DNA of 64,000 nucleotides from Nocardiopsis gilva YIM 90087 (GTDB lineage: Bacteria > Actinomycetota > Actinomycetes > Streptosporangiales > Streptosporangiaceae): the NCBI RefSeq assembly GCF_002263495.1, contig NZ_CP022753.1, positions 1,860,001 to 1,924,000 on the forward strand, given 5' to 3'. A model generated the notes under the pieces. It was not told where the DNA came from and made no database searches. It saw nothing but the letters and a program-made list of their open reading frames with translations. Positions within the stretch are counted from its first letter, which is position 1. Every line of letters starts with the position of its first letter. Below, one piece after another: positions 1 to 64,000 of this stretch. Position numbers and translations under genes: made by a program.

Positions 1-88
1 CGGACAGCCCGATCGTCAGCGGCACGAACAGAAAGTGGTACACGGTGGTGAGTCCGAACTGCCACCGCGCGAGATCCAACGCGTCCAT
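1..88 (-). CDS. cydA: Cytochrome bd oxidase subunit I, 5' end only
   Basis: The minus strand from 88 encodes a protein starting [12 protein letters not shown] and continuing [17 protein letters not shown] to the window edge (29 complete codons). This is the characteristic N-terminus of CydA, the haem-bearing quinol-oxidising subunit of the membrane cytochrome bd terminal oxidase, used for high-affinity oxygen reduction. The start is supported by a GGAGAG ribosome site at about 98-103. The rest of the gene, and probably cydB, lie to the left outside the window. The N-terminal match is near-diagnostic, so the call is firm despite the short length. Confidence 0.93.
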
Positions 89-417
89 CTGAGCGCCTCT
101 CCAGGGACCAACGGGTCGACGGGCTGTAGTACTACGAAGTGTAGTACTTCCGCCTGTAGTTGACCTATTGGGGTCAACGAGGCATGGATCACGCGCTCAT
201 TGCCACGCTTCGCGTGCGGTTCTCCCGCTTGCGCTGCCACCGGGCGATGGGAATTCGCGTCCCCGACGCACCTGGTCGCGCTTCGCGCGCGGTTCGTTCT
301 GGGCTGCCACCCTGTGGTTGGGGTTGCCGGCCCCACCGCCCGTCGCCGCGGTGCACATGTGCGTGCGGGCCCGCCCAACCCCGCCGGGCCGCTTACTAAG
401 CGTTTCAGAACGAGTTG
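89..417. other. Intergenic region between the FGE-fold gene and cydA
   Basis: No credible gene. The right part (about 190-410) is GC-rich. GGGGTTG near 315-321 and CAACCCC near 376-382 are complementary and could form a long-looped stem at the 3' end of the FGE-fold gene. The left part holds the cydA promoter repeats. Confidence 0.5.
124..178 (-). promoter_or_regulatory. cydA upstream region with 15-bp-phased repeats and dyads
   Basis: TGTAGT occurs at 125, 140 and 155, exactly 15 bp apart; the first two extend to TGTAGTACT. TACTAC (130-135) and GTAGTA (141-146) form a dyad with a 5-bp spacer, and GTTGACC (159-165) pairs with GGTCAAC (172-178). The minus-strand TTGACC at 177-172 could be a -35 element for cydA. 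TACTAC/GTAGTA dyads resemble operators of the BlaI/MecI/CopY class, but the regulator is not visible here. Confidence 0.55.
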
Positions 418-1098
418 TCACGGCCGAGACGGCTGTGATCGCGCGATGCGGAACCCCACGTCGTCAATTCGTAAGGTCGGATGGCTGCGCCGCCGCACCG
501 AGGCCCGGCAGCTCCAATGCTCGTCGAACCATCCACCGCCGCGAAGCAGCCGGTAGGTGCCATACATCTCGGCGTCGTAGATGTCCCAGCACCAGTTCCA
601 GACATTGCCCAGCACGTCGTACAGGCCCCACGCGTTAGGCTGCTTGCCGCCAACAGGATGGATCTGCCCATGTGAGTTGCCCCGGTACCAGGCGACCTCG
701 TCAAGCTGGCCGTACCGAGGACCGGTGGTACCCGCACGGCAGGCGTGCTCCCACTCGGCTTCGGTCGGTAGTCGGTACCCGTCGGCAGAGACGTCCCATT
801 CGGCCGCCGTGTCGTCGGCGTGGAAGCGATACGCGGGCATCAGCCCCTCGCGCTGGGACAGCGCATTGCAGAACTGGACCGCGTCCTCCCACGAAACACT
901 CTCAACAGGCAGCTGGTCGCCTCGGGCGGTGCTCGGCCGCTGACCGATGACCTGCGCGTACAACGACTGCGTGACCGGGAACGCCGCCATCTGGAACGCT
1001 GCGACGTCGACCGACCAACTCCGCTGCGTCCGCCGGTCCGACAGCGTTACCCGTCCGGGCGGGACCGCGACCATCTCGTTTCCTAGGCCAGCGTCCAT
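418..1098 (-). CDS. Formylglycine-generating-enzyme-fold (SUMF1/EgtB-type) protein, probably not an FGE
   Basis: 226 residues with FGE-sulfatase family signatures: an N-terminal MVAVPPG strand, FPVTQ at about 41, LPVESVSWEDAVQFCNALS at about 62-80, GYRLPTEAEWEHACRAGT at about 107-124, a GLYDVLGNVWNWCWD segment and a C-terminal RGGGWFD...CRAS...VGFRIAR. The fold is used by formylglycine-generating enzymes, EgtB and several unrelated enzymes. True aerobic FGE has two copper-binding cysteines in the C-terminal motif; only one (in WSCRAS) is present, so sulfatase maturation is unlikely. No sulfatase or ergothioneine gene is adjacent. ATG at 1098 is the upstream-most plausible start; the second Met (residue 9) could also serve. 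Substrate unknown. Confidence 0.82.
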   Translation of the reverse strand: MDAGLGNEMVAVPPGRVTLSDRRTQRSWSVDVAAFQMAAFPVTQSLYAQVIGQRPSTARGDQLPVESVSWEDAVQFCNALSQREGLMPAYRFHADDTAAEWDVSADGYRLPTEAEWEHACRAGTTGPRYGQLDEVAWYRGNSHGQIHPVGGKQPNAWGLYDVLGNVWNWCWDIYDAEMYGTYRLLRGGGWFDEHWSCRASVRRRSHPTLRIDDVGFRIARSQPSRP

Positions 1099-1181
1099 AA
1101 CGGGTCACCCTACCGGCGTCTTCTACCCGGGCGATGGTCGAGGTCGGCGGCCGATTCCGAGACGGTCTGTCCTCCGCGGGC

Positions 1182-1847
1182 TCAGGCGCCGCGGGCGGCG
1201 AGCATGTCCTGCATCAGTTCGATCTCGCTCTGCTGCGCCTTGGCCATGCCCGCGGCGAAGTCGGTGACGATTTTCTGGTCGCCCGCCGACACGGCCGCCT
1301 CGGCCATGTCGATGCCGCCCTTGTGGTGGTCGATCATCAGCTGCAGGAACAGGATCTCGGCCTCGGTCCCCTCGGCCTGCTTCAGCTCTTCCATCCGGTC
1401 GTCGGGGACCCAGCCGGGCATGGTTTTCGGGGCCTCTTGCGCGCCGTGGGAGCCGTGCCCGGCCATCCACGCCATCGGGGGCTGGGCGCCGCGGATGTTC
1501 AGGCCCCACTGCACCAGCCATCCCCGCATCCGGCCGATCTGGGCCTGCTGCGTGCGCGCGATGTCCTGGGCGACGGTCGACAGCTGCGGGTCGTCCGTCT
1601 TCTCCAGGATCAGCAGCGACATGTCGACGGCCTGGGAGTGGTGCACGCTCATGTCGCGGAGGAACCCGGCGTCGGCGCTGCTGTCCAGCGGGACCGCGGG
1701 GCGTCCGAGCAGGAATCCGCCGAGCAGCGCGACGACGGCGATGGCCGCGGCAAGCCACAGCGGGACCGAGCGTCCCAGCCCTGACCTCGTCGGGTGCTCA
1801 GGAGCGGTTTCGGTCTCGGTTTCGTTTCCCACGGAACCATCCTGCAT
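1182..1847 (-). CDS. DUF305 membrane-anchored protein
   Basis: 221 residues: a cytoplasmic head, a transmembrane anchor (about residues 29-47, PLWLAAAIAVVALLGGFLLG), then a DUF305 four-helix domain with paired-His motifs (MSVHHSQAVDMS and MIDHHKGGIDMA) and many Met. DUF305 proteins are ferritin-like helical proteins, often linked to copper tolerance; metal binding by the His/Met pairs is plausible but unproven here. ATG 1847 is chosen because the domain architecture begins soon after it; an ATG further up would add 16 residues. It is divergent from the DUF3105 gene, 71 bp apart, a pairing seen often in actinobacteria and suggesting a shared promoter region. Confidence 0.88.
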   Translation of the reverse strand: MQDGSVGNETETETAPEHPTRSGLGRSVPLWLAAAIAVVALLGGFLLGRPAVPLDSSADAGFLRDMSVHHSQAVDMSLLILEKTDDPQLSTVAQDIARTQQAQIGRMRGWLVQWGLNIRGAQPPMAWMAGHGSHGAQEAPKTMPGWVPDDRMEELKQAEGTEAEILFLQLMIDHHKGGIDMAEAAVSAGDQKIVTDFAAGMAKAQQSEIELMQDMLAARGA

Positions 1848-1918
1848 CAGGCGACGTTTTTGGGCATGTAGGTAAAGCATAGGGAAAGACCACAAGTCAG
1901 CGCCCCGAGGGAGACGCC

Positions 1919-2596
1919 GTGAGTAAGAAATCCGCCGAGGAACGTCGGCGCCGAGCTGCCGAGATGCGCGCCCAGCGGCAGCGGCAGGAGCGCCGCCGCA
2001 ACATCGCGATCGGCGTCGGTGTGGTTCTGGTCGGTGCCCTGGTGCTCGGCGCGGCCGGCTTCGGCGTCTATAACGTGTGGAACCGCCGCAACATCGAGGG
2101 GCTGGAGTCGTTCGATGTGGGGCGGGGGCACGTGGCCGCGTCGGTCGACTACGAGCAGAACCCTCCCGCCGGGGGCGAGCACAACCCCGCCTGGCAGAAC
2201 TGTGACGTCTACACCGAGCCCATCGTCAACGAGTTCGGCGTGCACGCACTGGAACACGGCGCCGTGTGGATCACCTACCAGCCGGACCTAGACGCCGAGC
2301 AGGTGCAAAAGCTCGAAGCGCGCTACACGCCCGGTAGCTACGTACTGATCAGCCCCTACGAGGACAACCTGCCCGCGCCCATCGTGGCCTCCGCCTGGGG
2401 CAAGCAGATCAAGCTCGACAACGCCGAGGACGAACGGCTGGACAAGTTCCTGCGCACCTACGAGCAGCACCCGGGCGTGCCCGAGCCGGGGGCCGCCTGC
2501 TCCGGAATGGTCGGCTTCACCGCTAAGCAGTTCGAGGAGCAGGGCGGGTTCGAGAACCTCGACCTGAGCGGCGGGATGGACGACCCGACGAGCTGA
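1919..2596 (+). CDS. DUF3105 single-pass membrane protein
   Basis: 225 residues starting at GTG 1919 behind an AGGGAG site. A basic, Arg-rich head (residues 1-27) precedes a transmembrane helix (about 28-51) and an extracytoplasmic DUF3105 domain with NPPAGGEHNP, CDVYTEPI and HALEHGAVWITYQP motifs (His-rich, with two conserved Cys). The molecular function of DUF3105 is not established; the His and Cys residues suggest metal or redox chemistry. Its divergent neighbour encodes a DUF305 protein, so both may work on the outer face of the membrane. It converges with the DUF3515 gene, 37 bp away. Confidence 0.88.
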   Translation: MSKKSAEERRRRAAEMRAQRQRQERRRNIAIGVGVVLVGALVLGAAGFGVYNVWNRRNIEGLESFDVGRGHVAASVDYEQNPPAGGEHNPAWQNCDVYTEPIVNEFGVHALEHGAVWITYQPDLDAEQVQKLEARYTPGSYVLISPYEDNLPAPIVASAWGKQIKLDNAEDERLDKFLRTYEQHPGVPEPGAACSGMVGFTAKQFEEQGGFENLDLSGGMDDPTS

Positions 2597-2633
2597 GCGC
2601 GGCGGGGCGCGGTGGCCGCGGGGCGGTCGGCGA

Positions 2634-3113
2634 CTAGAGCTCCCCGTCGGGCAGGGCGGGGACCTCGTCGTTGATCAGGTCGCTGATGGCCACCAACCCC
2701 TCGGCCGGAGCACCGTAGGAGGGCGGGAGGGACAGCTCGACGTAGGCCTCGCGCCCCACGGCGGTGAAGAGGTTGGGTTGGTCCGCCGGCTCCGGCAGCC
2801 ACGCGATGTCGTTGACCACCATCAGCTCCGAATCGGGCCGCAGCGCGGAGGGGCGGTCCACGCCGCAGCGCAGGGCGATCGGCGGGTCCCCCCACGCGGC
2901 CACGAAGTCGGAGGCGGGGTCCACGTCGACCCTGTTCTGGTCGAACAGGGTCTCGGGCGCCCGCTTCACCAGCGCGCGGCACAGCTCCGCCGCCTTCTTC
3001 CCGGGCGTGGGCTCGGGCACCTCGACGGCGCCGCCGGTACAGCCCGCCAGCAGCGCCAGTGCCGGCGCGAACACCGCCACCGCTCGGCTCACCGTTGCCG
3101 CGCGTCGCATCAC
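2634..3113 (-). CDS. DUF3515 lipoprotein
   Basis: 159 residues with a signal peptide ending in the lipobox LLAGC (Cys about residue 25), so it is probably an extracytoplasmic lipoprotein. The DUF3515 body has the paired Cys (LCRAL and ALRCGV). DUF3515 proteins sit beside thiL and rpmB across actinobacteria, but no role is known. GTG 3113 is followed at once by ATG 3110; AGGAG at 3124-3128 favours the GTG. It is followed upstream by the Lrp-domain gene on the same strand, 38 bp away. Confidence 0.87.
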   Translation of the reverse strand: MMRRAATVSRAVAVFAPALALLAGCTGGAVEVPEPTPGKKAAELCRALVKRAPETLFDQNRVDVDPASDFVAAWGDPPIALRCGVDRPSALRPDSELMVVNDIAWLPEPADQPNLFTAVGREAYVELSLPPSYGAPAEGLVAISDLINDEVPALPDGEL

Positions 3114-3151
3114 GTCGCCTTTACTCCTGTTGTTCCGGCTGTTCCTCGGCC

Positions 3152-3385
3152 TCAGATTTTGACGATCGGGCAGGTCAGTGTGCGGGCGATGCCCTCCAGC
3201 CGCTGGATCCGGGCCACGACCAACCGGCCCAGCGAGTCGATGTCGTCGGCGTACGCGCGCACGATGACATCGTAGGGCCCAGTGACGTCCTCAGCCTGGC
3301 GTACGCCCTCGATCTCGGCGATCCTGCTGGCGACCTCGGCGGCCCGTCCCACTTCGGTCTGCACCAGGATGTATGCCTCCACCAT
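3152..3385 (-). CDS. Stand-alone Lrp/AsnC ligand-binding (RAM) domain protein
   Basis: 77 residues (MVEAYILVQTEVG...CPIVKI) that are only the ferredoxin-like effector domain of Lrp/AsnC regulators, with the GPYDVIVRAYADD core and no helix-turn-helix. Such solo domains are conserved next to thiL in actinobacteria and may bind amino acids or pair with full-length Lrp proteins; the role is unproven. ATG 3385 is fixed by GGAGGGG immediately upstream. It is divergent from thiL, with about 105 bp between them. Confidence 0.9.
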   Translation of the reverse strand: MVEAYILVQTEVGRAAEVASRIAEIEGVRQAEDVTGPYDVIVRAYADDIDSLGRLVVARIQRLEGIARTLTCPIVKI

Positions 3386-3477
3386 GAAACCCCTCCAGGA
3401 GAAGAAGAACGTGACCGTGCGCGCCGGGCCACCCGGATCGTCGCGGGGTCTAGACCACCTCGACGCGAGCGTCACCG

Positions 3478-3483
3478 TACCCT
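3478..3483 (+). promoter_or_regulatory. -10 box of thiL, leaderless start
   Basis: TACCCT ends 7 bases before GTG 3491, placing transcription initiation at or within a base or two of the start codon. No clear -35 element was found. Confidence 0.45.
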
Positions 3484-3490
3484 GTGGTCT

Positions 3491-4450
3491 GTGTTGAGCA
3501 CCATTGGGGACCTGGGTGAGTTCGGCCTGATCGAGCGCGTGACGGCGAGATTCCCCGGAACCGACGACGTAATCCTCGGGCCGGGCGACGACGCCGCCGT
3601 GATCAAAGCTCCTGATCAGCGTGTCGTGGCGACGACCGACATGCTCGTCGAGGGACGGCACTTCCGCCGCGACTGGTCGACGCCCCGGGACATCGGGCAC
3701 AAGGCCGTCGCGCAGAACGTCGCCGATATCGAGGCCATGGGCGCGCGGCCGACCGCGCTGCTGATCGCCCTGGGGGTGCCCACCGACCTGCCCGTCGCGT
3801 GGGCGGACGAGTTCGCGGCGGGGGTCGCGGACGAATGCGGGGCCTCGGGTGGCGCCGTGGTCGGCGGGGACACCGTCCGCTCCGAGGTCCTGACGGTCTC
3901 CGTCACGGCCCTGGGCGACCTGGGCGGCCGGGCCGCGGTGCGCAGGGACGGGGCGCGCCCCGGCGACGTGCTCGCGGTGGCCGGACGGCTCGGGCTGTCG
4001 GCCGCCGGACTCGCCCTCCTGGAGCGGGGCCTGGACGACCCCGCGGCATGCGTCCGAGAGCACCGGCGCCCCCGCCCGCCCTACTCCGAGGGAGAGCGGG
4101 CGGCCCGATTGGGGGCCACCGCGATGCTCGACATCAGTGACGGTCTCGTGCAGGACCTGGGCCACATCTGCGCGGCCTCCGGCGTCGCCGTCGACCTGGA
4201 AAGCGCCGCGCTGGTGCCGCCCCCCGAACTGCGCGCGGCGGCGGAGCTCCTCGCCGCGGACCCCGTCGGACTCATGCTTGCCGGGGGAGAGGACCACGCC
4301 CTGGCGGCCACCTTCCCGGCCGATACCGAGCTGCCTGAGGAGTGGACACGGATCGGTACGGTGACACCGGAGAGAACGGGGGCGGCGGGCGCGGCCGTCA
4401 CCGTGGACGGGCGGCCGAGCGAGGCGGCCGGGTGGCGACACTTCGGCTGA
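3491..4450 (+). CDS. thiL: Thiamine-monophosphate kinase
   Basis: 319 residues, the normal ThiL length. ThiL phosphorylates thiamine monophosphate to thiamine diphosphate, the last step of cofactor synthesis, in the cytoplasm. Visible family motifs are GPGDDAAV (residues 21-28), TTDMLVEGRHF, GDTV around the metal site, DISDGL and AGGEDHAL. The start is GTG 3491 (VLSTIGDLGEFGLIERV), which begins the conserved fold. A -10-like TACCCT at 3478-3483 lies 7 bases before it, and no Shine-Dalgarno site is seen, so the message is likely leaderless. It is divergent from the Lrp-domain gene; no other thi gene is nearby. Confidence 0.95.
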   Translation: MLSTIGDLGEFGLIERVTARFPGTDDVILGPGDDAAVIKAPDQRVVATTDMLVEGRHFRRDWSTPRDIGHKAVAQNVADIEAMGARPTALLIALGVPTDLPVAWADEFAAGVADECGASGGAVVGGDTVRSEVLTVSVTALGDLGGRAAVRRDGARPGDVLAVAGRLGLSAAGLALLERGLDDPAACVREHRRPRPPYSEGERAARLGATAMLDISDGLVQDLGHICAASGVAVDLESAALVPPPELRAAAELLAADPVGLMLAGGEDHALAATFPADTELPEEWTRIGTVTPERTGAAGAAVTVDGRPSEAAGWRHFG

Positions 4451-4762
4451 TATCCCCAGGCGGGCGCAATGGTCGCTCCGCCCTCGGTGGAAAACTTCCG
4501 TCACTGTGGGTCAGTATTAGGTAACGGCTCGAGGGGTGTCGGTTTTAGGGGGTAAATCACGCTAAGCTGCTGCCCCGAACGGCCCTTGTGAAGCGGGAAC
4601 GAACCGCACTCGCGCCGGGACCGACACTGGCCGGGGCGGAGGAGAACAGGGGGTAGCCGTCAACGCGACGGGGACCCATCGCCACGTGGCGCAGTGCCAC
4701 TCGGGGAAGACGGGGACGACAAGGGTCGTCGTTTCACGGGCAGACGTGTCGGAAGGCGGTAC
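4451..4762. other. Intergenic region thiL to CBM2 protein
   Basis: No gene supported. A TAAGCT at 4563-4568 could be a -10 box for the CBM2 gene, which would give a leader of about 190 bases. No strong stem-loop seen. Confidence 0.35.
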
Positions 4763-5440
4763 ATGGGGCGGCATAGCGGGGCTGGCGGCAGCCGACGCGG
4801 CGCGCACCGGTCCGAACCGGAGAACACCAGTGCCCTGGCCAGCGTCGGGCACGTGCTGGAGAGTACCGTCCCCAAGCGTGTCGACCCCCCGCGCCTGCTG
4901 ACCGTCCTGCTGATCTCCGGGGTCACGCTGGCGCTCACCCTCTTCGGGTACAGCACCACCCAGATCTACCTGAGGTTCAGCGACCCTCCCGCGGGCCACG
5001 AGGCCAGCCCCGGCACCGGACAGAGCGAGCGGCTGGACCAACCGGACGCCAGACCGTCGGCGTCGGCCACGCCCGAAGGTGACGGCGAGCCGCGCTCGGC
5101 CACCGAGAACGCCCCCGCCGCCGATGACCCGGAGCCCAGCACGGTCACCTACCGGCTGGTCGAGGCCACCGACACCACCTTCACCGGTGCGGTCACCGTC
5201 ACCAACACCGGCGACAGCACCCTGCGCGGCTGGGAGCTGGCCCTCGGGTTCTCCGACGCCACCGTCACCTCCGCCTGGGACGCCGACTGGGAGACCACGT
5301 CGAGCGGCCTGATCGCGCGTCCGAGCGACGGTCAGGGCGGCCTCGCCCCCGGTGCGTCGGTCACCGTGCACTTCATCGCCGAGGGCTCCGCCCAGAGCCC
5401 CACCAGCTGCTCGCTGAACGGGCACTTCTGCGACCTGTAG
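4763..5440 (+). CDS. Membrane-anchored protein with C-terminal CBM2-like domain
   Basis: 225 residues from ATG 4763, which follows GGAAGGCGG. The head is basic; a transmembrane helix spans about residues 50-72 (LLTVLLISGVTLALTLFGYST); a Pro/Ser/Glu linker follows (about 80-120). The last 100 residues form a carbohydrate-binding module family 2-type beta sandwich, with GAVTVTNTGDSTLRGWEL, two later Trp, and a terminal Cys pair (SCSLNGHFC) in place of the usual flanking disulfide. CBM2 binds cellulose or xylan; here there is no catalytic domain, so it may tether wall or surface polysaccharide. It lies between thiL and a long palindrome. Confidence 0.83.
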   Translation: MGRHSGAGGSRRGAHRSEPENTSALASVGHVLESTVPKRVDPPRLLTVLLISGVTLALTLFGYSTTQIYLRFSDPPAGHEASPGTGQSERLDQPDARPSASATPEGDGEPRSATENAPAADDPEPSTVTYRLVEATDTTFTGAVTVTNTGDSTLRGWELALGFSDATVTSAWDADWETTSSGLIARPSDGQGGLAPGASVTVHFIAEGSAQSPTSCSLNGHFCDL

Positions 5441-5447
5441 CCCCCAG

Positions 5448-5521
5448 TTCCCCGTTGATCTCGGAGATATTGGGGTAAAAATCGCGCGTGAGACCCCAGT
5501 ATCTCCGAGATCAACGGGGAA
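5448..5521. repeat. Long palindrome, family A (probable bidirectional terminator)
   Basis: Arms 5448-5476 and 5493-5521 pair over 29 positions with one U-G wobble, around a 16-base loop. The outer part is CCGTTGATCTCGG. It lies between the convergent CBM2 gene and rpmB. The loop is nearly the same as in the 21294 copy. Confidence 0.9.
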
Positions 5522-5541
5522 TGGACGCGGGGGAGTACACC

Positions 5542-5589
5542 AACGCTTGAGGGCGCCATGGCGATGCTGCCATGGCGCCCTCAAGCGTT
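5542..5589. terminator. Perfect 20-bp stem-loop downstream of rpmB
   Basis: Arms 5542-5561 and 5570-5589 are exact complements (AACGCTTGAGGGCGCCATGG and its inverse) with an 8-base loop. It lies 31 bases past the rpmB stop. There is no U-tract, as is common in high-GC genomes. Confidence 0.75.
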
Positions 5590-5620
5590 CGTTATGGACG
5601 AAAGGCGACCGTCCGCTGGA

Positions 5621-5806
5621 TCAGCGGTCGACCTTGCCGCCCTTGATGCACGACGTGCACACGTTCTTGCGCTGGGGCGTACCGCCCACGCGGGTGCGCA
5701 CAGTCTGGATGTTGGGGTTCCAGCGGCGGCGGGTGCGGCGGTGCGAGTGGGAAACACTGTTACCGAACCCTGGTCCCTTGCCGCAGACGTCGCAGACGGA
5801 AGCCAC
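5621..5806 (-). CDS. rpmB: Ribosomal protein L28, zinc-ribbon form
   Basis: 61 residues ([15 protein letters not shown]...CIKGGKVDR), a component of the large ribosomal subunit. Two CxxC pairs (C5/C8 and C50/C53) show the zinc-binding C+ form; actinobacteria often also carry a zinc-independent paralogue elsewhere, used in zinc starvation. GTG 5806 is preceded by GGAG. It is transcribed away from recG; the stem-loop at 5542-5589 ends it. Confidence 0.96.
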
Positions 5807-6226
5807 GGTAACTCCATTCAAGCGCTCGGGCCCGCACGCTGTCACACGCGCGGTGAACGACCCGAGAGAGGTCTGATGAGCAAACAGGTCAGCGCGGGCG
5901 CGCCAACCGTGGAAGCGTACACGACCGCCGACGTTGACCCCCAAACGGGAGAAAGCACCGGCGCTATGCCCCGCGTACGCGCCTAACCGGGACCGGAGAC
6001 CGGCCCCGCACCCCCCGTCCGATCGGCCGGTGAGGCGGCGTCGCAGGTGGGAATGCTGGATCGAGTATAACCCGGCGCGCGTCCCCCGGCGCCATCGTCG
6101 AGCGCTGTCGCCCATTGCCCCCTGTTCGTTGTACACACGTTCTAACGTTGGGGATGTGGTTCGTGTGGGGACGCGGCCCCCGTGGGCACGGCCGTGCGGG
6201 AGGAGACGACCAGTGGGAGGCGACCA
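5807..6226. other. Divergent intergenic region rpmB/recG
   Basis: No convincing gene. On the minus strand, TATACT (6069-6064) is a good -10 match and could drive rpmB. On the plus strand, TAACGT (6143-6148) could be a -10 for recG. A 36-codon open frame at 5876-5986 was judged non-coding. In many actinobacteria a DAK-domain (YloV/FakA-like) gene lies here; none is present. Confidence 0.45.
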
Positions 6227-8653
6227 GTGATCGCTTGGGACGAGCCGCTGCGCAAGTCGCTGGGGGACAGCGCGGCCAAGAAGCTCGCCGCCGACTTCGA
6301 TCTGCACACCGTGGGCGACCTGCTGCGCCACTATCCGCGCCGCTACGCCACCCGGGGCGAGCTCACCCCGCTCGGCGCCCTGGCCGAAGGAGAAGAGGTC
6401 ACCGTGGTGGCCGACGTGCACAGCGTGCGCCGCCGCGAGTTCCGCCAGCGCGCCACCGGGCGCAAGACCGAGCGCCTCGAGGTCGTCATCACCGACGGCG
6501 CCCACCGGCTCACCCTCGTCTTCTTCCAGAAGGCCGGGTACCACATGAAGTACCTCCGGGTCGGCGCCCGCGGCCTGTTCGCTGGACGGGTCAGCGACTA
6601 CCGCGGCACCGCCCAGCTCGCGCACCCCAAGTACGAGATGCTGCCCGAGGACGGCAACGAGGAACAGCGCGTCCGGGAGTTCGCCGACAAGATCATCCCT
6701 ATCTACCCGGCGACCAAGGACATCTCCTCCATGGACATCGAGCGGTGCCTGCGCACCCTGCTCGACCAGATCGACGACGTCCCCGACCCGCTCCCCGCCG
6801 AGCTGCGCGAACGCCACCGCCTCTCCACCCTCCACTCCGCCCTGCTGGCCATCCACCGCCCCGCCGACCAGGCCGACATCGGCCGCGCCCGCAAGCGCCT
6901 CAAGTGGGACGAGGCCTTCGTGCTCCAGCTCGCCCTGGCCCGGCGCCGCCACGAGGCCGCCGCCCTGCCCGCTCGGCCCCGCCCTGCCACCACGGGAGGG
7001 CTGCTCGACGCCTTCGACGCCCAGCTGCCGTTCACCCTCACCGACGGACAGCGGGAGGTCGGCGCGACCATCGCGGCCGGGCTCGACTCCACCCACCCCA
7101 TGCACCGGCTACTCCAGGGCGACGTGGGGGCCGGCAAGACCCTGGTCGCCCTGCGCGCGATGCTCCAGGTGGTCGACGCCGGAGGGCAGGCCGTGCTGCT
7201 CGCCCCCACCGAGGTCTTGGCCCAGCAGCACCATCGCTCCATCTCTGCCATGCTCGGGCCGATGGCGCGTGCCGGGCAGATCAGCGACGCGAAGCCGAAC
7301 GAGCGAGCGGAGCCGTCGATGCCACCTGCCGAAGGCGGACCCGCGTCGGCGGCAGAGACGAGCGAGGAGGCCGAGCGCGCAGACAGCAGCGACGCGAAGC
7401 CGAACGAGCGAGCGGAGCCGTCGATGCCACCTGCCGAAGGCGGACCCGCGTCGGCGGCAGAGACGAGCGAGGAGGCCGAGCGCGCAGACAGCACCGCCGC
7501 CGACCAGGCCACCCGGGTCGCGCTGCTCACCGGGTCCCAGGGGGCCGCGGCCCGCCGCGAGGCCCTGTTGGACGCCGCCTCCGGGGCCGCCGGGATCGTC
7601 GTCGGTACCCATGCTCTGCTGCAGGACGAGGTGAGCTTCGCCGACCTCGGCCTGGTCGTCGTGGACGAGCAGCACCGGTTCGGCGTGGAGCAGCGCGACG
7701 CCCTGCGCGCCAAGGCCACAGACGGCCGCCCGCACGTGCTGGTGATGACCGCCACGCCCATCCCCCGCACCGTCGCCATGACCGTCTACGGCGACCTCGA
7801 CGTCGTCGCCCTCACGCAGCTGCCCTCGGGCCGGTCGCCCGTGGACACGCACGTCGTCCCGGCCCGGGACAAGCCGCACTACCTGGCGCGGGCGTGGGAG
7901 CGGATCCGGGAGGAGGGGCGTCAGGGGCGCCAGGCCTATGTGGTGTGCCCGCGCATCGGCGGGGACGAGAACGGCGCCGGGGACGCCGCGGACGAGGCGG
8001 ACGCACCGGTCGACGAGGACGCGGGTCAGGCGGCGCGGCGCCCGCCGCTGGCCGTCCTGGACGTCTCCGCCGGACTCGCCGAGGGACCGCTGTCGGACCT
8101 GCGGGTGGCCGCGCTGCACGGTCGGCTCGCGCCGGAGGAGAAGGACGCGGTCATGCGCCGCTTCGCGGCGGGCGAGCTGGACGTGCTGGTGGCCACCACC
8201 GTCATCGAGGTCGGTGTGGACGTGCCGAACGCCACCGTCATGGCGATCATGGACGCCGACCGCTTCGGCGTCTCCCAGCTGCACCAGCTGCGCGGCCGTG
8301 TGGGTCGGGGCGATATGCCCGGCCTGTGCCTGCTGGTGACGGAGGCGGACGCCGAGACCCCCGCCCGCGAGCGGCTGGCCGCCGTGGCGGCCACCACCGA
8401 CGGGTTCGAGCTGTCGCGGGTCGACCTGGAGCAGCGCCGTGAGGGCGACGTCCTGGGCGGTGCCCAGTCCGGTCGCCGCTCGTCGCTGAAGATGCTCACG
8501 CTGCTGCGTGACGAGGACCTCATCCACGAGGCGCGGAGCGAGGCCCAGCACTACATCGAGGCCGATCCCGCGCTCAGCGGCCACCCGATGCTGGCGGCGG
8601 CGCTCGACGACCTCCTCACCGAGGAGCGCGCCGAGTACCTGGAGAAGACCTGA
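6227..8653 (+). CDS. recG: ATP-dependent DNA helicase RecG
   Basis: 808 residues from GTG 6227, which has GGGAGG six bases upstream; a GTG at 6182 lacks a site. RecG remodels stalled replication forks and Holliday junctions. The N-terminal wedge/OB domain comes first, then the helicase motifs: [12 protein letters not shown], Ia [47 protein letters not shown], and [11 protein letters not shown]. Between motifs Ia and II lies a hydrophilic insert with two exact 35-residue repeats (residues 353-422), where relatives have only a short loop. An Asp/Glu-rich insert follows later (about residues 582-607). All catalytic motifs are intact, so it should be active. rsmD follows 50 bp downstream. Confidence 0.96.
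7283..7492 (+). repeat. Exact tandem duplication, 2 x 105 bp, inside recG
   Basis: 7283-7387 and 7388-7492 are identical base for base. Each encodes 35 residues starting [12 protein letters not shown] and ending EEAERADS. Length and phase keep the reading frame. Part of each unit is itself self-complementary (CTGCCG ... CGGCAG), as in small palindromic mobile repeats. Confidence 0.97.
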
Positions 8654-8703
8654 CCGGCCCGCTGTGCGGCGGCGCCGCCCCGCCGCCGCGCTAACGTGGC
8701 GCT

Positions 8704-9285
8704 ATGACCCGCATCATCGCCGGTACCGCGGGCGGGCGCACGCTCGCGGTCCCCGACGGCCGCACCACCCGGCCCACCAGCGACCGGGCGCGCGAGGCCC
8801 TGTTCGCCTCCGCGCTCAGCGACCTCGGCTCGCTCGACGGAATCCGGATGCTCGACCTGTACGCGGGGTCCGGCGCCATTGGGCTGGAGGCGCTGTCCCG
8901 CGGCGCGGGGCACGTCCTGCTGGTGGAGGCCGACCGCAGGGCGGTGGCGGCCATCCGGAAGAACATCGCCACCCTGGGGCTGTCGGGAGCGCGCGTCGCG
9001 GCGGAGAAGGTCCAGCGCGTGCTGGAGCGGGGCCCGGGCGGCGAGGGCTACGACCTGGTGGTGGCGGACCCGCCGTACGCGGTCTCCGACGCCGAGGTCG
9101 AGGCGATGCTGGTGCTGCTGCGCGACCACGGCTGGCTGGAGCCCGACGCGCTGGTCGTCGTCGAGCGGGCGACCCGCGGGGCGGGGCCCGAGTGGCCCGA
9201 GGGGTACGTTGGGGACAGGGTCCGCCGATATGGCGAGGCGTCCCTTTGGTACGGTCGCGCGGCGAACCTTCCCGAACCCACCTGA
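8704..9285 (+). CDS. rsmD: 16S rRNA (guanine966-N2)-methyltransferase
   Basis: 193 residues; RsmD methylates G966 of 16S rRNA with S-adenosylmethionine. It shows the N-terminal RIIAGTAGGR strand, the SAM motif LDLYAGSGAIGLEALSRGA (about residues 50-68) and the catalytic DPPY (about residues 121-124). ATG 8704 is preceded by TAACGT at 8692-8697, only 6 bases away, so it may be leaderless despite lying 50 bp after recG. coaD follows, the usual actinobacterial pair. Confidence 0.95.
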   Translation: MTRIIAGTAGGRTLAVPDGRTTRPTSDRAREALFASALSDLGSLDGIRMLDLYAGSGAIGLEALSRGAGHVLLVEADRRAVAAIRKNIATLGLSGARVAAEKVQRVLERGPGGEGYDLVVADPPYAVSDAEVEAMLVLLRDHGWLEPDALVVVERATRGAGPEWPEGYVGDRVRRYGEASLWYGRAANLPEPT

Positions 9286-9359
9286 CCGTCCGCGCGCCTG
9301 TGTCCCACGGGGACGCGGTCAGCAGGACCCCACCGGTCGCCAGAGAGGAGCGGTGCATC

Positions 9360-9896
9360 GTGCGCCGTGTCGTCTGTTCCGGGTCGTTCGACCCGGTCAC
9401 CATCGGTCACATCGACATCATCGGTCGCGCCGCGCGGCAGTATGACGAGGTGGTCGCCGCGGTCCTGAACAACGTGAACAAGCGGGGGCTGTTCACCGTC
9501 CCGGAGAAGCTCGACATGCTGCGCGAGTGCACCCGGGACATCGAGAACGTGCGGGTCACCGAGTTCGACGGGCTGCTGGTGGACTTCTGCCGGCGCAACG
9601 GGATCGACATGATCATCCGCAGCCTGCGGTCGGTCAGCGACTTCGACTACGAGTTGCAGATCGCCCAGATGAACTACCGCCTCTCCGGCGTTGAGACGAT
9701 GTTCATGACGGCCAACCCGCAGTACTCCTTCCTCAGCTCCAGCCTGGTCAAGGAGGTCGCGCAGTACGGCGGTGATGTCAGCAGCCTGGTCAGCCCCTAC
9801 GTCGAGGAGCGGCTGCGGGAGAAGTTCGCCGGATCCGACACCGCGCGGGCGCGTGGAGACGCGTCGGGTCCCAACGGCCACGCGCCGGATGCCTGA
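9360..9896 (+). CDS. coaD: Phosphopantetheine adenylyltransferase
   Basis: 178 residues starting at GTG 9360 behind AGAGGAG. CoaD transfers AMP from ATP to 4'-phosphopantetheine, the penultimate step of CoA synthesis. The nucleotidyltransferase motif CSGSFDPVTIGHIDII (about residues 6-21), RSLRSVSDFDYE and the SSSLVKEVA segment near the C-terminus are present. About 20 C-terminal residues (DTARARGDASGPNGHAPDA) extend beyond the usual end and look disordered. It is probably co-transcribed with rsmD. Confidence 0.96.
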   Translation: MRRVVCSGSFDPVTIGHIDIIGRAARQYDEVVAAVLNNVNKRGLFTVPEKLDMLRECTRDIENVRVTEFDGLLVDFCRRNGIDMIIRSLRSVSDFDYELQIAQMNYRLSGVETMFMTANPQYSFLSSSLVKEVAQYGGDVSSLVSPYVEERLREKFAGSDTARARGDASGPNGHAPDA

Positions 9897-9934
9897 GGGC
9901 GGGGGTGTGCCGCGGTCCGGGCGGGCCCGCTGAT

Positions 9935-9964
9935 TTGGGGGTGGCCTGGGCTGATCGGTAGACT
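9935..9964 (+). promoter_or_regulatory. Candidate promoter for DUF177-rpmF
   Basis: TTGGGG (9935-9940) and TAGACT (9959-9964) are spaced 18 bp. Transcription would start near 9971 and leave a leader of about 155 bases before the DUF177 gene. Confidence 0.4.
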
Positions 9965-10127
9965 CCGCGGTTGACCATGGTCGCGGATTCGGTGGGGCGG
10001 GCGACTCCCGCCACCTGGCCGGATCCGGTCGGCGACCAAACGTGCTGCCGCCCGCGCGAGCGGGTGTGCGGATCCCGATACCGAAAGCGCGATCACTCTG
10101 TCTCGTTCAGATCTCCGTTCCCCCTTC

Positions 10128-10682
10128 GTGGTCGACACCCGGCCGCTGGGGCGCCAGCCAGGTTCGATGCGGACCATGGAGCGCGTCGTTCCCGCGCCCG
10201 GTTCGTACGCGACCGGGATGGCCGGTGTGCCCGAGGGCACCGATATCGAGCTCGACTTCCGGCTCGAAGCGGTCATGGAGGGCGTGCTCGTCACGGGCAC
10301 GGCGCGGACGGTCACGGCCGGGGAGTGCTCCCGCTGCCTGGATCCGGTCTCCGACTCGCTCGAAGCCGGGTTCCAGGAGCTCTTCCACTACCCGGTGGAG
10401 GACGAGGCCAAGGGGAGCCGGGCTGCGGACGGGGTGGACACGGAGGACGACAAAGAGGACTACTATCTTGAGGGCGAAGTTCTCGACCTCGAACCGGTGG
10501 TCCGCGACGCGGTCGTTCTCGCCCTACCGCTTTCACCGCTCTGCCGGGACGACTGTCCCGGTCTGTGCGTCGAGTGCGGTGAGAAACTGGCCGAGGCAGG
10601 CGCCGACCACGACCACGGTGAACGTGTCGACCCCCGGTGGGAGGCGCTGCGGAAGCTGAGCGACGAGCTCGGCGACCAATGA
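10128..10682 (+). CDS. DUF177 (YceD) family protein
   Basis: 184 residues. YceD/DUF177 proteins are encoded directly before rpmF in most bacteria and affect 23S rRNA accumulation. Features are VDTRPLGRQPGSM at the start, CSRCLD (about residues 66-71), an acidic linker, and a C-terminal zinc-type cluster with four Cys (CRDDCPGLCVECG). GTG 10128 is the usable start, but the frame stays open upstream (…SRSDLRSPF) with residues that resemble those of relatives, so translation might begin earlier at a non-ATG codon such as CTG 10098. No strong ribosome site decides it. Confidence 0.88.
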   Translation: MVDTRPLGRQPGSMRTMERVVPAPGSYATGMAGVPEGTDIELDFRLEAVMEGVLVTGTARTVTAGECSRCLDPVSDSLEAGFQELFHYPVEDEAKGSRAADGVDTEDDKEDYYLEGEVLDLEPVVRDAVVLALPLSPLCRDDCPGLCVECGEKLAEAGADHDHGERVDPRWEALRKLSDELGDQ

Positions 10683-10749
10683 GTTCTTCGGCTTCGCGGA
10701 TGTGATCCGCCGCGCGCCCGGTGCGTGGTGGACGATTCGGCGGAGACGA

Positions 10750-10778
10750 GTGTTTCCCGCGCATGCGGGGATGTACCG
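10750..10778 (+). repeat. Solitary type I-E CRISPR-like repeat in rpmF leader
   Basis: 29 bases beginning GTGTTTCCCGCGC and ending GGGGATGTACCG, with a CCCGC/GCGGG stem around GCAT. Length, ends and stem match the I-E repeat pattern common in actinobacteria. A degenerate second TTTCCCGCG...CGCGGG stem follows at 10782-10800 with no spacer. There are no cas genes and no array. Confidence 0.5.
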
Positions 10779-10818
10779 AGATTTCCCGCGACCGCGCGGG
10801 TGACCCAGGAGGATTGAA

Positions 10819-10995
10819 GTGGCTGTCCCGAAGCGGAAGATGTCGCGGAGCAACACCCGCACCCGCCGTTCGCAGTGGAAGGCGTCGCGCCCGGTACTGG
10901 TCGACTGCCCGCGCTGCCGCGACCCGAAGCTCCCGCACGTCGCGTGCCCCTCGTGCGGCACCTACAACAACCGCCAGGTCGTCAACCCGGCCTAG
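10819..10995 (+). CDS. rpmF: Ribosomal protein L32, zinc-ribbon form
   Basis: 58 residues ([17 protein letters not shown]...VVNPA), part of the large ribosomal subunit. The zinc ribbon CPRC (residues 30-33) and CPSC (43-46) is intact. GTG 10819 follows AGGAGG by 5 bases. It sits downstream of the DUF177 gene as in most bacteria, and the CRISPR-like hairpin lies between the two. Confidence 0.96.
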
Positions 10996-11261
10996 GTGAG
11001 CGCTGAGGCGGGTCCGGACCACCGGGCCCGCCCTTTTGGCTACCTGAGGGTCGCCAACGGACGGAGACAAGAGAAGAAAGCGCCGACACGGGCTATCCCG
11101 AGGCCGTGGTGGCCGTCGCGGAGGCACGACCCCTTCCGCGACGCTCACCTCGTTCTCGAGCGTCCCGGATCGGCCCCAAGATGCGCGGCGCGCCCCATCC
11201 TCCGGCCCCAGCAGGTGCGGCGAGGGCACGCGCGGCGTCCGAGAAGGGGTGTGAAGGTCCA

Positions 11262-11993
11262 GTGGCCACGCAACTCAGTGCGGCTGAGGCGCGCGATTTC
11301 TACCGCGCGATCGGCATCGAGTTGGATCTCAAGGTGCTCACCCGCGCGTTGACGCACCGCTCCTACGCCTACGAGAAGGGCGGTCTGCCCACCAACGAGC
11401 GGCTGGAGTTCCTCGGGGACTCGGTGCTCGGGCTGATCGTCACCGACACGCTCTTCCGGGAACACCCGGACCTGCCCGAGGGCCAGCTGGCCAAGCTGCG
11501 CGCCGCCGTGGTCAACATGCGCGCCCTGGCCGATGTGGCGCGCGGCCTGGACATCGGCCGCTACATCCGGCTGGGCCGGGGCGAGGAGGGCACCGGAGGC
11601 CGGGACAAGTCCTCGATCCTCGCCGACACGCTGGAGGCCATCATCGGCGCGGTCTACCTCGACCGCGGTCTGGACGCCGCCTCCGACCTGGTGCACCGCC
11701 TGTTCGACCCGCTGATCGCCACGGCCTCCGGGCTGGGCGCGGGCCTGGACTGGAAGACCTCGCTGCAGGAGCTGACCGCCTCGGAGCTGCTGGGCGTTCC
11801 CGAGTACCACGTGGACGAGAGCGGCCCCGACCACCAGAAGACGTTCCGCGCGACCGTCCGGGTCGCGGGGGAGGACTACGGCCTGGGGCAGGGGCGCAGC
11901 AAGAAGGAGGCCGAGCAGCAGGCGGCCGAGTCGGCGTGGAAGGCGATCCGCGCCCGTTCCGAGCAGCAGAGCGAGAACGAGAAGGCGAACTGA
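11262..11993 (+). CDS. rnc: Ribonuclease III
   Basis: 243 residues. RNase III cuts double-stranded RNA in rRNA processing and in some mRNAs. The signature [14 protein letters not shown] (about residues 46-59) holds the catalytic acidic residues; a second acidic site is in [14 protein letters not shown] dsRNA-binding domain occupies the C-terminal third ([11 protein letters not shown] ... [17 protein letters not shown]). GTG 11262 ([18 protein letters not shown]) is preceded by GAAGG; a longer in-frame extension upstream to 11106 is Arg/Pro-rich and unlikely to be translated. mutM starts 7 bp downstream. Confidence 0.95.
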
Positions 11994-12000
11994 GGCGTCG

Positions 12001-12885
12001 ATGCCCGAGCTCCCCGAAGTCGAGTCGGTCCGGATGGGGCTGGACCGGTGGGTGGCCGGTCGCACGGTCGAGGCCGTGGACATGCTGCATCCCCGTTCGA
12101 TCCGTCGGCACCTGAGCGGCTCGGGGGACTTCGCGGGGCGGTTGGCCGGGTGCAAGATCACCGCCACCGCGCGGCGCGGCAAGTACATGTGGCTGACGCT
12201 GGACTCCGGCGAGGCGCTTCTGGCCCACCTGGGGATGAGCGGCCAGCTGCTGGTGCAGCCGCCCGAGTGCGCCGATGAGAAGCACCTGCGGGTGCGGATG
12301 CGGTTCGATGACGGCGGCAGCGAGTTGCGCTTCGTCGACCAGCGGACGTTCGGCCACCTGATGGTGGAGCCGCTCGTGCCCGATGCCACGGGCGTCGAGG
12401 TGCCCGGCGCCATCCGGCACATCGCGCTGGATCCGCTGGACCCGGCCTTCGACGGCGACGTGTTCGCCGGTGTGCTGCGCCGTCGGCGCACCGAGATCAA
12501 GCGGGCGCTGCTCGACCAGTCGCTGATCAGCGGGATCGGCAACATCTACGCGGATGAGGCGCTGTGGCGGTCGCGGCTGCACTGGGCACGCGCCACGGGC
12601 GGGCTCCAGCGCCGGCGGGTGGCCGACCTGCTGGAGCACGTGCGCGGGGTGCTGGGTGAGGCGCTGGCCGAAGGGGGTACCTCCTTTGACGGGCTCTACG
12701 TCAACGTCAACGGGGAGAGCGGCTACTTCGAACGCGGGCTGAAGGCGTACGGCCGCGTGGGGCTGCCGTGCGAGCGCTGCCAGACGCCGATCCGGCGGGA
12801 CGCGTTCATGAACCGGTCGTCGTTCAGCTGCCCGAAGTGCCAGCCCCGGCCGCGCGGCGCACGGGTGTCGCCCGCGTCCCGCTGA
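12001..12885 (+). CDS. mutM: Formamidopyrimidine-DNA glycosylase
   Basis: 294 residues. MutM excises 8-oxoguanine and ring-opened purines and nicks the abasic site. The catalytic N-terminal Pro2-Glu3 ([10 protein letters not shown]), the RRGKYM lysine, the [15 protein letters not shown] helix and a four-Cys zinc finger (CERC...CPKC) at about residues 257-280 are all present. It is 7 bp after rnc, an operon typical of actinobacteria (rnc-mutM-acyP-smc). Confidence 0.96.
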
Positions 12886-12929
12886 CCGCGGCGGGGAAAG
12901 CCGGAGGCGAAGAAGAAGGGAACGACCGG

Positions 12930-13252
12930 TTGAGCGATATGCGGATGACCGCATGGGTGCGCGGCCGTGTGCAGGGGGTCGGCTTCCGCTGGTGGGTCCG
13001 CGCCCGCGCGCTGGAGCTGGGGCTCGTGGGGCGGCGACCAATCTCGCCGACGGCAGGGTGGAGGTCGTCGCGGAAGGGACGCACGAGGCGTGTGAGCAAC
13101 TGCTCGCACACCTGCGTGGCGGTGAGACGCCTGGTCGCGTGGATTCGGTCGTTGAACGTTGGGGAAATCCGGGGTTCCTTCTCCGGATTTACCGAGCGGT
13201 GAGTATGCTGGAAGGACAACGCGATTCGTGGGCGCCGTGCGCCGCGTCGTGA
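12930..13252 (+). pseudogene. acyP: Acylphosphatase, disrupted by a one-base frameshift
   Basis: Acylphosphatases (about 90 residues) hydrolyse carboxyl-phosphate bonds. The first half reads [20 protein letters not shown] in one frame up to about 13030, including the catalytic Arg region. The second half, [14 protein letters not shown]... with the catalytic Asn, reads on in another frame to 13252. The break is at GTGGGGCGGCGACC (about 13027-13040). One extra G in the G-run would restore [13 protein letters not shown], so this is either a true inactivating deletion or a homopolymer sequencing error. TTG 12930 or ATG 12939 is the start. It lies between mutM and smc as in relatives. Confidence 0.85.
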
Positions 13253-13518
13253 TCCGCCTTCCCACTGCTGCACGGGATGTGGGCGTGTCTCGACCGGGGG
13301 TACCCGATGCCGGATCGTGCGGTGCGACATGCCCGGTTACTGTTTGATTACTTACGGTTTCAGTCAATCTTGACCAGGGGCGCCCATAGTGAGACGCTGG
13401 AAGGCAGACCGCGCGCCTTTCCTTTCACGACGCGGACGGCGAGCAGCACCCGCCCGCGAGATCGTGGCTCAAATGTGCGTGCCAACAGTCTGGTCACTCA
13501 GTGTGGAGGACCCACATC

Positions 13519-13710
13519 ATGGCGAAGGCTCTGTTCGGCCACGTTGGCGGTCCTGATCCTCGTATGGTTCAGGAGATGCGACGGCTGCAGAAGCGAGTAC
13601 GTGACCTCGAAGACGAGATCGGACGACTTCAGGCCCACAACGATCAGCTCTCCGCAGCTGTCACCGACGTCACGGTAAGTGCGACCGACCGCGAGCCCGC
13701 ACTCGCGTAA
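13519..13710 (+). CDS. Small conserved coiled-coil protein
   Basis: 63 residues from ATG 13519, with GGAGGA ten bases upstream. It reads MAKALFGHVGGPDPRMVQEM followed by a heptad-rich helix (RRLQKRVRDLEDEIGRLQAHNDQLSAAV) and a short acidic tail. Similar short proteins sit just before smc in other actinobacteria; no function is known to me. The coiled coil suggests dimerisation or a scaffold role. It appears to be monocistronic, with a stem-loop 50 bases downstream. Confidence 0.82.
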   Translation: MAKALFGHVGGPDPRMVQEMRRLQKRVRDLEDEIGRLQAHNDQLSAAVTDVTVSATDREPALA

Positions 13711-13759
13711 CGCCCACCCCGCGCAAAATACGAACCCGCGTTGACGCAACGGCCGGTCA

Positions 13760-13792
13760 AGGGACGCCTAGCGCAACAGTTCCGGCGTCCCT
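13760..13792. terminator. Stem-loop downstream of the coiled-coil gene
   Basis: AGGGACGCC (13760-13768) pairs with GGCGTCCCT (13784-13792), with a 15-base loop. It lies 50 bases past the stop of the small coiled-coil gene. Confidence 0.65.
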
Positions 13793-14087
13793 AGGGTTCG
13801 CTAGGGGTTTTCGTTGCCCTCTGTTTCCCGGCCCTTGACCCTTCCTCTTTATCTAAGGGCATACCCCCGGGGCGATTTCCACAATCTTCGGTGAATCGGG
13901 CAATTGGTATGCCCAGGGGTCGGTTTCACCTTCCCTCGCGCATGTCCGTCGCTAACGGCTCCGTCACCCCTGCTGTGGCTATGACCATGGCCGACACCGC
14001 GACGATCGGGCCGCATCGGCGCGATGTTCATGGCACCCTTATGCATTAGCCAAGGAACGGTGCGCGTAGGGGAGGAGGCCGCCGGGC
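13793..14087. other. smc upstream region
   Basis: No gene found. GGGCATACC (about 13858-13866) and GGTATGCCC (about 13906-13914) are inverted repeats separated by 39 bases and could be an operator or an RNA fold. A GGGGAGGAGG site at about 14069-14078 serves smc. Confidence 0.4.
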
Positions 14088-17000
14088 GTGTACCTGAAGA
14101 ACCTCACGCTGCGGGGATTCAAGTCCTTCGCGTCGGCCACCACGCTGCGCTTCGAGCCCGGCATCACGTGTGTCGTCGGCCCCAACGGCTCGGGCAAGTC
14201 CAACGTCGTCGACGCGCTTGCCTGGGTCATGGGGGAGCAGGGTGCCAAGTCCCTGCGCGGCGGCAAGATGGAGGACGTCATCTTCGCGGGGACCTCCTCC
14301 CGCCCCGCGCTCGGCCGCGCCGAGGTCAGCCTCACCATCGACAACACCGATGGTGCGCTGCCCATCGAGTACTCCGAGGTCACCATCAGACGGACGCTGT
14401 TCCGCAACGGCGGCTCCGAGTACGCGATCAACGGCGACACCTGCCGTCTGCTCGACATCCAGGACCTGCTCAGCGACTCTGGCATCGGCCGCGAGATGCA
14501 CGTCATCGTCGGCCAGGGCCAGCTCGACACCGTCCTGCACGCCGGCCCCGAGGAACGCCGCGCCCTCATCGAGGAGGCGGCGGGCATCCTCAAGCACCGC
14601 AAGCGCAAGGAGAAGGCGCTGCGCAAGCTCGAGGCGATGCAGGGCAACCTCGACCGCGTCACCGACCTCACCGCCGAGCTGCGCCGCCAGCTCAAGCCGC
14701 TGGGCCGCCAGGCCGAACTCGCGCGCCGCGCCGCCGTCATCCAGGCCGACCTGCGCGACGCCCGGCTCCGGCTGCTCGCCGACGACATCGTCACCCTCAC
14801 CGAGGCGCTGCGCAAGGAGGAGGCCGACGAGTCGGCCGTGCGCACCCGCCGCGAGGCCACCGAGAAGTCGCTCGCCGACGCCCAGGCCCGCGAGGCCGAG
14901 CTGGACGCGGCCGCCGCCGAGGCCGCGCCGCTGCTCGCCCAGGCCCAGGACACCTTCCACGGGCTGTCCCGGCTCAAGGAGCGGCTGAACGCGGTCGCCG
15001 GCCTGGCCACCGAACGCCACCGCAATCTCGCCGCCGAACCCGAGGAGGAGCGGCACGGCCGCGACCCCGAGGAGATGGAGGCCGAGGCCGAGGAGGTGCG
15101 CGCGCAGGAGGAGGAACTCCAGTACCGCCTCGATGACGCCCGGGAGCGGCTGGAGGCCGCTGTCAGCGAGCGCACCGCCGCCGAGGAGGCCCTGAAGGCC
15201 GAGGAACAGCGCATCGCCCATCTCGCCCGCGCCGCGGCCGACCGGCGCGAGGGCATGGCCAAGCTGCGCGGCCGCGTCGACGCGCTGCGCAGCCGCCTGG
15301 CCGCCAGCGAGGCCGAGCTGGAGCGGTTGGACGACGCCGCCACCGAGGCCCGCGAGCGCGCGGAAATCGCCCAGGCCGAGTACGAACAGGCCGCCGAGGA
15401 CTCCGCCGGGCTCGACGAGGGCGACGCCGAACTCGACGCCGCCCACGAGCACGCGCAGAACGAACTCGCCGCCACCGAGGCGCGGGTGAACGAGCTGCGC
15501 GACGCCGAGAACACGGCCGAGCGCGAGCGCGCGGCGCTCGCCGCTCGCAAGGAGGCCCTGGAGATGGGCCTCAACCGCAAGGACGGCGCCGCCGCGCTCC
15601 TGGGCGCGGCGGAGCGGCTCCCCGGCCTGCTCGGCTCGTTCGCCGCCCTGGTGGAGGTGGAGCCCGGCCACGAGACCGCCGTCGCCGCCGCGCTGGGAGT
15701 GGCGTCCGACGCCGTGGCGGTCGCGGACCCAGCTGCCGCCGAGGCCGCGCTGGAGCTGTTGAAGAGCGACGACGCCGGGCGGGCCGGCATCGTCATCGCC
15801 TCGTCGCAGGCGTCCGGAGGCGGGACGGCACCGCCGCGCGCGCAGTGGCCGCGGCTGGGCGACGGACTGCGGTATGCCGTCGACGTCCTCAGCCCGCCGC
15901 CGTCCCTGGAGGCGGCCGTCACCGAGCTGCTCGACCGCGTCGTCCTCGTCGCCGACGCCGCCCAGGCCCGCGAGGTCGTGGCGGCCCATCCCGGGGTGCG
16001 CGCCGTCAGCCCCGAGGGGGACGTGTTCACCCCCGCCCTCGTGCACGGCGGGTCCTCGACCGCGCCGAGCCTGCTGGAGGTCCAGGCCGCGGTCGACGAA
16101 GCCACCGAGCAGCTGGAGGAGGCGGTGACCGCGGCCAAGCGGGCCGCCGCCGACCTGGACGAGGCCAAGCGGGAGCGGGCACAGGCGGCGAGCGCCGTAG
16201 AGGAGATCGCCGTCCGCCGCCGGTCCGCCGCCAAGCGCCGCAACGAGGTCGCCCAGCAGGTCGGCAAGCTCGGTGGACAGGCCCGCTCGGCCGCCGCCGA
16301 GGTGGAGCGCTACACCGCCGCCGCGGCCAAGGCCGCCGCCGGACGCCAGAGCGACCTCGACCGCCTCGCCGAGCTGGAGGAGCGGCTCGCCGAGGCCGAG
16401 GCCGAACCCGTCGACGACGGCGAACCCGACACCGATCGGCGCGACGCCCTCGCCGAGAGCGCCGCCGCCGCGCGCGCGTCCGAGATGGAAGGGCGCCTGG
16501 CGGTCCGCACGGCCGAAGAACGGGTCCGATCGATCGCCGGGCGCGCCGACAGCCTGCTGCGCGCGGCCGCCGCCGAACGCCAGAGCCGCGAGCGCGCCGC
16601 CCTGCGCCGCGAGCGCCGCCGTCGCCAGTCGCTCGTGGCCGAAGCGGTGGCCAAGGGCGCGGCCGAGGCCCTGCGCCGCATCGAGTCCTCCCTGGCCGGG
16701 GCCGACGCCGAGCGCGCGGCGGCCGAGGAGGAGCGGGCCGCCCGCGACGGCGAACTCAAGACCGTCCGCGCACGGGTCCGCGAACTGTCGGTGGAGCTGG
16801 AGAAGCTGGTCAACGTCGTCCACGGCAGCGAGGTCGCGCGCGCCGAGCGCAAACTGCGCCTGGAGCAGCTGGAGACCAAGGCCGTGGAGGAGATGGGCGT
16901 CGACGTCCCCAACCTCATCTCCGAATACGGCCCCCGTGTTCCCGTCCCGCCCCCGGCCGACGCGCCCGAGGGTGAGGCCGTGGCCGTCCCGTATGTCCGC

Positions 17001-17648
17001 GAGGTCCAGGAGAAGCGCGCCCGCACCGCCGAGCGGCAGCTCAACCAGCTCGGCAAGATCAACCCCCTCGCCTTGGAGGAGTTCGCGGCCCTGGAAGAGC
17101 GCCACGCCTTCCTCACCGCGCAGCTCGAGGACATCAAGAAGACCCGCCGCGAACTGCTCGGTATCGTCGAGGAGGTCGACGGCCGCGTCCGCGAGGTCTT
17201 CACCGCCGCCTACGCCGACGTGGAGCGCGAGTTCGCCGCGATCTTCGGCCGCCTCTTCCCCGGCGGCGAGGGCCGACTCGTCCTCACCGACCCCGACAAC
17301 ATGCTCACCACGGGCATCGAGGTGGAGGCCCGCCCACCGGGCAAGAAGGTCAAGCGCCTCTCCCTCCTGTCGGGCGGCGAGCGCTCCCTGACGGCGGTCG
17401 CCTTCCTGGCCTCGATCTTCAAGGCCCGCCCCTCGCCCTTCTACGTGATGGACGAGGTCGAGGCCGCCCTGGACGACACCAACCTCCAGCGACTCCTGGT
17501 GATCTTCGACGAGCTGCGCTCCTCGTCCCAGCTGATCGTGATCACCCACCAGAAGCGCACCATGGAGGCGGCCGACGCGCTGTACGGCGTGACCATGCAG
17601 GGGGACGGCATCTCCCAGGTCATCAGCCAACGCCTGGAGCGCCGCTGA
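14088..17648 (+). CDS. smc: Chromosome segregation ATPase SMC
   Basis: 1186 residues, full SMC length. SMC dimers with ScpA/ScpB form the condensin that organises and separates chromosomes. Walker A GPNGSGKS is at residues 31-38. A long Ala/Glu/Arg coiled coil follows; the hinge (about 500-650, from LGAAERLPGLLGSFAALVEV) and the return coil come next. The ABC signature LLSGGERSLTAVAF and Walker B FYVMDEVEAALDD lie near 1090-1130. GTG 14088 (VYLKNLTLRGFKSF) follows a GGAGGAGG site. scpA and scpB are not in this window. A family A palindrome follows the stop. Confidence 0.97.
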   Translation: MYLKNLTLRGFKSFASATTLRFEPGITCVVGPNGSGKSNVVDALAWVMGEQGAKSLRGGKMEDVIFAGTSSRPALGRAEVSLTIDNTDGALPIEYSEVTIRRTLFRNGGSEYAINGDTCRLLDIQDLLSDSGIGREMHVIVGQGQLDTVLHAGPEERRALIEEAAGILKHRKRKEKALRKLEAMQGNLDRVTDLTAELRRQLKPLGRQAELARRAAVIQADLRDARLRLLADDIVTLTEALRKEEADESAVRTRREATEKSLADAQAREAELDAAAAEAAPLLAQAQDTFHGLSRLKERLNAVAGLATERHRNLAAEPEEERHGRDPEEMEAEAEEVRAQEEELQYRLDDARERLEAAVSERTAAEEALKAEEQRIAHLARAAADRREGMAKLRGRVDALRSRLAASEAELERLDDAATEARERAEIAQAEYEQAAEDSAGLDEGDAELDAAHEHAQNELAATEARVNELRDAENTAERERAALAARKEALEMGLNRKDGAAALLGAAERLPGLLGSFAALVEVEPGHETAVAAALGVASDAVAVADPAAAEAALELLKSDDAGRAGIVIASSQASGGGTAPPRAQWPRLGDGLRYAVDVLSPPPSLEAAVTELLDRVVLVADAAQAREVVAAHPGVRAVSPEGDVFTPALVHGGSSTAPSLLEVQAAVDEATEQLEEAVTAAKRAAADLDEAKRERAQAASAVEEIAVRRRSAAKRRNEVAQQVGKLGGQARSAAAEVERYTAAAAKAAAGRQSDLDRLAELEERLAEAEAEPVDDGEPDTDRRDALAESAAAARASEMEGRLAVRTAEERVRSIAGRADSLLRAAAAERQSRERAALRRERRRRQSLVAEAVAKGAAEALRRIESSLAGADAERAAAEEERAARDGELKTVRARVRELSVELEKLVNVVHGSEVARAERKLRLEQLETKAVEEMGVDVPNLISEYGPRVPVPPPADAPEGEAVAVPYVREVQEKRARTAERQLNQLGKINPLALEEFAALEERHAFLTAQLEDIKKTRRELLGIVEEVDGRVREVFTAAYADVEREFAAIFGRLFPGGEGRLVLTDPDNMLTTGIEVEARPPGKKVKRLSLLSGGERSLTAVAFLASIFKARPSPFYVMDEVEAALDDTNLQRLLVIFDELRSSSQLIVITHQKRTMEAADALYGVTMQGDGISQVISQRLERR

Positions 17649-17663
17649 CCCATCGCCCACCCT

Positions 17664-17731
17664 CCCGTTGATCTCGGGAAGGTGCGCCAAAAAACCGCCG
17701 GAATTTGGCGCACCTTCCCGAGATCAACGGG
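17664..17731. repeat. Long palindrome, family A, downstream of smc
   Basis: Arms 17664-17691 and 17704-17731 are perfect 28-bp complements with a 12-base loop. The outer motif CCCGTTGATCTCGG is shared with the other copies; the inner arm (AAGGTGCGCCAAA) is unique. It sits 15 bases after smc and before the B12 riboswitch, so it could end smc transcription. Confidence 0.9.
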
Positions 17732-17784
17732 GAAGGGGGACGGGCATTCGGTGGGGCGTGGAGTGAAACGGATAAAGTGGACAT

Positions 17785-17960
17785 GTTGTGCTGCCGGACC
17801 CCACCGGCGGTCCAACGGCACTGGGTGAGCGAAGTCCGGTCCGGGTCACCGCGAGGTCCCCGGGAACCCGGCGCTGTCCCGCAACCGTGATGCCCGACGC
17901 CTGCGCCGCAGGGGCCGGGACGAGCCGGGCCGCCTCGCTCAGCTGTCGACGACACCTGTC
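17785..17960 (+). ncRNA. Cobalamin (B12) riboswitch
   Basis: The leader before the B12-type transport genes contains the conserved core GGGAACCCGG...GCTGTCCCGCAACCGTGA (about 17869-17890), then a GC-rich hairpin and a GAGCCGGGCCGCC segment near 17922. These match the central B12-binding core and 3' box of cobalamin riboswitches. Boundaries are approximate. In this class, bound cobalamin turns down the downstream genes. Confidence 0.78.
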
Positions 17961-18039
17961 CTCGTGGGAAGGACGGTCCGTCCTGACACCGGCGGGCTGC
18001 GCGCTTTCCCCCTGTCCTGCGTTCCCCCGAAGGAGTCCC

Positions 18040-18978
18040 GTGCGCATCGCACGCCGCATGTCGGCCCTACTGCTGCCGGCCGCGCTCGTTCTGACCGCCG
18101 CCTGCGGTGGCCCCGACACCACCGACGACTCCGCGTCCAGCACGTCCGCCGGAAACTTCCCGGTCACCGTCAAGGACGCGCGCGGCGAGGTCACCATCGA
18201 CGAGGCGCCGGAGCGCATCGTCTCCCTGTCGCCCAGCACGACCGAGATGCTCTTCGCGATCGACGCCGGAGACCAGGTCGTGGCCGCCGACGACTACTCG
18301 AACTACCCCGAAGAGGCGCCCACCACCGACCTCTCCGGCTTCACCCCCAACGTCGAGGCGATCACCGAGGAAGACCCCGACCTGGTGATCCTCGCCCGCA
18401 GCGCCGAGGACGCGGCCGAACAGCTGGAGAAGGTGGGGGTCCCGGTCCTCGTCCTGGACGCGGCCGCGAGCCTGGACGACACCTACGACCAGATCCGCCT
18501 GCTCGGCAAGGTCACCGGCGACGAGAAGAAGGCCGACGCCGAGGCCGACCGCGTCGAGTCCGAGATCGACACGATCGTCACCGACACCAAGAAGAAGATC
18601 GGCGACACCGACCTCACCTACTACCACGAGGTCGACGACACCATGTACTCGGCGACCTCGGACACCTTCATCGGGCAGATCTACGGCGAGTTCGGGCTGG
18701 AGAACATCGCCGACAAGGCCGACGACGCCGCGAGCGGCTACCCGCAGCTCTCCCCGGAGTTCATCGTCGAGGAGAACCCCGACCTGATCTTCCTCGCCTA
18801 CGCGGGCAAGGACGCCGTCGCCGACGTCGAGGATCGGCCCGCCTTCGACAAGGTCAGTGCCGTCAAGGACGGCAACATCGTGCAGCTGGACGAGGACATC
18901 TCCTCGCGCTGGGGGCCGCGCGTCGTCGACCTCGCGCAGGACGTCTCCGACGCCGTCCTGGCCGCTGAGGAGAACTAA
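18040..18978 (+). CDS. ABC transporter substrate-binding lipoprotein, B12/siderophore type
   Basis: 312 residues from GTG 18040, 4 bases after AAGGAG. The signal peptide ends in the lipobox LTAAC (Cys about residue 24). The rest is a periplasmic-binding fold (PF01497): PERIVSLSPSTTEMLFAIDAGDQVVA early, then FTPNVEAITEEDPDLVI, and a C-terminal lobe with RPAFDKVSAVKDGNIVQLD. These proteins deliver cobalamin, haem or ferric siderophores to FecCD-type permeases. The cobalamin riboswitch just upstream makes B12 or another corrinoid the best substrate guess. The permease begins 5 bp later; no ATPase gene is present. Confidence 0.9.
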   Translation: MRIARRMSALLLPAALVLTAACGGPDTTDDSASSTSAGNFPVTVKDARGEVTIDEAPERIVSLSPSTTEMLFAIDAGDQVVAADDYSNYPEEAPTTDLSGFTPNVEAITEEDPDLVILARSAEDAAEQLEKVGVPVLVLDAAASLDDTYDQIRLLGKVTGDEKKADAEADRVESEIDTIVTDTKKKIGDTDLTYYHEVDDTMYSATSDTFIGQIYGEFGLENIADKADDAASGYPQLSPEFIVEENPDLIFLAYAGKDAVADVEDRPAFDKVSAVKDGNIVQLDEDISSRWGPRVVDLAQDVSDAVLAAEEN

Positions 18979-18983
18979 CCCCA

Positions 18984-20018
18984 GTGTTCGGACGCACTCG
19001 GCCGTCGTGGGCGTGGCTCCTCGGCGGCCTGGCGGTCCTCCTCGCGGCGGTGATCACCGGCGTCGCCTCAGGGGCCGCCTCCATCACCCCCGGGGACATC
19101 GCGCAGACCCTGCTCGCCAAGGTCGGGGCGGGGACGGAGTCCCCGCTCAACGACCGCCAGATCGCGGTCCTGGTGCAGCTGCGCCTGCCGCGCGTCGTCC
19201 TCGGCGCGATGGTCGGCGGCCTGCTGGCCACCGCGGGCGCCGCCTACCAGGGCGTGTTCCGCAACCCGCTGGCCGACCCCTACCTACTGGGGGCGGCCGG
19301 CGGGGCCGGGCTCGGCGCGACGATCATCATCGCGTTCGGCGGCGACATCTTCGACTCACCGCGCGGACTGGTCCCGGTCGCGGCCTTCCTCGGGGCGCTC
19401 CTCGGGGTCGCCGCCGCCTACGCGCTCGGTCACACCACCGGGCGCGGCGGCACCGCCTCGCTCGTCCTCGCCGGTGTCGCCGTCTCCTCGTTCCTGGCCG
19501 CGATGCAGACCCTGCTCCAGCAGATGCGCATCGAGGAGCTGGAACGCATCTACGCCTGGGTCCTCGGCGGACTGGGCCGGGGCGGCTGGGACGACATCAC
19601 CATGGTCGCGCCGTATGCCGCCGTGAGCGTGATCGTCCTGCTCGGCTGCGGCTACCTGCTCGACCTGCTCGCGCTCGGCGACGAGAAGGCGCTGAGCCTC
19701 GGGCTCAACGCGACGGTGGTACGGCTGATCGTGATCTCCACCGCCTCCCTGGCCACGGCCGCCGCGGTGGCGGTGAGCGGGCTGATCGGCTTCGTCGGCA
19801 TCGTCGTGCCGCACATCGTGCGACGGCTCGTCGGCACCGGCTACCGGATGATCCTGCCGATGTCACTGCTCCTCGGCGGCGCGTTCCTCGTCCTGATGGA
19901 CATCGTGGCACGCACCGTCCTCGCCCCGGCCGAACTCCCGCTGGGCGTGGTGACCGCCTTCCTCGGCGCCCCGTTCTTCGTCCTCGTGCTGCGGGGGACG
20001 CGCGACCGCGCGATGTGA
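18984..20018 (+). CDS. FecCD-family ABC permease, probably cobalamin
   Basis: 344 residues with about ten hydrophobic segments and the family motifs LRLPRVVLGAMVGGLLATAGAAYQGVFRNPLADPYLLG (residues about 69-106) and GLIGFVGIVVPHIVRR, the loop that couples to the ATPase. BtuC/FecC-type permeases form a homodimeric channel. GTG 18984 is chosen from 5-bp spacing to the binding-protein stop. The partner BtuD-type ATPase is missing from the cluster; ftsY follows at once. Regulation is probably through the upstream cobalamin riboswitch. Confidence 0.92.
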   Translation: MFGRTRPSWAWLLGGLAVLLAAVITGVASGAASITPGDIAQTLLAKVGAGTESPLNDRQIAVLVQLRLPRVVLGAMVGGLLATAGAAYQGVFRNPLADPYLLGAAGGAGLGATIIIAFGGDIFDSPRGLVPVAAFLGALLGVAAAYALGHTTGRGGTASLVLAGVAVSSFLAAMQTLLQQMRIEELERIYAWVLGGLGRGGWDDITMVAPYAAVSVIVLLGCGYLLDLLALGDEKALSLGLNATVVRLIVISTASLATAAAVAVSGLIGFVGIVVPHIVRRLVGTGYRMILPMSLLLGGAFLVLMDIVARTVLAPAELPLGVVTAFLGAPFFVLVLRGTRDRAM

Positions 20019-20084
20019 TGTCCGCCCACGTCACCCCCTCGGTGACCTGATCGTGCCCCTGCTTCTGCGAAACTGGACGACGTT

Positions 20085-21263
20085 ATGGACTACACGATCT
20101 TCGCCGTTGCCATCTTCCTCATCGCCGTCCTGGTGTTCGGCGGCGTCTTTCTGATCCGGCCCCGGCGCCCCGGGGTCACCGACGAGAAGCCGACCGCCGA
20201 GGTGAAGGACGAGGCCGCCGCCACCGGCACGGCTGTCGCCGAACCGGAGGAGCGGGAAGCGGCCGGGGGCGTGGAGACCGCCGAGCCCGAGGCGCCGCCC
20301 GCCGCGGCTCCGGCCGCTCCGGAGCTGGAGACCCCGCCGCCGTCGGCCGGCCGGCTGGTGCGGCTGCGCGCCCGGCTCGCCCGGTCGCAGAGCGTCTTCG
20401 GGCAGGGGCTGCTCTCGCTGCTCGCCGCCGACAAGCTCGACGACGACGCCTGGGACGAGATCGAGGACACCCTCATCACCGCCGACGTCGGCGTGACCTC
20501 GGCCGCCCAGATCGTGGACAACCTGCGCACCAAGGTCAAGGTGCACGGCGGGCGCACCCCCGAGGAGGTGCGCGACATGCTGCGCGCGGAGCTGATCGCG
20601 CACATCGACCCCGACATGGACCGCGGCGTGCGCACCGAGCCGCACGGTGACCGCCCCGCCGTGGTCATGATCGTCGGCGTGAACGGCACCGGGAAGACCA
20701 CCACCACCGGCAAGCTCGCCCGCGTGCTCGTCGGGGACGGCCGCAGCGTCGTGCTGGGTGCCGCCGACACCTTCCGCGCCGCCGCCGCCGACCAGCTGGA
20801 GACCTGGGGCGGCCGCGTCGGCGCGCCGGTGATCCGCAAGGACGAGGGCGCCGACCCGGCGAGCGTCGCCTTCGACGCGGTGGCGCGCGGCGTCGACGAC
20901 CATGTCGACACGGTCATCGTCGACACCGCGGGGCGCCTGCACACCAAGACGGGGCTGATGGACGAGCTCGGCAAGGTCAAGCGCGTCGTGGAGAAGAAGT
21001 CCCAGGTCGACGAGGTGCTGCTGGTCCTCGACGCCACCACGGGGCAGAACGGGATGCGCCAGGCGCGCGTGTTCGCCGAGGCCGTCAACATCACCGGCAT
21101 CGTGCTGACCAAGCTGGACGGTACCGCCAAGGGCGGCATCATCATCCAGGTGCAGCGGGAGCTGGGCGTCCCGGTCAAGCTCGTGGGCCTCGGCGAGGGC
21201 CCCGACGACCTCGCGCCGTTCGACCCCGAGACGTTCGTCGACGCGATCCTCAGCACGGATTGA
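20085..21263 (+). CDS. ftsY: Signal recognition particle receptor FtsY
   Basis: 392 residues. FtsY docks the SRP-ribosome complex at the membrane for co-translational insertion, and pairs with Ffh (gene at 26759). An N-terminal transmembrane helix (about residues 4-24) anchors it, followed by an Ala/Glu/Pro linker (25-90). The NG domain shows G1 GVNGTGKTTT, G2 DTFRAAA, G3 DTAGRLH and G4 TKLDGTAKGG. ATG 20085 has no clear ribosome site. Confidence 0.97.
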   Translation: MDYTIFAVAIFLIAVLVFGGVFLIRPRRPGVTDEKPTAEVKDEAAATGTAVAEPEEREAAGGVETAEPEAPPAAAPAAPELETPPPSAGRLVRLRARLARSQSVFGQGLLSLLAADKLDDDAWDEIEDTLITADVGVTSAAQIVDNLRTKVKVHGGRTPEEVRDMLRAELIAHIDPDMDRGVRTEPHGDRPAVVMIVGVNGTGKTTTTGKLARVLVGDGRSVVLGAADTFRAAAADQLETWGGRVGAPVIRKDEGADPASVAFDAVARGVDDHVDTVIVDTAGRLHTKTGLMDELGKVKRVVEKKSQVDEVLLVLDATTGQNGMRQARVFAEAVNITGIVLTKLDGTAKGGIIIQVQRELGVPVKLVGLGEGPDDLAPFDPETFVDAILSTD

Positions 21264-21293
21264 ACGACTGACGTCTCACCACCGCAGTCACAG

Positions 21294-21369
21294 CCCCTCC
21301 GTTGATCTCGGAGATATTGGGGTCTAAATCGCTCGTGAGACCCCAATATCTCCGAGATCAACGGAGGGG
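21294..21369. repeat. Long palindrome, family A, between convergent genes
   Basis: Arms 21294-21325 and 21338-21369 are perfect 32-bp complements with a 12-base loop. The inner sequence GAGATATTGGGGT and the loop are almost the same as in the 5448 copy. It lies between ftsY and the convergent ABC permease gene. Confidence 0.93.
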
Positions 21370-21390
21370 CGAGGCGGAGAGGGCGAGGGC

Positions 21391-22188
21391 TCACACCGCG
21401 ATGTCGCGGCGCGCGAACACCCCCAGGCCGAGTGCGACCAGGACGACCGGGATCGCGACGAGCACGCTCGTGTAGGCGGGATCGAATCCGTTGACCAGCG
21501 GGTCCGGGTCGAAGCCGTAGTAGAACGGCGACAGGAAGCGCAGCCACTCGAGCTCCTCCACCTGCAGGGCGAAGGTGTTGCCGAGGTAGCCGATCACCGC
21601 CAGCAGAGCGGCCCCGCCCAGGGCGAAGGACCGGCGGCCGGTGGCCGCGCCGATCGCCAGCGCGACCGCCCCGTAGGCGAGCGCGATCAGCACCACGATC
21701 GCCGAGGCCGCGAACAGGTGGTAGGGGCTGATGCCGAGGTCCAGGCCGGGGTTGAGCAGGAGCAGGGTCACCAGCGAGGCGAGCCCGATCACCGCGATGA
21801 CCACCACCAGGGCGGCGAACCGCTGGACGAGCAGCCGCACCCGGCTGACCGGGTGGGCCAGGACCAGCTCCAGGCCGCCCTCCTCCTCGTCACCGGCGAT
21901 GGCGCGGGTGCCGAAGGTGACGGCCGCGATCACCATGAGGATGGGGACGAGCAGGCCGTAGACCGTCCCGTTGAGGTAGCCCTCAGGGGTGGTCATGTCG
22001 GCCCAGCCCATGGCCTCGGCGACCTCGGGCATCGACTGGGCGTAGGCGTCCATCAGATCGGCCGAGTCCTTCATCGTCGGCCAGAAGGCGCTGTACATGG
22101 CGGTGACAGCGGCCACGGCGATCGCCCAGCCGATGGTCGCGCGCCGTGTGTCCTGGAGGAACTTGCCGAAGACGCTACGCAGCAGCAT
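21391..22188 (-). CDS. ABC-2 type transporter permease
   Basis: 265 residues with about six transmembrane helices (residues 20-32, 77-100, 120-150, 157-180, 190-205, 235-258). The loop with DEEEGGLELVLAHPVSRVRLL is typical of ABC-2 exporters. It overlaps the 3' end of the ATPase gene by 14 bp, so the two form one unit. Such pairs often export drugs, lipids or peptides; the cargo is unknown. The gene converges with ftsY across a long palindrome. Confidence 0.9.
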   Translation of the reverse strand: MLLRSVFGKFLQDTRRATIGWAIAVAAVTAMYSAFWPTMKDSADLMDAYAQSMPEVAEAMGWADMTTPEGYLNGTVYGLLVPILMVIAAVTFGTRAIAGDEEEGGLELVLAHPVSRVRLLVQRFAALVVVIAVIGLASLVTLLLLNPGLDLGISPYHLFAASAIVVLIALAYGAVALAIGAATGRRSFALGGAALLAVIGYLGNTFALQVEELEWLRFLSPFYYGFDPDPLVNGFDPAYTSVLVAIPVVLVALGLGVFARRDIAV

Positions 22189-23122
22189 CGCGCTCCGCCC
22201 CCTCGCTGTCCGTGCCGCTGTTGTTGTAGTGCGTGAAGAACAGCCGCTCCAGGTCGGGCTCCTCGCTGTTCAACATGAGCACGGTGTGCCGAGCGGCGAG
22301 CTTGACCAGCGCGTCCGGGCTGCCGTGCATCGTGCAGGTGAGGGTGGTGCCGTGGACCACGAGGTCGTGCACGTTCCCCTCGGCTCGGAAGCGCTCCACC
22401 TCCTCGGCGGGGAGCTCGGCGCCGAAGCGGACGGTGAACTCGCGCGCCACCCGGTTGCGCAGCGCGTCCATGTCCTCGGTGGCCACGATGCGCCCGTCGC
22501 GGATGATCGCGGCGCGGTCGGAGACCTCCTGGACCTCGCTGAGCACGTGGGAGGACATGAACACGGTGCGGCCCTCGGCGCGGGTCTCGCGGACCATCGC
22601 CAGGAACTCCTGTTGCAGCAGCGGGTCGAGGCCGCTGGTGGGCTCGTCCAGGATGAGCAGCTGGGGGTCGTGCATGAACGCCTGCACCAGGCCGACCTTC
22701 TGCTTGTTCCCCTTGGACAGACCGCGGACGGGCTTGTCCAGGTCGAGCTTGAAGCGGTCGGCCAGCGCCGCGATGCGGGTGGGGTGGACGCCCCCGCGCA
22801 GGTTGCCGTAGTAGGTCAGGAGTTCGCGCGCGGGGCGCCGGCTGCCCATGGTCAGTTCTCCGGGCAGGTAGCCGATGTCGGCGCGGAGCCGGGACCCGGC
22901 GGTGCGCGGGTCGTGCCCGAGCAGGTTCACCTCGCCGCCGTCGCGCCGGATCAGGTCCAGCAGGATGCGGATCGTGGTGGTCTTACCCGCCCCGTTCGGA
23001 CCGAGGAAGCCGAAGATCTCGCCCTGGCGGACGTCCAGGTCCACCCCGGACAGGGCCTGGGTGCGGCCGTAGCTCTTGGTGAGCCCCCGGGCCGAGATGA
23101 TGGTCACGCGGTGTGAGGGCAT
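22175..23122 (-). CDS. ABC transporter ATP-binding protein (drug/lipid exporter type)
   Basis: 315 residues: Walker A GPNGAGKTTT (about residues 43-52), signature LSKGNKQKVGLVQAF, Walker B LLILDEPTSGLDPL, and H-loop SSHVLSE. The 80-residue C-terminal extension (from REFTVRFGAEL) is common in exporters of the CcmA/DrrA class. ATG 23122 gives MPSHRVTII; GTG 23107 is an alternative closer to the first conserved strand. It drives the overlapping permease gene. Confidence 0.93.
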   Translation of the reverse strand: MPSHRVTIISARGLTKSYGRTQALSGVDLDVRQGEIFGFLGPNGAGKTTTIRILLDLIRRDGGEVNLLGHDPRTAGSRLRADIGYLPGELTMGSRRPARELLTYYGNLRGGVHPTRIAALADRFKLDLDKPVRGLSKGNKQKVGLVQAFMHDPQLLILDEPTSGLDPLLQQEFLAMVRETRAEGRTVFMSSHVLSEVQEVSDRAAIIRDGRIVATEDMDALRNRVAREFTVRFGAELPAEEVERFRAEGNVHDLVVHGTTLTCTMHGSPDALVKLAARHTVLMLNSEEPDLERLFFTHYNNSGTDSEGAERDAAA

Positions 23123-23608
23123 GTCGGTTCATCTCGTTTCTTCCGCTCGCTCATTCCTCCGTACCCGTTTTCTGTCGGGGGCGCGCCTCAGGGGGTGGTG
23201 CGGCCGCGGCCGCACCGCTGACCGTGGCGGTCGATCAGCGGGATTCGTAAGGTTCAGTAGTTTTCGAACTAACGAAAATCGTTCCCGGCGTCGCCCGGTA
23301 CACGGGACGCTTTAGCGAGTTCTTAACGGGCGGAAATGCGCTGTTGACGCCTCCCTGACGCCGCGCTGACCACGCGCCTGAGCTTGTAGATCTCTCCCAT
23401 GCGTCGCCGTTTGACCTGTCGATTCACCCAGACGTAACACGCGGGGTGATCTCTTCATATTCGTGCAACATCACCTGTCGCATCGAGAAACACGCAGCTA
23501 GGAGCCTGGTCCGCGCAGAAGATCCCCGCCGAGCCCGACGATGTGCTCGCCGTCCATCTCTTCGGATCGCCAACGACACATCCCCCCACCCCGAATCACG
23601 GAGGCGAC
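23123..23608. other. amtB upstream region with candidate promoter
   Basis: No gene found. TTGACC (23411-23416) and TAACAC (23435-23440) are spaced 18 bp and could start amtB transcription. A GTAAC at 23434 and a GAAAC near 23486 resemble half-sites of the nitrogen regulator GlnR, but the four-part spacing is not met, so GlnR control is only a possibility. The left third (about 23230-23330) has lower GC and no recognised motif. Confidence 0.4.
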
Positions 23609-24952
23609 ATGATCGACAGCGGCAACACCGCGTGGCTGCTCATCAGTGCCGCGCTGGTGATGTTGATGACACCAGGGCTGGCCTTCTTCTACGGAGGCAT
23701 GTCCCGGGCCAAGAGCGTCCTGAACATGATGCTGATGAGCTTCGCGAGCATCGCGATCGTCAGCGTCCTGTGGGTGGTCGTCGGACACTCGCTGACCTAC
23801 GGCGGCGGTGCCGGACCCCTCACCCCCTTCATCGGCGGCTTCGAGTACGCCGGGCTCAACAGCCTGGTCGGTGAGGTCGCGGACGACGGCTACCCCGAGC
23901 TCGTCGACGTCGGTTTCCAGATGATGTTCGCCATCATCACCGTGGCGCTGATCAGCGGCGCGATCGCGGACCGCGCCAAGTTCGGCGCCTGGCTGGTGTT
24001 CGTCCCCGTATGGGCGCTGCTCGTCTACTTCCCCGTTGCCCACTGGGTGTGGGGCGGCGGCTGGTTCGACTCCCTGAGCATCGGCGGCGCCAGCGTCGTC
24101 GACTTCGCCGGTGGTACCGCGGTGCACATCAACGCGGGTGCCGCCGCGCTCGCCCTCACCTTCGTCCTGGGCCGCCGCAAGGGCTTCGGGTCGCAGGAGA
24201 TGCGCCCGCACAACCTGCCCTTCGTTCTGCTCGGCACCGCTCTGCTCTGGTTCGGCTGGTTCGGGTTCAACGCGGGCTCCGCCTACGCCGCCGATGCGGT
24301 CGCCGCTCTCGCGCTGGTCAACACCCAGGTCGCCACCGCCGCGGCCGTGGGCGCGTGGATGCTGGTGGAGCTGCTGCGCTACGGCAAGACCAGTGCCCTG
24401 GGCTTCGCGTCGGGCGCGATCGCCGGCCTGGTGGCCATCACTCCGGCCGCCGCCAACCTCACCCCGCTCGGTTCGATCGTCCTCGGCCTCGTCGCCGGTG
24501 GCGTCTGCGCCTACGCGATCAGCTGGAAGTACCGCTTCAAGTACGACGACGCCCTCGACGTGGTCGGCATCCACATGGTGGGCGGTGTCATCGGCTCGCT
24601 CCTGATCGGGCTGCTGGCCTCCTCGCTGACCGGCGAGGGCGCCCCCAACGGTGTCTTCGGTCCGCTGTTCGCCGGTGAGGGCTTCATCGACACCGCCGGC
24701 CTCTCCCTGCTGGCCGTCCAGCTCATCGCGGTCGTCGCGGTGCTGATCTACTCCTTCGTGGTGACGTTCGTCATCGGCAAGGTGATCGACCTGGCCATGG
24801 GCTTCCGGATCGCGGAGCACATCGAGACCAACGGCCTCGACCACGAGCTGCACGCGGAGAGCGCCTACGCCTTCGACGAGCTGGACGAGCTTGAGAGCGG
24901 GAACGAGCTCTCCTCGCCGACGCCTCCGGGCGAGGAGGTGACCTTGCGGTAG
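23609..24952 (+). CDS. amtB: Ammonium transporter
   Basis: 447 residues from ATG 23609, 4 bases after GGAGGC. Amt proteins conduct ammonium across the inner membrane. About 11 helices are visible, with the family pattern DFAGGTAVHINAG (twin-His first residue), GWFGFNAGSA, and VGIHMVGG (second twin-His). A cytoplasmic acidic tail (from about residue 405, HIETNGLDHELHAE) is where a PII protein would bind. In many actinobacteria glnK and glnD follow; here neither does. Expression is probably nitrogen-controlled, by analogy. Confidence 0.96.
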   Translation: MIDSGNTAWLLISAALVMLMTPGLAFFYGGMSRAKSVLNMMLMSFASIAIVSVLWVVVGHSLTYGGGAGPLTPFIGGFEYAGLNSLVGEVADDGYPELVDVGFQMMFAIITVALISGAIADRAKFGAWLVFVPVWALLVYFPVAHWVWGGGWFDSLSIGGASVVDFAGGTAVHINAGAAALALTFVLGRRKGFGSQEMRPHNLPFVLLGTALLWFGWFGFNAGSAYAADAVAALALVNTQVATAAAVGAWMLVELLRYGKTSALGFASGAIAGLVAITPAAANLTPLGSIVLGLVAGGVCAYAISWKYRFKYDDALDVVGIHMVGGVIGSLLIGLLASSLTGEGAPNGVFGPLFAGEGFIDTAGLSLLAVQLIAVVAVLIYSFVVTFVIGKVIDLAMGFRIAEHIETNGLDHELHAESAYAFDELDELESGNELSSPTPPGEEVTLR

Positions 24953-25357
24953 GTCCGGGCAGGGCGCTCAACGTAGAGCGCGCCCCCGCGCCACAAGCGC
25001 CGCAAGGTAGAAGGAGCCGGACCGGTGAGGGACACCCTCGCCGGTCCTGGTGCGTTTCGGGGCACCTGCTCAGCCCACTCGGACGCGCGTCCGGATATGA
25101 CCGGCTACGATCGGACCCGAACCCCACCCATTCGTGATCTTCTGTGCCGGGAGTGGCTGAGGGGTTCGATACGCTTGTCAAGCGACGGGGGCACTGCGCC
25201 GATCGTGCCAGGGGTGATCTCCCGGCGCCCAGGACGCCTGAGGACGCCCCCCGTACTACCCGGAACCGCGAGCCGTGTTTCGCGCGTCCGAAGACCCGAA
25301 GGCAGCAGAGCCCGAACGATCCCGTGTACCCCGTATTCCGTGGGGGCTGGAGGCAAG
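24953..25357. other. Leader and intergenic region before the lipoprotein gene
   Basis: No gene found. It contains the structured element at 25146-25226 and a GGAGG at about 25349-25353 that serves the lipoprotein start. Confidence 0.5.
25146..25226 (+). ncRNA. Cloverleaf-like structured leader, possibly a riboswitch or tRNA fossil
   Basis: GCCGGGAG (25146-25153) pairs with CTCCCGGC (25219-25226). Inside are CGCTT/AAGCG (25172-25176 and 25180-25184) and GGCAC/GTGCC (25190-25194 and 25205-25209). Total 81 bases in a three-way fold, 130 bases before a lipoprotein gene. There is no tRNA T-loop. It matches no riboswitch I can name with confidence. Confidence 0.35.
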
Positions 25358-26584
25358 ATGGCGCCGGTCAATCTCAACAGACGCCGATCGAGCGGACCAC
25401 TCAGGTTCGCGGCCGTGCTGGCCGCGTTCGCACTCGGTGCGTCGGGGTGCTCGATCGACCTGAGCGGGTTGCGGCCCGGGGGCGGGGAGTCGCCGTCGCC
25501 GTCGCCGACCCCGGTTGACGCCAAGCCGGTGCTGGACGCCGCGGTCAAGGCGCTCGGCGAGCTGCCGGCGGTGGCCGTGCAGGGCCAGATCGCCCCCTCC
25601 GGCGGGGAAGGGGAGGAGAGCGGCGTCAACGAGGTCGCGCTCACCGTCACCGACTCCGGTGCCGTCTCCGGGACGCTCCAGGAGAACGAGAACGAGGCCA
25701 AGGTGATGGAGGCCGACGACAAGCTCTTCATCAACGCCCCGACCGAGTACTGGCTCGACCAGGATGTCGCCAACCCCGACTCCGACAAGTACGCGGGCAG
25801 CTGGGTGCGGGTGTCGGGCGGCCAGCTCGGCATGGACCCGTCGGAGGTTCTCGCCCCGGAGAAGCTGGCCGCGATCCTCGGCAAGCTCGCCCCGGCGAAG
25901 GACACCGCCACCCTGGAGAACCTCGACGGTACGTCCGCCTACCGCGTGGACCTCGACGGCGGTGAGAAGAACCGCGTGTGGATCAGCGAGAAGGAGCCCT
26001 ACCGGCTGCTCCGGATGGAGATCGAGGAGCTCAACCCGGAGGACGGCGAGGGCGGTCCGCGGACGCGGCTGAACTTCACCGAGCCGGAGAGCGCGGATGT
26101 CGACAAGGTCTTCGGGGACCTGATCGGCGCGACCGAGGACGACCTCTCCGGTTCGCGCGACGCCCGTGTCCCGGTCGCGTGGAAGAGCCAGCTCGAGCTC
26201 GACTGCCAGACCGGCGGGAAGTGCACGGTCAGCGGCACCGTGAAGGACGACTCCACGGGTGGGGAGAAGGCCGAGGGCACCGTCCTCGTCCGGCTCGACG
26301 CCACACTCCAAAACGAGGAGCTGGGCGAGAAGAAGTGCGATGACACCGCCTCGCTGAAGGCCGGGGGGACCGTCGACGTCTCCTGCAGCGTCGACTACAA
26401 GCTCGGCGCCAGCTCCAGCCCGAAATCCTATGAGGTCACGGGCAAGGGCCTGCTGTCTACCCGCGGTCTGAGCGGCAAGGACAAGGACAAGCTGCTGAAG
26501 TCCCTCAAGGAGCAGCGCAAGACCGCCAAGGAGGGCGGCGAGGGCGAGAAGTCGGACTCCTCCGAGGAGCCCTCCGGTAACTGA
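25358..26584 (+). CDS. Large hypothetical lipoprotein
   Basis: 408 residues from ATG 25358, with GGAGG upstream. The signal peptide ends in the lipobox GASGC (Cys about residue 30), then a Ser/Pro linker. The first domain (about 50-240) resembles LppX/LprG-like or DUF6612-like lipid or ligand-binding lipoproteins: VDAKPVLDAAVKALGELPAVAVQGQI, then DDKLFINAPTEYWL. The second (about 250-370) has paired Cys (LDCQTGGKCTVSG and KKCDD...VDVSCSVDYK). The tail is Lys/Glu-rich. The family assignment is tentative. Position between amtB and ffh, with a folded leader upstream. Confidence 0.72.
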   Translation: MAPVNLNRRRSSGPLRFAAVLAAFALGASGCSIDLSGLRPGGGESPSPSPTPVDAKPVLDAAVKALGELPAVAVQGQIAPSGGEGEESGVNEVALTVTDSGAVSGTLQENENEAKVMEADDKLFINAPTEYWLDQDVANPDSDKYAGSWVRVSGGQLGMDPSEVLAPEKLAAILGKLAPAKDTATLENLDGTSAYRVDLDGGEKNRVWISEKEPYRLLRMEIEELNPEDGEGGPRTRLNFTEPESADVDKVFGDLIGATEDDLSGSRDARVPVAWKSQLELDCQTGGKCTVSGTVKDDSTGGEKAEGTVLVRLDATLQNEELGEKKCDDTASLKAGGTVDVSCSVDYKLGASSSPKSYEVTGKGLLSTRGLSGKDKDKLLKSLKEQRKTAKEGGEGEKSDSSEEPSGN

Positions 26585-26758
26585 TCGCGTTGGCGTGGCG
26601 GGGCGGCCCCCGGGCGATGGCACAGGTGCGTCGCCTCCGGCGGTCGCCCCGTCGCCGTGTACGCTGCGGTGGCCGGAGCCGCCGCCGGCCGGGCGCACCG
26701 GGGTGACCCAGCAGGTAGCCTTGGAAGCCAATCCCGAGACGAAGGACTGGCCAGACTC

Positions 26759-28357
26759 GTGTTCGAGACGCTTTCCGACCGACTGACATCGGTCTTCTCC
26801 TCGCTGCGCGGCAAGGGCCGGCTGTCCGAGGAGGACATCAACGCCACCGCGCGCGAGATCCGTCTCGCGCTGCTGGAAGCCGACGTCGCGCTGCCCGTCG
26901 TCCGCGAGTTCATCGGGCACATCAAGGAGCGCGCCCGCGGCGAAGAGGTCTCCAAGGCGCTGAACCCGGCGCAGCAGGTCATCAAGATCGTCAACGAGGA
27001 GCTCATCCAGATCCTCGGCGGCGAGACCCGAGAGATCCGCTTCGCCAAGAACCCGCCGACCGTCATCATGCTGGCGGGTCTGCAGGGCTCCGGTAAGACC
27101 ACCCTCGCGGGCAAGCTCGCGCGGTGGCTGGCGGGTGAGCGGAACACGCCGCTGCTCGTCGCGGCCGACCTGCAGCGCCCCAACGCCGTCACGCAGTTGC
27201 AGGTGGTGGGCGAGCGCGCGGGTACCCCGGTCTTCGCACCGGAGCCGGGCAACGGTGTCGGCGACCCGGTCGCGGTCGCCAAGGCGTCCATCGAGCACGC
27301 CGAGCGCAACAACCACAACGTCGTCATCATCGACACCGCCGGCCGGCTGGGCATCGACGCCGAAATGATGCAGCAGGCCGCCGACATCCGCGACGCGGTC
27401 ACGCCCGACGAGATCCTGTTCGTCGTCGACGCGATGATCGGTCAGGACGCGGTCAACACGGCGCAGGCGTTCCTCGACGGCGTCGGCTACGACGCGGTGG
27501 CGCTCACCAAGCTCGACGGCGACGCGCGCGGCGGTGCGGCGCTGTCCATCCGGCACATCACCGGGCGGCCGATCATGTTCGCCTCCACCGGTGAGAAGCT
27601 GGAGGACTTCGACCTCTTTCACCCGGACCGGATGGCCGGGCGCATCCTCGACATGGGTGACGTCCTCACCCTCATCGAGCAGGCGCAGCGGACGTTCGAG
27701 GAGTCCGAGGTCGAGAAGATGGCCAGCACGCTGGCCTCCGACGAGGACTTCACGCTCGACGACTTCCTGCAGCAGATGTCGATGGTCCGCAAGCTCGGAC
27801 CGATCAGCAACCTGCTCGGCATGATGCCCGGCATGGGGCAGATGCGCGACCAGCTCAGCAACGTCGACGAGAAGGACCTGGACCGCATCGCGGCCGTCAT
27901 CCAGTCGATGACACCCAGTGAGCGCGCCAACCCGAAGATCATCAACGGGTCGCGGCGGCTGCGCATCGCCAACGGCTCCGGTACGCAGGTCAGCGACGTC
28001 AACGGCCTGGTCACCCGCTTCTTCGAGATGCAGAAGATGATGCGTCAGATGAAGAACGGCGGGATGCCGGGCATGCCCGGGATGCCGGGAATGCCGGGGG
28101 GTGGCGGCCGGAAGAAGGCCAAGGCCCAGGCGAAGAAGGCCAAGAAGGGCAAGCAGCGCAGCGGCAACCCGATGAAGGCCAAGGAGCAGGAGGCGCAGAA
28201 GGCGGCCGAGCGCCAGAAGCGCCGCGACGAGGGCGGCGCGGCGGGCCAGCCGCAGCTGCCCCCGGGCCTCGGCGGCGGTGGTGGCCCGCAGCTTCCGCCC
28301 GGGCTCGGCGGGGGCAAGATGCCCGACCTGTCGGACTTCAAGCTGCCCAAGGAGTAG
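26759..28357 (+). CDS. ffh: Signal recognition particle protein Ffh
   Basis: 532 residues. Ffh with SRP RNA captures hydrophobic nascent chains and delivers them to FtsY. The GTPase motifs are G1 GLQGSGKTT, G2 ADLQRPNA, G3 DTAGRLG and G4 TKLDGDARGG. The M domain (from about 300) has the Met-rich groove (MSMVRKLGPISNLLGMMPGMGQM) and RNA-binding motif SERANPKIINGSRRLRIANGSG. The C-terminal 110 residues are unusual: four MPG repeats, then Lys/Ala and Gly/Pro-rich tracts. GTG 26759 (VFETLSDRL) is the start; the in-frame extension upstream is not typical of Ffh. Confidence 0.96.
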   Translation: MFETLSDRLTSVFSSLRGKGRLSEEDINATAREIRLALLEADVALPVVREFIGHIKERARGEEVSKALNPAQQVIKIVNEELIQILGGETREIRFAKNPPTVIMLAGLQGSGKTTLAGKLARWLAGERNTPLLVAADLQRPNAVTQLQVVGERAGTPVFAPEPGNGVGDPVAVAKASIEHAERNNHNVVIIDTAGRLGIDAEMMQQAADIRDAVTPDEILFVVDAMIGQDAVNTAQAFLDGVGYDAVALTKLDGDARGGAALSIRHITGRPIMFASTGEKLEDFDLFHPDRMAGRILDMGDVLTLIEQAQRTFEESEVEKMASTLASDEDFTLDDFLQQMSMVRKLGPISNLLGMMPGMGQMRDQLSNVDEKDLDRIAAVIQSMTPSERANPKIINGSRRLRIANGSGTQVSDVNGLVTRFFEMQKMMRQMKNGGMPGMPGMPGMPGGGGRKKAKAQAKKAKKGKQRSGNPMKAKEQEAQKAAERQKRRDEGGAAGQPQLPPGLGGGGGPQLPPGLGGGKMPDLSDFKLPKE

Positions 28358-28377
28358 CGGCCTCCGTGCCGCGTGGT

Positions 28378-28416
28378 GTGGGGGTGTCACCCGGGACGAC
28401 CGGGTGGCACCCCCAC
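28378..28416 (+). terminator. Strong stem-loop after ffh
   Basis: Arms 28378-28394 and 28400-28416 pair almost perfectly (GTGGGGGTGTCACCCGG against its near-complement) with a 5-base loop, 20 bases after the ffh stop. No U-tract. Confidence 0.8.
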
Positions 28417-28721
28417 GCTCGTCGGATGTGAGGTGCCGCTCATCGCCGGGACGCGGCGGCCCGCGTGCGCCGCGCGGCAGGGCGGGTGGGTACGGGCCGC
28501 CGCCGCACGGCGGCGGCCGGGGCGTCAGCGCGGACGCGCCGAGGAATGCCCGGGCACGCACGCAGACCCATCAACATCTGGCACAATTGAGTGTTGACTA
28601 ACGGCGAATCGGACCGGCCCTCTACTTGTCCGGTCGCCCACGTCCTCGCTTCGGTGGCGTGCCGCAACCCCACGTGGCGCCGATCCGGGCATCCATACCG
28701 TAATCAGGAGAAGACCACTCC
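28417..28721. other. Intergenic region ffh to rpsP
   Basis: GC-rich with no gene. The lower-GC stretch near 28576-28600 (GGCACAATTGAGTGTTGACT) is the best candidate for the rpsP promoter, but no pair of boxes with standard spacing is clear. AGGAGA near 28708 is the rpsP ribosome site. Confidence 0.35.
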
Positions 28722-29192
28722 GTGGCTGTCAAGATCAAGCTCAAGCGACTGGGAAAGATCCGCGCGCCCCAGTACCGCATCATCGTCTCCGACGCCCGTA
28801 CCAAGCGCGATGGCAAGCCCATCGAGGAGATCGGCCTCTACCACCCGAAGGAAGAGCCGAGCCGCATCGAGGTGAACTCCGAGCGGGCGCAGTACTGGCT
28901 GTCTGTGGGGGCCCAGCCCACCGGCCCGGTGAAGACCCTCCTGTGCCGCACTGGCGACTGGCAGAAGTTCAAGGGCCTTCCCGCGCCGCAGAACCCGCTC
29001 AAGGTCGCCGAGCCGCGCGACAAGGAGGCCGAGGAAGCCGCCTTCCAGGCCGTCCTGAAGGAGCTCGTCCTGCCCGGTGACGAGGGCAAGGGCAAGGGTA
29101 AGAAGGCAGACAAGAAGGCTGACAAGGCCGAGAAGGCTGAGAAGGCCGACAAGCCGGAGAAGGCCGCGGAGAAGTCCGAGGGCGAGGCCTGA
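28722..29192 (+). CDS. rpsP: Ribosomal protein S16 with long C-terminal tail
   Basis: 156 residues; the S16 fold (about residues 1-80, [19 protein letters not shown] to WQKF) is a small-subunit assembly protein. About 75 further residues include a Lys/Ala/Glu-rich low-complexity tail ([20 protein letters not shown]), longer than usual. GTG 28722 follows AGGAGA. It starts the rpsP-KH-rimM-trmD group; the next gene is one base away. Confidence 0.95.
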
Positions 29193-29193
29193 C

Positions 29194-29436
29194 GTGCTGG
29201 AAGAGGCGCTTGAGCACCTGGTCAGGGGGATCGTTGAGAACTCTGACGATGTCCAGGTGAGAGCCCGGCGGCTCCGCAAGGGCAAGGTGCTTGAAGTCCG
29301 GGTCCACCCCGATGACCTCGGGAAGGTGATCGGCCGCAACGGCCGCACCGCCAAGGCGCTGCGGACCGTCATCGGTTCGCTGGCCGGCGGGCGGTACGTC
29401 CGCGTCGACCTGCTGGACCTGCACGAAGTGCGCTGA
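29194..29436 (+). CDS. khpA: KH-domain RNA-binding protein
   Basis: 80 residues from GTG 29194, one base after rpsP. It is a single KH domain (VRVHPDDLGKVIGRNGRTAKALRTVI with the GRNG loop). Homologues between rpsP and rimM across Gram-positive bacteria, named KhpA, bind RNA and, with KhpB, influence cell division and elongation; khpB is not in this window. Transcribed with rpsP. Confidence 0.93.
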   Translation: MLEEALEHLVRGIVENSDDVQVRARRLRKGKVLEVRVHPDDLGKVIGRNGRTAKALRTVIGSLAGGRYVRVDLLDLHEVR

Positions 29437-29446
29437 ATCGCGCGCT

Positions 29447-29482
29447 AGGGCGTCGACCGATCACCGGATGGGTCGGCGCCCT
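29447..29482 (+). terminator. Stem-loop between the KH gene and rimM
   Basis: AGGGCGTCGACC (29447-29458) pairs with GGTCGGCGCCCT (29471-29482) with one G-U pair and a 12-base loop. It lies 11 bases after the KH stop and may lower read-through into rimM-trmD. Confidence 0.6.
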
Positions 29483-29542
29483 AACGTCATGTTCGGACAC
29501 CGCGCCTGTCGTGTGGTTCGGACCCCTGCCTCAAGGAGAAGG

Positions 29543-30055
29543 ATGCGTCTCGTTGTCGGTCGGATCGGCCGGGCGCACGGTATCCGCGGCGATGTCGCGG
29601 TGGACGTGCGCACCGATGATCCGGCGGAGCGTTTCGTGGCCGGTGCGAAGCTGCTGACCGATCCGGTCGCGGCCGGGCCGCTCACCGTCAGGTCGGTCCG
29701 CATGCACGCGGGCCGACTCCTCGTGCGCTTCGAGGGCGTCGCCGACCGGAACGGCGCGGAGGAGCTGCGCGGTGTGACCCTGCTCGTCGAGTCCGCCGAC
29801 ATCCCGCCGGTGGACGACCCCGACGAGTTCCACGACCACGAGCTCATCGGCATGCGCGTCGTGACGACCGAGGGGGGCGAGGTCGGTGTGGTCGACGACG
29901 TCCTGCACCACGCCCAGGACGTCCTGGTGATCAAGGACCCCTCCGGCGAGGACGTGCTCGTCCCGTTCGTCCGAGAGCTCGTCCCCGAGGTCGACACCGG
30001 CGCCGGCCGCATGGTGATCGACCCTCCGCCCGGCCTGCTGGACCTCGGCCGCTGA
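29543..30055 (+). CDS. rimM: 16S rRNA processing protein RimM
   Basis: 170 residues from ATG 29543, 1 base after AAGGAGAAGG-type purine run. RimM helps mature the 30S head with S19. The N-terminal RimM beta barrel (MRLVVGRIGRAHGIRGDVAV) and C-terminal PRC barrel (HELIGMRVVTTEGGEVGVVDDVL ... VPFVRELVPEV) are both complete. The order rimM-trmD-rplS is the classical one. Confidence 0.95.
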   Translation: MRLVVGRIGRAHGIRGDVAVDVRTDDPAERFVAGAKLLTDPVAAGPLTVRSVRMHAGRLLVRFEGVADRNGAEELRGVTLLVESADIPPVDDPDEFHDHELIGMRVVTTEGGEVGVVDDVLHHAQDVLVIKDPSGEDVLVPFVRELVPEVDTGAGRMVIDPPPGLLDLGR

Positions 30056-30092
30056 CCACGGGCCACGGGCCTCAAGAGAGCCGTACACGCTT

Positions 30093-30911
30093 ATGCGCAT
30101 CGACATCATCACCATCTTCCCCGACTACTTCACCCCGCTGGAGCTATCGCTGATCGGCAAGGCGCGGACGTCGGGGATCCTCGACGTGCGCCTGCACGAC
30201 CTGCGGTCCTGGACCTATGACCGGCACAGCACCGTCGACGACACCCCCTACGGTGGCGGTCCCGGCATGGTCATGAAGCCCGAGCCGTGGGGCGAGGCGC
30301 TGGACGCCGTCACCGCGAAGCCGTCCCAGGGCGGTCACGGGGATGAGACGGCGGCTCCGGCCGTGCCGCGGCTGATCCTGCCCACACCCAGCGGCGTCCC
30401 GTTCACCCAGGCGCACGCCGACCGGCTGGCTGCCGAGCCGTGGCTGGTCTTCGCCTGCGGCCGCTATGAGGGGATCGACTCCCGCGTCGCCGAGGACGCC
30501 GCGCAGCGCATGCCGGTGGAGGAACTCAGCATCGGCGACTACGTCCTGGCGGGCGGAGAGTCGGCGACGCTGGTCATGGTGGAGACGATCTCCCGGCTGC
30601 TGCCCGGGGTGCTGGGCAACCGCGAATCGGTGGCCCAGGACTCCTTCGCGACCGGCGAGATGCGGCACCTGGTGGAGGGGCCGGTCTACACCAAGCCCGC
30701 GGTCTGGCGCGACCACGAGGTCCCGCCGGTGCTCCTGTCCGGAAACCACGGCGCCGTCGACCGCTGGCGGCGTGACCAATCGCTCCGCAAGACCGCCCGC
30801 AACCGCCCGGATCTGCTGGAGAGCATGCCGACCGACCGGCTTGACCAGCGTGACCGGGACGTCCTGGAGGAGGCTCGGTTACAGACCGGTGCCGAATCTG
30901 TGGCAGACTAG
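30093..30911 (+). CDS. trmD: tRNA (guanine37-N1)-methyltransferase
   Basis: 272 residues. TrmD methylates G37 of tRNAs reading CNN codons, preventing +1 slippage. The MRIDIITIFPDYF start, DDTPYGGGPGMVMKPEP, the SPOUT trefoil-knot GRYEGIDSRV and SIGDYVLAGGESA, and the C-terminal domain up to RPDLL are all recognisable. A short insert at about residues 78-90 (KPSQGGHGDETAAPA) is seen in actinobacterial TrmD. It is 37 bp after rimM. Confidence 0.96.
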   Translation: MRIDIITIFPDYFTPLELSLIGKARTSGILDVRLHDLRSWTYDRHSTVDDTPYGGGPGMVMKPEPWGEALDAVTAKPSQGGHGDETAAPAVPRLILPTPSGVPFTQAHADRLAAEPWLVFACGRYEGIDSRVAEDAAQRMPVEELSIGDYVLAGGESATLVMVETISRLLPGVLGNRESVAQDSFATGEMRHLVEGPVYTKPAVWRDHEVPPVLLSGNHGAVDRWRRDQSLRKTARNRPDLLESMPTDRLDQRDRDVLEEARLQTGAESVAD

Positions 30912-31085
30912 ACGAGTTGCCCCTGCCGATGAACATCGTCGGCGTGTCGTCATCGCCGTTGGAACCAGCGCGAACGACCGCGGATGAGCCGCCAGAGGCA
31001 CACCATTTCGACCCGAGCAGCAGATCCGCCCGCGCGAACCGCCATGTCCGTCGCCGCGGCGCGCAATCGATGAGGAACCGCTGAG

Positions 31086-31445
31086 ATGCACACCGCTATT
31101 CAGGAGCTTGAGAAGGCGCAGCTGCGCTCCGACATCCCCGACTTCCGCCCGGGCGACACGCTGAACGTTCACGTGCGGGTCACGGAGGGCAACCGCTCCC
31201 GGATCCAGGTCTTCAAGGGTGTCGTCATCCGGCGGCAGGGCGCCGGGAACCGCGAGACCTTCACGGTCCGCAAGATCAGCTACAGCGTCGGCGTGGAGCG
31301 GACCTTCCCGGTCCACACCCCGGCGATCGAGAAGATCGAGATCGCGGCCCGCGGCCGCGTCCGTCGCGCCAAGCTGTACTACCTGCGTGACCTGCGCGGC
31401 AAGGCCGCCCGGATCCCCGAGCGCCGCGAGTCCTCCAAGGGCTAG
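31086..31445 (+). CDS. rplS: Ribosomal protein L19
   Basis: 119 residues ([25 protein letters not shown]...), located at the 30S/50S interface. The [30 protein letters not shown] core is complete. ATG 31086 has GAGGAA upstream. A 174-base leader with no gene separates it from trmD and may carry its own promoter. Confidence 0.96.
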
Positions 31446-31517
31446 GCGCTCCCGGCCGCGGCCGTCGCCCCTGTCGGGGCCAGCCTTTCCCGACGCGTGG
31501 CGTCCTGCTCGGCTAGG

Positions 31518-31541
31518 CTTCGTTGCCGATGAGCAACGAAG
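31518..31541 (+). promoter_or_regulatory. Perfect hairpin with the lepB start codon in its loop
   Basis: CTTCGTTGC (31518-31526) and GCAACGAAG (31533-31541) are exact complements. The ATG at 31529-31531 sits in the 6-base loop. TAGGCT at 31514-31519 could be a -10 box, giving a leaderless or near-leaderless message. Confidence 0.5.
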
Positions 31542-32659
31542 AATCGCAGTCGCGACCGGACGGGCAGCCCGAGGACGACGCCGATCGGCGCGAATCGGGC
31601 GGCCCGGCCGATGACACTGGCTCCCCCATGACCGATCATGGGGGAGCCAGAGTTGTATCCGGGGGTACCGGGAACACTGCGTCAGATGAGGGTTCGGCCG
31701 CGGAGGCGGTCGGCACGGAGGAGAGCGTTGGCAAGACGATGAGCGCCAAGAACGAGGGGTCGAAGGAGAAGCAGGGTTCCTTCTGGAAGGAGCTGCCGAT
31801 CCTGATCGTGATCGCGCTGGTCCTGGCGTTCGTCATCAAGACGTGGGTCGTCCAGGCGTTCTACATCCCGTCGAAGTCAATGGAGGAGACCCTCCTCGTC
31901 GGTGACCGCGTGCTGGTCAACAAGCTCGTCTACCAGGTGCGCGACATCAAACGGGGCGACGTCGTGGTCTTCAACGGCTCCGGCTCCTGGGACGAGGGCG
32001 AGACCGTGGTCGTGGAGGAGCCGACCAACCCGGTCTCGCGGCTGTTCACCTGGGTGGGCCAGCAGCTCGGGGTGCAGCCCACCGGCAAGGACTACATCAA
32101 GCGCGTCATCGCGCTGCCCGGCGACACCGTCGCGTGCTGCGACGCGGAGAACCGGGTTACCGTCAACGGGGTCCCGCTGGACGAGGAGGACTACCTCTTC
32201 CCGGGCAGCGCCGCCACCGAAACCGAGTTCGGCCCCGTGACCGTGCCCGAGGGCCGGGTGTGGCTCATGGGCGACCACCGCGCCATCTCCTATGACTCCC
32301 GGCTGCACCAGAACGACCCGGGGGAGGGGAGCGTCGCCATCGACAGCGTGGTCGGCCGCGCCTTCGTGATCGTCTGGCCGCTGGACCGGTGGGGCACCTT
32401 GCCCATCCCCGACACGTTCGAGAAGCTGAACGACGAGACCGCGGAGGGGAAGAAGTCGGCGAGCGGATCGGACGTCGGGGGTGAGCCCGATCTGGCGAGC
32501 GCGCCCGTGGCGGCCGCCGCGCTTCCGTTCGCCCCCTTGCCCTCGGAACCGCCGCTGCCGTCCCCCTCCACCTGGGCGGACGCCGCGCCCAGCGGGCGCT
32601 GCGCCGGCGGTTCCGGAAGTCACACGCCGAAGATTCCGGGATTGATCGCGCGCGGTTGA
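31529..32659 (+). CDS. lepB: Signal peptidase I
   Basis: 376 residues from ATG 31529. LepB cleaves signal peptides on the outer membrane face. An acidic, disordered head (about residues 1-88) precedes a transmembrane helix (ILIVIALVLAFVIKTWVVQAFYI). The catalytic Ser is in PSKSMEETLLVGD and the Lys in KDYIKRVIALPGD; box E GDHRAISYDSR is present. The Ala/Pro/Ser tail after about 305 is disordered. ATG 31739 (MSAKNEGSKEK) is an alternative start giving the usual shorter head. A strong hairpin at 31617-31650 lies inside the first part. Confidence 0.93.
   Translation: MSNEESQSRPDGQPEDDADRRESGGPADDTGSPMTDHGGARVVSGGTGNTASDEGSAAEAVGTEESVGKTMSAKNEGSKEKQGSFWKELPILIVIALVLAFVIKTWVVQAFYIPSKSMEETLLVGDRVLVNKLVYQVRDIKRGDVVVFNGSGSWDEGETVVVEEPTNPVSRLFTWVGQQLGVQPTGKDYIKRVIALPGDTVACCDAENRVTVNGVPLDEEDYLFPGSAATETEFGPVTVPEGRVWLMGDHRAISYDSRLHQNDPGEGSVAIDSVVGRAFVIVWPLDRWGTLPIPDTFEKLNDETAEGKKSASGSDVGGEPDLASAPVAAAALPFAPLPSEPPLPSPSTWADAAPSGRCAGGSGSHTPKIPGLIARG
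31617..31650 (+). repeat. Very stable 15-bp hairpin inside the lepB head
   Basis: CTGGCTCCCCCATGA (31617-31631) and TCATGGGGGAGCCAG (31636-31650) are perfect complements with a 4-base loop. It looks like an intrinsic attenuator or terminator but lies within the lepB reading frame as drawn from 31529. Confidence 0.85.
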
Positions 32660-32801
32660 CATGTGTCGCATCATGGATTCAGTGACGACGGATTCGTCGG
32701 CCCCCGCACCGGGGCGACGACGTCACCGACACGTGTACAGCGACGGGGTCGAAGGGGGCCAGAAGACCGAACCGGGAGTGCACGACGAAAGCGAGCGCGA
32801 A

Positions 32802-33125
32802 ATGAGTTCTGAGGACCTGGAGAAGTACGAAGCCGAGATGGAGCTGCAGCTCTATCGCGAGTACCGGGATGTTGTCGGCCTCTTCGGGTACGTGGTGGAG
32901 ACCGAGCGCAGGTTCTACCTCACCAACCACGTCGACCTCCAGCCGCGCAGCACCGAGAACGGTGAGATGTACTTCGAGGTCACGATGGAAGACGCCTGGG
33001 TGTGGGATATGTACCGCCCCGCCCGGTTCGTCCGCAACGTGCGCGTGGTGACGTTCAAGGACGTCAACGTCGAAGAGATCACCAAGTCCGACCTCGAGGT
33101 CCCCGGTTCCGGCCATACGGTCTAG
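32802..33125 (+). CDS. DUF2469 family protein
   Basis: 107 residues from ATG 32802 (MSSEDLEKYEAEMELQLYREYRDVVGLF...). DUF2469 proteins are highly conserved small actinobacterial proteins, encoded between signal peptidase/RNase HII and yraN; their role is unknown. The ETERRFYLTNHVDLQ and EDAWVWDMYRPARFVRNVRVVTFKDVNVEE core is complete. An in-frame extension upstream to 32661 is not conserved in relatives. rnhB, usually just upstream, is absent. Confidence 0.92.
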   Translation: MSSEDLEKYEAEMELQLYREYRDVVGLFGYVVETERRFYLTNHVDLQPRSTENGEMYFEVTMEDAWVWDMYRPARFVRNVRVVTFKDVNVEEITKSDLEVPGSGHTV

Positions 33126-33200
33126 GGAATCCCGACGACGTCTCCCGATCCCGTCGCCTGACCACCTGCGGTTCCCCGGTGGCCCAAGGCGACTCACCAT

Positions 33201-33227
33201 CGCATGACCGGCCCCTCCGGTCATGCG
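33201..33227 (+). terminator. Intrinsic terminator after DUF2469
   Basis: CGCATGACCGG (33201-33211) and CCGGTCATGCG (33217-33227) form a perfect 11-bp stem with a 5-base loop, followed by ATATTTCT, a moderate U-tract. Confidence 0.85.
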
Positions 33228-33385
33228 ATATTTCTGTGTGCGCCGCCTGGTGAGCGAGTCTCACCTCTCCTCCACGCCCGCCCCCGCGCCAGAGGTGGTG
33301 GGCGACGGGTTATCCACAGCCGGAGAAACGTGGGTCGCGCCGGACGCCGCCGTCCCCGCACTTTGGGGCGGGGAGGTGATCGCAT

Positions 33386-33766
33386 ATGGCGATCGACGTC
33401 CGGGCGTGGGTCCGGCGCAGGATGGACCTGGGGCGGCGAGGAGAGGAGCTCGCCGCGGCGTTTCTGGAGCGTCAGGGGATGCGCGTCCTGGCGCGCAACT
33501 GGCGATGTCCCCAAGGGGAGATCGACATCGTGGCGCGTTCCGGGTCCACACTCGTCATCGCGGAAGTGAAGACGCGGACCAGCGTGCGGTTCGGGTCGCC
33601 ACTGGAGGCGGTCGATCGCCGCAAGCGCGATCGGCTGCGCATGCTGGCGCGGCTGTGGTCGGAACGCAACGGCGCAGCCGCCGCTCGGGTCCGGATCGAC
33701 GTCATCGCCGTCCTGGTCCGCTCCGACGGCCGCACCTATGTCGGCCACCATCGGGCGGTGGCGTGA
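33386..33766 (+). CDS. yraN: YraN/UPF0102 nuclease-fold protein
   Basis: 126 residues from ATG 33386. YraN proteins have a restriction-endonuclease-like fold. GRRGEELAAAFLERQGMRVLARNWRCPQGEIDIVARSG holds the E...GEID residues and VIAEVKTRTS the ExK motif, so the nuclease centre is complete. They precede comM-dprA and may act in DNA uptake or recombination; direct function is unproven. comM starts one base after the stop. Confidence 0.94.
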   Translation: MAIDVRAWVRRRMDLGRRGEELAAAFLERQGMRVLARNWRCPQGEIDIVARSGSTLVIAEVKTRTSVRFGSPLEAVDRRKRDRLRMLARLWSERNGAAAARVRIDVIAVLVRSDGRTYVGHHRAVA

Positions 33767-33767
33767 G

Positions 33768-35297
33768 ATGGGTCTGGCACGCGTCCGGTCCATGGCCCTG
33801 ATCGGGGTCGATGGGCACATCGTGGAAGTCGAGGCGCACATCGGTGACGGTCCCGCGGGGCTCACCCTGGTCGGGCTGCCCGATACCGCCCTGCGCGAGG
33901 CCCGCGACCGCATCCGCGCGGCCCTCGTCAACTCAGGCGAGCGCTGGCCGGAGGGCCACATCACAGTTAGCCTGTCGCCCGCCAGCTTGCCCAAGCGCGG
34001 CAGCGGATTCGACCTCGCGATCGCCGCCGCCGTCATCGCTGCCGACGGCGCCATCCCGGTCGAAGGCGTCCAGAACTCCGTCTTCCTCGCCGAGCTCGGC
34101 CTCGACGGCCGCACCCGCGCGGTCACCGGGGTACTGCCCGCCGTCCTGTCCGGAGTCCGCGCCGGATATCCGAGCTTCGTGGTCGCGCGCGGCAACGCGG
34201 ACGAGGCCCGGCTCGTCCCGGACGCCGAAGTCGAGCCCACCGCCTCACTCGCCGAACTCTTCGCCCGGCTGCGCGGCCACCCCGTCGAACTGTCACTCTT
34301 CGACGAGGAGACCGAGTCCGCCGCCCCGGCACCACGCCCAGCGCGCCACCTGGATCTCGCGGACGTCCTCGGACAGCCCGTGGCCCGCCGCGCGGTCGAG
34401 ATCGCGGCGGCCGGAGGCCACCACCTGATGCTCGTCGGCCCGCCGGGAACCGGCAAGAGCCTGCTGGCCGAGCGCCTGCCGACCATCCTCCCGCCCCTCA
34501 GCCAGGCGGAGGCCATCGAAGTCACCGCCGTCCACTCGGTGGCCGGGGAGCTTCCCGAAGGCTCGCCGCTGGTCGACCGCCCTCCGTTCTGCGCGCCGCA
34601 CCACACCGCCACCCGGGCCGCGATGGTCGGCGGCGGCAGTTCGCGGCTCCACCCGGGCTGCGTGTCGCTGGCCCACCGGGGCTGCCTGTTCCTGGACGAG
34701 GCCCCGGAATTCGACCGCAACGTCCTCGACTCGCTGCGGCAACCCCTGGAGAGCGGGGAGGTGACGGTGTCCCGGGTGGCGGCCACCGCGCTCTTCCCGG
34801 CACGATTCCTCCTGGTACTCGCCGCCAATCCGTGCCCATGCGGGAAAGGCGGCCCGGCCTGCGTGTGCCCGTCGGTGCGGCGCCGCCGCTACCTGGCGCG
34901 GCTGTCCGGACCGCTGCTCGACCGTGTCGACTTGAAGGTCGAGCTACAGCCGGTCGCGAACGCCGAACTTCTCGCCGACCGTGCCTTCGCCGAGTCGTCC
35001 GCGACCGTCGGCGAACGCGTGGTCCAGGCCCGGGAGCGGGCGGCCAAGCGGCTCGCCGCGACACCGTGGTCCACGAACGCCGAGATTCCCGGTGCGGAGC
35101 TGAGACGCCGCTTCCCGGTCGCGTCCGACGCGCTGCGCCTCCTCGGCGCGGCACTCGATCGCGGCGAGGTCAGCGCCCGGGGTGTCGACCGCGCCCTGCG
35201 CGTCGCCTGGACCCTGGCCGATCTGGCGGGGCGTGGTGAGCCCGGGATCGACGACACCGCCTACGCGTTCGCGCTCTGGTCGGGGCGGGCGCAGTGA
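33768..35297 (+). CDS. comM: ComM/YifB family AAA+ ATPase
   Basis: 509 residues. ComM is a hexameric branch-migration helicase promoting recombination of incoming DNA. Domains: an N-terminal Lon-like domain (about 1-175), the Mg-chelatase AAA+ core with Walker A VGPPGTGKS (about 224-232), and Walker B GCLFLDEAPEF, then an internal zinc-type Cys cluster (NPCPCGKGGPACVCPS) and a C-terminal helical bundle. ATG 33768 is one base after yraN; dprA overlaps the stop by 4 bases. Confidence 0.95.
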   Translation: MGLARVRSMALIGVDGHIVEVEAHIGDGPAGLTLVGLPDTALREARDRIRAALVNSGERWPEGHITVSLSPASLPKRGSGFDLAIAAAVIAADGAIPVEGVQNSVFLAELGLDGRTRAVTGVLPAVLSGVRAGYPSFVVARGNADEARLVPDAEVEPTASLAELFARLRGHPVELSLFDEETESAAPAPRPARHLDLADVLGQPVARRAVEIAAAGGHHLMLVGPPGTGKSLLAERLPTILPPLSQAEAIEVTAVHSVAGELPEGSPLVDRPPFCAPHHTATRAAMVGGGSSRLHPGCVSLAHRGCLFLDEAPEFDRNVLDSLRQPLESGEVTVSRVAATALFPARFLLVLAANPCPCGKGGPACVCPSVRRRRYLARLSGPLLDRVDLKVELQPVANAELLADRAFAESSATVGERVVQARERAAKRLAATPWSTNAEIPGAELRRRFPVASDALRLLGAALDRGEVSARGVDRALRVAWTLADLAGRGEPGIDDTAYAFALWSGRAQ

Positions 35298-36460
35298 GCG
35301 GCGCGCCGACGGACGACGCCCGAGCGCGTGCCTGCCTCACCGCCGCGGCCGACGCCGGAGATCCTCTCATGGGCGCGCTGATCGGCGAGCACGGCGCCGC
35401 CGAGATCTGGGCCGCGCTGCGCGCCGGGACCAAGCTTCCCGATGTGGAAGGAACGGACACACAACAGCGATCGACCCGCACCGCCAGGCAGGAGCGGTGG
35501 CGCGCCCGTGCTCAGGGGATCGACCCCGATGCCCTGCTGTCCGCGTCAGCCGAGATGGGAGGGCGGCTGGTCGTTCCCGGAGACCCGGAATGGCCCGGAC
35601 GGTTGGACCGGCTGGGGCAGCGGCGCCCCTACGCACTGTGGCTGCGTGGCGTCCAGGACCTGCGCAACGCCTGCCTGAGGTCGGTGGCGATGGTGGGCTC
35701 CCGTGCCGCTACCGGTTACGGACTGCACGTCGCGGCGGACCTGGCCTGCGGGCTCGCCGAACGCTCCTGGTCGGTGGTCTCCGGCGGCGCCTACGGTATC
35801 GACGGAGCCGCGCATCGCGGGGCACTCGCGGGCGGGGCGCCCACCGTCGCCGTCCTCGCCTGCGGGCTCGACATCGACTACCCGCGCGGGCATGAGGCCC
35901 TGTTCGTCGACATCGCCGCGCGTGGCACGCTGGTCAGCGAACACCCACGCGGGACCGTCCCCACCCGGCACGGATTCCTGGTTCGGAACAGGATCATCGC
36001 CGCGCTGACCCCGGGCACCGTCGTGGTCGAGGCGGGACTGCGCAGCGGCGCGCTGAACACGGCCCGGCACGCGCAGGACCTGTGCAGTGTGCTCATGGCG
36101 GTACCCGGACCGGTCACCTCCGCACTCTCAGCCGGCTGCCACCGGCTGCTTCGGGAGTGGCAGGCCGCCTGTGTCACCGACGCCGCCGACGTCGCCGAAC
36201 AGCTCGGCCCGATCGGCGAGGAGCTGCGTCCTGGCGGCGGCACCGCACTGGCACGCGACGGCCTGGACGAAGAGTCGCGGCGCGTCCTCGACGCCGTCCC
36301 GGACCGCAGGGGAACCGGAACCGCCACCATCGCCCTCGCAGCGGATCTGGATCTCGACGCCGCCCTGGGGCGCCTGGGACTGCTCGCGGCCGGTGGTTTC
36401 ATCGAACGGTGTGCCGAGGGCTGGCGCACCCGTCCTGACAGTGGCATGCAGGAGAGATGA
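35294..36460 (+). CDS. dprA: DNA-processing protein DprA
   Basis: 388 residues, GTG 35294 overlapping the comM stop. DprA loads RecA on single-stranded DNA during transformation. The Rossmann core has VGSRAATGYG and the RNRIIAAL segment; a DprA winged helix follows (about 315-380). The presence of yraN-comM-dprA alone does not prove natural competence in this group. Confidence 0.95.
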   Translation: MSGAPTDDARARACLTAAADAGDPLMGALIGEHGAAEIWAALRAGTKLPDVEGTDTQQRSTRTARQERWRARAQGIDPDALLSASAEMGGRLVVPGDPEWPGRLDRLGQRRPYALWLRGVQDLRNACLRSVAMVGSRAATGYGLHVAADLACGLAERSWSVVSGGAYGIDGAAHRGALAGGAPTVAVLACGLDIDYPRGHEALFVDIAARGTLVSEHPRGTVPTRHGFLVRNRIIAALTPGTVVVEAGLRSGALNTARHAQDLCSVLMAVPGPVTSALSAGCHRLLREWQAACVTDAADVAEQLGPIGEELRPGGGTALARDGLDEESRRVLDAVPDRRGTGTATIALAADLDLDAALGRLGLLAAGGFIERCAEGWRTRPDSGMQER

Positions 36461-36527
36461 GCTGGAGCGAATGATCCGCGGCGGCACGGCTACGTCCTTA
36501 AATCGGTGCTGTGACGGGCCTGAAGGG

Positions 36528-36533
36528 TAATGT
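36528..36533 (+). promoter_or_regulatory. -10 box of the RidA gene, leaderless start
   Basis: TAATGT ends 6 bases before ATG 36540, a spacing typical of leaderless actinobacterial transcripts. No clear -35 element. Confidence 0.5.
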
Positions 36534-36539
36534 TGCGCC

Positions 36540-36917
36540 ATGACGAGGAACTACAGCGCCGCATTCCTGGCGGATGGACCGCTTGTTTTCGTCTCCGGTC
36601 AGACTCCCGAGGCCCCGGATGGCAGTGTCGCCTCCGGTGACGCCGTGGAGCAGACCCGGCAGGTCTTCCGCAACGTTGAGGCGGCTCTCGCTCCATACCA
36701 GGCGGATCTCCGGAATCTGGTCAAGGTCACCTACTACCTGCGGCATATCGCCGACCTGCAGGCCGTCCGGCAGGTGCTGAACGAGTTCCTCGTGCAACAG
36801 CCACGTCCAGCCAGCACCCTCCTCGAAGTGACCGGGTTGGTCGACTCCCGCTTTCTGGTGGAGATCGACGCCGTGGCGTGCCTGCCCGGCTCGGGTGGTC
36901 GCAGCGAGGCGAGATGA
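36540..36917 (+). CDS. RidA (YjgF/UK114) family enamine/imine deaminase
   Basis: 125 residues (MTRNYSAAFLADGPLVFVSGQTPE...). RidA proteins are trimers that hydrolyse reactive 2-aminoacrylate from PLP enzymes. The FVSGQTP start and C-terminal STLLEVTGLVDSRFLVEIDAVACL are family signatures. The usual substrate-binding Arg is not in the canonical RxxVEVxxxA place (STLLEVTGL instead), so the subgroup or substrate may differ. xerC overlaps the stop by four bases. Confidence 0.86.
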   Translation: MTRNYSAAFLADGPLVFVSGQTPEAPDGSVASGDAVEQTRQVFRNVEAALAPYQADLRNLVKVTYYLRHIADLQAVRQVLNEFLVQQPRPASTLLEVTGLVDSRFLVEIDAVACLPGSGGRSEAR

Positions 36918-37873
36918 GTGAGGACCAGCCCGCACACGAGACGAGCCGGGAGCAGGGCGACGCCGACGCGGAGTCGCAGGCGGGGCATGCCGAGCTCCTC
37001 GCTGAGTTCCGCGGCCACCTCGAAGGCGCGGGGCGTTCGCCGCACACGGTCCGTGCCTACCTCAGCGACCTGCGCGGCCTCCTTGGCCACCTCGACGATA
37101 CCGGTCGCGGAATCCAGGACATCGACATCGCGCTGCTGCGCGACTGGCTCTCCCGGTCGCATGCGGCGGGCGCGGCCCGCTCCACCATGGCGCGGCGCAC
37201 GGCCGCGGCGCGCGGCTTCACCGCCTTCCTGTATCGCTCCGGGCGGCTAGCGGTCGACCCGGGGCCGCTGCTCGCCACTCCGGCCCCACGGCGCCCGCTC
37301 CCCGACGTCCTCGACGAGGAACAGGCCCACACCGCACTGCGGCCGAACGGGGAGGACGACGATTCCCCGACCGCGCTCCGCCGCACCGCCATCGTCGAAG
37401 TCCTCTATGCCACCGGCATCCGCGTGGCCGAGCTGTGCGCGCTCGATCTCGACGACGTCGACCGCGAACGCCGCACCCTGCTCGTCCATGGCAAGGGCGC
37501 CAAGGACCGCGTCGTGCCCATCGGCGTCCCAGCGCTGGACGCGGTGGACCGCTGGTTGCACGCGGGACGCCCGCACTGGGCGAACGCCGGCAGCGGACCC
37601 GCGCTCTTCCTCGGTGCGCGCGGGGGGAGGCTGGGCACCCGCACGGCCCGTCGCGACGTCCACGAACGCATGCGGCACGAGGAGACGGGCGACGACATCA
37701 GCCCGCACGGCCTGCGGCACAGCGCCGCCACCCACCTGCTGAACGGTGGCGCCGACCTGCGCAGCGTCCAGGAGATCCTGGGCCACGCCTCACTGCGCAG
37801 CACCCAGATCTACACCCACGTCTCCATCGAGCGGCTCACCCGCGCCTACAACCAGGCCCACCCCCGCGCGTGA
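36914..37873 (+). CDS. xerC: Tyrosine recombinase XerC
   Basis: 319 residues from ATG 36914. Xer recombinases resolve chromosome dimers at dif. A SAM-like N-terminal domain comes first (SPHTVRAYLSDLRGLLGHL), then the catalytic domain with Arg in GIRVAELCALD, Lys in HGKGAKDRVVP, HGLRHSAATH (H-x-x-R), GHAS and the Tyr in STQIYTHVS. Position after dprA and before the M23 peptidase and rpsB is the actinobacterial arrangement. It overlaps the RidA gene by 4 bases and, on the other strand, the M23 gene by 84 bases. Confidence 0.95.
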   Translation: MSEDQPAHETSREQGDADAESQAGHAELLAEFRGHLEGAGRSPHTVRAYLSDLRGLLGHLDDTGRGIQDIDIALLRDWLSRSHAAGAARSTMARRTAAARGFTAFLYRSGRLAVDPGPLLATPAPRRPLPDVLDEEQAHTALRPNGEDDDSPTALRRTAIVEVLYATGIRVAELCALDLDDVDRERRTLLVHGKGAKDRVVPIGVPALDAVDRWLHAGRPHWANAGSGPALFLGARGGRLGTRTARRDVHERMRHEETGDDISPHGLRHSAATHLLNGGADLRSVQEILGHASLRSTQIYTHVSIERLTRAYNQAHPRA

Positions 37874-38434
37874 CGCGCGTCCGGTGCCCAGCACCGGAAG
37901 GAGCCGGATCTCGCCCATGCCGAGGAGCGCCAGGGGATCCAGGTAGGCGCGATCGCGCAGCAACCCCCAGTGCAGACAGGCCCGCCGACCGCAGTGGCGC
38001 GGCGCGGCCGCGACCGTGCCGATGACGTCCCCGGCATCGACCGGGTCGCCGCGTTCCACCTCCGCCTCGACCGGCAGGTAGGTCGTGCGCAGTTCGCCAT
38101 GGGCGATGCTCACCACACCCGTTCCGGCCACGGGTCCGGCGAAGGCCACCCGACCCGCGCCTGCCGCCATCACCACCGCGCCCTCGTCGGCCGCGAGGTC
38201 GACACCTCGATGCCCCGGCAGCCACCGCTCCTCCGGAGGATCGAACGGGCGGACCACCTCCCGCTTGCCCTCCAGTGGCCACCGCCACGCCGCCTCGCTG
38301 TCCGCCGACGCGGACGTCCCCCGCACCAGGACCAGCAGGACCAGTACGACTAGGGCGACGAATCCGACGGCGACCGCCGCCGACACGAGCGCGGCGATGG
38401 TCGACGACGGTGCGTCTGAGGCCGGAGCACGCAT
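37790..38434 (-). CDS. M23 family (lysostaphin-like) peptidase
   Basis: 214 residues from ATG 38434. M23 metallopeptidases cut peptide bridges in peptidoglycan. An N-terminal transmembrane or signal helix (about 12-34) is followed by the domain with HRGVDLA (His/Asp ligands) and CLHWGLL, where the family's first His of the HxH pair is replaced by Cys, as in related actinobacterial proteins. The tail after LLGMGEIRLL runs through the xerC 3' end in antisense (84 bp overlap). No good ribosome site supports the start, so the N-terminus is uncertain. Confidence 0.86.
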   Translation of the reverse strand: MRAPASDAPSSTIAALVSAAVAVGFVALVVLVLLVLVRGTSASADSEAAWRWPLEGKREVVRPFDPPEERWLPGHRGVDLAADEGAVVMAAGAGRVAFAGPVAGTGVVSIAHGELRTTYLPVEAEVERGDPVDAGDVIGTVAAAPRHCGRRACLHWGLLRDRAYLDPLALLGMGEIRLLPVLGTGRASRAGVGLVVGAGEPLDGDVGVDLGAAQ

Positions 38435-38833
38435 GTGAGGAGAGGACGATGGGATGGGACGGCAGGGGCGAGAGGTGGGAGACCGGTAGCGGCGGCGCGA
38501 GATCTTCATGGACACCAGGGTGGGGAGAGCCCACCCCTCCCGCCACGCGGATCCCGGCTCCTGTGGACGACCAGGCCGCCGACGCACCCCCGGACAACGC
38601 CCCCGACGTGCTTGACATCTCCCCATCGCGGCGTCTCACCGGCGCGCGAGGGCGCTGCTCCGGTTAGAATCTTCTGTGGCTCAACTTGAGTCACCAACTA
38701 CGCACGTCCCCGTGCTTTCCCCGGAAGGGGTCGGTCTTACGGTCCGCGCCGCCGCAGGCGGTGCGGCGGATCGGCCGGGACGTCAGGAACAACCGAGGCG
38801 GGATCCGTCCCGCCGCACAGGAAGGACCCGGTC
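38435..38833. other. Intergenic region with the rpsB leader
   Basis: TAGAAT at 38665-38670 is a good -10 box; the message would start near 38677 and have a 157-base leader. At its start GTGGCTCAACTTGAGTCAC (38676-38694) is a near-perfect dyad. The rest of the leader is GC-rich with GCCGCAGGCGG-type stems, possibly autoregulation of rpsB-tsf. No gene is present. Confidence 0.45.
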
Positions 38834-39742
38834 ATGGCCACCACAGTCGTGACGATCCGTCAGCTGCTCGAGAGCGGCGTCCACTTCGGGCACCAGACCC
38901 GTCGCTGGAACCCGAAGATGAAGCGCTTCATCTTCACCGAGCGCAACGGCATCTACATCATCGACCTGCAGAAGTCGCTCGCCTACATCGACCGCGCCTA
39001 CGAGTTCGTCAAGGAGACGGTCGCCCACGGCGGCACCATCCTCTTCGTCGGCACGAAGAAGCAGGCGCAGGAGGCCATCGACGAGCAGGCTCGCCGCGTC
39101 GGCATGCCCTACGTCAACCAGCGTTGGCTCGGCGGCATGCTCACCAACTTCTCCACCGTCCACAAGCGGCTGCAGCGTCTGAAGGAGCTCGAGGAGATCG
39201 ACTTCGACGACGTCCCCGGCTCCGGCCTGACCAAGAAGGAGCTTCTTGGCCTGCGCCGCGAGAAGGAGAAGCTGGAGCGCACGCTCGGCGGTATCCGCGA
39301 CATGTCCCGCGTGCCCAGCGCCGTGTGGATCGTGGACACCAAGAAGGAGCACATCGCGATCAGCGAGGCTCGCAAGCTGAACATCCCGGTCGTCGCCATC
39401 CTCGACACCAACTGCGACCCGGACGAGGTCGACTACCCGATCCCGGGCAACGACGACGCCATCCGCAGCGTCAGCCTGCTCACCCGCGTCGTCGCCGACG
39501 CGGTCGCCGACGGTCTGCTGGCTCGCTCCGGTGCCTCCACCGACGAGCAGAAGGCCGCCGCCGAGGAGCCGCTGGCCGAGTGGGAGCGGGAGCTCCTCGA
39601 GGGCAAGGGCGAGGAGGCCAAGGCTGAGGCTCCGGCTGAGGCCAAGGACGAGGCCCCGGCCGCTGAGGCTCCGGCTGCTGACGCCGAGGCCCCGGCTGCC
39701 GAGACCCCGGCTGCTGACGCCGAGGCCCCGAAGGAAGACTGA
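38834..39742 (+). CDS. rpsB: Ribosomal protein S2
   Basis: 302 residues. S2 binds late in 30S assembly with bS1. The [40 protein letters not shown] start is canonical; the fold ends near residue 235. The rest is an Ala/Glu/Pro tail with three near-repeats of EAPAADAE type. ATG 38834 follows GGAAGGA. tsf follows after a terminator. Confidence 0.96.
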
Positions 39743-39770
39743 GCCGTCGGCCGCCTCAGGTAACGCTCCG

Positions 39771-39816
39771 CCCTCCACACACAAGCCCGCGCCTCGGCGC
39801 GAGCGTGTGTGGAGGG
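39771..39816 (+). terminator. Stem-loop between rpsB and tsf
   Basis: CCCTCCACACAC (39771-39782) pairs with GTGTGTGGAGGG (39805-39816) and a smaller inner stem (GCGCC/GGCGC) fills the loop. It probably sets partial read-through into tsf. Confidence 0.8.
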
Positions 39817-39867
39817 CACCTTTGAGACACCGTAGACCCACTCTCCTAGGGGATGAGAGAAACAGCC

Positions 39868-40704
39868 ATGGCGAACTACACCGCCGCTGACGTCAAGAAG
39901 CTGCGCGACACGACCGGCGCCGGCATGATGGCCTGCAAGAAGGCGCTGGAGGAGCACGACGGCGACTTCGACAAGGCCGTCGAGTTCCTGCGCGTCAAGG
40001 GCGCCAAGGATGTCGGCAAGCGCGCCGACCGCACCGCCGCCAACGGCCTCGTGGTCCTCAAGCAGGACAGCGACTCCGCCGCCGTTCTGGTCGAGCTGAA
40101 CTGCGAGACGGACTTCGTCGCCAAGAACGACCAGTTCCAGGCCCTCGCCAACGGCATCGCCGACTTCGTCGCCGCCAACGACTTCGCCGACGTCGAGACG
40201 CTGCTCGCCGCCGAGTACGCCGACGGCAAGTCCGTGCAGAAGGTCATCGAGGAGACCAGCGCGGTCATCGGCGAGAAGCTGGAGCTGCGCCGCTTCGCCA
40301 AGTACGAGGGCGCCTACGTCGCCAGCTACATGCACAAGTCCGACCCCGACCTTCCCCCGACCATGGGTGTGCTCGTCGAGCTGGACAAGGCCGAGGCCGA
40401 GATCGGCAAGGACCTCGCCCAGCAGATCGCCGCTCTGGCTCCGAAGTACGTGAGCAAGGACGACGTCCCCGCCGACATCGTCGACAACGAGCGCCGCATC
40501 GCCGAGGCCACCGCCCGCGAGGAGGGCAAGCCGGAGCAGGCTCTGCCGAAGATCATCGAGGGCCGCGTCAACGGCTTCTTCAAGGACGCCACGCTGCTCG
40601 GGCAGCCGTTCGTCAAGGACAACAAGAAGACCATCCAGAAGGTGGTCGACGAAGCCGGCGTCACCGTGCGCCGATTCGTCCGGTTCAAGGTCGGCCAGGC
40701 CTAG
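39868..40704 (+). CDS. tsf: Elongation factor Ts
   Basis: 278 residues from ATG 39868 ([27 protein letters not shown]). EF-Ts exchanges GDP on EF-Tu. The UBA-like N-terminal domain, the [14 protein letters not shown]-Tu contact and the [15 protein letters not shown] core are complete. An ATG 15 bases upstream (39853) is nearer to a ribosome-type AGGGG but adds unconserved residues. Confidence 0.96.
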
Positions 40705-40720
40705 ACCTTTGACATGATGG

Positions 40721-40751
40721 AGGTGCCGGGGGATTGATTTCCCCGGCACCT
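40721..40751 (+). terminator. Intrinsic terminator after tsf
   Basis: AGGTGCCGGGG (40721-40731) pairs with CCCCGGCACCT (40741-40751), with a 9-base loop, 17 bases past the tsf stop. Confidence 0.85.
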
Positions 40752-40840
40752 TCGGTGGATAAAGGCGGGGTTCGGGCCGAACCTAGGAGGGGACCCCGCG
40801 CCGCAAACCGCTCGGGGGAACCAGAAGGAGGCCGATCGCC

Positions 40841-41608
40841 GTGCCGGAGAACGAAGGTCATAGCAGCACGAAGGACCCGGATATGCACGACACGGGCTGG
40901 AAGCGCGTGGTGCTGAAACTGTCGGGAGAGGCCTTCGCCGGCGGTAGCGAGCTGGGCATCGATCCCAGCATCGTGCAGTTCGTGGCGGAGGCCGTGGCGG
41001 AGGCCGCGTCCGAGGGCATCCAGGTCGCCATAGTGGTCGGTGGCGGCAACTACATCCGCGGCGCCGAACTGTCCGAGGGCGGGATGGAGCGCGGGCGCGC
41101 CGACTACATGGGCATGCTCGGCACCGTCATCAACTGCCTGGCCCTGCAGGACTTCCTGGAGCGCCTGGGCGTCGAGACGCGCGTGCAGACGGCGATCCAC
41201 ATGAGCCAGGTCGCCGAGCCCTACATCCCGCGCCGCGCGGTGCGCCACCTTGAGAAGGGCCGCGTCGTCATCTTCGGCGCCGGTCTCGGTGCGCCGTTCT
41301 TCTCCACCGACACCACCGCTGCGCAGCGCGCGCTGGAGATCGGTGCGCACGCTGTTCTCAAGGGCACGCAGGTCGACGGTGTCTACGACTCCGACCCGCA
41401 CCGCAACCCGAACGCGGTGAAGTTCGACCGCCTCGACTACAACGAAGTGCTCACCCGAGGCCTGAAGGTCATGGACGCCACCGCGGTGAGCCAGTGCATG
41501 GACAACGGTCTGCCGATCGTCGTCTTCGACCTCATGGGGCAGGGCAACATCGTCCGCGCCGTGCGCGGGGAGAAGATCGGCACCATCGTGTGTCCGGCCG
41601 ACAGCTGA
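40841..41608 (+). CDS. pyrH: Uridylate kinase
   Basis: 255 residues. PyrH phosphorylates UMP to UDP; bacterial enzymes are hexamers of the amino-acid-kinase fold. [35 protein letters not shown] and [12 protein letters not shown] are all clear. GTG 40841 follows AGAAGGAGG by 12 bases; ATG 40883 is an alternative that would drop an unconserved 14-residue head. Confidence 0.96.
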
Positions 41609-41677
41609 TCCAGTGATCCAGCGCTGATTCAGCGCAGACCTCGAATCGACGGACCACAGCGACACACGGGAGCCGCA

Positions 41678-42235
41678 ATGATCGAAGAGACACTCCTCGA
41701 GGCAGAGGAGAAAATGGAAAAGGCGGTCGTGGTCGCCAAGGAGGATTTCGCCGCGATCCGCACGGGCCGTCCCGGCCCCGCGACGTTCAACAAGATCACG
41801 GTGGACTACTACGGCGCCCAGACCCCCGTCAACCAGCTCGCGTCGTTCTCCGTCCCCGAAGCGCGCATGGTGGTCGTCTCGCCGTTCGACAAGACCTCGA
41901 TGCAGGCCATCGAGAAGGCCATTCGCGACAGTGACCTCGGCGTGAACCCCGCCAACGACGGCAACATCATCCGTGTGGTCTTCCCGGAGCTGTCCGAGGA
42001 GCGCCGCAAGGAGTACATCAAGGTGGTCCGCGGCAAGGCTGAGGACGGCAAGGTCTCGATCCGCAACGTGCGTCGGCACGCCAAGGACGCGCTGGACAAG
42101 GCCGTCAAGGGCGGCGAGATCGGCGAGGACGAGGGCCACCGTGCGCAGGACGAGCTGGACGAGCTCACCCAGAAGTACACGGGTGAGATCGACGAGCTGC
42201 TGAAGCACAAGGAAACCGAACTGCTCGAGGTCTAG
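41678..42235 (+). CDS. frr: Ribosome recycling factor
   Basis: 185 residues, the usual length. RRF with EF-G splits the post-termination ribosome. [48 protein letters not shown] and VRRHAKDAL are conserved. ATG 41678 has CGGGAG upstream. The order pyrH-frr-cdsA is universal in actinobacteria. Confidence 0.96.
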
Positions 42236-42240
42236 GGTCC

Positions 42241-43359
42241 GTGTCCTACTCTGAGCCCGGTTCGGATTCCACCGACGACAATGGGCGGGCCGCCGCTGGC
42301 CCGCCCGCTGACTCTGTCGACTCCGCGGACGCACCGGTGACGCCGTCCTCCAACGGCACAGCGTCCGCCGCCGCCAACGGGTCCGGGTCGGACAATGGCT
42401 CGGCCGCCGTCAGCGGTCCTCCGGCGGGCGGCTCCACATCGGCCGGCGGCCCCGCACCATCGGCGGAGAACAGGAACGGTTCAGGCGCATCGGGCATGAA
42501 CGGCACGAGCAACGGAAAGCCCCGCAAGGGGCTGCGCAAGCCCGGCGGTGACCCGATCCGAACCGGCCGCAACCTCCCGCTCGCCACCGTGAGCGGGATC
42601 GCCCTCGGCGCGCTCGTCCTGCTGTCGATCTACCCCTTCCCCGCGGCGTTCGTCGCGATCACCTCGGCGGCCGTCCTCATCGGCCTGCGCGAGCTGAAGC
42701 GCGCGGTCGCGGAGAAAGGCGTGTCCCTGGCGGTGGCCCCGCTCCTCGCGGGCGGGATCGCGATGCAGCCGGCGGCGTACTTCGGCGGCCCGGGCTGGCT
42801 GGCGGGCACGACCGCGGTCACCGCGATCGCGGCCCTGTCCTGGCGGCTGCGCGGGGGTGCGGACGGGTACGTGCGGGACGCGGCGGGCAGCCTCTTCGTG
42901 CTGCTGTACCTGCCGTTCCTGCTGGCCACGTGGCAACTGCTGATCTCGACCCCCGGTGACGGCCAAGAGCGGCTGATCGCCTTCATCCTCGTGACGATCA
43001 GCAGCGACATCGGCGGCTACTTCGCCGGTATCACCACCGGCCGACACAAGATGGCGCCGAACATCAGCCCCAACAAGACCTGGGAGGGCTTCGTCGGGTC
43101 GGTCCTCGCCTGCATGCTGGCCGGTGCCCTCACGGTCTCCCTGATGCTGGACGGCCCCGTCTGGGCCGGGGTGGTGCTCGGCGTCGCGGTGGTCCTGGCC
43201 GCGACCGTGGGTGACCTGATCGAGTCGCTCATCAAGCGCGACCTCGGCATCAAGGACATGGGCCGCTTCATGCCGGGCCACGGCGGCCTGATGGACCGCC
43301 TGGACTCCCTCCTCCTCGGAGGCGCAGTGTCCTGGGTGGTCCTGACCCTCCTGGTCTAG
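42241..43359 (+). CDS. cdsA: Phosphatidate cytidylyltransferase
   Basis: 372 residues from GTG 42241. CdsA makes CDP-diacylglycerol for phospholipid synthesis. The first 115 residues are a Ser/Gly/Ala/Asn-rich cytoplasmic head. Seven or eight transmembrane segments follow, and the CDP-alcohol signature SLIKRDLGIKDMGRFMPGHGG...DRLD lies near the end. frr ends 5 bases before it. In other actinobacteria rlmN follows immediately; here about 4 kb of accessory genes intervene. Confidence 0.95.
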   Translation: MSYSEPGSDSTDDNGRAAAGPPADSVDSADAPVTPSSNGTASAAANGSGSDNGSAAVSGPPAGGSTSAGGPAPSAENRNGSGASGMNGTSNGKPRKGLRKPGGDPIRTGRNLPLATVSGIALGALVLLSIYPFPAAFVAITSAAVLIGLRELKRAVAEKGVSLAVAPLLAGGIAMQPAAYFGGPGWLAGTTAVTAIAALSWRLRGGADGYVRDAAGSLFVLLYLPFLLATWQLLISTPGDGQERLIAFILVTISSDIGGYFAGITTGRHKMAPNISPNKTWEGFVGSVLACMLAGALTVSLMLDGPVWAGVVLGVAVVLAATVGDLIESLIKRDLGIKDMGRFMPGHGGLMDRLDSLLLGGAVSWVVLTLLV

Positions 43360-43432
43360 CCGCGAGACGAATCGGCACCTTCAAGCGGTAGCAGCTGGGG
43401 CGGGGCGCGGATCGCGCTCCGCCCCACGCGTG

Positions 43433-44662
43433 TCACACCCTGGTCAGTCCGCGAACACTCCTGCTGCCCAGCGCACCGCCCGTCGCCAGGACGGTGAGTA
43501 CTGCCATCCCCACCAGCGTCGCCTCAAGTCCCACGACCGTGGCGATCGGTCCGACCGCGACCTCGCCGAGCGGCATCGCGATGAACGACCCGAGCGCGTC
43601 GTAGGAGTAGACACGCGAGAGCTTGTCCGGTGGAATGTTCTGCTGCATCGAGACTTCCCACGCCACGCCGAACTGCTCCATCGCGACCCCGGCCACGAAC
43701 ATCGAGGCGAACAGGAACGGGATCCCCGTCCCCGTCCCGAGCACCGTCAGCGGCAGCGCGTCGAGGGCCGCGAGGGCCACACCGAAGACCAGTGCCCGCC
43801 GCGGCTGCCACCGGGCGGCCAGCACCCCGCCCAGGAGCATGCCGATGCTGTTCGTCGCGAGCACCAGCCCCCAGACCGTGCGGCCGAACGAGGCGTCGGC
43901 GACCGCCGGACCGAGCACCGCCACCGTTCCCGACCACGTGGCGTTGACGACCATGAACTGCAGTACGACGACCCACACCCAGGGCCGAGCGACCACCTCG
44001 CCCCACCCCTCGCGCAGATCCCGCAGCACGTCGGCGCGCTCCTCAGCGCGACCGGCCGCAGGCGGCAGCCGAAGGAGGAGAAAGCAGAGCGCGGCCAGGA
44101 CGAAGACCAGGGCGTTGACGGCGAGTGCCCACCCGGGACCGAACAGATCCGCCATGCCCGCCGCCGCGGACATCCCGACGAACATGCCGATGTGCACCCC
44201 GATCCGCACCAGCGCGTTGGCCGGACGCAGCAGCGCAGGGGGCACCGTCTGCGGGGTCAGCGCGGCCGCGGCGGGCAGGTTCGCGGCCGCCGCAGCTCCA
44301 TTGACCAGGCTCAGCACGATCATCACCGGGAGCGACGCGAACCCGAGCAGCACACTCGCCGCGAGCATCCCCTGCGACAGAGCCGCAAGCGCACACCCGC
44401 CGCGCAGGATGAGATCCCGCGGAAACCGGTCGGCGAGCACCCCGCCGAACAGCAGCAGCGCCACATTCGCCAATGACCGGGCACCCACGACCAACCCGAG
44501 ATACACCAGCGATCCGGTGACCTGAAGCACGGCGAACGCGAGCGCGACGGTCGCGACGCCGTTGCCGAAGTACATCAGAGCACGCCCAGCGGCCAACGCC
44601 CGAAACGCGGGATGCCGCAGCGGCGCCGTGATGGAGATCCGTTCGTCGGGAAGGAGGTTCAT
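43433..44662 (-). CDS. MFS transporter, 12-helix type
   Basis: 409 residues; ATG 44662 follows GGGAGGGG closely. About 12 hydrophobic helices form two repeats; motif A-like loop LFGGVLADRFPRDLILRGG (about residues 73-91) is present. It resembles MFS exporters of the MMR/enterobactin type used for drugs or siderophores, but the substrate is unknown. It faces cdsA convergently and is divergent from the cupin gene, an accessory pair set between cdsA and rlmN. Confidence 0.9.
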   Translation of the reverse strand: MNLLPDERISITAPLRHPAFRALAAGRALMYFGNGVATVALAFAVLQVTGSLVYLGLVVGARSLANVALLLFGGVLADRFPRDLILRGGCALAALSQGMLAASVLLGFASLPVMIVLSLVNGAAAAANLPAAAALTPQTVPPALLRPANALVRIGVHIGMFVGMSAAAGMADLFGPGWALAVNALVFVLAALCFLLLRLPPAAGRAEERADVLRDLREGWGEVVARPWVWVVVLQFMVVNATWSGTVAVLGPAVADASFGRTVWGLVLATNSIGMLLGGVLAARWQPRRALVFGVALAALDALPLTVLGTGTGIPFLFASMFVAGVAMEQFGVAWEVSMQQNIPPDKLSRVYSYDALGSFIAMPLGEVAVGPIATVVGLEATLVGMAVLTVLATGGALGSRSVRGLTRV

Positions 44663-44790
44663 TCCCCTCCCGCCATGGCGGTCGACTCATATGGGGGAGA
44701 TGAGGGCACGGCTACGAAGCATGCGCGAGGCCGCATTCGAGAGTCAACGGATTTTCTCGTCGCCGACGACGGAGCGATTCGGTCGGCTGC

Positions 44791-44796
44791 TACCTT
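44791..44796 (+). promoter_or_regulatory. -10 box of the cupin gene, leaderless start
   Basis: TACCTT ends 8 bases before ATG 44805; no Shine-Dalgarno site lies between. Confidence 0.4.
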
Positions 44797-44804
44797 CCGG
44801 ACAC

Positions 44805-45251
44805 ATGGACGACACCGTTTATGTGGGGAATGCGGGCGAGGACGCGGCACTGGACCGAGGATGGCTGCTCGGCCACTTCAAGAACGTCGCCGACCCGCGC
44901 CACAGCGACGCCGTCGAGATCAAGTGGGGTGTCCACGCGCAGGGCGACGAGCGGGCGCAGTGGGTGACCGGCGAGGAGCGTACGGCCCTGCTCGTCCTCA
45001 TCAGCGGGCGCTTCCGGGTGGAACTGCCAGAGCGCAGTGTTCTGCTGTCCCAGCAGGGGGACTACGTCGTATGGGGTAGGGGCATCGACCATTCTTGGTT
45101 TGCGGAGGAAGACTCTGTCGTACTGACCGTTCGCTGGCCATCGGTTCCCGGCTACAAGGTGAGCGGTGATACCGCGCGGCTTGTCCCGCTTTCCCTCGAT
45201 GATCACGGTAATCCCTCGGACAGTCGGACAGAGTCAGCGGCATACCCGTGA
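44805..45251 (+). CDS. Cupin-fold protein (often misnamed signal peptidase I)
   Basis: 148 residues from ATG 44805 (MDDTVYVGNAGEDAALDRGW...). A single cupin barrel: LLGHF, VEIKWGVHAQGDERAQW, LLVLISGRFRVEL, QGDYVVWGRGIDHSWFAEEDSVVLTVRWPSV. Metal ligands are probably the His in GVH and HSW, with the Glu/Asp between. Relatives are frequently labelled signal peptidase in databases, without the Ser/Lys dyad. A frame extension to ATG 44704 has a GGGGGAG site, so a longer form cannot be excluded. Function unknown. Confidence 0.78.
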   Translation: MDDTVYVGNAGEDAALDRGWLLGHFKNVADPRHSDAVEIKWGVHAQGDERAQWVTGEERTALLVLISGRFRVELPERSVLLSQQGDYVVWGRGIDHSWFAEEDSVVLTVRWPSVPGYKVSGDTARLVPLSLDDHGNPSDSRTESAAYP

Positions 45252-45534
45252 TCGCCGCCTGCGGGGGCGGGGGGAGGGGTCTGCTGTGCGGCCTTGTCGG
45301 CGGTTGTCTTCCCGGTGTTCTGTGGGGAAAGCGGCACCGAGGGCGGTGGGGGCCGGGCGCGCCGGTCGCGTCGGGGATGCGGCCGGGCGGGGCGGCGGCC
45401 CGCAATGCCGTGCACCTCCCAGGGGAGCGGCGGGGGCAGCGACGGCGGAGAGGGTGGGGCGCCTCCTATCGGCTCCCGGGCGGGCCATGCGGGCTGCCGG
45501 GTGCCGGGTATGCCTTGTTTGCCACAAGTTCCCA
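45252..45534. other. Intergenic region, left part of the 0.8-kb gap
   Basis: GC-rich, no supported gene. GATGATCACGGTAATCCC at about 45199-45216, inside the cupin 3' end, resembles the family B palindrome and could be a half copy. Confidence 0.4.
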
Positions 45535-45598
45535 GCGATGATCATGGGAATCCTGTCGAAAATCGGCCGGAAATCGACAGAATTCCCGTGATCATCGC
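45535..45598. repeat. Long palindrome, family B
   Basis: Arms 45535-45559 and 45574-45598 pair over 25 positions with one wobble and one mismatch. The inner region AAATCGGCCGGAAA is partly self-complementary. The right arm reappears as a single half at 63761. Confidence 0.88.
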
Positions 45599-45677
45599 CC
45601 GAGGGTCCTGCGATGAGGCGGCAAGGCGGGAAGAGGTGAGTGCTTTGTCCTGTTTGTCATGGTCAGCGCTGGGTAGA

Positions 45678-45745
45678 TCCGTTGATCTCGGGGATATCGA
45701 CCGAATAGTTGCCAATATTCGGTCGATATCCCCGAGATCAACGGA
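45678..45745. repeat. Long palindrome, family A, with a unique inner arm
   Basis: Arms 45678-45707 and 45716-45745 are perfect 30-bp complements with an 8-base loop. The outer part TCCGTTGATCTCGG is as in the other copies; the inner arm (GGATATCGACCGAATA) differs. It is 80 bases from the family B element, between the convergent cupin and SUFU genes. Confidence 0.92.
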
Positions 45746-46060
45746 GGTGCGGACAAAACGGGCACACAGAGAGCGCTTTCCCGCCCCCGGGCACCGCCGG
45801 ATCCGGTAGCCGACAGGGGCGCCCCCCGGCGCTATCGGCCGTCGCTGCCGCTTTTCCCCAGCCCGCCCCTACCGGGAGGATTCATGGCCAGCGGACCGCC
45901 GCCGCGCCCCCGGCCCAGCCCCCACCCCCATGAGAACCGGCGCCCCCAGCCCCCTCCGACCTCGGCGCTGCTTGTGGAGGCTCGACCGAGGTGGTGCGTT
46001 GGGAGCGAGCCGCCGACGCGAATCCAGCTCCGGCACATCGGAGAGAAGTGGGAAAGAAAA
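45746..46060. other. Right part of the 0.8-kb gap
   Basis: Pro-rich open frames are present, such as one from ATG 45884 behind GGGAGGA (82 codons), but composition is uneven and it runs antisense into the SUFU gene. I do not call a gene here. Confidence 0.35.
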
Positions 46061-46076
46061 AGGCCCGTCCAGGCCT
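46061..46076 (-). terminator. Intrinsic terminator of the SUFU gene
   Basis: On the minus strand AGGCC...GGCCT pairs around 6 bases and is followed by TTTTTCTTTCCC, a true U-tract, 10 bases past the stop of the SUFU gene. Confidence 0.85.
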
Positions 46077-46085
46077 ATATCGCCG

Positions 46086-47171
46086 CTACCCCAGCACCCA
46101 GCTGCGTCCTTCCGCCGCGAGTTTGTCGATGAGGGTGGCGGCGTCGTGTTCCTTGGCGAAGAGGTGTTCGGGGCGGGTGATGGGGACGATCCAGAGCCAG
46201 TGGACCGGGTCGCCGTGGAAGGTGAGGCCCGAGGTGTTGGGTGGGAGGTGGCCTTCCGGGGCCGACAGTGGGGTCGGGTCGGCGATGAGGAGGACGGCGG
46301 TGTTGGTGCCGCGGACGGCGCGGTCTTCGAGGTTGTCCAGCCACTTGACGCTGTGGCCGGTGCCGAACCAGGTGACGGCGCGCCAGGGGAAGGCGCCGAT
46401 CCAGCGGAAGATGCGGGCGGCCTCGTGGGCGGGGCGGGTGGTGGCCAAGGCCAGTTCGATGCGGGCGTAGGGGGAGGTGTCGGCCATGTAGCGGTCGAGT
46501 GTGGGCATTCTCTGGCCGCACATGCCGACCGTGCTGAGGATCGTGAAGGGCCGGTTCCCTTCGGGAGGGCGTTCGGAGACGCGGATCAGGGGGGCATGGC
46601 CGTCGGAGACGTCCCAGTAGTGGCCGGCCGTGCCCACGCATCTGTTGAGGTGGTTGAACACGGCGCGCTGGACGCTGCGCCAGGCGCCGGGGACCGCTCT
46701 CCAGTCCCAGTAGGCCTCGGCGTGGACCACGCGTGGCCACAGCCGGTCCGCCTCCGGGTCGAGTGCCCAGGCATACGGGCTGCGGCCGATCGCCTCGCGG
46801 GCGTAGCCGGGAAGGCCGCTGTCGGCCTCGGCCCATCCGGGGATGACCGCGAGGAGGCCGTCGTTGTCGAGCAGCGCCAGCCCGTCGCCCTCCTCGAACC
46901 ACACCACGCGCAGCTGTTCGGGGTCGAAGCGGGCGTGGCCCTGGGGGTGTTTGGTGTGCGCGGCGGGCATCAGCGGGGCCTGCCCCTCGTACAGGCCGCT
47001 GGGGTCGCTGGTCTCCGGGGCCATCTCGTGGTTAGCGAGCCACACCGGCACGCGGATCCGGTCACGGGCGTCGAGCAGGTAGGCCGCCGTGGTCCGGGAG
47101 TCGCACTCGACGATGACGCGGCGGCTGCGGTACGGGCTGAACTGGTCCAGCAGGATGTGCGTTCCGCTCAA
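46086..47171 (-). CDS. Suppressor-of-fused (SUFU) domain protein
   Basis: 361 residues. The first half (about 1-150) is not assigned. The C-terminal half has the SUFU pattern: [36 protein letters not shown], and [34 protein letters not shown]. Bacterial SUFU proteins occur as immunity proteins in polymorphic toxin loci and as stand-alone proteins; no toxin gene is next to it here. Not essential to the conserved core, so it is part of the accessory insert before rlmN. Start 47171 rests on the open frame; the rlmN message faces away. Confidence 0.72.
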
Positions 47172-47357
47172 CTGACCTCCCGACCTCAGCCACCGTCACC
47201 GCCGCCACCGCACGACAGTGTCCACGCGTCGCATAGCATGAACCGTAATGCCCTGACGGGCGGTGCCGCATCTCAGAGGCCCCAAATGGCCGCCGAATCG
47301 CGGACCATGCGGCCACCCCGCCCGAACCCTGTCGCCCAAGATCCTTCTAGGACCTGC

Positions 47358-48458
47358 ATGCCTGCCGAGCTCACCTTCGTCGCCCCGCGCCGTGCCAAGC
47401 CGCCGCGGCACCTCGCCGACCTCAGCCCGGAGGAGCGCCGCACCGCCGTCACCAAGCTCGGAGAGAAGCCCTTCCGCGCCAAGCAGCTGGCCCAGCACTA
47501 CTTCGGCCACCTGGAATCGGACACCTCGGCGATGACCGATCTCCCCGCCGAATCCCGCGAACGACTCGGTGAGGCGCTGCTGCCGAAGCTGCTCACACCG
47601 GTCAAGCACATCACCTGCGACAACGGCATGACCCGCAAGACGCTGTGGCGCGCCTTCGACGGTGTCCTCTTCGAGTCGGTGCTGATGCGCTACCCCGACC
47701 GCGTCACGCTGTGCGTGTCCTCCCAGGCCGGCTGCGGCATGAACTGCCCGTTCTGCGCGACGGGACAGAACGGCCTCACCCGTAACCTGTCTACTGGCGA
47801 GATCGTCGACCAGATCGTGTCCGTCGCGCGCGACCTGGAGCGCGGCGAGGTTGCGGGCGGCCCGGGACGCATCAGCAACATCGTCTTCATGGGCATGGGC
47901 GAGCCGCTGGCCAACTACCGCCGGGTGCTCGAATCCGTGCGCCGCATCACCGACCCGGTCCCCGGTGGGCTCGGCATCTCGCAGCGCGGCGTCACCGTCT
48001 CCACTGTCGGCCTGGTCCCGGCCGTCGAGAAGCTGACCGCAGAGCGCATGCAGGTGCGCCTGGCCATCTCGCTGCACGCTCCCGATGACGAGCTGCGCGA
48101 TGAACTCGTGCCGGTCAACAACCGGTGGAAGGTCTCGGAGGTGCTCGACTCCGCCTGGAAGTACGCCGCGACGACCGGCCGCCGGGTGTCGATCGAGTAC
48201 GCGCTCATCCGCGACATCAACGATCAGGCCTGGCGCGCCGATCTGCTGGGCCGTCTGCTCAAGGGCAAGCTGGTGCACGTCAACCTGATCCCGCTGAACC
48301 CGACCCCCGGGTCGAAGTGGACCGCGTCGCGCCCTGAGGACGAGCACGAGTTCGTCCGCCGTTTGGAGTCACACGGCGTCTCGGTCACCATCCGCGACAC
48401 CCGCGGACAGGAGATCGACGGGGCCTGCGGCCAGCTCGCCGCCGCCGCCGAGAACTAG
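47358..48458 (+). CDS. rlmN: Dual 23S rRNA (adenine2503-C2)/tRNA (adenine37-C2)-methyltransferase
   Basis: 366 residues from ATG 47358, with AGGA 7 bases upstream. RlmN is a radical-SAM enzyme. The CGMNCPFC cluster motif (Cx3Cx2C) is at about residues 127-134; [18 protein letters not shown] and the C-terminal catalytic Cys in GACGQL are present. The in-frame extension upstream is antisense to the SUFU gene and not part of it. It is usually next to cdsA. Confidence 0.96.
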
Positions 48459-48508
48459 GCGGCGACGATCCGCCGCGCCCGCCAGACCGCTCCTGAGGAA
48501 GGCCGGAC

Positions 48509-48982
48509 GTGACCGAGACCGCTCTGGCCTTCGGCTTCGGCCTGGTCTCGGCGCTGCTGCCGTTCCTCAACGTGGAGCTGTACCTGCTGGGCGCGGCCAC
48601 GCTGATGGGCGATGGCGCGCTGTTCGCGATGGCGGTGGCGGCCGGGCTCGGCCAGACGCTCGGCAAGATCGTCTACTACTACCTCGGCAAGGGCGTGCTC
48701 GACATCCCCTGGCTGAAGCGGCGATCGGAGACCCCGAGCCGCTGGAGCGCGCGGATGGCCCAGTGGCGGACCAAGGCCGAGGGGCGTCCCTGGTGGGCGG
48801 CGGGCCTCCTGGGCGTCAGCTCCTTCTCCAGCATTCCGCCCTTCATGGTCATCGCGGTGTTGGCGGGAACCGTGCGCATGCCGCTGTGGTCGTTCGTCGT
48901 CGTCACCATGGTGACGCGGACGGTGCGTTTCCTGCTGCTCGTCTACGCGCCGGGCACGGTCATGGCGTTCCTGCCCGGCTGA
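48509..48982 (+). CDS. VTT-domain (DedA/SNARE-associated type) membrane protein
   Basis: 157 residues from GTG 48509. Four or five hydrophobic helices; the PFLNVELYLLGAA start, GQTLGKIVYYYLGK and FSSIPPFMVIAVLAGTVRMPLW match VTT proteins. DedA-family members influence lipid scrambling and membrane homeostasis. The Arg/Glu of the canonical E-x3-P and G-x-x-x-R sites are only partly recognisable. Short spacing (50 bp) to rlmN suggests co-transcription. Confidence 0.8.
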   Translation: MTETALAFGFGLVSALLPFLNVELYLLGAATLMGDGALFAMAVAAGLGQTLGKIVYYYLGKGVLDIPWLKRRSETPSRWSARMAQWRTKAEGRPWWAAGLLGVSSFSSIPPFMVIAVLAGTVRMPLWSFVVVTMVTRTVRFLLLVYAPGTVMAFLPG

Positions 48983-48998
48983 CGGGCCCAGTGCCCGC

Positions 48999-49052
48999 CG
49001 GGGCCTACCGCGTCCCCCAGGCGTAGGTTTGCTTGCGCAGCTTCAGATAGAG
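48999..49052 (-). pseudogene. Duplicated 3' end of the downstream Lrp gene
   Basis: 54 bases that match 49101-49154 with a single change; the offset is 102 bp. On the minus strand it reads LYLKLRKQTYAWGTR and stop, the same C-terminus as the Lrp gene. No start or domain remains. The two copies are separated by about 48 bases of GC-rich sequence. Confidence 0.85.
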
Positions 49053-49106
49053 CGGTACTAGCCCAGGGGGGCGACCCCCTTCGACCCCCGGCGGCGCGGG
49101 CGGGGC

Positions 49107-49622
49107 CTACCGCGTCCCCCAGGCGTAGGTTTGCTTGCGCAGCTTCAAATAGAGGAAGCTCTCCGTCCCCGTGACGCTGGGCACCGCACGGATCTGGGTG
49201 AGGACTTCCAGCAGCTGCTCGTCGTCCGCGGCCACGACCTCCACCAGGAGGTCGAAGGAGCCCGCGGTGATCACCACGTATTCCACGCCCGCTACCTCGG
49301 CGAGCTCGTCAGCGGCCTCGTTGAGGTCGCCGTTGCACTTGACGCCGATCATGGCCTGGCGGCTGAAGCCCAGCATCATCGGATCGGTGACGCCCACGAC
49401 CTGGACCACCCCGGTCTCCAGCAGGCGCTGCACGCGCTGGCGCACCGCCGCCTCCGAGAGGCCGACGGCCTTGCCGATGGCCGCGTACGAGCGGCGCCCG
49501 TCCTCCTGCAGCTGCTCGATGATGCGCTTGGCGGTGTCGTCGAGCGCGGGACCGGAGTTGTTCTTCCGGCCCGACGGCTGGGGGTCGCCCTTGTCGGTCA
49601 CGTGCTCCTCCGAGCTGTGCAT
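49107..49622 (-). CDS. Lrp/AsnC family transcriptional regulator
   Basis: 171 residues. N-terminal winged HTH (ALDDTAKRIIEQLQEDGRRSYAAIGKAVGLSEAAVRQRVQRLLETGVV; about residues 26-75) and C-terminal RAM domain (about 85-165) are complete. Lrp proteins sense amino acids or related metabolites. The following PucR gene is also minus strand and the amine-catabolism genes lie beyond, so it probably regulates them, as in comparable actinobacterial loci; this is inferred. A relic copy of its 3' end lies just downstream (48999-49052). TTG/ATG choice is not in doubt: ATG 49622. Confidence 0.93.
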   Translation of the reverse strand: MHSSEEHVTDKGDPQPSGRKNNSGPALDDTAKRIIEQLQEDGRRSYAAIGKAVGLSEAAVRQRVQRLLETGVVQVVGVTDPMMLGFSRQAMIGVKCNGDLNEAADELAEVAGVEYVVITAGSFDLLVEVVAADDEQLLEVLTQIRAVPSVTGTESFLYLKLRKQTYAWGTR

Positions 49623-49733
49623 GAGGTATTCGTTATGGATAGTTCTTGCGGGTGTGAAGCAAGGAATTGGTTGAATCGGCCGCAGCTGGCGACGGAATCA
49701 ATGCTAGGTGCAGTATTCCATGTCGTCCGTCGG

Positions 49734-51350
49734 CTACTGCGAGAGGCGGTCGCGGACCGAGTCCAACGACAGGAGGGCGACGTGGAGGGACAGGCAGGTC
49801 TCCACCGACTCCAGGTCGGCGTCCAGGACGTGGGAGATTCTGCGCAGCCGCTCGTAGAACGCCGGTCGGGAGAGGTGGGCGCGTGACGCCGCCAGCGCCT
49901 TGTTCCGCCCCGCCGCCAGGTAGTGGCGGAGCATATCGGTCAGGTCGCTGGAGTGGCGGTCGTCGTACGCCAGCAGCTGGCCCAGCTCGCGCTCGACGTA
50001 GGTCTGCAGCCGCTCGTCGTCGCGGAAGAGGTGGAGCAGTCCGCGCAGGTGCAGGTCGGGGAGGCGGTAGAAGGGCCGCTGGTCGGCCTGGTGGACCGCG
50101 ACGTCCCCCACCTGGCGCGCCTCCAGGAAGGAGCGGCGCACGTCGCGGATGTCCTCGGTGCCCGAGCCGACCGCGAGGACGCTCGCGCTTCCGACGCGGT
50201 CGCGGATCCGGTCGGCCAGCCGGTGCAGCCACGAGTCCAGGTCGTCCTGGGGCGCGAGCGCGAGCAGGATGCCCACGCGCAGGTCGTCGAGTGAACCGAC
50301 GAGAGCGGGCAGTCGCAGTTCGCGGCAGGCACGCGCGGCCCCTTCGGCGGTGTCGGCGAGCCGGGCCTGCGCCGCCAGGCCGGTTCCGCCCTCTCGGAGG
50401 CGCAGGACCAGACCGATGAGGTGGCGACCGGCCAGCGGCACCCCCACGGCGCGGGCACGGACCAGGGCCTCCTCCGGGTCGGAGTAGGAGCGGTCCACGA
50501 TGCCGGCGATGATGGTGCGGTGCGTCTGGCGCTCCAGGCTCTCCTGGTGGCGCTCCAGGAGGCGGCCCAGCGCCAGCGTGGTCGCCGCCCGCTCCACGAG
50601 CATGGTCTGCCGCGGCGCCGGGGAGGCGCCGCAGACGAGGATCAGGCGCCCCCAGTCCTGGCCGCGCGCGCCCACCATGGTGACCAGCCATCCGGTGGCC
50701 GGGTCGTGCACGGTCCGCTGGCCGCCGCGCACCGCCCGCGAGCGGCTCTCCCAGGAGGCGAGGACGGTGGCCGGGTCCTCGCCGTTGAGGTCGCAGGCGA
50801 GCACCTGGTGGGCGAGGTTCTCCAGCACGACCGGGCAGCCGGACAGATGCGCCACCTCCCGGAGCACATGCGCGGGACGCGCGCCCTCGACCGACAGCTG
50901 GGTGAAGACCTCGTGCAGCCGCTCGGACTCGCGCAGCTCCTCCAGCTGCTCGTTGACCACCCGGATGTGCACGGCCTCGGTGATCTCGACGAACCGCGTC
51001 TCGCGCTCCAGCGAGACGATCGGGATGCCCGTCTCGGTGGCGGCGTCCAGCAGCGCCTTGGGCAGATCGGTCTCGGAGGGGTACTTGCGGCCCAGCTCGA
51101 CGGCGATGCCGCTCACCCCGACGGCGGCCAGGTCCTCGACATAGCGCCGCAGCTCCTCGGGGGAGTCGGGCATCGCGATGCCGGTGGTGAGCACGAGCTC
51201 ACCACCGCGCAGCAGGTGGGCGAGGTCGGTGACCTCGGCGATATGCACCCATCGCACCTGCGTGTCCAGGTGCTTGGCACCGGCCACGACCTTGGGGCGG
51301 GCGCGCTGGAGCGCGGGCAGGCGGAGCACGTCGGCAAGGGTGGGCAGCAC
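49734..51350 (-). CDS. PucR-family transcriptional regulator
   Basis: 538 residues. The N-terminal PucR domain (about 1-125: MLPTLADVLRLPALQRARPKVVAG ... GGELVLTTG), a GAF-like middle, and a C-terminal HTH_30 (about 480-537, LRHYLAAGRNKALAASRAHLSRPAFYERLRRI) are present. PucR proteins activate purine, allantoin or amine catabolism. GTG 51350 follows TAGACT (51362-51357, minus) by 6 bases, so it is probably leaderless. It is divergent from the aminotransferase gene at 51592, its likely target. Confidence 0.92.
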   Translation of the reverse strand: MLPTLADVLRLPALQRARPKVVAGAKHLDTQVRWVHIAEVTDLAHLLRGGELVLTTGIAMPDSPEELRRYVEDLAAVGVSGIAVELGRKYPSETDLPKALLDAATETGIPIVSLERETRFVEITEAVHIRVVNEQLEELRESERLHEVFTQLSVEGARPAHVLREVAHLSGCPVVLENLAHQVLACDLNGEDPATVLASWESRSRAVRGGQRTVHDPATGWLVTMVGARGQDWGRLILVCGASPAPRQTMLVERAATTLALGRLLERHQESLERQTHRTIIAGIVDRSYSDPEEALVRARAVGVPLAGRHLIGLVLRLREGGTGLAAQARLADTAEGAARACRELRLPALVGSLDDLRVGILLALAPQDDLDSWLHRLADRIRDRVGSASVLAVGSGTEDIRDVRRSFLEARQVGDVAVHQADQRPFYRLPDLHLRGLLHLFRDDERLQTYVERELGQLLAYDDRHSSDLTDMLRHYLAAGRNKALAASRAHLSRPAFYERLRRISHVLDADLESVETCLSLHVALLSLDSVRDRLSQ

Positions 51351-51510
51351 GGCATCAGTCTAGATCGGCACGTCAGGGCGGCCACGCGACGCTTTACAGG
51401 GTGATGCCGCGTCATGCGGCGCATGGCCGCGAATGCGGGCCGCGATGCCCCGATTCATGGTCATTCGTCACAGGACCCGGGTGGTTCTTCACTCTGCGTC
51501 AGTGGCGAAT

Positions 51511-51523
51511 TGACAGCGTGTCA
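51511..51523. promoter_or_regulatory. Candidate operator in the PucR/aminotransferase divergent region
   Basis: TGACA-GCG-TGTCA is a perfect 5-bp inverted repeat with a 3-base spacer, 68 bases before the aminotransferase start. TTGACA (51510-51515) overlaps it and may be a -35. Binding of PucR or Lrp is a guess. Confidence 0.45.
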
Positions 51524-51591
51524 GATCCCCCCACGCGAAATCAACAGTGTGACGCTGGTCAATCCAGGGCACGGAGCGTGAGACTGAGGTC

Positions 51592-52890
51592 ATGTCGGAA
51601 CTTCTCGCTCGTCACCGCGCTGTCATGCCGTCCTGGCTGTCCCTCTACTACGAGACGCCCATCGAGATCACCAGCGGCTCGGGGTCCCGCGTCACCGACG
51701 CCGAAGGCCGCACCTACCTGGACTTCTTCTGCGGAATCGTGACCAACATGCTCGGCTACGACATCGCCGAGGTCCGCGAGGCCGTGGAGCGCCAGATCGC
51801 CACGGGTGTCGTGCACACTTCCACCCTCTACCTGCTGCGCGGCCAGGTCGAGCTGGCCGAGAAGATCGCCCGCCTCTCCGGTATCCCCGACGCGAAGGTG
51901 TTCTTCACCAACTCCGGTACGGAGGCGAACGAGACCGCACTGTTGCTCGCCACCTGCGCCCGCGGCACCGACCAGGTGCTCGCGCTGCGCAACAGCTACC
52001 ACGGCCGGTCGTACGGCACCGTCGCCGTCACCGGCAACCGGGGCTGGAAGAACTCCTCGCTCTCCCCGCTCAACGTGCACTACCTGCACGGCACCGACCA
52101 GGCCGCCCCCGCGTTCCGCGGGATGTCGGACGCCGAGTACATCGACGCCTGCGTCGCCGACCTGCGCGATGTCCTCGTCACCGCCACCGCCCCCGATGTC
52201 GCCTGCATGATCGCCGAACCGATCCAGGGCGTCGGGGGGTTCGCCATGGCCCCTGAGGGGCTGCTCGCCGCGTACAAGGAGGTTCTGGACGAGCACGGCA
52301 TCCTGTTCATCGCCGACGAGGTCCAGACCGGGTGGGGCCGCACCGGCTCCAGCTTCTTCGGCATCGGCAACCACGGGGTGACCCCCGACGTCATGACGTT
52401 CGCCAAGGGTCTGGGCAACGGGTTCGCGGTCGGCGGCGTGGTGGCGCGCGGCGACCTGATGGACGGGCTCACGGCCAAGGGGGTCGCCACCTTCGGCGGC
52501 AACCCCGTATCCATGGCGGCGGCCAACGCCACCCTCGACTACGTCCTCGACCACGACCTGCAGGGCAACGCCGCTCGCAGGGGCGCGCTCATCATGGAGG
52601 GGCTGCGCCCGCTCACCGACCTGTCCAGCGTCGCCGATGTGCGCGGCAAGGGCCTGATGTTCGCCATCGAGATGGTCGACCCGGTCAGCGGCGCGCCCGC
52701 TCCCGCGCTGGCCGGCGCCGTGCTGGAGGGCGCCCGCGAGCGCGGCCTGCTCGTCGGGCAGGGCGGGGTGCACAACAACGTCCTGCGCATGGCGCCGCCG
52801 CTGACGCTGAACGAGGAGGACGCCCGCGAAGGGCGGGACATCCTCATCGACACCGTCACCGCGGTGGACACCAAGGTGCGCAGCGCCTGA
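51592..52890 (+). CDS. Class III aminotransferase (GABA/beta-alanine type)
   Basis: 432 residues. PLP-dependent omega-amino acid:2-oxo acid transaminase. FFTNSGTEANETALLLA, HGRSYGTVA, the catalytic segment FIADEVQTGWGRTG, and Lys in FAKGLGNGFAVG are clear. It transfers an amino group from an omega-amine to an oxo acid. The next gene, a CoA-acylating semialdehyde dehydrogenase, suggests beta-alanine (yielding malonate semialdehyde) or a diamine as substrate. ATG 51592 has only a weak GAGG site. mmsA follows after 61 bp. Confidence 0.9.
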   Translation: MSELLARHRAVMPSWLSLYYETPIEITSGSGSRVTDAEGRTYLDFFCGIVTNMLGYDIAEVREAVERQIATGVVHTSTLYLLRGQVELAEKIARLSGIPDAKVFFTNSGTEANETALLLATCARGTDQVLALRNSYHGRSYGTVAVTGNRGWKNSSLSPLNVHYLHGTDQAAPAFRGMSDAEYIDACVADLRDVLVTATAPDVACMIAEPIQGVGGFAMAPEGLLAAYKEVLDEHGILFIADEVQTGWGRTGSSFFGIGNHGVTPDVMTFAKGLGNGFAVGGVVARGDLMDGLTAKGVATFGGNPVSMAAANATLDYVLDHDLQGNAARRGALIMEGLRPLTDLSSVADVRGKGLMFAIEMVDPVSGAPAPALAGAVLEGARERGLLVGQGGVHNNVLRMAPPLTLNEEDAREGRDILIDTVTAVDTKVRSA

Positions 52891-52951
52891 GCGCCCGCCC
52901 TTCCCCGGTCCCCATCCCAGCAGCCAGCAGACAAGAAAAGGTCGTCTTGAG

Positions 52952-54451
52952 ATGAGTAAGCACGTCACGCACTGGATCGACGGCAAGCCGTTCGCCGGAA
53001 CCGCCGAGCGACGCGGCGACATCTACAACCCGGCCACCGGCGAGGTCGCCGGGACGGTCGACTTCGCCGGGGCCGCCGAGGTCGACGCCGCCGTGGCGGC
53101 CGCCCGCGCCGCGTTTCCCGCCTGGCGCGACACCTCGGTGACCAAGCGCGCCGCGGTGCTCTTCCGGTTCCGCGAGCTTCTGCACGCCAATCGAGAGAAG
53201 TTGGCCCGGACGATCAGCGCCGAACACGGCAAGGTGGTCTCCGACGCCTTCGGTGAGGTCTCCCGCGGTCTGGAGGTCGTGGAGTTCGCCTGCGGCATTC
53301 CGCACCTGCTCAAGGGCGGCTACTCGGAGAACGTCTCGACCAAGGTCGACGCGTACTCGATCCTGCAGCCGCTGGGCGTCGTCGCGGGGATCACCCCGTT
53401 CAACTTCCCGGCCATGGTGCCGATGTGGATGTTCCCCATCGCCATCGCCTGCGGCAACACCTTCGTGCTCAAGCCCAGTGAGAAGGACCCGTCGGCGGCG
53501 GTGCTGCTCGCCGAGCTGTGGGCCGAGGCGGGCCTGCCCGAGGGCGTGTTCAACGTGGTGCACGGAGACAAGGCCGCGGTGGACGGGATTCTGGAGCACG
53601 ACGACGTCAAGGCGGTCAGCTTCGTCGGCTCCACCCCCATCGCCCGCTACATCTACGAGACCGCCGCCCGCCACGGCAAGCGGGTGCAGGCGCTGGGCGG
53701 CGCCAAGAACCACATGGTGGTGCTGCCCGACGCCGACCTCGACCTCGCGGCGGACGCCGCCGTCTCGGCCGGATTCGGCTCGGCGGGGGAGCGGTGCATG
53801 GCGATCTCGGCCGTGGTCGCCGTCGAGAGCATCGCCGACGACCTGGTGGAGCGCGTCAAGGATCGGGTGGCCCGGTTGCGGGTGGGACCCGGCGACGACG
53901 AGCGCAGTGAGATGGGGCCGCTGGTGACCGGTCCGCACCGCGACAAGGTGGCCTCCTACCTGGAGTCGGGGGTGCGCGAGGGGGCGACGCTGGCGATCGA
54001 CGGCCGGGTCCACCCCGTGCTCAGCGGTGAGAACGGCGGGTTCTGGCTCGGTCCGTCGCTGCTCGACCACGTCACGCCGGAGATGGGCTGCTACCGCGAC
54101 GAGATCTTCGGCCCGGTGCTGAGCCTGCTGCGGGCGCCCACCTATGACGCTGCACTGGATCTGGTCAATGCCAATCCATACGGGAACGGCACGGCGATCT
54201 TCACCAACGACGGCGGCGCCGCGCGGCGCTTCCAGAACGAGGTCGAGGTGGGGATGGTCGGGATCAACGTGCCCATCCCAGTGCCGATGGCGTTCTACTC
54301 CTTCGGCGGGTGGAAGTCGTCGCTGTTCGGGGATTCGCACGCGCACGGTACCGAGGGCGTGCACTTCTACACGCGGACCAAGGCCGTCACCGCGCGCTGG
54401 CTCGACCCCAGTCACGGCGGGGTGAATCTGGGTTTCCCCACCAACGGTTGA
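52952..54451 (+). CDS. mmsA: CoA-acylating methylmalonate/malonate-semialdehyde dehydrogenase
   Basis: 499 residues. MmsA converts malonate or methylmalonate semialdehyde plus CoA to acetyl- or propionyl-CoA with NAD+. The characteristic motifs are TPFNFPAMVPMWMFPIAIA, the Cys nucleophile in GERCMAIS, DEIFGPVLS and the MMSDH hallmark NVPIPVPMAFYSFGGWK. Downstream of the transaminase it would dispose of the semialdehyde it makes. ATG 52952 is supported by spacing and AGAAAAGG upstream. Confidence 0.95.
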   Translation: MSKHVTHWIDGKPFAGTAERRGDIYNPATGEVAGTVDFAGAAEVDAAVAAARAAFPAWRDTSVTKRAAVLFRFRELLHANREKLARTISAEHGKVVSDAFGEVSRGLEVVEFACGIPHLLKGGYSENVSTKVDAYSILQPLGVVAGITPFNFPAMVPMWMFPIAIACGNTFVLKPSEKDPSAAVLLAELWAEAGLPEGVFNVVHGDKAAVDGILEHDDVKAVSFVGSTPIARYIYETAARHGKRVQALGGAKNHMVVLPDADLDLAADAAVSAGFGSAGERCMAISAVVAVESIADDLVERVKDRVARLRVGPGDDERSEMGPLVTGPHRDKVASYLESGVREGATLAIDGRVHPVLSGENGGFWLGPSLLDHVTPEMGCYRDEIFGPVLSLLRAPTYDAALDLVNANPYGNGTAIFTNDGGAARRFQNEVEVGMVGINVPIPVPMAFYSFGGWKSSLFGDSHAHGTEGVHFYTRTKAVTARWLDPSHGGVNLGFPTNG

Positions 54452-54842
54452 TCACCGCCCGACCCGCAATGCGGGTTATTCGCCATCGAAATGGCGCGTT
54501 CACGGACCGCAGAGCGCGTTAGGGAGTAAGGTGGGCACCGGTTCGTCACCCCGCGACACCGCTGGCCGGTGCCGTGGGCTGGCGCTCATGAGCCGATCAG
54601 GGAAGACGTACTCATTTCCCCTCCTCCCCCCATGGAAGCGGGTGCGTCGGCCGAGGCGCTCCGGGTCCTGTCTCCCCCTGGACCCGGAGCGTCCTCGCCC
54701 CGATATTTCGGTTATCGGTGGGGTGGCCTTGCGGTCACCTGGGTTTCCCCGCTTTCGGCCCGTGGCTCCGAACGTTTTTGACCCCCTTGAAAAGGGCGTG
54801 ACCCTCACGTTCGGTGCTGTAAAGGCCGCTGCGGACCGTTCG
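54452..54842. other. Intergenic region mmsA to small zinc-ribbon gene
   Basis: No gene supported. Stretches of AT-richer sequence occur near 54590 and 54780; a short CCCTT/AAGGG stem (about 54783-54795) has no U-tract. A 200-codon frame on the plus strand overlaps the zinc-ribbon gene antisense and is not coding. Confidence 0.35.
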
Positions 54843-55109
54843 TCAGTGGATCGCCAGTGCGTGCTCCATCGAACGGGCCGTGTGCGCCTCGACGATTCCG
54901 GCGCACTCCTCGCATCCGTAGACTTCGTGACCCTCGGGCAGTTCGCCCAGTGGATTTCGGGGTCGTGGCCACTTCACATGGCAGATCGCACAGGCTTCCC
55001 CCATGATCTGTGCGGTGCTCAGCGACCCTGGATCGAAGATGTACCTCTCGGTTGTGGCTGTGTCTGCATTCGCTGCGTCCGATGGGCGCATGATGCTCAG
55101 ACCGCTCAA
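54843..55109 (-). CDS. Small Cys-rich (zinc-ribbon-like) protein
   Basis: 88 residues if TTG 55109 (AAGGAC just upstream) is used; ATG 55091 gives MRPSDAANAD. The only recognisable part is CAICHVKWPRPRN ... GCEECAGIV, two CxxC pairs spaced about 26 residues, suggesting a zinc knuckle. It resembles short actinobacterial hypothetical proteins of unknown role. A stem-loop at 55228-55248 separates it from the C-N hydrolase gene. Confidence 0.65.
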   Translation of the reverse strand: MSGLSIMRPSDAANADTATTERYIFDPGSLSTAQIMGEACAICHVKWPRPRNPLGELPEGHEVYGCEECAGIVEAHTARSMEHALAIH

Positions 55110-55227
55110 CGTCCTTGCTCCCCCCGTGGTTGAGGACAGTCTGGCGGGCCTCTCGATTCGGGCTCTTATTGAACCAGAAACGCTCTGCGATCGGAATAGC
55201 TCGGTCCGATTTTCGTGACTATGAGCT

Positions 55228-55248
55228 TACCGAGAATAACTCTCGGTA
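55228..55248. terminator. Perfect stem-loop between C-N hydrolase and small gene
   Basis: TACCGAGA (55228-55235) pairs with TCTCGGTA (55241-55248) around a 5-base loop, 60 bases past the hydrolase stop. The region is lower in GC than its neighbours. It could instead be an operator for the small gene. Confidence 0.6.
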
Positions 55249-55308
55249 GCAATAGCGGTAATGACCTGACCAAGAGCGTCATAGAACGCGTAAATTGTCC
55301 GCTATGCC

Positions 55309-56109
55309 CTATCGCCTCGGAGCGACGGTGAAACGCCGCAGCCGGAGAGCCGGGTTTTTGGCGCGGACTTCTGCCACCCGCTCTTCTGTGATCCGGCCAA
55401 CCGCTATCGCGGTCTGTTCACCCAACGCGACGATCGGGGTCCCCATGGGATCGATGATCATGCTGTTGCCCGCGCCCGTGGGAGCGTTCTGCCCGGCGGC
55501 CGCCACGTACATGGTGTTCTCGATGGCGCGCGCCCGGGCGAGGGTGACCCAGTGGTCCTCCTTCAACGGCCCCGGGACCCAGTCCGCCGCGAGCAGCAGC
55601 ACGTCGGCCCCCGCGTCGGCGATCCGTCGGGTGACCTCGGGGAAGCGCAGGTCATAGCAGGTCTGCAGGCCGAAGGTGAGGCCGTCGACGGCGAACGTCT
55701 CGGGCTCGTCGATCTCCCCGGGCTCCACGACCTCCGACTCGGTCATCCCGAACGCGTCGTACAGGTGCAGCTTGCGGTAGGTCGCGGAGATCATTCCGTC
55801 GGGTGCCACGGCCACCAGCGCGTTGCGGAACCGCTCGGCGTCCGGCCGGCCCTCCAGCACACCGGCCACGACGTGCACGCCGTGGCGTTCGGCGAGCTCG
55901 GCCAGGCCGGAGGCGAACGGGCCGTCGAGCGGCTCGGCCGCCGCGACGAACCGGCGGTCGATCCGGGGCGCGGTGAACATCGCGTACTCCGGGAGCAGCA
56001 CCACCCGGGCCCCCTGCTCCGCGGCCTCGGCCACCATCCCGCCAACCGTAGCGAGGTTCTCCTTCTTGTCCTCTCCGGGGGCGAATTGCCCCACGGCGAC
56101 GTGCACCAT
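55309..56109 (-). CDS. Carbon-nitrogen hydrolase (omega-amidase/nitrilase-like)
   Basis: 266 residues with the Glu-Lys-Cys triad: LLPEYAMF (Glu), YRKLHLYDAFG (Lys), and LQTCYDLRFPE (Cys). This family includes omega-amidase, deaminated-glutathione amidase and beta-ureidopropionase; the C-terminal part does not settle which. Near gabT it may cleave an amide in polyamine/GABA or pyrimidine catabolism. ATG 56109 (MVHVAVGQFAP) matches the family start. Confidence 0.9.
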   Translation of the reverse strand: MVHVAVGQFAPGEDKKENLATVGGMVAEAAEQGARVVLLPEYAMFTAPRIDRRFVAAAEPLDGPFASGLAELAERHGVHVVAGVLEGRPDAERFRNALVAVAPDGMISATYRKLHLYDAFGMTESEVVEPGEIDEPETFAVDGLTFGLQTCYDLRFPEVTRRIADAGADVLLLAADWVPGPLKEDHWVTLARARAIENTMYVAAAGQNAPTGAGNSMIIDPMGTPIVALGEQTAIAVGRITEERVAEVRAKNPALRLRRFTVAPRR

Positions 56110-56179
56110 GCTCCAGCTCCCTCACACATCGGCGGGCCGCACCGGTGGGCCCTGTCGGCTCCGTCCCATCGTGGCAAAA

Positions 56180-56216
56180 CGGTGGGGTGCCCGCAGCCGC
56201 TGCGGACACCCCACCG
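56180..56216 (-). terminator. Intrinsic terminator of gabT
   Basis: On the minus strand the GGTGGGGTG/CACCCCACC-type arms (56216-56200 and 56196-56180) form a long stem with one mismatch, followed by TTTTGCC. It is 54 bases past the gabT stop. Confidence 0.85.
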
Positions 56217-56269
56217 CTGTCAGGGAAGGACGAGAGAGAAAAGTGGAGACGAGATGAGGGAAGCGGCCG

Positions 56270-57610
56270 CTACAGCCGGGCGAACGCCTCCTCCAGGATG
56301 GACAGCCCCTCGTCGAGCAGGTCGTCGCCGATCACCAGCGGCGGAAGCATCCGGATGACGTTGCCGTAGGTGCCCGCGGTCAGCAGCACCAGCCCCTGGG
56401 AGTGGCAGTAGCGCATGACCTCGGCGACGGCGTCGGTCGCCGGGCTCAGGTCCCCGCCGCCCTTCACCAGCTCGATCGCGATCATGGCGCCGCGCCCGCG
56501 CACGTCGCCGATGATGTCGTGCTTGTCGGCCAGCGCGCGCAGCCGCTCCAGCATCGTCGCGCCGATGGCGCGCGCCCGTCCGGCGAGGTCCGCCGACTCG
56601 ATGGCCTCCAGGGCGGCCAGTGCGGCGGCGCAGGCCGCCGGGTTGCCGCCGTACGTGCCGCCCAGTCCACCGGCGTGCACGGCGTCCATCAGGTCGGCCC
56701 GCCCGGTCACCGCGGCCAGCGGGAGGCCGCCGGCGATGCCCTTGGCCGTCGTGATCAGGTCCGGCACGACACCCTCGTGCTCGCAGGCGAACATCTGCCC
56801 GGTGCGGGCGAACCCGGTCTGCACCTCGTCGGCGATGAAGACGATGCCGTTGGCCCGGCAGAACTCCGCCAGCTCGGGCAGGAAGCCCGGGCCGGGCTCG
56901 ATGAAGCCGCCCTCACCCTGAATCGGCTCGATGAGCACCGCGGCCACGTTCTGCGCGCCGATCTGCTTGGTGATCTGGTCGACGGCCTGCTGGGCCGCCT
57001 CGGGCCCGCAGTTCTCCGGGCCGGTCGGCCACCGGAACGGGTAGGCCATCGGCATCCGGTACACCTCGCCCGCGAACGGGCCGAACCCCTGCTTGTAGGG
57101 CATGTTCTTGGCGGTCAGCGCCATGGTGAGGTTGGTCCGGCCGTGGTAGGCGTGGTCGAACACGACCACCGCCTGCCGCCCGGTGGCGCTGCGCGCGATC
57201 TTCACCGCGTTCTCCACCGCCTCGGCGCCGGAGTTGAGCAGGATGGACCGCTTCTCGTGGTCGCCGGGGGTGACGCGGTTGAGCGCCTCGCACACCTCCA
57301 CATAGCCCTCGTAGGGGTTGACCATGAAGCAGGTGTGGGTGAAGCGCGACAGCTGCTCGGTCGCCCGCTCCACCACCCGCGGGTCGGCGTTGCCCACGTT
57401 GGTCACGGCGATGCCGGAGCCGAAGTCGATGAGGGCGTTGCCGTCGATGTCCTCGACGATCCCGCCGCCCGCCCGCTGTACGTAGACGGGCAGGACACTG
57501 CCCACCCCCTGGGCCACCGCCTGCTGGCGGCGCTCCTGCAGTGCGCGCGATTTCGGTCCGGGGATCTCGGTGACGATCCGGCGGGCCTGGGCGATCTCCG
57601 TCGTGGCCAT
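56270..57610 (-). CDS. gabT: 4-aminobutyrate--2-oxoglutarate aminotransferase
   Basis: 446 residues from ATG 57610, after AGGGAGGACTGCCC. GabT converts GABA to succinate semialdehyde. ILLNSGAEAVENAVKIAR, FDHAYHGRTNLTMALTAK, EPIQGEGGFIEPGPGF and TTAKGIAGGLP (catalytic Lys) are present. A succinate-semialdehyde dehydrogenase gene is not adjacent. It is divergent from a PucR gene, which is the likely regulator. Confidence 0.94.
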   Translation of the reverse strand: MATTEIAQARRIVTEIPGPKSRALQERRQQAVAQGVGSVLPVYVQRAGGGIVEDIDGNALIDFGSGIAVTNVGNADPRVVERATEQLSRFTHTCFMVNPYEGYVEVCEALNRVTPGDHEKRSILLNSGAEAVENAVKIARSATGRQAVVVFDHAYHGRTNLTMALTAKNMPYKQGFGPFAGEVYRMPMAYPFRWPTGPENCGPEAAQQAVDQITKQIGAQNVAAVLIEPIQGEGGFIEPGPGFLPELAEFCRANGIVFIADEVQTGFARTGQMFACEHEGVVPDLITTAKGIAGGLPLAAVTGRADLMDAVHAGGLGGTYGGNPAACAAALAALEAIESADLAGRARAIGATMLERLRALADKHDIIGDVRGRGAMIAIELVKGGGDLSPATDAVAEVMRYCHSQGLVLLTAGTYGNVIRMLPPLVIGDDLLDEGLSILEEAFARL

Positions 57611-57670
57611 GGGCAGTCCTCCCTCAAGTACGCGAGTCGGCTCGACCCTACGGTGCGCGGACCGGTCCGG

Positions 57671-57689
57671 TTATCTCCGCAGTGGATAA
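57671..57689. promoter_or_regulatory. Inverted repeat in the gabT/PucR divergent region
   Basis: TTATC (57671-57675) and GATAA (57685-57689) with a 9-base spacer form a dyad between divergent gabT and PucR genes; TTGGCCAA at about 57704-57711 is a second palindrome. Confidence 0.35.
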
Positions 57690-57731
57690 GATCAGGGGAG
57701 TTCTTGGCCAATGTGGTAATCGGGGGTTTCC

Positions 57732-59198
57732 GTGCCGCCCACACTCGGCGCCCTGCTGCGCACGCCCCGCCTGCAGCTGCGGCTGCTCGCCGGGGACGAC
57801 CGGCTCGACCGCGAGGTGCGCTGGGTCGCCGTCAGCGAGCTCACCGACCCCACCCCCTACCTGGAGGGCGGCGAGCTCGTCCTCACCACCGGCGTGCGCT
57901 GGGCCGCGGGCGCCGACGCCACCCGCGACTACGTGCGGCGGCTGGTCCGACGCGAGGTCACTGGCCTGGGCTTCGGTAGCGGCGTGGCGCACGACGACGT
58001 CCCCGCCGACCTCGTGGACGCCGCCCGCGAACTCGGCCTCCCGCTCGTCGAGGTGCCCCGGCCGACCCCGTTCATCGCCGTCGGCAAGGAGGTCTCCCGG
58101 CTGCTGGCCAAGGAGTCCTACGAGGGCCTGAGTCGCGCGTTCGCCGCTCAGCGCAGGCTCACCCAGGCGGCTCTGCGCGGCGCCGAGGCCATCGTCGACC
58201 GCCTCGCCGGGGAGGTCGGCGACTGGCTGCTGCTGCTCGCCCCCGACGGCACGCCCCGGCACGCCGTCCCCGCCGCGGCCGCGGAGCGCGCTCTGGAGCT
58301 GGCGGGGGAGGTGCGCCGCCTGCGGCAGGCCCGGCAGCGCGCCGGTGCGTCGGTGGCGTCCGGCGGGGAGACCGCCTCGGTGCAGCCGCTGGGCGTGGGC
58401 GGCCGGATCCAGGGCTTCCTCGTCGTCGGGGGCGCCCAGCGCCTCGGAGCCGATGAGCGGACCCTGGTCAACGCGGCGGCGTCACTGCTCTCCCTGGAAC
58501 TGGAGCGCACCGCCCCCGGGCGAGGTGAGGGGCTGCGCGGCGGCCTGCTGGAGGCCCTGCTCGACGGGGCGATCGAGGTGGATCGCGCGGCATCGGCGCG
58601 ATTGCTCGCGGCTCTTCCCACCGAACCTGTGGTCGTGGCGCTCGCCGCGGCGGCTCCCGGGGAGGGCGTGTTGCGCGACCCGGCCCTGGACGGCTGCCTT
58701 GTGGCGGAACTCGACGACCGACTCGTGGTGCTGGCCACCGAGGACACCGATCCGGGCGGCGCCGTGGCCCGGCTGACCGGCGCGCCCGTCGGCGTGGGTG
58801 GACCGGTCGGCTACCGCGACCTTCCCATGGCGCGCGTCCAGGCCGAGCGGGCACTGCAGGCGGCGCAGCGCGACGGTCGGCCGGTGGTGCGCGCGGCCGA
58901 CCTGCCCGGCGGGTTCCTCGGCCTGGTCGACACCCCGGCCGGGACCCGGCTGGCCCACGACCTGCTGGCCCCGCTGCTGTCCCATCGCTCCGCCGACGAT
59001 CTTATGCGGTCGCTGCGCGCCTACCTGGCCGCCGCCGGCCGCTGGGACGCCGCGTCGGAGGAGCTGGGGATCCACCGGCACACGCTGCGCTACCGGATCA
59101 CCCGGATCCGGGAACTGCTCCCCGGGGACCTCGACGACCCCGATTACCGCGCCGAGCTGTGGATGGCCCTGCGCACGCTGGAGCCGGACCGAGTCTGA
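57732..59198 (+). CDS. PucR-family transcriptional regulator, gabT-linked
   Basis: 488 residues from GTG 57732. The same architecture as the PucR at 49734 but only moderately similar: N-terminal PucR domain (PPTLGALLRTPRLQLRLLAGDD ... GGELVLTTGV), variable middle, and a C-terminal HTH_30 (SLRAYLAAAGRWDAASEELGIHRHTLRYRITRI). Divergent from gabT, so it is the probable local activator. GGGGGTTTCC sits just before the start. Confidence 0.93.
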   Translation: MPPTLGALLRTPRLQLRLLAGDDRLDREVRWVAVSELTDPTPYLEGGELVLTTGVRWAAGADATRDYVRRLVRREVTGLGFGSGVAHDDVPADLVDAARELGLPLVEVPRPTPFIAVGKEVSRLLAKESYEGLSRAFAAQRRLTQAALRGAEAIVDRLAGEVGDWLLLLAPDGTPRHAVPAAAAERALELAGEVRRLRQARQRAGASVASGGETASVQPLGVGGRIQGFLVVGGAQRLGADERTLVNAAASLLSLELERTAPGRGEGLRGGLLEALLDGAIEVDRAASARLLAALPTEPVVVALAAAAPGEGVLRDPALDGCLVAELDDRLVVLATEDTDPGGAVARLTGAPVGVGGPVGYRDLPMARVQAERALQAAQRDGRPVVRAADLPGGFLGLVDTPAGTRLAHDLLAPLLSHRSADDLMRSLRAYLAAAGRWDAASEELGIHRHTLRYRITRIRELLPGDLDDPDYRAELWMALRTLEPDRV

Positions 59199-59761
59199 GA
59201 CGGTCGGCGAGCGCCGCCTGGCCCGCCCCCGCATCGTGGAATTCCGCTCCCGTCGGGCGGAGAAACCAGGCGTCGGGATAGCGCGATTGCGATCAATGAC
59301 GAAGTGGAAAGCAATGTCTGCGCATTTTATCGCTTCGGCTTACTGATCGTTTCCGTCACGCCCCGTTCGCCCGGTTCACCGGCCGGTCCCGAGGGAGCCG
59401 TGGCCACCGGGGAATATGTGCGAGGCCGGTCGTGGGGGCGCCTCTGGCATCGCTTATTCCTGATCTCTCGCCCATCCGCCGCGGGCGCCCGAAGGGCGCG
59501 GCAAGCGCGGTAGGGCAGGCTCTACCGCGCCTTCAGCGGGTCCGGTGCTGCGGTGGATCCCGACATTCGTGCTCCCAGGTCGACAACAGGATGTCCGGGC
59601 GGAGAACCAAGGAATCGTATGGTTCGTTCACCAATAAATCTCCGAGAAACGATGCGAAAGCGGGTCGTGTCGCAATACGCTCACAATCCCCTGAAGCTAT
59701 CCATGCGCTCCGGGTGGCACTGCGGAACCCGGTCGCGGATGGAGACGTCTGGAGGTACGCC
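59199..59761. other. Intergenic region with a stem-loop and lower-GC tract
   Basis: No gene supported. GCGCGGTAG (59505-59513) pairs with CTACCGCGC (59522-59530), a 9-bp stem and 8-base loop, a possible PucR terminator. The 59280-59350 and 59600-59720 parts have clearly lower GC than their neighbours; the second includes the GGAGG used by the next gene. Confidence 0.45.
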
Positions 59762-60292
59762 ATGTTCGCGTTCGATGATCAGTTACGCGAAATCCTGGCA
59801 ATACCCGGCGTATGCGGTGCGGCTTTGGTGGATTATCGAAACGACCACGTCGTCGCCGCCATCGGCCCGGATCCTGCGGAAGAGCGTGAACAGGCCCGCT
59901 GGTCGGCCAGAGCCGTCGGCCAGGTCGTGGGCGACCGCCTCTTCCGCGCGCGGCACGCGTGCGGCAAGGGGTCGCTGGACGACCTCGTCATCACCCGGGG
60001 CAACACCCGGTTGCTGGTGGCGGCGGTGCGCGCCGGACCGGGGGCGCAGCTGTGCGTCCAGGTCAGGATGGACCGCCGGGACGGAAACCTCGCCTTCGCC
60101 CGCAGACGGTTGCGCGGGGTGCTGCGCCCGACCGCGCACACCCGGCCCTCGCCCACCCCCGAGCCGCCACACGCCCCGTTGCCGCCCCGGCCCCGCCATC
60201 CCGAGCGTCCCGCGTCGGGAACCACGCTGGTCGCCGGCCGCCCCGACACCGCCACCCTGTACCGCGTCCTGGAGGCGCTCAAGCAACTCTGA
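59762..60292 (+). CDS. Roadblock/LC7-like hypothetical protein
   Basis: 176 residues from ATG 59762, with GGAGG 6 bases before it. The first 120 residues (MFAFDDQLREILAIPGVCGAALVDYRNDHVVAAIG ... LDDLVITRGNTRLLVAAV) have the alternating helix-strand pattern of roadblock/LC7 dimers, which regulate small GTPases of the MglA type. The rest is Pro/Arg-rich and disordered. No GTPase is next to it. The assignment is tentative. Confidence 0.55.
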   Translation: MFAFDDQLREILAIPGVCGAALVDYRNDHVVAAIGPDPAEEREQARWSARAVGQVVGDRLFRARHACGKGSLDDLVITRGNTRLLVAAVRAGPGAQLCVQVRMDRRDGNLAFARRRLRGVLRPTAHTRPSPTPEPPHAPLPPRPRHPERPASGTTLVAGRPDTATLYRVLEALKQL

Positions 60293-60491
60293 GCACCGCT
60301 GTCGCACAGCGTGACCGCAGCCTCGCGCCTGGTGGTGCTGATGGCCCCAAGCTCCGGCTCCACCGCCGTCACCTGGACTTTTTTCTCCGTTCTCGCTGTG
60401 CACCCATCGGCGATGCCGCACAATGGGGGCCATTGGCCGGATGTGATCCGCTGGTCACCTCCCGCTCGGCCGGTTCAGTCCGCGATACACC

Positions 60492-63400
60492 ATGGGGTGC
60501 GACGTGTCGGTCCCTTCTCCCGACTCATCCGTTCGGGACCGCCGCAGAGGCGGCCCGGCGCGTGAGGAACACAGTCCACGGTCGGCAGAGTCCAACGGCG
60601 ATGTGACCGTCCTGATCGTGCCGCCCGCGACCACGTCCCGACCGTCGGTCCCCACCCCCGCCCCGCAGCCCGAACCCCACCCCGGCCACCACCGCACCAC
60701 CGACGGCCGCGTCCGCGCGCTCCTCGACTACTACCGCGCCTGCGTCCACCGAGAGGCCGTCCTCGACCACCTCATCGAACTCGGCGGTGCCGACACCCCG
60801 AGCGCGTCCAGCGGCCACCACTGCCTGCCCGCCGGGACCGAGACACTGTTCAGCGGAGCAGGTGAGGACCTGCTTGTTCCGCCCGAGGCCAACGGCGTGT
60901 TACGGGCGGCCCGGCGCGAGGGCCGCCCCCTGCGCTACGGCTACCCGGTCGTCCTCCTCGCCCCCGACCCGGCCGCCGACGCCGCGGACGAGGGGCCCGG
61001 CGACGTCATCGACTCCCGCTGGCGCGCCGCCCCACTGCTCGTCACCGACGTCGAGGTCGTCCCCGACACCGAGGAACCCCGGGTCCGCGCCGTCTCCGAG
61101 CCCGACGTCAACCCCGCGCTGCTCCGCCGGGCCGGCATCACCGACCCCGAGGAGCTCGCCGCCCTGCGCGCCGTCCTCCGCCAGGGCGCCTCCGAGGGCG
61201 ACCGCCCGCACGACGGCGTCGTCCTGGACCTGGAGGCCAAGGTCCGTACCCTGCTCACGCGCCTCGACATCGACCGGGTCGACGACATCGTCCCGCGCGC
61301 GATCCGCGGCACCCTGCCGCACCTGTACCCCCGTGCGGGAGCGCACAACGTCGCGGTGCTGTTCCGCTCCGGTCCGGCCGAACACGCCGCGCCCAACGAC
61401 GAACGTCCGGGGACGATCACCGGGCTGCTCGCCGACCTCGACCCCGGGCACCGCGACGGTCCCCGGCCGGGACAGGCCGACGGCACCGCGCTCGAAGCCC
61501 TGCTGGAGGGCGAGGGCGGAGCGGGATCGCCGCACACGGCGCCGCCGGGGCGGCCGGCACGGGGCTCCGAGGCCACACGCGAGGAGGCCGTCCTGCCCGT
61601 CGCCGACGGCCGCCTCACCGAGGCGCAGTACGCGATCCTGCGCTCGGCGATGCGCGAACGCCTCACGGCGGTCGCCGCACCGCCCGGGACCGGACTGGCC
61701 GACCTCATCGACGCCGCCGTGCGCACCGCCGTGGTCGCCGACCAGAGCGTGCTCGTCGCCTCCGCGGAGGAACCCCTGCTGGACCGGATCGTGCGCCGGG
61801 CCGGGGAGGCCCCCGGCCACCTGGTTCTGCGCACCGGCCACCCCGACCACCGGAGCAGAGAGATCCGCACCCTGGAACGGCTGGTCGAACAGCCGACGTC
61901 ACCCCCCGATCTCACCCCGCACAACGGCAGCCTGCGGGACGACTGGTCCCGGGTCGACAGCGCGTGGAAGTCCATCGACGCGATCGCGCACAACGGGCAC
62001 TCTCTCGCGCGCTTGGCCGAGGAGCGCGGTGAGATGATCGGCCACGGGTGGGACCCTGATGCGCTCTTCACCCCCGAACACGGCGACCCGGGCTACTGGC
62101 TGCGGCGCGCCGAACGGGCCCGGGGCGGCGGGTTCGTCGCGCTCGCGCACCGGTCGGCCATCCGCCGCGAACTCGGCGTGGAGCCCACACCGGAGAACCT
62201 GCAACGGCTGTGCCGGGTAGCGCGGATCGAACTCGACTGGCGCACCGCCCTCGACCGCCGCCGCCGAACCCCGATGCTGGCCGGTCTGCTGGCCGACCTC
62301 GAAGCGGCGCAGGCCTGCCACCGCCTCTCCGGCGACTCCTGCCTGCGCGGTGTCGTCTCCCGGCGGGCCGGCCGGGGCCGACAGGCGCTGCTCAACCGCC
62401 TGGAGACCCTCAACTGGCACCACACCACCGGCTGGCCCGGCTTCGCCCACCTGCTCACCGTCGTCCCCGCCTGGGCGGTCGGCGTCCGCGCGGCACGCGC
62501 CCTGCCGCCGCAGGCCGGACTGTTCGACCTGGTCGTCGTGGCCGGGGCGGAGCACTGCCGGATGGCCGAGGTGCTGCCGCTGCTCTACCGCGCCAAGCGG
62601 GCGCTGGTCATCGGCGACCCCGCCCAGCCCGCCCCGCCCACCCTGCTCGAACCGGCGGAGGAGCAGCGGTTGCGCGGCGCCGCCGGTCCCACCTGGCTCG
62701 ACCGGCGTCCCGAGCTTGGCTACGCCGGATACTCCGCCTACGAGGCATGCGCCGCGGCGACCTCCGCCTCCCGGAACCAGCACCACTGGCTCGACGAGCA
62801 CGACCGCTCCCACCCGACCATCGCCGCCCTGGCCTCCCGCCACTGCTACGGCGGCCGGATCGCGGTGACCACCGAGCCCGCGAACCTCCCGACACCGGTG
62901 CGGACGGCGCCGGAGGACCGGGCGACGAACGGGCATCACCCGGCGCCGCCGTCGCGCGGGGCCGACCGCGGCGGCCGGGCCGTGGAATGGCGGCACTTCT
63001 CCGGGGACTGCGAGCCCGTCCCCGGCGCGTCCGGCATCAACCGCGAGGAGGCCTACCGGGTCGCCGTCGTCCTCCAGGAGCTCGACGGCGCGCTGCCCGA
63101 GGATGCCGTGATCGGGGTCATCGCCCCTTTCCAGCCGCAGTGGGCGCTCCTGCGCAGACTCGTGCGGCGGCAGGGCTTCGGCCGGCAGATCAGAGTGGGC
63201 GGCGTCGAGGAGTTCCGGGGCGAGGAGAACGGTGCCGTGGACGTCATGGTGGTCTCGCCGACGGTGGCCACCGACGCCCCCGCGCGGCTCGTCGACCGCG
63301 CCGTGCGTTCCCAGGCGTGGGCCACCGCGCTCACCCGCACGGTGTCGCGGTTGATCGTCGTCGGCGACCGCTCGTTCTGGTCCGGCACCGACAGCCCCCT

Positions 63401-63728
63401 GCGCGACCTGTGCCCCTTCGCCGACACCGTCGAGGAGGAGAGCACGGCACTGCGCAACCTGCGTTCCGCCCTGCAAGCGCGAGGCGCCCCGGTCACGCAG
63501 CGCCCCTCGTTCCATGGACACCAGGCCGACCTGTGCGTCGACACCGGCCGGGGGCCGGTCCTGGTCCTGCTCGACCACGCCCGCAGCGGCCTGGAACTGC
63601 GCCGCCTGTTGGCCCACGGCGAGCTGCTGACGCGGCTCAGCGGCCACCCCGCCGTGTGCGTCCCCGCCTGGCGCTGCCTGCACGACCCGCCCTCGGTGGT
63701 CAACGAGATCCTGCACGGCGGCGACTGA
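60492..63728 (+). CDS. Degenerate SF1 helicase-like protein (probable pseudo-enzyme)
   Basis: 1078 residues with SF1 DNA2/UPF1-type helicase layout. At the Walker A place it reads APPGTGLADL (about 396-405), with Leu402 where the essential Lys belongs. At Walker B it reads FDLVVVAGAEH (about 678-688), with Ala-Gly for the Asp-Glu pair. Motif III (VIGDPAQPAPPT) and the V/VI region (VGGVEEFRGEENGAVDVMVVS, WATALTRTVSRLIVVGD, with its Arg) are retained. The N-terminal 380 residues are unassigned. A C-terminal domain (from about 1015, ADLCVDTGRGPVLVLLDH) resembles a nuclease fold. ATPase activity is unlikely. The start is uncertain (ATG 60492; GTG 60603 possible). Confidence 0.75.
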   Translation: MGCDVSVPSPDSSVRDRRRGGPAREEHSPRSAESNGDVTVLIVPPATTSRPSVPTPAPQPEPHPGHHRTTDGRVRALLDYYRACVHREAVLDHLIELGGADTPSASSGHHCLPAGTETLFSGAGEDLLVPPEANGVLRAARREGRPLRYGYPVVLLAPDPAADAADEGPGDVIDSRWRAAPLLVTDVEVVPDTEEPRVRAVSEPDVNPALLRRAGITDPEELAALRAVLRQGASEGDRPHDGVVLDLEAKVRTLLTRLDIDRVDDIVPRAIRGTLPHLYPRAGAHNVAVLFRSGPAEHAAPNDERPGTITGLLADLDPGHRDGPRPGQADGTALEALLEGEGGAGSPHTAPPGRPARGSEATREEAVLPVADGRLTEAQYAILRSAMRERLTAVAAPPGTGLADLIDAAVRTAVVADQSVLVASAEEPLLDRIVRRAGEAPGHLVLRTGHPDHRSREIRTLERLVEQPTSPPDLTPHNGSLRDDWSRVDSAWKSIDAIAHNGHSLARLAEERGEMIGHGWDPDALFTPEHGDPGYWLRRAERARGGGFVALAHRSAIRRELGVEPTPENLQRLCRVARIELDWRTALDRRRRTPMLAGLLADLEAAQACHRLSGDSCLRGVVSRRAGRGRQALLNRLETLNWHHTTGWPGFAHLLTVVPAWAVGVRAARALPPQAGLFDLVVVAGAEHCRMAEVLPLLYRAKRALVIGDPAQPAPPTLLEPAEEQRLRGAAGPTWLDRRPELGYAGYSAYEACAAATSASRNQHHWLDEHDRSHPTIAALASRHCYGGRIAVTTEPANLPTPVRTAPEDRATNGHHPAPPSRGADRGGRAVEWRHFSGDCEPVPGASGINREEAYRVAVVLQELDGALPEDAVIGVIAPFQPQWALLRRLVRRQGFGRQIRVGGVEEFRGEENGAVDVMVVSPTVATDAPARLVDRAVRSQAWATALTRTVSRLIVVGDRSFWSGTDSPLRDLCPFADTVEEESTALRNLRSALQARGAPVTQRPSFHGHQADLCVDTGRGPVLVLLDHARSGLELRRLLAHGELLTRLSGHPAVCVPAWRCLHDPPSVVNEILHGGD

Positions 63729-63760
63729 GACGCCGCCCCACGCTGTTCCGCTTCCCCGCG

Positions 63761-63791
63761 GTGATCACGGGAATTCTGTCGATTTTCGGCC
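63761..63791. repeat. Half copy of the family B palindrome
   Basis: GTGATCACGGGAATTCTGTC (63761-63780) plus GATTTTCGGCC matches the inverse complement of the family B right arm at 45535 with two or three changes. No opposite arm is seen nearby. Confidence 0.7.
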
Positions 63792-63928
63792 CTTGGTCTC
63801 TGGTGTCCGTTGCGGCGGCCCGATGACGGCGGAGTGTCCGACCGCTTGGCCGAGGGTGGACGGCCCGGCGGATAGAGTGCGGTTCGGCCGCCCGGGGCGC
63901 GGCCGGACGATGACGCGGGAGGAGCGAC

Positions 63929-64000
63929 GTGCCCGAGGGCCACACACTGCACCGGCTTGCCGGCCACTTCACCAAGCACTACGGGGGGTCCCGCGTCCGG
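63929..64000 (+). CDS. nei: Nei/Fpg-family DNA glycosylase, 5' end only
   Basis: The first 24 codons from GTG 63929 (VPEGHTLHRLAGHF...) reach the window edge. The catalytic Pro2-Glu3 is present, and the PEGHTLHRLA pattern is that of actinobacterial endonuclease VIII (Nei), a repair enzyme for oxidised pyrimidines. GGGAGGAGCGAC gives a strong ribosome site. It follows the pseudo-helicase. Confidence 0.88.
   Translation, partial: MPEGHTLHRLAGHFTKHYGGSRVR

Follow-up and report, generated by a model that had tools for sequence, protein, structure and literature searches.

A likely pseudohelicase of Nocardiopsis gilva and related genera derived from a caspase-SF1 helicase conflict protein

The window analysed here is a 64,000-nucleotide stretch of Nocardiopsis gilva YIM 90087 DNA, near the end of which the gene for a large helicase homologue lies between a small gene and the start of a DNA glycosylase gene (Table 1). 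An earlier sequence-only reading had reported that its 1078-codon frame is open, and this was confirmed. The GC content by codon position (0.79/0.55/0.92) is as expected where a genome is rich in GC and the gene is genuine.

Table 1. Genes, motifs and predicted domains at the pseudo-helicase locus (window positions)
Feature	Position	Strand	Remarks
Small upstream gene, roadblock-like by eye	59762..60292 (about)	+	Homologues before the pseudo-helicase in 5 loci only
Pseudo-SF1 helicase gene	60492..63728	+	1078 aa, ATG start, open frame
Stalk helix (res. 70-91) and 1B-like beta barrel (about res. 104-200), before RecA1	60699..61091	+	AF2 model; Upf1/IGHMBP2 structural match from residue 70
Motif I (Walker A) APPGTGLAD	61674..61703	+	Leu codon 61695-61697; Lys in intact relatives
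Motif Ia, degenerate	61749..61784	+	VLVASAEEPLLD vs VLVASTNNTAVD
Helical stalk/insert (res. 475-645)	61914..62426	+	Six of nine pseudo-only invariant residues: W485 D496 D521 F526 H610 R625
Motif II (Walker B) VVVAGAEHC	62532..62558	+	62541-62546 = Ala-Gly; Asp-Glu in intact relatives
Motif III remnant VIGDPAQPAPP	62607..62639	+	Motif alignment
Motif V, degenerate	63201..63257	+	GVEEFRGEENGAVDVMVVS
Motif VI remnant, Arg kept	63318..63368	+	WATALTRTVSRLIVVGD
C-terminal domain, restriction-endonuclease-like fold (predicted)	63429..63725	+	D1013, D1028, no E-x-K; AF2 pLDDT 85.8; VIA Z 9.2 to 3hrl, 8.1 to Vsr
Fpg/Nei-family DNA glycosylase gene, 5' end	63929..64000, continues past the window	+	Fapy/H2TH/zf-FPG; conserved syntenic neighbour

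The product is a homologue of the Upf1/IGHMBP2-type SF1 helicases. It matches the Pfam model AAA_12 above the cut-off (2.3e-15) and AAA_11 below it (3.7e-5), and the NCBIfam IGHMBP2-helicase model is matched in part (3.1e-13). The AlphaFold2 model, which was built from an input alignment of 18 rows, has a mean pLDDT of 67, a pTM of 0.62 and several disordered stretches, with the RecA domains and the stalk mostly well predicted. Its best structural matches are UPF1 and IGHMBP2 (6ej5 and 4b3g; VIA Z 18.9, rmsd 4.1-4.3, 437-443 residues), a kinship on which the sequence profiles agree. The elements of an SF1 Upf1-like fold, i.e., two RecA domains, a stalk and a 1B barrel, are thus present in the predicted model alongside the AAA_12 match, and the window protein resembles Upf1, IGHMBP2, Sen1 and Dna2 in these predicted features. 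Unlike these helicases, it carries a nuclease-like fold at its C-terminus. Modelled alone (pLDDT 85.8), this domain is similar to the endonuclease-like structures 3hrl, I-Bth0305I and Vsr (VIA Z 9.2, 8.9 and 8.1), and the model gives it a restriction-endonuclease-like fold (Vsr/DUF559/Hjc/VRR), which bears on the earlier suggestion that the domain could be a nuclease. Foldseek matches were weak (best E 0.004) and the assignment is therefore restricted to the fold level. D1013 and D1028 are invariant in a 17-row alignment, and neither E-x-K nor x-H-D was seen there or in an intact paralogue of the same genome; given that the usual catalytic set is incomplete, in the paralogue too, nuclease activity of the domain appears doubtful.

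An active SF1 Upf1-like helicase requires GxGK[S/T] in Walker A and Asp-Glu in Walker B. As had been read from the sequence, the window protein has Leu at the position of the Walker A lysine (residue 402) and Ala-Gly in place of the Walker B acids, and it further differs from Upf1, IGHMBP2, Sen1 and Dna2 in the degradation of motifs Ia, IIIa and V. This loss is shared. Homologue searches, the family-wide one with n=100, led to 26 full-length orthologues spread over at least nine GTDB genera, Nocardiopsis and Streptomonospora among them; all 26 fall into one clade with 100/100 support in two trees. The gene is kept by many soil and marine bacteria of the Nocardiopsis type. The protein of another genome of the same genus is 78% identical, all 6 genomes searched from a second genus in the family carry the gene, and matches occur in Nocardiopsis and Streptomonospora nanhaiensis records and in further genera. 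The frames stay open and full-length down to about 45% identity. The Walker A lysine is absent from every orthologue (0/26), being replaced by Ala, Val, Asp, Leu or Gly, and the Asp-Glu of motif II is complete in a single one (1/26, G082), whereas both are present in each of the nine intact relatives that served as a comparison (9/9). The P-loop glycines are largely retained in the family, and the nucleic-acid-contact motifs Ia, IIIa and V are strongly degraded. The earlier statement that residues of motifs III and VI remain holds for the window protein (GDPAQ; ALTRT..RL..VGD) and for the motif VI arginine of the family (22/26), but not for the motif III glutamine, which is kept in only 6 of the 26. 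The G082 orthologue (L081 8402-12367, - strand) has an intact IDEAD at motif II and Ala for the Walker A lysine, which suggests that the lysine was lost earlier than the motif II acids. An apparent frameshift near residue 165 was observed at one locus (L052:9797-12930) in the draft assembly of Nocardiopsis sp. CNR-923 and could be an assembly error. No paper naming the family was found in a search of the open-access literature.

Selection has been maintained on the gene despite these losses. Ka/Ks values for eleven pairs within the family range from 0.23 to 0.43 (Li93 method, approximate in genomes this GC-rich) and overlap those among the intact relatives (0.15-0.30). The lowest values within the gene, 0.12-0.29, are found in the stalk and in the half of RecA1 that contains motif II. 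Over the eight helicase motifs, mean column entropy is 0.36 in the intact proteins but 1.29, about the background level, in the pseudo family, and that of the non-motif helicase columns is unchanged (1.41 vs 1.43); catalytic constraint has therefore been lost and structural constraint kept. In addition, nine residues that the intact relatives lack reach at least 92% conservation in the pseudo family, and six of these nine lie in the stalk. Common loss of catalytic residues together with maintained selection, the mark of a pseudohelicase, was hence found, in agreement with the earlier proposal of a conserved pseudo-ATPase and not a decaying gene. On its residues, the window protein is a likely pseudohelicase that would be catalytically dead. 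Decay or sequencing error was ruled out by the 26 open orthologues and the Ka/Ks values. That the gene is decaying, or an annotation artefact, and has no function is accordingly the least probable of the explanations weighed here: its Ka/Ks exceeds the values of most neighbouring genes (mostly 0.1-0.25, few higher) by a factor of about 1.5-2.5 and one locus is frameshifted (L052), but full-length orthologues with Ka/Ks well under 1, substitutions biased to the third codon position and new invariant residues all stand against it. It is also very unlikely that nucleotide is still used through a non-canonical site, for example by binding without hydrolysis as a switch. The largely kept P-loop glycines and the motif II Asp-Glu of G082 would suit such a site, but no replacement lysine is seen and the motif columns change about as fast as the background.

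In almost all genomes the pseudo-helicase occupies the same site, between a GABA-aminotransferase/PucR pair and the Fpg/Nei-family glycosylase. This fixed chromosomal site argues for vertical inheritance, unlike mobile defence genes; for the window copy, a mobile defence gene was ruled out by the conserved synteny, and no plasmid match was found for it. The sequence-only reading had correctly placed a glycosylase beside the helicase homologue, but functional coupling of the two was rejected: about 200 bp separate them in the window, and genes for 1-phosphofructokinase and HPr lie between them in G070, G071 and G082, so that the tie is one of synteny only and the glycosylase gene is probably not part of a pseudo-helicase system. 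The other neighbour named in that reading, a roadblock-like gene, was matched by no profile. PF03259 (Roadblock/LC7) gave no match to it at E<=5, and the gene is absent from the 11 matches of this model in the genome; no Pfam or NCBIfam model matched it, and a profile-profile comparison (hhalign) with eight true roadblock genes that this genome encodes gave P 0.08, which is not significant. Its homologues precede the pseudo-helicase only in G000, G001, G070, G071 and G082. A roadblock partner is thus unconfirmed by profiles and upstream in these five loci only, and whether the small gene belongs to a pseudo-helicase system is uncertain. At two loci (L083:4969-6113 and L084:5870-6969), the gene of a caspase-helicase dead in both domains has small genes in tandem upstream of it, of about 206-220 aa and 123-158 aa; these genes are related to each other and are likewise roadblock-like by eye, without a Pfam or NCBIfam match.

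The nearest relatives of the pseudo family are intact proteins that combine a caspase with an SF1 helicase and have a small EACC1-like gene upstream. One such paralogue is encoded in the same genome about 22 kb past the end of the window; it has 1257 aa, a caspase domain, an SF1 helicase domain and intact APGTGKS and DEASQ motifs. Its caspase matches the NCBIfam model 'caspase, EACC1-associated type' with 4.5e-40 and 137.4 bits, just under the cut-off of 140. The upstream neighbour, of 146 aa with one hydrophobic segment, seems to fit EACC1 as portrayed in the literature (PMC7159879), a match by description only. This intact pair of an EACC1-like gene and a caspase-SF1 helicase gene, which overlap, lies at L008:11978-16188 (genome C1:1944978-1949188). 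Among the pseudo orthologues, five basal ones (G068, G070, G071, G082 and G112) retain a caspase domain, in which the His of SGHG has given way to Arg, Tyr, Gly, Val or Thr, and the second Cys of DCC to Gln, Arg, His or Gly. The remaining 21, the window's included, form one branch of the tree and are devoid of the caspase domain; the Pfam caspase model gave no match in the window protein. At the 15 loci judged by sequence, an EACC1-type gene is absent upstream of the pseudo-helicase, and the genes found there (PucR regulators, roadblock-like genes and others) are unrelated to the neighbour of the intact paralogue. We show in this way that the pseudo-helicases have a single origin from an EACC1-type caspase-SF1 helicase protein and were inherited vertically, and that loss of the Walker A lysine dates to the base of the family. 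Since the relatives are intact caspase-helicases, the basal caspases are dead and the domain is gone from the window's branch, the family represents a conflict protein that is doubly dead and has been domesticated.

EACC1-associated caspases with variable C-terminal effectors have been defined as System 4 (Kaur et al. 2020, PMC7159879), and it is an accepted theme of the conflict systems of multicellular bacteria that they include inactive copies of enzymes (PMC7159879). The intact sister group resembles System 4 in its N-terminal caspase, C-terminal SF1 helicase and overlapping small upstream gene. The window family differs from it in lacking an EACC1 gene, in the dead residues of its caspase and ATPase and in its one fixed chromosomal locus, and the window's branch also in the absence of the caspase. 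Given that it has neither the residues of an active SF1 helicase nor the components of an EACC1-caspase system, the pseudo-helicase is best filed as a domesticated dead derivative of the latter. Among PADLOC models, the helicase-like MkoA and MkoC gave the best matches (4.3e-17 and 1.2e-14 for the window protein, 1e-63 for the intact paralogue), but these cover only part of the models, the common part being the generic helicase core. A precedent is PriA of Deinococcus radiodurans, a conserved pseudohelicase that has lost its ATPase motifs, still binds DNA and interacts with DnaB (PMC4504706). The window protein is similarly a bacterial helicase homologue conserved after loss of the ATPase motifs; it differs from PriA, whose pathway and partner are known, in being an SF1 Upf1-like protein of conflict-system origin.

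Retention by selection after the loss of the ATP residues suggests a new, non-enzymatic job. The best explanation, and one towards which we lean, is that the pseudo-helicase works as an ATP-independent scaffold or adaptor of single conflict-protein origin. The RecA, stalk and C-terminal folds remain under purifying selection, and a rigid Upf1-like body would offer, on its stalk helices, a putative new surface for interaction with other proteins; it would act independently of whatever active paralogue the cell may have. A scaffold is considered the most likely role because the stalk is where the new invariant residues cluster and the motifs that make the canonical nucleic-acid contacts are degraded; the loss of contact residues in motifs Ia and V favours protein binding over tracking along a single strand. 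A specific form of the DNA-binding role proposed alongside the scaffold in the sequence-only reading was not supported, as motifs Ia, IIIa and V are degraded as well, and neither was a functional link with the roadblock-like gene, found upstream in five loci only, or with the glycosylase, a syntenic neighbour. The main rival to the scaffold is nevertheless an ATP-independent nucleic-acid receptor, in which the dead helicase and the nuclease-like fold would clamp DNA or RNA and pass on a signal. We consider this possible, if less than probable. Such a role has been proposed for inactive NTPases of bacterial conflict systems (PMC8195603), and DNA binding has been shown for D. radiodurans PriA (PMC4504706); the predicted Upf1-like fold with its 1B barrel and the nuclease-like C-terminal domain are retained, the motif VI arginine persists in 22 of the 26 orthologues, and the barrel, the nuclease fold and the motif VI region are other candidate binding surfaces. 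Against it stand the strong degradation of the canonical contact motifs and a net charge that is slightly negative in most members checked, the window's included. A further possibility, that the protein regulates the intact caspase-helicase paralogue or acts on it as a dominant-negative partner, would accord with the presence of both in this and other genomes. It is unlikely because many genomes have the pseudo gene alone: no intact paralogue match was obtained in the genus-mate G001, in G030, G061, G063, G082, G084 or in others.

Returning to the scaffold and its history, we give even weight to the truth or otherwise of a fuller account, in which a caspase and SF1 helicase conflict protein became a core-genome double pseudoenzyme, gained new stalk residues, later dropped the caspase in one branch and took on a constitutive non-enzymatic role unlike its former one. 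Intact caspase-helicases, dead caspases joined to dead helicases and dead helicases alone form a natural series, with the dead forms at a fixed locus, and this series makes the fate of conflict-system proteins after the loss of catalysis directly testable. Pseudohelicases that are proven or likely make up a short list, to which a bacterial case of the SF1 Upf1-like kind is now added.

Lysine is very scarce in the window protein (3 Lys in 1078 aa). The mean content of the 26 orthologues, one of which has none, is 0.33%, compared with 1.2-2.5% in the intact relatives; for the other genes of the orthologue loci the median is 1.07%. Lysine deserts are common in bacteria that bear pupylation (PMC10665810). 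For the pseudo-helicases, GC pressure on released sites may be enough to account for the scarcity.
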